From positions 1 through 34,211 of the forward strand of contig JAPLUU010000023.1 of NCBI GenBank assembly GCA_026397515.1: a DNA stretch of 34,211 nucleotides, in the 5' to 3' direction. Made by a program: the position numbers and the translations under genes. The stretch is from a candidate division SR1 bacterium. Lineage in GTDB: Bacteria; Patescibacteriota; Gracilibacteria; Absconditabacterales; Absconditicoccaceae. A model generated the notes under the pieces. It saw only the letters and a list, made by a program, of their open reading frames with translations, was not told the origin of the DNA and searched no databases. Of this stretch, positions 1 to 34,211 are shown piece after piece; position 1 is the stretch's first letter; each line of letters starts with the position of its first letter.

Positions 1-1413
1 AAAGCATTGGATTTCAAAAAGAGAATGGAAAAAGTAAAAGAAATTGAAGAAGAAATGTTGGAAGCTGCTAAGAAAAAAGCTGAAAAATCATTAGAACTCG
101 CCGAAGAAAAAGCACAAAAAATCGAAACCCAAAGATTGGAAAAAATGGATGTTATCCAAAACAGACTCCTTGCTAGAGAGGAAAAAATGGATGAAAAACT
201 AGAAAAATTAGAACAAGAAAAAGTTAAACTTACCGACAAACAGAAAGAAATGGATACGATTATCCAAGAACAAATGCATAAAATCTCTGATATTGCTAAG
301 TTGACCAAAGAGGAAGCAAAAGAACAACTCTTCTCTAATGTAGAAAAAGAATATCAAAAAGACATGGTTGTCTTTATAGAAAAACTTAAAACCATTACCA
401 AAGAAGAGGCTGACAAAGAGGCTGCAATTATTGTTGCTCAAGCATTACCAAGAGTAGCAGTAAATACTGTAGATGAATTTACGACAAGGAGTATCGATCT
501 TCCCAATGAAGATATCAAAGGAAAACTTATTTGAAGAGAAGGAAGAAATATTTGATATTTTGAGAAGATGACGGGAGTCGAACTTATCGTAGACGATACG
601 CCTTTGACGGTTAGAGTTTCTTCATTTGATAGTGAAAAGAGATATATCGCTGCTACTATGCTTGCAAAACTTATCAAGGATGGAAGAATCAATCCATTCT
701 ATATTGAAAAGACTTACAATGAAGTAGTTGCTGATCTTCAAAATATACTTACAGAAAAAGGTAAAGAAGCACTCGCTATGTTGAATATTCCTATGATGAA
801 ACCAGAATTGGTAAAAATGATCGGACAATATTATCTCAGATATAGTTATGGACAAAATCTTTGGACGCACAGTATTGAAGTAGCTAAGATTTCTGAAGCT
901 ATCGCAACTGAATTATGACTTGATCCTATTTTGGCTAAAAAAGCTGGTCTTTTCCATGATATCGGAAAAATCGTTGCTACTACTGGACAATCTCACTCTG
1001 CTATAGGAGCTGAAGTATTGAAGAAACTTGGTATGGATCCTGTAATCATTAATGCTGCTGAATCACATCACTACGATGTACCTATCAATAATCCTATTTC
1101 TTGGATTGTGGCTGCAGCTGATGCTATTTCAGCTTCTAGACCTGGTGCGAGATTTGATACAAAAGAGCTCTTCATCGAGAAGATGGGAGAACTTGAAAAA
1201 CTTATTTATGAAATACCTGGAATCGATAAAGTACATATTATGCAAGCAGGTAGAGAAATTATGGTTTATGTAAATCCAAAAGAAATTTCAGATATTCAAC
1301 TTGAAACTTTACTCAAAGATATCTGAACTAAGATAGAAGAAAAACTTGATTATCCCGGTATTATCAGGGTTACTGGAATCAGAGAAACAAAGATTATAGA
1401 ATTCCTTAGATAA
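1..1413 (+). CDS. rny: Ribonuclease Y, 5' end outside window
   Basis: RNase Y is a membrane-anchored endoribonuclease that starts mRNA decay. The frame is open from base 1, so the start and the N-terminal membrane anchor lie upstream; about 470 residues are visible. Residues ~1-140 are a charged coiled coil. A KH domain follows, with the motif IGREGRNIG, in which both outer glycines are UGA (532-534 and 553-555). An HD domain follows: the HD pair is near visible residues 319-320 in the stretch GLFHDIGK. UGA also encodes Gly at 916-918 (ELGLDP) and 1324-1326. The gene ends at TAA. Read with the standard code it would fall into three fragments. Family assignment is secure. Confidence 0.96.
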
Positions 1414-1495
1414 ATTACGAATTAAGAATTAAGAATTACGAATTACGAGTTGAAGCTAATTGTTCATTGTTAATTTTTAATTGTTAATTAGTTTT
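1414..1495. repeat. AT-rich imperfect palindrome between genes
   Basis: The spacer after rny is built from repeated units such as AATTACGAATTAAG and, in the second half, the roughly complementary TTAATTTTTAATTGTTAATT. The two halves can pair imperfectly over about 20 bases. A related stretch lies at 10449-10490 upstream of tRNA-Ser. It may act as a weak terminator or be a dispersed non-coding repeat; the sequence alone does not decide. Confidence 0.45.
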
Positions 1496-2275
1496 ATGTA
1501 TCCTTATCTTATTTTGTGGTGATCTAAATTTTATATGACAGGAATAGGTATTATTATTTCCTTTCTTGTATTTATCGGTATTGCTCATTACCTTACCAAA
1601 AGGTATCATCAAAATTTTTGGAAATTTTTTTACTGGTTACCTTTCTTTATTGTATTGACCTATTTTATTTGATCATATGTTAATTTTATCTTTGATGTAG
1701 GTGTATTCCCTACCAATTGGTCTGAATTTGTTACGTTGTTATCACCTTATGGGTACAAATTTCATTTTATGGGTCTATTGATTGGGTTATTTATATCGAT
1801 ATCTGTATTTCTCAAGAAGATTACGAGAGTAGAAAATAAAAAAATTTGGTCAGATATATTATTCTTTTCATTAGCATTGTCTTTGGTTCCTTTATGATTA
1901 TTTCTTTTGATGGGAGATAATTTTATAGGTACAACAACCACTTCTTGGTTGGGTATAAAATCATTGCATTCTGATAGTCAACGAAATAAATTTAATCTAG
2001 TCTATCCTATCGGTATATTTCTTTCTTTGTGATCGCTTTTTGTTGTACTTGGTATTAAAATTCTTAAAAAGAAAAAATTTGGATATGGAATGCTTGGATT
2101 TGCTGTTTTGTCTATTCTTGTGAGTCTTATTTTACTTTTACAACAATACCCTAGGCATGCAGTATTTTCATTGGGAGGTGTTATGCTTGATGTAAAACAA
2201 TATGCTGCATGGATTCTTGCACTTATTTGTTATCTCGCATATAAGAGACGACAAAGGGTACCTGATCTTAAATAA
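1496..2275 (+). CDS. Lgt-like polytopic membrane protein (divergent prolipoprotein diacylglyceryl transferase)
   Basis: A 259-residue, very hydrophobic protein with about seven membrane segments. The layout resembles Lgt, which transfers diacylglycerol to the lipobox cysteine of prelipoproteins. The stretch FHFMGLLIG aligns with the Lgt HGG..G region, GDNFIG with the GNFxNGE signature, and VYPIGIFLSL with the RHPSQLYE region. The arginines normally seen in the last two motifs are not visible, so this is either a very divergent Lgt or a paralogue with another role. The start is ATG at 1496. UGA-glycines occur inside membrane segments. Lipoproteins and signal peptidase II in the same window make an Lgt activity expected. 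The name is an inference from motif order. Confidence 0.5.
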
Positions 2276-2394
2276 TTACTAATGTCATCTTGAATGGAAT
2301 GAAAGATATAGTATTTACTAGATTCTTCGACTTCGCTCAGAATGACAAGAATTAAAACAAAAATACTAATTTTATAGCTTATTGGTTCTTATAT
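2276..2394. repeat. Intergenic spacer with a dispersed palindromic repeat
   Basis: The spacer contains GATTCTTCGACTTCGCTCAG followed by AATGACA. This type of short repeat (TTCGacTTCGCTCAgAATGAC) recurs between genes in many AT-rich bacterial genomes. A partly related stretch, GAAGCGAAGCGGAATCCC, lies at 15248-15265. No gene is seen here. Confidence 0.4.
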
Positions 2395-3939
2395 ATGAAA
2401 TTGTTTTTTCTCAAAGAACATAGTTTATACAAAATATTTAAAACCATAGAGAAAGTGCCTAACGGTAGAACTATCTATATTTATATCGATCCTGAACATT
2501 CTTTTTTTGACAATGAACGACGAGGAAAGGAAATCAAAGAACTTCTTCAAAAGAAGAATCTCACCGCTATGTTTGTGACTAAAACAGATAAATCTAAATA
2601 TTTCTTTTCTAGCTTGTGACTTACTGTTCTCCATCAAGAAAAACATAAAATTATAAAATATTTGAGATTAATTTATGACTTTTTCTTTAATATCAAAAAA
2701 TTTCATCTCCAGGTATATACTAAAAAAAACTATATTTTTTATGTAGTATTTAGTTTTGAAGTTTTGTTTGTCTTGGCTATTTTGTTTATTTTATATTCGC
2801 TTATTCTTCCAAGTACTAACATAAATATCGTCCCAACGACTCAGATGGAAAATGTTATTTATAATTTCCGTTATTATCCATTTAGTGATGCACAATTTGA
2901 ACAAGATTCTAGATATCTTAATATCCCCTATTATACGTGATATATTGATTATAAGTACGATATGACCGTCAGCACTTCTAATATCAAATATATGCAACAA
3001 CCATCTCAATGAACAGTAGAAGTTGTCAATAAATTACCTCAAGAATATTCGTTCATTAAAGATACAAGATTTGTTACTGATGATTGACGTCAATTTGTGG
3101 CAGTTAAAGATTTTACTGTTCTTCAAGGTACAGAAAATAATCCTGGAAAAACATTGGTTGTCATCAAGGCTATGGAGCAAGATACTCAATGAGTACTTAT
3201 GGGATCAAGAGGAAATATTTTGAAATGAACCAAGGTATTTATCAAAAATATGAAAAATAGTTATTATGCTCAAAATATTTATGGTGATGTTATTGAAGAT
3301 TTTACTGGTGGAAACCTTCAGTCTCAAGGGACTGTTTCACTCAAAGATATCGCTATTCTTTCTGGAAAGCTTGTAGATGCCTTGTATAAACAAAAAACTA
3401 ATATTGTTTTCTCAAATTTCAAGGCGCCTGAAAATATGGTTATCAATTTCGATAATTTGATCTCAACCGAAATCAAAGAAGTTCAGATAAAAAATATTCC
3501 TGGTGAGAAAACGCCGTTACTCAAATGATCTGTTATCGCTCGTTTTAATTTCAATTATATCAAAAGAACTGATTTACTCGCTGTTGTAGATAAATATGTA
3601 AAACAAAGATTGTATGATAAAATGAAGGTATTTACTGTAGATACTTCATCAATAGTCTTATTTAAGGGTATGAAAGAAGAAACATGACATATATTTGTGA
3701 TTCCTACCAAAGTAGAAATCAAACAGTACTATGATTTTAGCAAAGATATTAATGGTATCTTATCTGATATGAAAGAGCGTATCGTTTGACTTACTGAAGA
3801 TAAAACTAGGGAAATCCTCTTTTCTTATCCTGAAATTTCATCATTTACCATCACCATTAGGCCACCTCGGTATACGACTGTTTCCAAGCTGAAGTCCAGA
3901 ATTAATGTGTATGTAAATGGTAGAGCGATAAAGAAATAA
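2395..3939 (+). CDS. Bitopic membrane protein, baseplate J/gp47-like family of candidate phyla bacteria
   Basis: The protein has 514 residues. Residues ~1-100 form a cytoplasmic region with a short alpha/beta-looking stretch (IYIYIDPEHS). One strong membrane segment lies near residues 115-145, followed by a large extracytoplasmic part. The region GTVEVVNKLP, then DTRFVTDDGRQF, resembles proteins of Patescibacteria that are often annotated as baseplate J/gp47-like. The end, with ITIRPPRYTTVSKLKSRI, also fits. No phage genes are nearby, so a phage role is unlikely; a surface or envelope role is an inference. Several UGA-Gly codons interrupt it. The gene ends at TAA just before a bidirectional terminator. 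Confidence 0.6.
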
Positions 3940-3956
3940 ATTTCGAAAATATATAA

Positions 3957-3981
3957 AAAAACGGCCAAATCGGCCGTTTTT
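3957..3981. terminator. Bidirectional intrinsic terminator
   Basis: The stem AAAAACGGCC pairs with GGCCGTTTTT around a short loop, giving a GC core with an A-run on one side and a T-run on the other. It lies between two convergent genes (2395-3939 on + and 4002-4337 on -) and can serve both. Confidence 0.9.
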
Positions 3982-4001
3982 GTTTACCTGAAATATCTCT
4001 A

Positions 4002-4337
4002 TTAGAATGGTAAGTCATCATTTGCTTCTTCTTTTTTGCTTCCACCTTTACTTTCGCTACCAGCTCCTTGTTCTAATCTCCATCCTGTGATACTATTGAA
4101 GTATCTTCCTGGTTGTGTTTTAGATTCATTTACTCTTGTGTTGATGTAGACGGTGATAAGATCTCCAATTTTGAGATTGTTTACTAATTCTGTTTTTTCC
4201 TTGAAAAAATCTACTGCTAATCCACCTTTAAACTCTCTGTCAGTCTCTTCTTCCAAAACGATAGTCTGTTTTTCTAACGCATTTACACCAATAGTCTCCT
4301 TTGGTCAAATGAATTTTACGGTTCCTGTGTATTGCAT
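4002..4337 (-). CDS. DUF3127 OB-fold protein with SSB-like acidic tail
   Basis: A small protein of 111 residues. It begins MQYTGTVKFIGPKET, where the Gly of FIG is UGA, and continues with an OB-fold pattern (NLKIGDLITVYINTRV, then RYFNSITGWRLE) typical of the DUF3127 family, which is related to single-stranded DNA binding proteins. A Gly/Ser/Lys-rich linker follows and the protein ends in DDLPF, like the C-terminal tip by which bacterial SSB recruits partners. It may serve as an SSB or an accessory ssDNA-binding protein. The start at 4335-4337 gives the complete domain; later ATG codons would remove the first strand. Fold and tail are read from sequence; DNA binding is inferred. Confidence 0.75.
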
Positions 4338-4373
4338 GATATAGTGATAAGTTATAAAACGAATTAAACAAAA

Positions 4374-4389
4374 AATCGTTGAAACGATT
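4374..4389 (-). terminator. Terminator hairpin downstream of lspA
   Basis: AATCGT and ACGATT form a six-pair stem around TGAA. On the minus strand it is followed by a short T-run, 3' of lspA. Confidence 0.55.
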
Positions 4390-4412
4390 ATTCGTGTTGG
4401 GATTCTATTTTT

Positions 4413-4829
4413 TTATTTCTTCTTTTCAAGCATAAGTACTAAAATTCGTATTCCTACTCCAATACATAGCATGGTGTCTGCCAAATTGAAGATAGGAAAG
4501 TTGAATATATTTATATTGATAAAGTCTCTTACCCCACCGTAGATGATTCTATCTATCAAATTTCCTATGGTTCCAGCAATCAATAATGATGCGATACTTC
4601 GATTAATTTTTCTTTTGGCAAACAATCGAATAAATGCTACTATACCTAGTATACTTATTCCTATGATGATGAAAAACGGTACGGGCAATGATCGCGAAAT
4701 CCCTTTGTTTAGGGCAGGTAGAATCACTGTTGTTTCATTCAGATATTTTACATTATAGAAAACATATTTGGACAAAAGATCGAGTCCAGTGAGAATGATT
4801 ACTCCTATTCGAAGTTTGAGATGTTTCAT
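4413..4829 (-). CDS. lspA: Signal peptidase II (prolipoprotein signal peptidase)
   Basis: LspA is the membrane aspartyl protease that cuts signal peptides from diacylglyceryl-prelipoproteins. The protein of about 138 residues has four hydrophobic segments. The two family motifs with the catalytic aspartates are present: AGTIGNLIDR and FNLADTMLCIG. I chose the start at 4827-4829 (MKHLKLRIG) because it puts the first membrane segment near the N-terminus as in the family. The frame is open further upstream, but that would overlap the end of der and add a charged extension. The gene lies 22 bases after der on the same strand and is probably co-transcribed with it. It would process the lipoprotein encoded at 18541-18945. 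Confidence 0.93.
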   Translation of the reverse strand: MKHLKLRIGVIILTGLDLLSKYVFYNVKYLNETTVILPALNKGISRSLPVPFFIIIGISILGIVAFIRLFAKRKINRSIASLLIAGTIGNLIDRIIYGGVRDFININIFNFPIFNLADTMLCIGVGIRILVLMLEKKK

Positions 4830-4851
4830 GATTTTGCTATTAGTACTAAAT

Positions 4852-6300
4852 TTATTTTCCTTCTTTTTTCTTTGTCCTATGTCCATATGCTTCTTTTTTT
4901 GTCACTACTTTTTCCTCTTGATTCTCCTCTTTTTCTTCATCTCTTTTTTCTAGTCTAGAATCTTGTCTTTCTTTGAATCTAATCACCAATGGTGTTCCCA
5001 TAAATCCAAAATGTATTCTAATGGTATTTTCTAACCATCTTTTGAAGGCAAAATTTGCTCTCGTTTTGTGGTTTACGAATGCGATAAATGTCGGTGCGTT
5101 GATATCTATTTGTGTGATATACAAAATTTTGCAGACTTTATTTTTTGGAAATCTTGGTGGTCTACTGATAAATTCCTTTCCTATAATATCATTTAATTCA
5201 CTGGTATCAATTCTCTTTTCTGCTTCTTTTTTGACGTTACTCAATACGTTGAATATTTCTTTGATTCCTTTCTTGGTCTTGGCAGAAATAGGAAATACAT
5301 GAATGTATTTAGCGAAATCCATCATCGCTTTGGTTTTTGCGACCAAGAGTTTCTGATGTTTTTCATCCAATAAATCTATTTTGTTTACACATAGGATCAT
5401 CGGTAATGCGAGATTATTTATCTCTTGGATCAAGGTCATATCTCTGTGAGAAAGTCCTTCAACACCATCTACCATAAATAAAATAATCGGTCTTTTGTAT
5501 TTCAACATTTCTAGTGTCTTGTCGAAAGCTATCTTTTCTATTCCATGAATATCTCACTTTTTTCTAATACCAGCGGTATCATAGACGACGTATTTTTTCT
5601 TTTCTGCGGTAAATTCTCCGATGATATAATCACGTGTCGTTCCTGGGATACTTTCTACTTTGGAAACCGTTTTTTTCATAAGTGCATTCAAAAGTGTCGA
5701 CTTTCCTGCATTTGGTTTCCCGATGATTGCCATATGGATTCTATTGTCTTGAACTTGTGTTTCACTGGTAACTAATGCTTCAGTTTCTGTGTTTTTTTGT
5801 AATACTTTGGCATTTATTATTTTGGTAATAAGATCTTTTAATTCTACAAGATTTTTCATTTTCTTTGCACTGATACCCAAAATATGTTCAAATCACAGGT
5901 GATAATATTCATTCACTGCTAGGTCATATTCTTTCTCTTTATGTTTGATATCGATCTTGTTGACTATCAATATCGTCTTATTTTTCTTATGTTTTTCAAT
6001 GATATAGGAATAAATATGTTGTTCTTTGGCTGTTATTCCTACACTGTCATCGATCATAAAAAGAATCAAATCAGAATGATCTATTATCTGTTTGATAAGT
6101 ACTTCTTCTTCTGTGAAATCATGTAATCCTGGGCTATCGAGAAAAGTTACTTTACCGATGTCGTCGATCAATGTTTCATGTTCAATAATATCTCTGGTTG
6201 TTCCTGGAATGTCTGTCACTATCGCTCTAAACTGTCCAATAAGTCTATTGAAGAGCGTAGATTTTCCGACATTAGTCGAACCTACTAATCAAATGTTCAT
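4852..6300 (-). CDS. der: Ribosome assembly GTPase Der (EngA)
   Basis: Der has two tandem GTPase domains and a KH-like C-terminal domain and helps build the 50S subunit. The first G1 motif is [10 protein letters not shown] near residues 6-15 and the second is GKPNAGKST near residue 200. Both domains have DIPGTTRD or SIPGTTRD (G2), D-x-x-G (DSPGL, DTAGI) and NKID (G4). The C-terminal KH-like domain is followed by a very charged tail rich in E and K. The full frame is 482 residues. It starts at 6298-6300 (MNIGLVG, where the Gly is UGA), and further UGA-Gly codons join three blocks. The first P-loop has S-T where most Der proteins have R/K-P. Assignment is secure. Confidence 0.96.
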
Positions 6301-6368
6301 ATGTTTGGTATAATTAAAATTGCTTCGTTTAGCTTACGGAAAAACTCTGAAAAATCAATCATAATAAA

Positions 6369-6399
6369 AAATGCTTCTGTAAAAAACACAGAAGCATTT
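6369..6399 (-). terminator. Strong terminator after the response regulator
   Basis: AAATGCTTCTGT pairs perfectly with ACAGAAGCATTT around a seven-base loop. On the minus strand a run of T follows. It ends the leftward response-regulator transcript before der begins. Confidence 0.85.
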
Positions 6400-6404
6400 A
6401 TAAA

Positions 6405-6773
6405 TCATAGATTTGATAGTTTGTCTTTAATGAGTGCCCAAAGCCCATCCCAAGTAACCGGTTTTTTGAAATAATCATCAAAGCCAGTTTTTTTGTATCT
6501 CTTTTCAATGTCCTTGTTTCCCGTGACAGCTATGATGATAAGATTTGGACGAATTTTCTTGATTTTTTTCGTCGCTTTATATCCATCTATAACTGGCATA
6601 TTACAATCCATTGAGACGATATCGATAGTTTGGTCAGCAGTGCATATATCTAATGCTTCCTTGCCATTACATGCAAAAACGACGTCAAGACCTCTCTTTA
6701 TAAAAAGATCACCTAAACGTTCACGAGTCAGTGCTTCATCGTCGACGATCAGGATTTTATGTTTTATTTTCAT
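6405..6773 (-). CDS. Stand-alone CheY-like response regulator receiver protein
   Basis: The 122 residues make up a single receiver domain with no output domain. The acidic pocket is D11-D12, the phosphoacceptor is D56 (SMDCNMPVIDG), the switch residue is T84 (AVTG) and the conserved lysine is K104 (FKKP). It is therefore likely to be phosphorylated and to act by protein-protein contact, as CheY or Spo0F do. No histidine kinase or chemotaxis gene is in the window. The gene is monocistronic, with its own terminator and a promoter region containing a perfect inverted repeat. This is one of few regulators expected in a reduced genome. Confidence 0.93.
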   Translation of the reverse strand: MKIKHKILIVDDEALTRERLGDLFIKRGLDVVFACNGKEALDICTADQTIDIVSMDCNMPVIDGYKATKKIKKIRPNLIIIAVTGNKDIEKRYKKTGFDDYFKKPVTWDGLWALIKDKLSNL

Positions 6774-6795
6774 ATTTTTGTTCTAATATTATTTG

Positions 6796-6823
6796 CTTAT
6801 ATATATTTTACATAAAATGTAAA
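6796..6823 (-). promoter_or_regulatory. Promoter with palindromic operator for the response regulator
   Basis: On the minus strand TTTACA (6818-6823) and TATAAG (6796-6801) are separated by 16 bases. The perfect inverted repeat TTTACAT-AAA-ATGTAAA at 6807-6823 covers the -35 box and half the spacer, a usual place for a repressor or autoregulator. The site is visible; the regulator is unknown. Confidence 0.55.
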
Positions 6824-6855
6824 GTCTTGTTGTCTGATGTTGTTTTGCTATTTTG

Positions 6856-6884
6856 TTGACTTTACTTATAGTGTTTTTTACTTT
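6856..6884 (+). promoter_or_regulatory. Possible promoter of rsmH cluster
   Basis: TTGACT (6856-6861) is followed 17 bases later by TACTTT (6879-6884), about 15 bases before the rsmH ATG. The -35 is good and the -10 is weak. Confidence 0.35.
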
Positions 6885-6899
6885 ATTTCTCGCTAAGAT

Positions 6900-7772
6900 A
6901 TGATACTTCATACGCCAGTTTTACTTCATGAGGTGTGTTCGTTTTTGAACCCAGAAGATAAGCTTATCGTTGATTGCACACTTGGACATGGTGGACACGC
7001 TATGGCACTTTTGTCGATAGCGAAGAATGCGAGATTGGTAGGATTTGATATCGATCAATTGATGATGGATAAAGCAGAGATGAGAATCAGAGCATTTGAT
7101 GTAGATGTTGCGAATAGAATAGATTATGTTCATGGAAATTATACAACTATTCAGGATGTTTTGTGATCAAAAAAAGCTGATTTTATTTTAAATGACTTGT
7201 GAGTAAATCTAGAGCATTTCAAAGCCGTGGAACGTGGATTTAGTATTAGAGGAACTGCCGCATTGGATATGAGATTTGATACTTCAACAGGACCAACCGT
7301 CGCCGATATTCTTGCCAAATATACTACTGACCAACTCAGACATGTTTTCGAACAATATGCAGATTTTTCTTCACCAAAAGCCCTTGAACTCGCACAACAT
7401 ATTGTTACTACAAGAAAACAAAAACCGATTGTAACAACCCAAGACCTTAAACTTTTGTTAAATGATTGTGGGCTCGGAGATAAGGCATGTACGGTAATAT
7501 TTCAGTCGTTAAGAATCGAAATCAATCAAGAACTTGAGAATCTAAAAACGTTTTTGTCTGTGTTTCCAGAAACTCTGAATTCAGCTTGAAGATGTATCAT
7601 AATTACCTATCATAGCATCGAAGATAGATTGGTAAAACAGGCATTCAATGAATTGGTCGCTACGTGAAATTATAAGCTGGTAACCAAAAAACCTGTCATG
7701 CCAAACTACAAAGAAGTGGCTATTAATAGAGCAGCAAGAAGTGCTAAAATGAGAATACTTGAAAGAATATAA
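6900..7772 (+). CDS. rsmH: 16S rRNA (cytosine-1402-N4) methyltransferase RsmH
   Basis: RsmH uses SAM to methylate C1402 in the ribosomal P site. The protein has 290 residues. It starts HTPVLLHEV, the usual N-terminus, and has the SAM-binding segment DCTLGHGGHA (family: D.T.G.GGH), then FILNDLGVN (LDLGVSS-like), RGFSIRG, LDMRFD and, near the end, CIIITYHSIEDRLVK (family SFHSLEDR). Gly in NDLGVN and in two other places is UGA. The rsmH-ftsL order matches the division/cell wall (dcw) cluster of most bacteria. The ATG at 6900 is the only good start. Confidence 0.96.
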
Positions 7773-7792
7773 TTTTATTCCAATAGGTATAA

Positions 7793-8182
7793 ATGAGAAC
7801 ATTTGCTTTTATTCCAGGACAAGTAAACAAAGTCTATAACTGAATTGTCAGCAAATATAAACGTTATGATAGTATCGTTGAAACTTTTAAAGTTTGAGCG
7901 TTGTTTTTTTTCCTTTTGATTTGTGGTTTTTTCTATCTCTATTTTGTAAATCTTTCTTCTACGCGTGGATATTTTCTCAAACAAGCAAGTCAAAACATGA
8001 CTACGATTACCTTTAAATTTGAAATTCTCAAAACCAAATTACTTGATTATAAACAACAGAATTGGAATGCTATTTCCTCTTCAAGTTTCAAAAGAGATGT
8101 TGTCGATGTGAGTGCAGAAATTGTAAAGATTCCCAATGGTGTCCAACTCTGATTTCTTTCTTCTGATGACCTAATAAACTAG
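7793..8182 (+). CDS. ftsL: Small bitopic protein in FtsL position
   Basis: A 129-residue protein with a basic N-terminus, one membrane segment (GALFFFLLICGFFYLYFV) near residues 36-53, and a short extracytoplasmic helix-forming part. It starts 20 bases after rsmH, where the dcw cluster normally has ftsL. FtsL links the early and late divisome through its coiled coil. Sequence similarity to FtsL is too weak to see directly, so the name rests on size, topology and gene order. Three UGA-Gly codons (YNGIV, KVGAL, QLGFL) are needed to read it whole; with the standard code only 83 residues would be seen. Confidence 0.6.
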
Positions 8183-8271
8183 TATGATAAGGGTTTTGTA
8201 ACCATAAGATACCATTGTTGTGATGATAGATTTCGTATGTGTTACTCTCTTCATTTTTTCTTCATTGTATT

Positions 8272-8985
8272 ATGATATACAATAAAATTCAACAAAATAT
8301 AGAACTTTTGCAGTGATTTTATAGGTTTCTCTATCTGTGAAAATTTTTAGAAAAATATATCAAATCTCATGATATTTCTATTGATGTAATGGATTTTCCT
8401 ATTCCCACCTCAAATAAAAAAAATTTCATCATGAAGGGAATAATTGTCAAAAAAATACTCTCTGACATATATACACATCCTGATAAAAAAAATATATTTG
8501 GATATATGGTCGAGATAAATTCCTTTAGAGGAATATTTTCTGTGACTAGAGAGATGATAGAGACCCAAGAGACTTTTCAAAAGTTTTTGATTGAAAGACT
8601 AAAAGATAAATACATCGCATTTGAACATATCATCAGATTTTTTAGGAATGTCCTCAATCATATCGAAACCGCTGATGTGAAGATTAAGTTAGATGATTAT
8701 CTCAAACAAAAAGATTATCTTTCTAAGGGCCAAAAGATTTCTAAACTTTCGTTTGTCATGAAGTATGCTGATTATTTTGTGGAATGGAAATGAAGCAAGG
8801 ATTATGGTTTGGATATAGTGATAGATTTTCGTGCGCTCAAAGATTGACAGAGGATCTTTGATATTGTTTCCTTACATCAAGTATATCTCCTTGCAGAATT
8901 TTGTTTCAATCTTTCCGAGATATTTAGGAGTAAGATCAAGGTCGTTCCCAAAAAAGTGAATAGAGAATTTTACAAGAAAAAATAG
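8272..8985 (+). CDS. Protein of unknown function after ftsL
   Basis: I do not recognise this protein of 237 residues. It is mostly soluble-looking, rich in Lys, Ile and Phe, with no signal peptide or clear membrane segment. The start at ATG 8272 gives MIYNKIQQNIELLQGFYRF; two UGA-Gly codons (LQGF and YLGKF) separate this from the longer open block that begins at 8389. Further UGA-Gly codons lie in EWKGSK and LKDGQR. It follows ftsL by 89 bases on the same strand and ends at a bidirectional terminator, so it probably closes the rsmH transcript. In many dcw clusters ftsI stands here, but no transpeptidase motif is present. Confidence 0.75.
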
Positions 8986-9014
8986 GGTATAGGTTACTAC
9001 TATATATAGTAAAC

Positions 9015-9044
9015 AAAAAAAATCCCCTCAGGGATCTTTTTTTT
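9015..9044. terminator. Bidirectional terminator between convergent genes
   Basis: ATCCC and GGGAT form a stem around CTCA, flanked by an A-run on the left and a T-run on the right. It lies between the unknown gene 8272-8985 (+) and the unknown gene 9047-9511 (-). Confidence 0.8.
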
Positions 9045-9046
9045 AA

Positions 9047-9511
9047 CTATTTTTCTTTAGTAAAGTCTCATTTGTATCCAATCCACATTTCTGGATTCGG
9101 ACTCATTTCTTGGTATCTCTTCAAAAACTTTTCTTCTTCCAGATAATATTTTCCTCAGAGGTATTTGTTTTTATATGTCTTAATTATTCTATAAAACTGT
9201 TCCAATTTATTAAACAAATGATGTCTTCTATACTCTTCCAACATTTCCGATTCTCCATCTATCAATAGAAAGAATTCTATTAATGTAGGTTTTCCTGGCA
9301 GGAGATGTAATCTTCTTTCTATCGCTCCTACGGCAATTTCTTCACAATATAATTGTCCTGTAAGAAAGAGAATCGCTCTCGCTTCGTTCATTTCTTCTCG
9401 AGTAACTTTTTCCTGATTAATGATCTCCTGATATTGTTTTCGTAAATTTTCTAATTCTTTCTGGATTTTTTCAGGCTCCATCAAATAAGTATATTTCATA
9501 AGTTGGATCAT
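9047..9511 (-). CDS. Unknown protein with coiled-coil start
   Basis: 154 residues. The first half is strongly helical and charged (EPEKIQKELENLRKQYQEII), likely a short coiled coil. The second half has LLPGKPTLIEFFLLIDGESE and ends in an aromatic, charged tail with a UGA-Gly (YKGDF) four residues before the final KEK. Another UGA-Gly lies in the pair YLGGK. I do not recognise a family. It is the last gene of a leftward operon after the HIT protein, with 21 bases between them, so it may be linked to that operon only by position. Confidence 0.75.
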
Positions 9512-9532
9512 GGTATTTTACTATGACTAAAA

Positions 9533-9919
9533 TTAATAGTTTCATTTTCCTGGAATAATATTTCTTACTCCACCCCTTGGATTCTCTACGTCGCCTTTAT
9601 ATCTCGGAATGATATGTACATGAAGATGATGAATTGTTCTCCCTGCCTCTTCTCAATCATTTATTCCAATATTACATGCGTCGGGATGATATGTATCTTG
9701 AATTATAGTCTTTGTTTTTTTGAGCAAATCGAAAAGTTGAAGTATTTCCGTATCAGTTAATTCAAAAAATGATTCAATATGTCTTTTGGGAACTATCTCT
9801 GCATGTCCTTGTGATACCGGAAAATTATCCCATCTTGCGTAGAAAAGTTCGTTTTCGTTTATTATTATGTGTTTCTCCTTGTTTTCTTTATCACAGAATA
9901 GACAATATTTTTCGGTCAT
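9533..9919 (-). CDS. HIT family nucleotide-binding protein
   Basis: HIT proteins bind and hydrolyse purine nucleotide derivatives such as Ap4A or AMP-lysine. The 128-residue protein has an N-terminal CLFC pair (C6, C9), the helix following RWDNFPVSQGHAEIVPKRH, the stretch IGINDGEEAG where the Gly of ND-G is UGA, and the histidine triad HHLHVHII (H98, H100, H102). This is the usual length and motif order for the bacterial Hint branch. It lies 24 bases after deformylase on the same strand. It terminates at TAA 9533-9535 after one more UGA-Gly three residues from the end. Confidence 0.94.
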
Positions 9920-9943
9920 GTTTTTTTACATAATAAATTGATA

Positions 9944-10444
9944 TTATTTCTTTTTTCCTGGTTTTTCTTTTACCACTTTATCCAAAAACAATATTCCATC
10001 GAGATGATCTATTTCGTGCTGGATAATTACGGAATTGAATTCCTTGTACTTTTTTGTCTGTTTTTTCCCTTTCAAGTCCAAGAATTCTACTATGATAGTA
10101 TGATGCCTTCTTACCATACCAAGGCAGTTGGGCAATGAAATGCATGCTTCTTCTCGGAGGATCATTTCTTTGGATCTTTCTATAATCTTTGGATTGATCA
10201 TAATTGTCTCTCCCAAGAATTTATCTTTGGTTTTTTTCTTATCTCGTTGACTAGTTGCGATAACTCTGATATTCTCACCAACTTGTGGAGCAGCTAATCC
10301 TACACCTTTATTTTGGTACATTAAAACTACGAGCTTATGACAAAAAATAATTAAATCCTGATTGATTTCTTCTATTTCCTCAGAGATACTTCTTAGGATG
10401 GGATTGTTTAATCCAGTTTGGACACGTTTGATGGGATAACTCAT
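9944..10444 (-). CDS. def: Peptide deformylase
   Basis: Def removes the formyl group from the N-terminal Met of new proteins, using a metal ion. The 166-residue protein has all three motifs: GVGLAAPQ (47-54), EEACISLP with metal ligand C101 (family EGCLS), and HEIDHLDG with ligands H143 and H147 and catalytic E144. The second motif carries Ala where most enzymes have Gly, so it departs slightly from consensus. The C-terminus is a run of lysines. It is the first gene of the leftward operon def-HIT-unknown. No UGA codon occurs within it. Confidence 0.96.
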   Translation of the reverse strand: MSYPIKRVQTGLNNPILRSISEEIEEINQDLIIFCHKLVVLMYQNKGVGLAAPQVGENIRVIATSQRDKKKTKDKFLGETIMINPKIIERSKEMILREEACISLPNCLGMVRRHHTIIVEFLDLKGKKQTKKYKEFNSVIIQHEIDHLDGILFLDKVVKEKPGKKK

Positions 10445-10632
10445 ATCAATTATAAATTATAAATTACGAATTATGAATAACGAATGGTATCGTAAATTCA
10501 ATATTTTTTGATAATCGAGCAAAAAACCTCGAAAAAGTTCCGTATGTTTTATTCCTTGAAAATAAAAGTCAAATCAGTACTCTTTTTTCTTGCAAGTATT
10601 CAATCACGTAAGAACACCCCTAATACATCTGT
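10445..10632. repeat. Intergenic region with AT-rich repeat units
   Basis: Upstream of def, units such as AATTATAAATTATAAATTACG (10449-10470 region) resemble the repeat at 1414-1495. The rest holds no gene that I can see; it must contain the divergent promoters of def and tRNA-Ser. Confidence 0.4.
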
Positions 10633-10722
10633 GGAGAGATGGCAGAGTGGTTGAATGCAGCTGCCTTGAAAGCAGCCGTCCGGGCAACCGGACCGTGGGT
10701 TCAAATCCCACTCTCTCCGCCA
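10633..10722 (+). tRNA. tRNA-Ser(UGA)
   Basis: A 90-base class II tRNA with a long variable arm. GGAGAGA pairs with TCTCTCC in the acceptor stem, followed by discriminator G and an encoded CCA. The anticodon stem GCTGC/GCAGC encloses CTTGAAA, giving anticodon TGA at 10667-10669, which reads UCA serine codons. The variable arm CCGTCCGGGCAACCGGACC contains a strong hairpin and the T arm carries GTTCAAATC. It is not the tRNA that decodes UGA: that would need anticodon UCA. Confidence 0.97.
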
Positions 10723-10741
10723 TTTATTACTCTTAACTTGT

Positions 10742-11836
10742 ATGATCAAATTTAACCGCGTGAACTATTTCAAGTTTGTGTTGTCGTTATGTTTTATTGT
10801 GTTCTTCATTTTTGTTATCGCAAACGCAAATCTGTTTGAGAACAATCAAGAACAATTAGCTATTAATTCAAGTTTTATTCAAGGGGATGATGGAGTTTCT
10901 TACGAAATCAATCTGGACAATGTAAATGTAAATGTTGATGATAATAATAACGGTATCATTGAATATACTGTCCAGAACTGAGATACTTTACTCAAAGTAG
11001 CAGGCGTTTTCTGAACGACTGTTTCTTCTATTCAAAAAGAAAACAATCTCAAACAGAATGACTTACAAGCAGGTCAAGTGTTGAAGGTTTCTAATCAGGT
11101 AGATGGTATCGTCTATACCGTACCAGACAAAACCAATGTTCTTGTTTTTGCTAATAAGTACAATCTTAATCTTCAAGATTTGATGACACTAAACTATGTT
11201 CAAGATGAAACAGAGTTGTTTACTCCTGGACAAGAAATATTTGTTAATATTACCAAAGACAAAGCATATGAACTTTGATTGCTTCAAAAACCCGTGCCTA
11301 TTGTTATCCCTAAATCTACTATTACCTATAGGCCTACTATCAATAAAGCTTGAAAACCATCAATTAAATCAATCAATAAAATAGCGGTAACCACTATTGC
11401 TTCAGATGATACTGAATCGGATGATACAAACATTACCAAAGGTGGAATTATCTCAAGTTGGACGTATACCAAGAAAATCAAAAATGGTTTTGCTGTAGGA
11501 TACTGTACGTGGTATGCAGCGATTATTAGTCCAAATATCTTTCCATATATTAATGAAACAACTCAAGATAGACCATTTGGAGGTGATGCACGTCAGTGGT
11601 GTGCTAATGCTAAAGCTGCTTGATTGAGAGTTGGTAGTAAACCTTCTGTCGGAGCTGTCATAGTATATAGTAGACTTAGATCAAGTGCTGGACACGTAGG
11701 AAAAGTTATCAATTATTATCCAGATGATGGAAAGATGATTATCAGAGATATGAACTATGTAGGAAAATTCGTAGTAACTGAACGTCGAGAAAATACTGAT
11801 AATGGTGCAATTAGTTGTTATATTTATGGTAAATAG
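10742..11836 (+). CDS. Secreted LysM/CHAP peptidoglycan hydrolase
   Basis: The 364-residue protein has an N-terminal signal anchor (FVLSLCFIVFFIFVIANA). Two LysM-like repeats bind peptidoglycan: the first begins YTVQNGDTLLKVAG near residue 75, the second YTVPDKTNVLVFANKYNL near residue 120. A Ser/Thr-rich linker leads to a C-terminal CHAP amidase/endopeptidase domain with catalytic C255 (GYCTWYAA) and H318 (GHVGKV). The Gly residues of QNGDT and VFGTT are UGA. It is probably used for growth or division of the cell's own wall; action on a host or prey wall is possible but not shown. The gene ends at TAG before a strong terminator, so it is separate from the PBP gene. Confidence 0.9.
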
Positions 11837-11891
11837 ACTGTATAACTTACCAATTATCCATTGAAAATACATCATATATTTCTATAAGGGG

Positions 11892-11922
11892 TCTACTGTA
11901 CTAAACAGTAGATTTCTTTTTT
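11892..11922 (+). terminator. Intrinsic terminator after the CHAP gene
   Basis: TCTACTGT and ACAGTAGA form an eight-pair stem around ACTAA, followed by TTTCTTTTTT. Confidence 0.9.
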
Positions 11923-11933
11923 ACTCCATATAT

Positions 11934-14900
11934 ATGTTCATGAGTTATTTTAATCAAAAAAGATTATATTCTCCAACTTTTACTGGAGGAACACATACAT
12001 CATCATATACTCCGTATAGTCAACCAAATAAAAGAAAGAAACTAATATTCCGGCTTATTGCTGCATTTATTTTTGTTGTTGTTGTTTTTGGATTTTGGTT
12101 TACCAAAAATATATTGATTGATTTGCCTGATGTAAGTAAGGTAAATGATATGATATTTAATGAAGCGACATTGATTGAAGATAGAAATTGAGAAGTTCTT
12201 TATAGATTGTTTGAAGAGAATAGAGAATATGTTCCTTATTCTTGAATCTCTTTGAATATGGTTAATGCTATTGTGGCACTTGAGGATCAACGTTATCGAG
12301 AACATAATGGTTTAGATGCTATGGGTATGATTAGAGCAGCATTTACTGCTGTCCTTAAACCTAATTCAAAAATTCAATGAGCATCAACCATTCCTCAGCA
12401 GTTAGTCAGAAATCTTTTGCTTACCAAAGATAGAAATATAATCAGAAAGATAAAAGAAATCCTCTTGACCAGTAAACTTAGTTGAGTATTGGAGAAAATG
12501 ATTCGTAAAGAACAACCCAATCTTTCTGCTGCAGAACTTCGTAAAGAAATGAAAGATAGAACGCTCGAATTATATCTCAATTATATCTCATTTGGAAATA
12601 ATGCGTTTGGTATAGAAGCAGCTTCCAAAACATATTTTGATAAATCTGCTAAGGATTTAACCGTATTAGAAGCTTCTATTATTGCATCTATTCCTAAGGG
12701 ACCGTCATTGTATAATCCATACAAAAATAGAGATTTGGTCGTGGGTTCTTTTACTGTAAAGGATAGATATGGTAATCCCGTACTTTTTTCTGGAGATGTT
12801 CAAAAAATAGTAACGGATAAATTTACTCAGATCCTTACTAATGCTAATTTGTCAAATAAAAAAAGTAATAATGCAGTCGTAAAATTTATTGCTGGAATAT
12901 GATCATTTTCTATAAATGTTTCATGAAATAATCTTGATGTAAAATATATAAATGGAAGAAAAGATTTGGCGTTGGATAGAATGTATGAAGATGGATATAT
13001 CACAGAACAACAACTCAAAGAAGCTACCATCCAGGGGATAAATGTCGTTTTCCGCAAAAATGTTTTCAATATCAAGGCGCCTCATTTTGTCCAATGGGTT
13101 ATTGAAGAACTTGAGAAAACGTATTGAACTGGTACGTTGAATAAAGGATGATTTATTGTCAAAACGACACTTGATCTCAAAATCCAGCAAGTAGCTGAAG
13201 AAGCTATTCTTTCCAATAATGCTGTGCTTCAAGATAATGGTGCCAATAATAGTTCTATGATTTATCTTGATAGTAAAAATGGTGATGTGCTTGCATATGT
13301 AGGTTCTATCGATTATTTCAATACTGCTATTCAAGGACAAAATGATATGGTAAGAAGACCAAGACAAACTGGATCTTCTATTAAACCATTTATCTATGCA
13401 TTAGCCTTGGAAAAACTTCCTTTGACCATAGATAGTCCTATTTACGATATTCCATTCAAAATTTGAGCTGACCAACCAAACAATGCTGACGATAAATTTG
13501 AAGGATTATTACCACTCAAAAAAGCGCTCGGACATAGTAGAAATATCCCAGCTGCAAAAACATTTACTGCACTTGGTGGTGAAGTAGTTGCTAAACCATT
13601 TCTTAAAAGTCTTGGATTGAGTTGAATCTCAGATAATGTAGAATATTGATATCCGTTAGCTTTGTGAGCTGCTGAAGTTACTATGCTTGAGTTTGCAAAT
13701 GCATATACTCATTTGACGACACCTACACCAGCAGTTATTAATCCAATCTTAGAAGTTAGATCGAGAGATTGATCTATTCTCTATCAGAAAACATGAGAAA
13801 ATTTACAACCAGCAATAATCAAACCAGGAATAATATCTTTGATGTGGAAAATATTATCTGATACGGCAAATAGAATCCCAGGTTGGGAAACTAAATTTAA
13901 TGTTGCTGGACTCAAATATGCACTTAAAACGTGAACTTCAAATGCTAAAACTGACAAAGGAAATCGTGCGAGAGATTGATGGTTAGCTGCCTACACACCG
14001 AGTAAAGTTATGTTATTCCGAGCAGGTAATGCTGATGGAACACCCATGAATACCAATGCATTTGGATGAACTATCCACGCTGCCCCTGTTAAAAAAATAT
14101 TTTGATGGTTGATGAAAAATAATTATATCACCAACGAAAATATTCCTGAAGTAGATTTGATGAGTGTCTCTATTTCCAAAATTTCTGGAAAAGCTGCTGG
14201 TCCTAATACTCCAGCTGATCTTACCGTGAGTACGGTTAAATTCAAAGATTCTCCAGGACTTGCTCAAGATGAATGAGCTACTCCTATTACCTTTGATGGT
14301 ATGTGTAATGGTATGGTGAGTCCCTTTACTGCCCCAGGTAATGTAAAAAATGGATATATTATAACTCCGACAACCTTTCTGTCAAATGGTATGGATCTTG
14401 CTGAAATTACTCAACGATGGAAAGATTCGACCGCCTTTATGTCTGGTGGTGTACCTGCCGGTTGAATTACTACAGGTAAAGTCGTATATACATTCAACAA
14501 TATCTTTGTCCAGGCGCCTGTCCAAATGTGTCCAGGTACAGATGAAAGACCAGATACCAATATTAAAATAAATCTTACTGTTGCGAGTACTATTGCATCT
14601 CAGTTTAGCTTGTCATATACCGTTAATGGTCCCAAAAATATCAGAAGAGTATTGGTCTTACTCAATAAACAACAAGTAGGAACGTTTGAATATGCTCAAT
14701 GAGATACCAAGGTCATTTCTGATACTAAACAAATAACTCTTCCTTGAACGTGATTTAAAAATGGAACATATACTTTAGACCTTATGGCATTTGATTTTGC
14801 TGGATTTTCTAACAAAGCGAGCTCACAAGTTACGTTAACTCTTGGTGGTGCTACTCCGACACCAGCTCCTACGCCTGCACCAACTCCTACGGTAGCTGAT

Positions 14901-15170
14901 ACTTCTGCACCTACGATAAATATTTCTGGTATTAAGATTAGTAAAAATGCTGATGGTACCTTCTCAGTTCTCATCCCACTCAAAGACGCTACTGCAGTCG
15001 TTTCAGGAAAGATTACCAAAAATGGTGCACAACTCTATGAATTTAAAAATAGTATAGCAACTGCTGATTTCCAGACTGACCTCCTTGGTCCTGTCGTAGT
15101 GACTGCTCAAGATCCTGCAGGAAATAAACTCAATCAGACTATCGATCTTAACTCATATTATTTCCAATAA
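11934..15170 (+). CDS. Class A penicillin-binding protein (PBP1A type) with C-terminal Ig-like domain
   Basis: This bifunctional enzyme polymerises glycan strands and cross-links peptides. Of 1078 residues, ~37-60 are the membrane anchor. The GT51 glycosyltransferase domain has the catalytic ALEDQRYREHNG near residue 118 and QGASTIPQQLVRN, whose first Gly is UGA. The transpeptidase domain has TGSSIKPF with S481 and K484, SRN in GHSRNIP, and KTGTS starting at K665. The KTG glycine is UGA, so termination there would destroy the enzyme. A Pro/Thr linker (TPTPAPTPAPTPT, near residue 975) leads to an extra beta-sandwich-like domain of about 90 residues. ATG at 11940 is an alternative start. About 20 or more UGA-Gly codons join the frame. 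Confidence 0.95.
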
Positions 15171-15193
15171 AAATTTATATATCTGACTATAAC

Positions 15194-15217
15194 AAAAAGA
15201 GGCGATCGCCTCTTTTT
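15194..15217. terminator. Perfect palindromic terminator after the PBP gene
   Basis: AAAAAGAGGCGA is followed directly by its complement TCGCCTCTTTTT, giving a loop-poor perfect hairpin with T-runs on both strands. It separates the housekeeping block from the cassette array. Confidence 0.85.
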
Positions 15218-15301
15218 TATTTTTCTCTCGATGTTGTGTGCTTGGTGAAGCGAAGCGGAATCCCATTAAAGAATAATATAACGTCCGCCTTGGCGGATGT
15301 C
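15218..15301. other. Distal end of the cassette array
   Basis: No gene is seen. The stretch contains GAAGCGAAGCGGAATCCC (dispersed-repeat-like) and ACGTCCGCC-TT-GGCGGATGT, a nine-pair hairpin with one G-T pair. That hairpin is flanked by two copies of TATAACGT (15288-15295 and 15303-15310). The second copy forms the outer arm of site A, so the first may be the remnant of another cassette end. Confidence 0.4.
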
Positions 15302-15382
15302 GTATAACGTTTGCTGCTCTGTGGCCGGACCGATATCCATTAAAAATATGGTAATCGGGATGGACACTAGCAGCTGTTATGT
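15302..15382. repeat. attC-like recombination site A
   Basis: An imperfect palindrome of 81 bases. Outer arms are GTATAAC and GTTATGT, inner arms GCTGCT and AGCAGC, with a structured centre (CCGAT/ATCGG and CCAT/ATGG around TAAAAAT). It shares AACGTTTGCTGCT and AGCAGCTGTTA with site B. It is the last site of the array. Confidence 0.7.
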
Positions 15383-15459
15383 AACCCGAGATTTCGAGGG
15401 TTTGCGTACGAGTGCGGTAGTGACTTAAATTTCTATTTTGACTAAGAAAGGGGGTGTTT
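15376..15459 (-). repeat. Cassette 1 conserved trailer
   Basis: This block lies 3' of the cassette 1 gene. It closely matches 16653-16736, sharing (on the plus strand) TTTCGAGG, TTGCGTACGAG, CTATTTT, ACTAAGAAAG and a G-run. GGGGGTGTTT at 15450-15459 is exactly complementary to AAACACCCCC at 16540-16549 in the leader of the same cassette. Confidence 0.7.
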
Positions 15460-15561
15460 TTTTTGTTTTTTAAGATTCTAATAAAATATATAAGAAATAT
15501 ATCTTGTTTTTATTAATCAATATATCTTCAAAACATATATGATATCATTATTTATAGTGAA

Positions 15562-16434
15562 TTATTCACTGGTTGTCTTATATGTAAAAACATATCCAAG
15601 ATCTCCAGTATTTGTATAATAACATTTTCCGTCATTTATATTTTTTATATAAGATGATATTATCAGACTATCACAGGTTTTAATAGAATTAACATCTGTC
15701 ATCGCTTCAATGGGGAGATTTTTATCAAACACTCGATTAGATCATCTTTCAGTTTCTGTTTTAGCAATCAATGCAAATCATTCGTAAGTGTTTCAACTTT
15801 TATTTAAAGGTATATACATATATTGTCATGGTGTTCATGCAACGTTGATGAGTCAATTAAAGGATGTGTTCTGATTTGGATCTTTTGGAGGTTCTGGAAT
15901 ATCTCATGGATTTTCAAATACTCCACTATAAGCTTCTTTAAATGTATCTTTGAGGGTGGTATCAAGACTTCATCATCTCTGTGGAAAGCTTCCATGATCT
16001 ATCTGATAAGACACTAAAGCTGCAGCTACTCGTTGAAGATCAGCTTTTCTTGCTACATCATTTGCTCTTCATCTGGTTCATGACAATCTAGGGATTATGG
16101 CAGCAGAAAATATTCAAATCAAAATGATTCAAAATAAAACAACAAATACAATTATTATGATTTTAGACGCTTTCTTGTACCCGTTTTTAAAATCTTCAAA
16201 AGATTTCTTTGTTTTAGCTAGTGCTAAAGATCTTCCTTTTATTCATATGATAATGCTGATAGCTATTCAAAGTATGAAAGCCAACAAACCATTTACATAT
16301 CCTGCTCCATATGGTATAATAAAAGCAAGTATAGCAAATACATATTGTCTTGCTCGTAATAAATAGATCCATGGTAATAAAAATCCTACTCGAGAGAATC
16401 ATTTTAACCATTTTTGTTGATCTTGATTCGTCAT
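15562..16434 (-). CDS. Type IV pilin-like membrane protein (cassette 1 cargo)
   Basis: 290 residues. The N-terminal ~75 contain about three hydrophobic segments (GFLLPWIYLL, YVFAILAFIIPYG, LLAFILGIAISIIIG). A fourth segment (KIIIIVFVVLFGIILIG) runs into AAIIPRL, then NDVARKADLQRVAAALVSYQ and IDHGSFP. This last part is the pattern of type IV pilins and pseudopilins of candidate phyla (…R…RKADL…AL..Y..D.G.YP). The C-terminal half is a polar, probably extracellular domain with two cysteines. About 16 glycines are UGA, so the gene is fully adapted to code 25. It is the only gene of cassette 1. No typical prepilin cleavage site (G-F-T-L-I-E) is seen. A role in surface attachment is an inference. 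Confidence 0.75.
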
Positions 16435-16498
16435 AATGCAATATAAAAAAATAAAAATAATTTTGTGAATTAAATAAAACATTTATGTTAATATAAGA

Positions 16499-16579
16499 GT
16501 TTCGCTTCCTTTTTCAAAGGAAGATTGCCCCATAAGGGCAAACACCCCCGAAATTTTTTAGATCCTGCACGAGTATGTT
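16499..16579 (-). promoter_or_regulatory. Cassette 1 conserved 5' leader with two hairpins
   Basis: In the gene's direction, TTGCCC/GGGCAA (16525-16541) and CTTCCTTT/AAAGGAAG (16505-16523) form two adjacent hairpins. They end 65 bases before the ATG of the pilin-like gene. Apart from small changes, the same block precedes the first gene of cassette 2 (18985-19066). It behaves like a 5' untranslated leader carried by each cassette. Function unknown. Confidence 0.6.
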
Positions 16580-16659
16580 ACATAACGTTTGCTGCTAGTC
16601 CGAAGCGCCGACTTCCATTAAATTTAAAATGGAGGCGTGTAGGATAGCAGCTGTTAGGA
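16580..16659. repeat. attC-like recombination site B
   Basis: An 80-base imperfect palindrome. Outer arms are ACATAAC and GTTAGGA, inner arms GCTGCT and AGCAGC; further in, CGCC/GGCG and TCCATT/AATGGA surround AAATTTAA. Each outer arm matches the far end of a different neighbouring cassette, not its partner across the site, as expected for a site made by cassette insertion. Confidence 0.75.
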
Positions 16660-16736
16660 GAACCGAGTTTCGAGGTCTTGCGTACGAGGGTATCATGACA
16701 CAATATTGCTATTTTAACTAAGAAAGGGGGGTATTT
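16653..16736 (-). repeat. Cassette 2 conserved trailer
   Basis: This is the counterpart of 15376-15459, 3' of the FtsZ gene. GGGGGGTATTT at 16726-16736 is exactly complementary to AAATACCCCCC at 19026-19036. Compared with cassette 1, both partners have gained one G-C pair and exchanged a G-C for an A-T pair. Confidence 0.7.
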
Positions 16737-16795
16737 TTAAATATTGTGTTTATATATTTTGGTAATTAACACTGTTATATGATTTTAAAAATAAA

Positions 16796-17749
16796 TTATT
16801 CTGCTTCTAATCAGGTTGCAATAATAATCACTTTAACTTCGTCTTTCATATTTTCATACCATGGCATTCACCATAAAAAATTTGTATTAGGGTCTATTAT
16901 TTCTTCTAAAATTGTAGCTGCTTCTCTTGCTTCTTCTATGGTAGTATCATCTCATCAAGTGACACTAAGTATAATATTCTTTACTTTACTTAAATTACTA
17001 TATAATCCAAAATTTTCTATAGCATTCCTAGTGGCATTTATTGTTTTATTGTCTCATGTACCATAGCCTATTCATATCGATCGACTACCGGAATCTATCA
17101 TTATATTTTTCACATCCGCAAAATCGATATCGATATTGCCTGGATTGATAATTAAGTCAGAAATTCCTTGTACTGATAAAAACAAAATATTATCTATTAT
17201 AGCGAATGCTTGTTTGAAGGTAGTTTTTTTGTCTATTACCTTGAAGATTTTATCATTTGGAATCACAATAAAGGCGTCTACTGCTTCTTTGATTTTTTTA
17301 AGTCCTTCTTCTACATTAAATCTCCTTCATGGTCTATCATGCAATTCAAAAGAAAAAGGGGTTGTTACGATAGCAATAGTTAATATTCACATTTTCTTTG
17401 CTATATTTGCTATCACTGGAGTTGCTCCACTTCCTGTTCATCAGGACATACCACAAGTAACGAAGACCATGTTGGTATCTTGAAGCATTTCTTTGATTTC
17501 ATGTTCACTTTCTTCAGCAGCTTTTCTTCCTATCTCAATATTTCCTCCTGCTCACAAACCTTTGGTGAGATTATGTCATATATTTATTTTCTTATTAGCT
17601 AAGCTTTCAGCAAGACTGCTAGCATCAGTATTGATTGCTACAAAATCTACTCCCTCTAATCATTCAGCAATCATCCTGTCAAGGATTTTACATCAAGCTG
17701 TTCAGATTCATAAAATCTTTATTTTGACACCTGGGATGAATTCTTCCAT
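16796..17749 (-). CDS. ftsZ: Divergent FtsZ without C-terminal tail (cassette 2 cargo)
   Basis: FtsZ is the tubulin-like GTPase of the division ring. The 317-residue protein begins [16 protein letters not shown] and contains GLGAGGN, the tubulin signature SGGTGSGATP (both Gly of the first pair are UGA), TTPFSFE, the T7 catalytic loop DIDFADVK and the end of the GTPase domain, VIIIATG. It stops four residues later (LEAE), so the linker and the C-terminal peptide that binds FtsA, ZipA or SepF are absent. The first nucleotide loop reads GIGTAGCK where FtsZ normally has a glycine run followed by N. About 16 glycines are UGA. It is the last gene of cassette 2. It looks like a paralogue able to bind GTP and perhaps co-polymerise, not a full divisome FtsZ; this is an inference. 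Confidence 0.9.
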
Positions 17750-17778
17750 TCTTTACTTTGTTATAATATAAATATACA

Positions 17779-18501
17779 TTAACAATTTATATATCTAATC
17801 GGGAATGCAGCTCATTTTGTGAAATACTTTTTAACTAATCAATTAATATATTTTGATCTAATAGTCTCATCTGCTATACGTCCATTAAATCCCCATCTAA
17901 TTTTGCCATTATGGTCAGGTATAGGATACCAATCATTTATTTTATAGACCTCCCTAACGATGCCCTTATAATGAACAAGTCCATATTTAGCGTTCTCTCT
18001 ATTTTTGCCCAATGGTCGACTTTTTCTTGTCGCTTCATAGAGTTCTTCTTCTGTCATATTTCTTTTGAAAAGTTTGTTAATATTAATCAGTATGACGGGG
18101 TCTGTAATTTCTATCTCTTTTCATCAATAAAATTGTTTAATTTCATTAATACTCATAATTCATCTTTTATAACTATGAAAACCACTAATTTTATTAGTTA
18201 TATCAGATTTTAAAATTTGTTTTCACTGAAATATATCAATAAGTGTGGCTTCTATTTCATGGGCAGTATCTTCAGATAATCAATGTCTAATTATATAATA
18301 TTCAATCTTTTTTCATTTATATAAAATATCTCTTATTCTATCTAATTTGTCACTATCATCATCAGAATTTATTGCCGCAATTGCATGTTGAAAAACCCTA
18401 TTACCGAGCCCCTTTCCTATATAAAAAATTTCATTATTAATGGGATCTTTTAGCATATACACATAATACTGGATATTTTGTATTGTAAGATCGTCAAACA
18501 T
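17779..18501 (-). CDS. GIY-YIG protein of the LEM-3-like type (cassette 2 cargo)
   Basis: The 240-residue protein starts MFDDLTIQNIQYYVYMLKDP, continues NNEIFYIGKGLGNRVFQHA (the GIY-YIG core with Y-V-Y and Y-I-G and the following Arg), and has an acidic helix HEIEATLID that supplies the usual glutamate. The C-terminal half (GLVHYKGIVREVY, DWYPIP, IRWGFNGRIADE, KYFTKGAAFPIRYINC) matches a domain often attached to LEM-3-like GIY-YIG proteins of bacteria. GIY-YIG domains cut DNA; the role of this branch is not well known. It lies 29 bases before the FtsZ gene and 39 bases after the lipoprotein gene. Several UGA-Gly codons are needed to read it, including two in the pair YGGK. Confidence 0.88.
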
Positions 18502-18540
18502 ATTTCTTATATAAAAATCAAATAAATATTATTAATAAAA

Positions 18541-18945
18541 TTAATTTTGCATATAGTCTTTTGTAAAATTGGCAAATTTCTCATAATTATATTCGCCATT
18601 CTGCCCAGAATAAAAACAGAAATTCATTTTTGGTTCTCCTGTGCTAGTTTCACATTGAATCATATTTTTATTCTCGAAAACATCCCATAATGAATGACTT
18701 TCTCATACATCACCAAATCCATGGATTAGAATATAACATTTATCAAGTTTGATATTATAATGGTTTTCATAACTTCGTTCCCAGGAATTATCTCTTTGTA
18801 CTGTGTCATTACCATTTTCATAGTTATCAAAGAATATTTTGGATTGGTTTGCGCATTTTTCTTGAGTATTAATATTTGTGTTGGAAGAATTAGAACATCC
18901 ACTTAGAAAAATAATTATAAGTGGGATTATGAAGATTTTTTTCAT
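18541..18945 (-). CDS. Small lipoprotein (cassette 2 cargo)
   Basis: The 134-residue protein has a clear lipoprotein signal, MKKIFIIPLIIIFLSGC, with lipobox LSGC and the lipidated Cys at residue 17. A Ser/Asn-rich linker and a polar domain with four further cysteines follow (EKCANQ, DKCYIL, IQCETS, FCFYSG), probably two disulfides. Gly in GDVGES is UGA. I do not recognise a family. It is the first gene of cassette 2, starting about 40 bases after the conserved leader. Lgt and LspA activities would process it. Confidence 0.8.
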
Positions 18946-18984
18946 TCTTTAATAATTAGAAAATAAATCAATTGGAATATATTT

Positions 18985-19066
18985 CTTTCGCTTCCTTTTT
19001 CAAAGGAAGATTGCCCCATAAGGGCAAATACCCCCCGAAATTCTTTAGATAACACCCGAGTATGTC
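18985..19066 (-). promoter_or_regulatory. Cassette 2 conserved 5' leader with two hairpins
   Basis: Hairpins CTTCCTTT/AAAGGAAG (18991-19009) and TTGCCC/GGGCAA (19011-19027) are in the same order and spacing as in cassette 1. A G-run (minus strand) next to the second hairpin pairs with the trailer. It lies just before the lipoprotein gene. Confidence 0.6.
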
Positions 19067-19115
19067 TCCTAACTCGACGCTATCTGACATATGGCAGATT
19101 AGGGTCGAGTTGTGG
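19067..19115. repeat. Integrase-proximal site C (attI-like position)
   Basis: A shorter palindrome: AACTCGAC pairs with GTCGAGTT, and ATCTG with CAGAT, around a small loop; the outer bases are TCCTAAC and GTTGTGG. The left arm is the end of cassette 2; the right flank does not match the trailer seen after A and B, so it is the platform side. It stands where attI would be, although it is more palindromic than usual attI sites. Confidence 0.6.
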
Positions 19116-19138
19116 TAGGTAAACGGTAATATTTTGTC

Positions 19139-19158
19139 CTGACTTTGTCAGTTTTTTT
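19139..19158 (+). terminator. Terminator-like hairpin upstream of the recombinase gene
   Basis: CTGAC-TTT-GTCAG is followed by seven T on the plus strand. It would stop transcription entering the recombinase gene from the array, or act as an attenuator. Confidence 0.6.
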
Positions 19159-19213
19159 CTTTTTTTGAATTATTATATTCTTGCTACTATTTTTATATCT
19201 AAAAAATTGAAAA
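19159..19213. promoter_or_regulatory. AT-rich region expected to hold divergent promoters
   Basis: A perfect TATAAT on the minus strand (plus-strand ATTATA at 19172-19177) could drive the cassettes, as a Pc promoter does. TTGAAT (19166-19171) with AT-rich boxes could drive the recombinase. Neither has a convincing partner box. Confidence 0.3.
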
Positions 19214-20026
19214 ATGCAAGATTACCTCCTTCAACTCAGTAAAGAGCTTCAACAAAGAAACTACAGTCCAAGGACCGTAGAGATCTATACCAATTGCTTT
19301 TCGTATTTCTTGAAATGGCTCAATGACGATGTTTCCAAGATTTCTCGTGAAAAAATCGTTGATTTTGTTCTTTATCTTCAAAAGCAAAACAGGGCGCCAA
19401 AAAGTATTAATCTCTATAAAGACGTCATAAAATTCTTCTGCAGTCAGATATTGAAAACTTCTTTTGCTGTCGATATTAAATTATCAAAGGAGCCGAAAAA
19501 ATTACCTATAGTGCTTTCAAGGATGGAACTAGATCTTATGTTTACTGTTCCTCAGAATATCAAACACAAATTATTACTTATGGTAGCCTATGGTGCGGGC
19601 ATGAGGATATCTGAGGTGAAAAATCTGCGTATGCAAGATATTGATTTCTGATCATTGACTATCCATATCAAATGAGCCAAAGGACAGAAAGATAGGATAA
19701 GTATCTTGTCTGAAAAAATCCGTGATGAATTACAAATATATTGTTCGTTGAAAAAATCAGATGAATATGTTTTCGAAAGTGAGAGAGGAGGAATATTACA
19801 TGAGAGGACATTATCTCATATTTTCCAGCATGCTAAAGAAAAAGCTTGCATCACTAAACCAGCTACTTTTCATTCGCTTCGTCACTCGTTTGCAACGCAT
19901 TTGTTAGAGAATTGAACCGATATTCGTTATGTACAAGTGTTGTTAGGACATAATAATATTCGTACGACTCAGATGTATACTCAAGTTATGAATCCCAGTC
20001 TCAAAAATATTGTGAGTCCATTATAA
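19214..20026 (+). CDS. Tyrosine recombinase, integron-integrase-like in position, XerC/D-like in length
   Basis: The 270-residue protein has an N-terminal SAM-like DNA-binding domain (NYSPRTVEIYTNCFSYFLKW) and a catalytic domain with R131 (GMRISEV), K159 in the beta-hairpin (KGQKDR), H220-x-x-R223 (HSLRHSF), H246 (LLGHNN) and nucleophile Y255 (QMYTQV). It ends in SPL, as integron integrases do. The stretch between the beta-hairpin and HSLRH is only about 60 residues, so the extra helix region that marks IntI is missing. Gly in DFGSL, IKGAK and ENGTD is UGA. Its start faces site C and it reads away from the cassettes, as intI does. A role in cassette movement is inferred from position. It ends directly against the convergent PLD gene. 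Confidence 0.88.
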
Positions 20027-21064
20027 CTATATGATATAAAATATTGCTCTATATATTGCACGGACAAACCTGTCTCGCAAGGTTAATCTTATATCCAATG
20101 TTGTATACGAAACTGATTTTTTCTTTCGTCCATTAAAGACATCTATCAAAATATTAACTAGTTCTTTCTGTTTAAAGAATGCGCCTATCTCGAAGTTGTG
20201 ACTAAATGATAAATGGTCGATATTTTGTGATCAGACTACTCATTCATTATCGTCGATGATCATCATCTTTGCATGATTCATTTGTTTGATGGCGTAGAAT
20301 GTTATTCCCATGTCGGTCAATAGGCTGATATAATAATAATTTATCTTATTCAACATCTTGATATCTGTATCATAAGGAATCATAATCTCTACGTTTACGC
20401 CCCTTCTCTGTGCATTATCGAGAAGCGCTATCATCCAACGTGGTGGCATGAAATATGGCGTAGTTATTTTTATGCTTTTTTTTGCGTGGATCATTTTTTC
20501 TCTGTAATAGTCTGTGAGACGGTACATTTTATGACCTGGTAAATTTTCCATCAAGAACGATTTTATCTTTTTGAAGAATCATTTTCTTGCATAGGCGGTT
20601 ATTTTTCTATTGGTTCATCCAGACATTTTATAGGTGTATGCAAATGTTTTGAGAAATGGTTTGATACTTATTTTTCATTTGATTCTTATTTGCAGGTCTA
20701 ATCGATGCTTAGTGCTTTTTTTGATATTTGCTCAACCAAAAAATGCTATTTTTTCGTCTATCATTACCAATTTTCTATGTGTTCTTCTGAGCCGATTACT
20801 GAAAAAATGGATTTCTATTTTTGCTTTCTGCATCTTCTGTATCGTTGTTTCTTTCAGTTCTTTACTACCAAATGCATCAAGTACCAATACTACGTGTACA
20901 CCTTGTTGTGCTTTTTCTATTAATGCGTCTACAAAGTTATATGGTTTTTTATCGTCATCTCAAAAAATATACATTTCTATATATATAGAAGTTTTTGCAT
21001 TATAAATATCTTCTTGTAAACTGTCTAGAAATTTTTTTGTTTTGCTGTAAATTTTATATTTCAT
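20027..21064 (-). CDS. Phospholipase D family protein, cardiolipin synthase-like
   Basis: This family makes or breaks phosphodiester bonds in phospholipids. The 345-residue protein has two HKD motifs: HRKLVMIDEKIAFFGGANI with H96, K98 and D103, and HAKMMIIDDNEGVVGSQNI starting at H264. The domain order and the separate GG.N and GSQN elements fit bacterial cardiolipin synthases. The two N-terminal membrane segments of classical ClsA are absent, as in ClsB-type enzymes. Glycines in YIFGDD, FFGGAN, MSGGTN and NEGVVG are UGA. It is the last gene of a leftward operon with two secreted proteins. Its stop abuts the recombinase stop. A link to membrane remodelling is inferred. Confidence 0.88.
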
Positions 21065-21093
21065 GTGTTTGGTAAAATAAATAATTCAACTGT

Positions 21094-22617
21094 TTATTGA
21101 AGTATATTTGATAGATAGTTTCCATTCAAGATAACGAGTGGTGTCGTAGAAATAATTCATCCTGTGGTACATGGTGTTCCATCACTACCTGATCCATGTA
21201 ATCCACATGTTCGTGTAAATACATTTTGGAGATTGATGAAATTATCATATGCTGGAGATCATCAAAACATATTCTCTATTTGTGTTATTCTTCCTTGGTT
21301 TGGTGTGAGTGGTGTATTGAGTGTTGTTATCTTTCCTTGAAGATGAAGTTTATGATTAAATCCAGATAGTCAATTTCCTACGATTACTCCATTGATTATA
21401 AAGTTTCCTTTCAGATATAGTCATTTGTTTATTCAATTTGAAACTGGGAATCATTGGCTATCAAATTGTTGTCGTGTAGTAAATGGGTTTGGTGGTAGGT
21501 AGAGTAATCATTTATCTATGAAGAGATCGAGTGATGGTGAAGTACTCTCCATTCATCATTGTAAGAATACATTACCACTTTTTACGATGATAGTTTTGTT
21601 TTCATATGTTGCTGTCGCACCGAGATTGATAATCAAATCGTGGTCTTGTATACATATAATATTTTCTGGATCTGTATCTAATGTGATATTTGGATATACT
21701 GCTTTTCCTTTGCAGAGTTGTTGTGATTTTTGTTTTGCGATATTTATCAGTGTTGATGAGTTGATATCACTACCATTATAAATGACGGTTTTATTCTCAA
21801 AATTACCCAAGAGTGAAAGTCTTTCTTTTTCGTCTATGGATTTTGATAATCCTACGCTTCACTGGATGATGAGATTTCGCATCGTCTCCATAGCATTATT
21901 TCCACTTTCTATTGTCGTTGTTCGATTGGGATTGTGTGAAACGATAGTATCTCATGAATAGGTAAATCCACTATTTATAGATCATCCATTATTCAAATAA
22001 TTTATCAGAGCTGCGTCACCGGTAAGGCTTCCTCACACATATCCTATTCCTCCATTACTATCATACAGATATCCGATAGGAACTTTATTATCAAAATATT
22101 GAAAACTATTTGCCATATTAGCGATTATTTTATTATTGGCATAATTCAATTTTGTCCCTGCAACGACATACGATGTGATTCATCATCGTGTATAAGTTAT
22201 GGCACCGAAAATTCCGTAATTATTTCCGCTATCACAGGTTGTGTATAATCACCCTGTCATGTGTAGATCATAATATGAGGCATTCTGTTGTTGGAGTAGT
22301 GTCAGTGTATCTTCGTCTAATGGTCGTAATCTTTTTCCTCTTTGTGAATTGAAATATAATCCTTTGACGAGTTTTGTACATGTTTTGTAATTGTTTCATG
22401 ATTGAATAGTTATCATTGTCGGACTTACTGATTTTGAGGGCAATCGAAAAATACTTCCTACAAAATCGTTTCCTGGTGCCGTAAAATGTACGAGAGAAAA
22501 TTTATCTTGAAATGATTGCATATTAAGATCAGGAAATTTAAGTATGCTATTTGCATTCACTAATGCATACAATGTTCATACTATTATGGTTACTATAGTG
22601 ATTATTTTTTTCTGCAT
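21094..22617 (-). CDS. Secreted protein of unknown function
   Basis: 507 residues. It starts MQKKIITIVTIIVGTLYALVNA, a plain signal peptide. The mature protein is rich in Asn, Thr, Ser and Gly and looks beta-structured, with blocks such as GKAVYPNITLDTDPENIICI and DHDLIINLGATATYENKTII. These blocks recall a short beta-helix. It has five or more cysteines. I do not recognise a family. More than 20 UGA-Gly codons join it; under the standard code only an 84-residue piece would be seen. It follows the giant surface-protein gene by 34 bases and precedes the PLD gene by 29, so the three are one transcript. It may accompany the giant protein at the cell surface. Confidence 0.82.
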
Positions 22618-22651
22618 TTCTCTGGAGTATATATATAAAATGATTGTGTGT

Positions 22652-25600
22652 TTATTTCTTTGTTACTATGGTATCGATGATATAGTCGTTTGTTCTTTTC
22701 ATCATGAGGAGAATATATCATCTGAGTTCTTTCATGGTTGGTTTATTGATATCAGTCATAATACGTATTTTTTCTAGTATTTCTAAGTGTTTTTTATATC
22801 GGTTGATGCTATCAGATGTATTATATTTATTTTTGAATATCAACCTTGAAAGCACTGTACCAAATTCCGCTCTACTTACTAAACCATTTGAATCAAATTT
22901 TTTCTTTGTTGTCGCTCCATTTGATTCTCGTCCCATAAGCCCAAGCTGGCACGCTGTCTTCATATAAAATTTCATCTCTGCATTCTCATTTTTGGTATCA
23001 GTAAACGAACAAAGTATTTTTGTGTTTGGTTGTTTACCAATGATTTTTACCGTAAATTCTGTCATCATTTTTGCTAATTGTTTTCTTGTCACTTTACCAT
23101 CTAGGTTAGCATCACAAATAGGTGAAATGGTTGTTATCCCAATATCATATCCTCGATCGTATGCGTTACTAAGTTCACTTTTTGTATATCTACATATTGC
23201 GCTGTTATGGCCTATGATTCCACATTGATTATCATAATAACTTGGTGATGTATCTCCATTTGGACAGATATCTTTTGTCAGTCGGATTCATCATCCATTA
23301 GTACTTGGTTGTCCTACATGACCATTACATGTTATGTTGCTATGTCCTGGTAAACCGTTATTCACTCCATCATCATATAGTTCATCTCACTCTACTATTC
23401 CATTTCCACAGATAGCATGTTGTATGATGAAGGTTATTCATGTAGTATTCCCTGCAATATCTGTTGCACGTACTGTGTATGTTCCATTACTAGTAATCGT
23501 TGTTCCATTGGTATATGGACTACTATTTAGTGTTGCAGTAGCTCATGTGTTATTGTCACTAAAATATAGTGTAATTCATGTAGCATATGTTATTCCACTT
23601 GTTGCTCATGAAAACGTTGGCGGAATTTTATCTATCCATGTAACGGTTGCTGTTGCGTTTCATGTGTTTCCCATGAGATCCGAAAATGTGAATGTGAATG
23701 TTTCATTTCCTGTGAAGGTATGTCAGGTAAAATTTATTCCTGTGAGTGGTTCAGAAAATCCTGTCAATGTAGCTAATACGTTTCCACTTGTTCGTGTTCA
23801 TGATGTTGGAGTATAGAGTACTGTCGCTGTAGGATCATTATCGATTTGACATAAAATATTACATCCATCACTGTTGTCCGTATTACCATCATCACATTGT
23901 TCACTACCATTTATTATTTCATCGCCACAATATTGGATGGTGATCGATCATGTACATTGGTTAGTGATAGTAGGATTTCAAGGATGGATAATATCCATAG
24001 CTATTTGGTATGTTCCTCAAGAATAATAGGTATGTCCAGTAATGTATCATCAAGAGTTATAGATGTCATATCTAGAATTAGGTAATCAGAAATTGATACC
24101 GGAGAAGATCGTTCGTGTATGATTTGTTATTCATGTAATGATTGCAATAGTTCATGAATAGATAGAAATTGGAGCAGAGAGTCAGCAAGAAATATGTTCC
24201 CATGTACAGCTGGTACTGTTACAACCCAATTCTCCATCACATTGTTCTGTACCGTTGGTGATATTGTCACCACAATATTCACCTGTGAGCGTAATAGATT
24301 TACATATGGTAGAACAATATGAACAAGTTGAACCATACGTGGGAGAACAGGTAACACCATTAATAATTCCATTATCACATTCTTCATCGTTTCAAGATCG
24401 GTTTGGTGTCTCTATGATTTCATCACCACAATATAGAGCTATGGTATCAATATTTTCTCGTCAGATGGTAATGTTTATTGTATTGTTTTCATTGTCTTTG
24501 ACTTGTATTGTACACGTATCGCTTCCTGTTTCATTTGAATTAGGACTATACATAATTCCTGTCATTCCTACTTGTGTACATGTTCATTTTGTTCCCGGAT
24601 TGATAATACTATCAAAGATTATATCGCTGTTTCCGCAATCTCACTCTTGTGCATTTGATGTTGTTACCCAATTTATTATCGGTGTAGTGTGTCATACATT
24701 TGTACTACCTGTAAAATCATTTGCAGTAGGTGGTACATCATTGAAACTATATACAGCATATGTTGCTCATCATGTTGTATTCAAAAGCATGTCTCTTACA
24801 TATCAGTTTTTTGAAACTGGTGTACTTGGTTGCATATTGGCTATACTACCTGTTATCAATATATTTGTATCGGTTCACCAATTGATTCCATCAAAACTAT
24901 ATGCACTTGTATGTAATCCTACTCATGTATCGATTGCATTCGTTATATTCAATATTCATGTCATACACTCATATCCAGAATTATTGGCAAAAACAAATGT
25001 CGGAGGAGTTGTATCTAACATACTAATAGTTTCAAAGTGCGTAGCAAAATCTACTCAAGAATATATTTGAGTTATTATACGTTTAGTTCCATCACTTGTG
25101 GTCATATATATTCCTGTACTTGTATTAATTCATTGTCCTATCTTATATGAAACAATATCTCCAAACAATGAATAATTATTTATAAAACTATTATTTGCAA
25201 TACCGGTTACGGTGAATCATGTTGTGTTTATGTTTGTAGAAATTCCTGATAGAGATCATGTGTATTTCGTTGTGTTTGATCAAATATATCTTGTTGGGTC
25301 AAAAGTTCATGAAAAAATTAAATCTGTTCATGAATACATGACTGGTTGTATTTGGAGTAATGTTCCACTACCATACGAATATCATTGCGTAATGGTATCT
25401 CCATATCCTCCTTTATAGTTCCATAAATTAGATCGTGTGTATGATCGAGCAAGAAGATAATTTCATGAAGTATTTATTGGGTTTGTGAGACGATCTCGAG
25501 ATATATTACCTGAAAATATAGCATATCCATCTGTTCGTCCTACTCATATAACAGACGTGTCGGTAGCATATCATGTTGTAATGTTAGCTACATTCCCGAC

Positions 25601-28600
25601 CATAGGATTTAATAAATCATTATTACCATAAAATATAACTGCTCATGAAGCAAATATATTTATAGAGCGTTTGTTATTATACATTTTTACGTTGTTGAGT
25701 GTGGTTCCTGTTCCATTGGTTTCTAATCCGTATTCATTGTTATATAATTGCGTGTTGTTTATTACGGTATAATTTGCTGATCACAGAGCTATTCCGTCTA
25801 AATTGTTATATAATTGAGAGTTGTTGATGATATTATAGTCTGCTCATCGTTCTAAGATACTTCCATATAATTCATTGTTATATATCTGGCAATTATTGAT
25901 TATGTTTCTATGTGAATTAGACTGTATAAAAATTCAATAATAGTTGTTGTATATTTTGGTATTGATAATTTGATTATGTAGAGCGTATCATAGAACTATT
26001 CCATATGTTCCATTGTTATATGTTTGACTGTTATATATGTTGGTTCTTTCTGTACTAGATAATGAGATTCAATATCTGTTGTAATATGCTTTACTATTGT
26101 TGACCGTATTGTTTGTTGCTCATAAGAAGGCAATACCATTATCATTTCCTGTATGTGTACCTCCGTATCCATCATCTTTTCCATTGGTAGCAATGTTATC
26201 AATGATGGTAAATTGTTTACTTTGGTTTTTTAGCATTATATTATTAAAAATTCGTCATGTAATGAAAAATGTTGTTCATCCTGTAGTGTTACTGATAATA
26301 GCATTACAATTGTTTAGATTTATTGTTCCGGTAATGATACTATTTTGTCATGTAAGTATATAGATGGTATTTACGGTAAGATTGTTTTGTAAATTGTTTG
26401 TTTTTAAAACAGTCATACTTGGTAAACATGATCATGAAACATATCCACTTCGAAGATTTGTATATGCGGTATTTGTGTCTCCTGTAGTACCATATAATGC
26501 TTCTATGATACATCTGTTTATGGGATTAGTATCCCAAAATCCTCATGTGATAAAATTATCATTGTTTCGGTGGTTGGTACATATGATTGTATCTATCGTA
26601 AAATTTCGTGTATTGCTCCATTGTCCAGTATTACCAATATTGTCTATAGCATAGACTCTTCGTTCGTACATATCATATACTTCATCCGCAGGTAATGATA
26701 TTATTGTTCCAGTAGATACTGTAAATCAACTGAGTATACTTCAACCGCTACCTATTACTTCAAAAACATATCAACTGGTTCATACTCACGTATCTATTGC
26801 CGAACTTCGGACAAGTGTTATATATCCTGTATTTAAAACTGATCATGAATTAGGAGAAATGAGTTGTACTTGAGAAGGATGAGTCTGGTCCAAAATGCTA
26901 CTATTTTCAAAGTGTGTAGCAAAATCGTTTCCTGAATATATTTGCATGATAACACGTTTAGTTCCATCACCTGTACTAAAATATATTCATGTACTTGTGT
27001 TAATTCATTGTCCTATTTTATATGATACAATATTCCCAAATAGTGAATAATTATTTATGAAACTATTATTTGCAATACCTGTTACCGTGAATCATGTGGT
27101 GTTTGTAGTTGTAGAAATTCCCAATAATGATCAGGTGTATTTCGTTGTGTTTGATCAGATATATTTTGTTGCATCAAAAGATCCTGAAGCAATCAGATCT
27201 GTTCATGAATAGATGACTGGTTGTTTTTGTAATACTATTCCACTACCGTATGAATATGCTGCCGTAGATCATATATATGATAGATTTCATCTTAGACTTG
27301 CAAAAGTTCCTGTCCATGGAAGCATATACTCGCCGATAGTGTTGATTGGATTGGTGAGATAATCTCGAGATATGGTTCATCATGTATCCAATGTCCCTCA
27401 TGAAAATATACTAGAAAAATCTGATCATAATCAAGCTATAAAACCACCACCTACATAGGTATCTGAAATATCTATAGTATTGCCAAATATTTTGAGTGAG
27501 CCGTAATATTTATTGTTGGATGAAGTTGTGTCATTATGAATACCTGCTATATTGTTGCCATATACTTTTATGTTGTTTATAATATTGTTATTTGATGAAA
27601 CGGTAAGATCCATACCATATTGTCCATTGTTGTATGTTTGAATATTGTTGAATATCGTATTGTTTCCTCATTCGGTGCTAATTCCGCCATAATAATTGTT
27701 GTATGTATTAACATTATTTACTGTATTATGACTTCCTTGGTAGATTACAATTCATGCACCATTATTGTTATATGCTTCTGTGTTGTTGATTGTGTTACCA
27801 TAGGTTGCGGCGTTTATCAATAATCCATTATGATTATTATATACTTTCATATTGTTTAGAGAATTATATGCACTTGCATATACCTCTACACCATTATAGT
27901 TGACATATACCTCTGAATTGTTGATAGTGTTGTAGTTACTTCCATTCTGCAAGTATATTCCAATTCAGACATTATTATTTGCTTTTATATTTTCCAGTGT
28001 ATTGTACCATGATTGATTTATATTTATACCACAAGCTTCTCGTCCTACATGATTATATACATGAATATTGTGGAGTGTATTATAATGACTAAGAGAGAAA
28101 CTTATTCATACTCTATCTGCTCATCTTCCATTGATAGAGATTCCGTCAATTATTATATTGTTTTTGCTACTAGCGTATAGAGTTCCCGTAATAGTTAAGG
28201 GCGTATTGCTGCTTATAGAGATATCTCCACTTCCTACTATAGCTGAACAACCTGTAAGATTTATACTTCTAGAGGTTATATGAGCTCATGAAAATAACAC
28301 ATAGATTGTATTTCCTGTAAAATATTCTGGAATCACATCAGTTCCTGGGGTAATGTAACTTACGGACATATTACTTGGATTACAAGTATTACTTGTTCGT
28401 GCATTAGTATATGCTGTCATATCAGATCATCCACTACCATAGAGTGCACAGATAATATTATTGTCACTAGGGCTATTGTTCCAGAATCCTGTAGTCAAAA
28501 AATTATCATTATTCCATCACGACATACATGGAGATGGCATACTTATTATAAAGTTCCACGTGGTACTTCGTGTTCATGTATTCCCAATATTATCTATTGC

Positions 28601-30901
28601 ATAGACACGCCACTGATAACTTCCATTTGCTAATCATACAATGTTTTGTCCTGTCGTAGATATGAATCCACTTTGAATTATAATTCCTCCACTCATAATA
28701 TAAAAAACATATCAACTGATTCCTCATCACGTATCTATTGCCGAACTTCGGACAAGAGCTATATTTCACGTATTCAATATAGTTCATGAACTAGGAGAAA
28801 TGAGTTGAACTTGAGATGGTGTAGTAGTATCTACGAAACTTACTTGTTCGAAATGCGTAGCAAAATAAGTAGATCAAAACAATTGCGTAATGATTCTTTT
28901 TTGTCCATCACCTGCAATAAGCATTATTCCTGTAGCTGTTCAAGGCACTAGATTATTTCTGAAACTTGTAATATCTCCAATGAGCGAATAGTTATTTATA
29001 TATCCATTATTAGAATTTCCTATGACGGTAAAATTGAGTCCAGTCGTCATAGGAGGAAGTCCAAGGAGTTCACCTGTTACTTTGATAGTGTCAGATCAAA
29101 TATATTTAGTGATATCAAAGTTTCATGAATTTATAAGTGTTATTCCTGAATATATTACTGGTTGTATTTGAAGTAATGTTCCACTACCATTGGAGTAACC
29201 TGAAGTATATGTCGTATATAATTTTATTCATCTAAGACTTGCGAAACTTCCTGTCCATGAAAGAAAATAGTTCCCATTATTATCTATAGGATTGGTTATA
29301 TAATCCCACGACATTGTGTGTGTTTGGATGATGACACCATTACTTCGTCCGATCAATCAATTGTTTCCTGTCATAAAATTAGCTATGGTTCATCATATAT
29401 TAGTAGTTGAATTACTAAATATATTATTTGTACCATAGTACTTTGTATTTAGAGATGTTGCATATAGATATATTCCATAAGTTCCATTGTTATAACTTCA
29501 AATATTATTTACTGATCCCGATACTGATGAGGCAAAATATATTCCATATCAATTATTATTATAACTTTCTGTATTATTGATAACTCCAAATGATGATGAT
29601 GAGAGGGTAATCCCATTGCTAGTATTATTATAAAATTGAGAATTATTTACTACTCCAGACGCTGATGAAGCAAAATATATTCAAACACTAGTATTGTTAT
29701 AACTCTGAGAATTGTTTATCAATATATTCGATGAAGCGCTAATGTGTATTCCATTATTTCCATTATTATAACTCTTAGAATTATTTATTATACCATATGG
29801 AGATGAAGTAAAATATATCCCATAACTAGTATTATTATAACTTTGGGAATTGTTTATTGTATCATATGACGAATTATTTCCAAAATAAATACCGGCGTTG
29901 GTGTTGTTGTGAGATCTTACACTATCTAATGTATTATATGATGAATTAGCATCTACATATATTCCGTATGTATTGTTGTGTGTGTCGATATTTCTGACAA
30001 TGTTGTTTGTAGAACTTACCGCCACCATGATACCATAATAATCATTATATATATTGCAATTTTCAATGATATTATTTACCCCATGATCATAGATTATTAT
30101 TCATCTTTGCCCTGCATTATATACTGTGCAATTACTTATAATATTGTTATATCCCCAGTCTCTTACAAATACAGCATAATTTCTAATATCATGTACTACT
30201 GTATTATTGAATATGTTATGATGTGAAACATTAGCAATCCTAATTCCGTATCATATGTCATTACCTACATTTACATTATTAACAGTGGAATTATTTGTCC
30301 AATCCGTTTCTATCCCAAACGAAAGTGATGTTCCATTACCATCTAATGTTATATTATCTATGATAGCATTATAATTTGCTCCCATAGAAATCAGTGCGGT
30401 TGGATTATTAAACCAACCTCATCATACTGCCTTTATCACAACATTTCCACTCCCTATGATTGTAGTACAATTATTCATAGTCATTTGAGTTGGGTATGGA
30501 GGACTAAGCGTGTAGGTTCCGGAATTAAATACATAAATGGTATTTGTCATAAGTATATATCCTGAAGTGGTAAGCATAGTATGTAACCCTGTATCGTCTG
30601 TAATATTTACTACTTGCATTGTGGTAGTATCACAATAGCCCGTCAATCGTTTTGTAGTATACGCTGTCTTATTAGTTCCTCCACTTCCATCTCCATATAG
30701 CGCTTTTATGATATCTCAACTACTGGGACTATCATTCCAAAAACTTTGATTTAAAAAATTGCTATTGTCCCATTGTATATTTCCTCCATTAAGCGTCCAT
30801 GTGGCCGCATGCGTAAAAAATGTGGATATCAAAAAAAACATGCTTATCACGAATAAGATTTTGTATACATTTACTTTAAAAGATGATCATTTTTTCCCCA
30901 T
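22652..30901 (-). CDS. Giant secreted beta-helix protein with cysteine-rich repeats and C-terminal SLH-like region (probable adhesin)
   Basis: 2749 residues, one frame when UGA is Gly. A signal peptide (KILFVISMFFLISTFFTHA) ends near residue 31. A module starting with an NNDNF..GFWN.SP...I.ALYG pattern occurs three times, near residues 37, 795 and 1445. Each is followed by parallel beta-helix repeats of the NosD type (NTINNSQSYNNTSYGIYF-like, Asn-rich) and a beta-rich tail. Residues ~2150-2340 contain cysteine-rich units (CGDEIINGSEQCDDGN), as in the DUF4215/myxococcal disulfide repeat. Bacterial Ig-like segments follow, then an EF-hand-like DANLDGKV and an SLH-like region (~2590-2730) that could hold the protein to the cell surface. 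Function as adhesin is inferred from architecture. I checked start, stop and several segments for frame, not every codon. Confidence 0.86.
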
Positions 30902-30966
30902 CGTATATTCTTGCTAAATAGAGGTAGAATTGCATATTGTTTCCCTGATTTTTTTCTTGTAATATA

Positions 30967-30995
30967 AGTATATCTACAACCATCAAAACTCGCAA
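30967..30995 (-). promoter_or_regulatory. Promoter of the giant surface-protein operon
   Basis: On the minus strand TTGCGA (30990-30995) and TATACT (30967-30972) are separated by exactly 17 bases, about 65 bases before the ATG. Confidence 0.6.
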
Positions 30996-30999
30996 CTCT

Positions 31000-31500
31000 T
31001 GGGGTATATTTTTGGCTTTTTACTTGCTAAAATTATAAAAAATGATGTAGTATAAAAAACATCAAAAAAAAACGCTTAAATATCACTCTTTTTTCTTGTT
31101 TTTTTGAGTAAATTTTTTTATAAAAAAATATATATGATAAAAACATCTGTATGTATCACAATAGTGAAAAAATATTGAGTGTTTTTTTAAAAATTGTATA
31201 TATTTTATTTCCAGATATATCATTTTTTTTATTTATATCAATATTGTTTAATGCCCCATTACTACTGCTATTTTCTTATATATACTTTGTTGATATGTTT
31301 TTGTGTTTTTTTATGTCTATATTGTCTACTAGATAAACTATCTATTAAATATAATTGCTGTCGTATGTTTTATCAAATAATCTTCTCTTGAAATAATCTT
31401 AATTGACTTTTTTTAAAAAATCTTTTTGCAAGTGGTATGTTTTCGTGAGTTTGAATACTTCACAACTATGCTAAAAATACAGTGAAAAAAAGGTAAAAAA
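31000..31500. other. AT-rich intergenic region without a convincing gene
   Basis: Between the surface-protein promoter and the rRNA promoter there is low-complexity, T- and A-rich DNA. A 61-residue frame at 31151-31336 is made mostly of Phe, Ile and Leu, as random AT-rich DNA gives, and has no family pattern. No 16S rRNA or tRNA is present. Confidence 0.5.
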
Positions 31501-31503
31501 GAC

Positions 31504-31531
31504 TTGCAATGACTATGTAATTTACTATAAA
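31504..31531 (+). promoter_or_regulatory. Likely promoter of the 23S rRNA transcript
   Basis: TTGCAA (31504-31509) and TATAAA (31526-31531) are 16 bases apart, about 95 bases before the start of 23S. It indicates that the 23S gene is transcribed from its own promoter, not from a 16S gene upstream. Confidence 0.55.
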
Positions 31532-31626
31532 GAACTTCGCACAACTTTTTTCTACACGAAAAAAAGTATGTTGCATGATGTGGATATTTAACAATAGTAT
31601 GATATATTACGTTTATTATAAAAACA

Positions 31627-34211
<2,585 letters not shown>

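Follow-up and report, generated by a model that had tools for sequence, protein, structure and literature searches.

A type IV pilin body joined to a membrane module in a cassette-like setting: a putative membrane-fixed pilin of a candidate division SR1 bacterium

Background

We report a chimeric protein, P0001, from a candidate division SR1 bacterium, in which the body of a type IV pilin follows a membrane module and the motif by which prepilins are processed has been lost. We give a probability of roughly one half to the reading that the pilin body is held on the cell surface as a binding domain outside the pilus and that P0001 is not a processed pilus subunit. The evidence comes from homology to ordinary pilins, the predicted fold, the loss of the processing motif, purifying selection, a cassette-like setting and the repeated re-anchoring of pilin bodies in related genomes.

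These bacteria live as epibionts or predators, and type IV pili are presumed to be their means of attachment to a host; for Vampirococcus, an Absconditabacterium, one report makes the same presumption (PMC8080830). A pilin that is fixed in the membrane, made repeatedly on different anchors and once within a cassette, would offer a testable route by which such a cell might vary its surface or alter the working of its pili.

The gene and its genetic code

The source genome, labelled G000 here, comprises 1.21 Mb in 23 contigs, one of which, 34,211 nucleotides long, is referred to as the window. Comparisons were made across 49 genomes of the family and 9 of the genus. The gene and its parts are as follows.

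15562..16434, minus strand: coding sequence of P0001, 290 amino acids in code 25, with a full-length ortholog in genome G003
16162..16434, minus strand: N-terminal membrane module, residues 1-91, in which two predicted transmembrane (TM) helices are followed by a Lys/Arg-rich stretch that borders on the pilin helix
16084..16161, minus strand: membrane half of the pilin helix, residues 92-117, with G14 and P22 of pilins kept as G107 and P115
15565..16083, minus strand: residues 118-290, comprising the pilin helix in its outer half and the C-terminal beta domain; C254 and C271 are nearly invariant
16015..16062, minus strand: helix segment NDVARKADLQRVAAAL, residues 125-140

The start is placed at the ATG at 16434 (MTNQDQQ), which is common to the G003 ortholog, and the frame is open further upstream. 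Sixteen TGA codons are read as glycine in this frame (code 25, that of SR1/Absconditabacteria), the first of them at codon 12; read in table 11 the gene stops there, and P0001 therefore arises only under a code in which TGA specifies a residue. In the sister genome G003 the ortholog, which shares 77% amino acid identity with P0001, is encoded next to a recombinase and at a different chromosomal position. When the two genes are aligned, TGA codons lie opposite TGA in 13 cases, opposite a GGN glycine codon in 4 and opposite other residues in 2.

The pilin body

Residues 92-290 of P0001 are homologous to the type IV pilins that occur as separate proteins in the family. The nearest comparison is with an ordinary pilin gene of the same genome (G000:C14:53157-53765, on contig 14), which encodes KKGFTLIEMLIVIVIIGILAAALIPRL and matches the prepilin methylation motif PF07963 at 1.1e-8; its product and P0001 are 41% identical over query residues 83-287 (E 4.5e-33). 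The likeness to this pilin, which is of the GFTLIEM type, runs from G14/P22 outward along the helix and through the globular body, whereas the N-terminal methylation motif with its E5 is found in the ordinary pilin only and the extra membrane module in P0001 only. Matches to the full protein at E <= 0.001 were found in 41 of the 49 family genomes, nearly all over the pilin part, and a body HMM built from 36 ordinary pilins of the family gives P0001 150.6 bits. The first-pass annotation had drawn attention to the segment NDVARKADLQRVAAAL as a pilin-like helix, a resemblance that these values place far beyond chance; within it and its surroundings on the outer helix, N125, D126, K130, A131 and D132 are invariant in 17 sequences.

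The NCBIfam model of GspG (TIGR01710) matches residues 99-189 with E 4.1e-8, its 33.3 bits lying below the curated cut-off of 88.85, and Pfam T2SSG (PF08334) matches with E 0.011, likewise below cut-off. The best sequence matches in the PDB are GspG 5wda (1.7e-4), PilA (0.0012) and geopilin (0.0029). P0001 resembles the major pseudopilin GspG in the helix and the start of the globular domain. It differs in that its scores do not reach the curated cut-offs and in that GspG undergoes processing by the prepilin peptidase.

An AlphaFold2 model computed from 17 sequences (mean pLDDT 78.6, pTM 0.59) has one continuous helix over residues 79-147 and a C-terminal beta domain with strands between 205 and 286, the block pLDDT being 80-93 over residues 121-190 and 84-93 over 201-290. 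The long helix and beta domain expected of a pilin, whose absence had been named beforehand as grounds for giving up the assignment, are thus both present. With this model, Foldseek returned 41 matches from the PDB, none at E <= 0.001, the best (E 0.31) being a chain of the toxin co-regulated pilus. VIA-align, run over the 166 best chains, listed 19 entries, 18 of which are pilins or pseudopilins, some as fusions; its best entry aligns 151 residues at rmsd 5.5 with Z 6.7, and the Z values are middling. The consistency of this list, together with the sequence homology, makes the pilin fold of P0001 credible. A VIA-align match of residues 1-72 to a viral fusion protein, with an rmsd of 15.5, was judged to be due to chance.

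The prepilin motif and the membrane module

Scanned to E 10, P0001 gives no match to PF07963, a search in which the HMMER filters drop most matches above about 0.1. With the conserved Pro22 (P115) as reference and an ungapped count towards the N-terminus, the residues at -1, +1 and +5 are I93, I94 and V98, where pilins have G, F and E. The cleavage motif is accordingly missing, as the first-pass annotation had stated, and its suggestion that P0001 might be a minor pilin finds no support in the usual sense of that term, the class III signal peptide and E5 both being absent. A GF pair at residues 12-13 (LKGFSRVGF) slightly resembles a cleavage site; it has no E at +5, stands ahead of the wrong helix and is passed over by PF07963.

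Where three extra membrane segments had been proposed ahead of the pilin helix, we find two. Hydropathy and AlphaFold2 both place TM helices at about residues 19-39 and 44-72, and a short N-terminal helix at residues 4-17 is probably amphipathic. Confidence in this region is low, with pLDDT 56-75 over residues 1-80 and only two full-length sequences. Residues 67-92 hold eight K or R and two D or E, and from this Lys/Arg-rich end of the module the pilin helix would be expected to take its normal orientation, N-terminus in and C-terminus out.

The module itself is rare. At E < 0.001 it was matched in the 49 family genomes only in G000, in G003 and in a zinc-ribbon membrane protein of genome G005 (L038:1452-1916), a segment of which is related to residues 3-93 of P0001 (E 2.5e-5 and 2.6e-5); the G005 protein shares this membrane segment but has a zinc ribbon in front of it and no pilin body behind. 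A phylum-wide search gave a match to the module in 10 of 379 genomes at E <= 0.01, namely the source genome and nine with weak matches (E 0.0014-0.0085). DUF2628 (PF10947) was considered as a name for the module and set aside, its match being too weak at 7.8 bits and E 6.2.

Selection on the chimeric gene

By Nei-Gojobori counts on the single pair of P0001 and its G003 ortholog, dN/dS is 0.05 over residues 1-91, 0.08 over 92-117, 0.39 over 118-160, 0.17 over 161-290, where dS reaches 1.08 and the values are rough, and 0.18 overall. Constraint is thus strongest on the membrane module and weakest on the pilin body, which evolves faster. This faster evolution, with the presumed part of type IV pili in the attachment of Vampirococcus, is what speaks for the suggestion of the first-pass annotation that the cassette may carry a variable attachment protein. 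With dN/dS low along the protein, P0001 does not resemble a decaying gene.

Pilin bodies on other anchors

For each of 71 family matches, from the 49 genomes, the surrounding open frame was classed by its anchor. The prepilin motif is present in 55 and absent from 16, and ten of the 71, in eight genomes, are pilin bodies on non-pilin anchors. The six motif-less matches that were not counted as chimeras comprise three cut at a contig end, the membrane module of G005 and two frames (G035:C12:18978 and G025:C17:863) with one TM helix each and no recognised motif. The anchors of the ten chimeras are these.

Cassette proteins: G000 and G003
DUF805 with a zinc-ribbon-like start (ribbon below the Pfam cut-off): G039, twice
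DUF805: G013
Module of about two TM helices: G014
DUF5684: G031 (L120)
Large lipoprotein-like proteins that end in a pilin body: G013, G015 and G038 (L117:3458-5563, L118:862-2691, L119:1167-3311)

Applied to 652 frames, the body HMM recovers all ten chimeras (E 5.8e-59 to 2.9e-14), and the seven remaining rows outside its training set are pilins or pilin fragments. In G039 one of the two chimeras has a neighbouring paralogue that shares its zinc-ribbon-like start and DUF805 but has no pilin body. The DUF805 chimeras, two in G039 and one in G013, resemble P0001 in that a polytopic membrane module precedes a motif-less pilin body; they differ in the module itself and in the position of the body in the tree. 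The lipoprotein-like proteins of G015 and G038 carry LSGC and LTAC, which from the lipobox consensus we take to be lipobox-like, the IYGC of G013 being looser. In those of G013 and G015 the match begins at position 11 of the profile with no pilin TM helix ahead of it, an indication that the ectodomain itself has been under selection. A neighbour that the chimeras of G003 and G015 seemed to have in common was set aside, the evidence for it being weak.

A tree was built from 52 bodies, including nine chimeras, the DUF5684 chimera of G031 being left out for its weak body match; the root serves for drawing only. The cassette pair forms a clade with support 100/100 on a long branch (0.81). A single origin of the nine chimeras appears in none of 200 bootstrap trees, and the chimera label needs six changes, at least three of which are forced by the starred branches. 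The label is somewhat clustered, six changes standing against a mean of 8.5 after shuffling with only 5 of 500 shuffles as low, so that some chimeras share an origin and not every one arose independently.

A class-wide search of 242 genomes gave no evident chimera outside the family among the matches listed. Rows from other families, again among the matches listed, start no later than the seventh position of the pilin model and lie in frames of at most 270 amino acids, these frames having been read in table 11, which cuts those of TGA-reading genomes. In the open-licence literature we found no DUF805 joined to a pilin and, among the titles listed, no tethered pilins. For the Absconditabacteria as a whole, we consider it an even chance that the pilin body left the pilus several times to become a surface domain on membrane modules and lipoproteins, and that one such form is a mobile, integron-like cassette that can be expressed only under the same altered code. 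These observations suggest that pilin domains can find new use away from filaments, and that a pool of cassettes can be restricted to one lineage by an altered genetic code.

A proposed tethered pilin and its alternatives

The change of anchor on several occasions with the body kept, including forms that have no pilin TM helix, argues for a function of the ectodomain outside a filament. In our proposal P0001 descends from a type IV pilin of an SR1 ancestor, from which the leader, the glycine of the cleavage site and Glu5 were lost and which became fused to a polytopic membrane module. P0001 would then remain permanently in the cytoplasmic membrane with its N-terminus inside, two TM helices, the Lys/Arg-rich stretch on the inner face and the pilin helix leading outwards. 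The pilin body would be held at the surface, its extraction into a filament would be impossible, and most likely it would serve as a fixed binding domain, putatively for a surface, for a host cell or for the cell's own pilus. The pilin homology, predicted fold, motif loss, added membrane module and purifying selection all support a membrane-fixed pilin analogue, one of the options that the first-pass annotation had raised. Several points tell against this model: confidence in the N-terminal module is low, Foldseek taken alone gives no significant PDB hit, the VIA-align Z values are middling, and the Pfam and NCBIfam matches to GspG lie below cut-off. The strong conservation of residues on the outer helix would also suit contact with a pilus, and PilD could in principle cleave at the GF pair of residues 12-13.

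The search for pilus machinery that had been recommended as a check was successful: matches to the T2SSE ATPase lie at four places in the genome, two of them above 330 bits, a PilC-type protein (T2SSF 9.7e-45) is encoded near three PF07963 places on contig 12, and there are five PF07963 places, that is, motif-bearing prepilins, and one PilD N-domain in all. From this gene content, genuine type IV pili should be within the cell's capacity too.

The retention of this machinery, and of the helix residues, also fits a different proposal, to which we assign a lesser likelihood, in which P0001 modulates the pilus: an uncleavable pilin would dock on PilC or on the base of the filament by its conserved helix and limit, anchor or prime assembly, and, carried in a cassette, it could give protection from phages that use the pilus or keep pili attached. 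In its favour, one report describes a pilD duplication in Pseudomonas aeruginosa that delays pilin maturation and confers phage resistance, and a likely dominant negative PilB variant that is also phage-resistant (PMC13170266); in another, the pilin accessory protein TfpY is not found in pili and is proposed to prime assembly, though the same report states that it gives no phage defence (PMC11841053). Against a modulator, the lipoprotein-like bodies of G013 and G015, which have no pilin TM helix, could not act in this way, and no link to phages emerged from 50,697 phage records, where no match was found, or from 14 candidate stretches in viral contigs, none of which encodes a relative. A phage origin of the protein was rejected on the same searches.

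That P0001 is instead still a minor pilin, one that is cleaved at an atypical position such as after G12 and becomes part of the pilus, is improbable. The pilin fold, the LKGFSRVGF stretch near the N-terminus and the PilD N-domain of the genome agree with it, but a cut at residue 12 would leave two TM helices ahead of the pilin helix, S stands in place of G12 in the zinc-ribbon relative, and both a PF07963 match (to E 10) and E5 are absent. Decay of a pilin, or a functionless chance fusion, is very improbable: it would account for the degenerate motif and for a module confined to three of 49 family genomes at E < 0.001, but not for dN/dS of 0.05 in that module and 0.18 overall, for four TGA/GGN glycine switches between the orthologs or for the same kind of fusion in eight genomes.

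The cassette-like array

P0001 is encoded within an array whose elements are listed here.

15306..15378, minus strand: attC-like site closing the pilin cassette, 73 bases, AACAG-N5 ... complementary N5-CAAACGTT; single-strand fold z -4.96
16500..16542, minus strand: conserved cassette-head leader, 43 bases with two small inverted repeats; five places in four of nine genus genomes
16584..16655, minus strand: attC-like site of the neighbouring cassette, 72 bases, z -4.67; the GTT core of this site forms the 5' limit of the pilin cassette
19214..20026, plus strand: tyrosine recombinase of the array, ATG at 19214, frame open from 19145

The pilin cassette measures about 1.28 kb, and the pilin gene stands alone between the two attC-like sites of the window. 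Run over the window and the compared loci, the attC-like pattern occurs at two places in the window and in G003, G004 and G010; it was drawn from the two window sites and those of G003 and G004, the G010 site being found by it, and the counts carry no chance rate. Folded as single-stranded DNA, the five sites give z of -5.0, -4.7, -5.9, -2.5 and -6.0, with 3 of 200 shuffles as good for the G004 site and none for the other four. At the G003 locus the gene lies directly beside a recombinase similar in sequence, among other flanking genes and with a second small gene before the attC-like site, and the similarity of the two loci begins at the GTT core of the attC-like site. The earlier description of the gene as cassette cargo is supported by the flanking sites and by an ortholog that lies elsewhere beside a recombinase.

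The likeness to an integron gene cassette lies in the lone gene flanked by attC-like sites, in the array with its adjacent tyrosine recombinase and in the ortholog found elsewhere next to a recombinase in a sister genome; the difference lies in the window recombinase, which falls below cut-off for both the XerA_Arch and the integron integrase models. It scores 191.7 of 265 bits against TIGR02249, in two stretches, and matches the IntI4 structure 2a3v in two stretches also; the IntI-specific insert may be missing. Since the enzyme is below both cut-offs, 'integron' names only the arrangement here. In the open-licence literature, covered mostly at title level, we found no description of cassettes in Absconditabacteria, Gracilibacteria, Patescibacteria or the candidate phyla radiation.

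The 43-base leader is identical at 16500-16542 and 18986-19028 (minus strand), both cassette heads, and occurs also in G003, G004 and G010. Cassette tails read ACACCCCC or similar and heads GGGGGTGT (15450-15462, 16728-16738, 16542-16559), and these sequences would allow base pairing between a cassette's tail and the head of the cassette that follows.

The neighbouring cassette encodes FtsZ (16796-17749, minus strand; TIGR00065 337.7 bits, above cut-off), which ends right after the FtsZ C domain, and also a GIY-YIG (LEM-3-like) protein at 17779-18501 on the same strand. A second FtsZ of the genome lies on contig 20 (FtsZ_C 97.7 against 49.6 bits), and the presence of an extra copy of a filament-forming cell protein within the same array is striking. 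Further along the window, 22652-30901 on the minus strand encodes a repeat-rich protein of 2749 amino acids, perhaps a giant surface protein.
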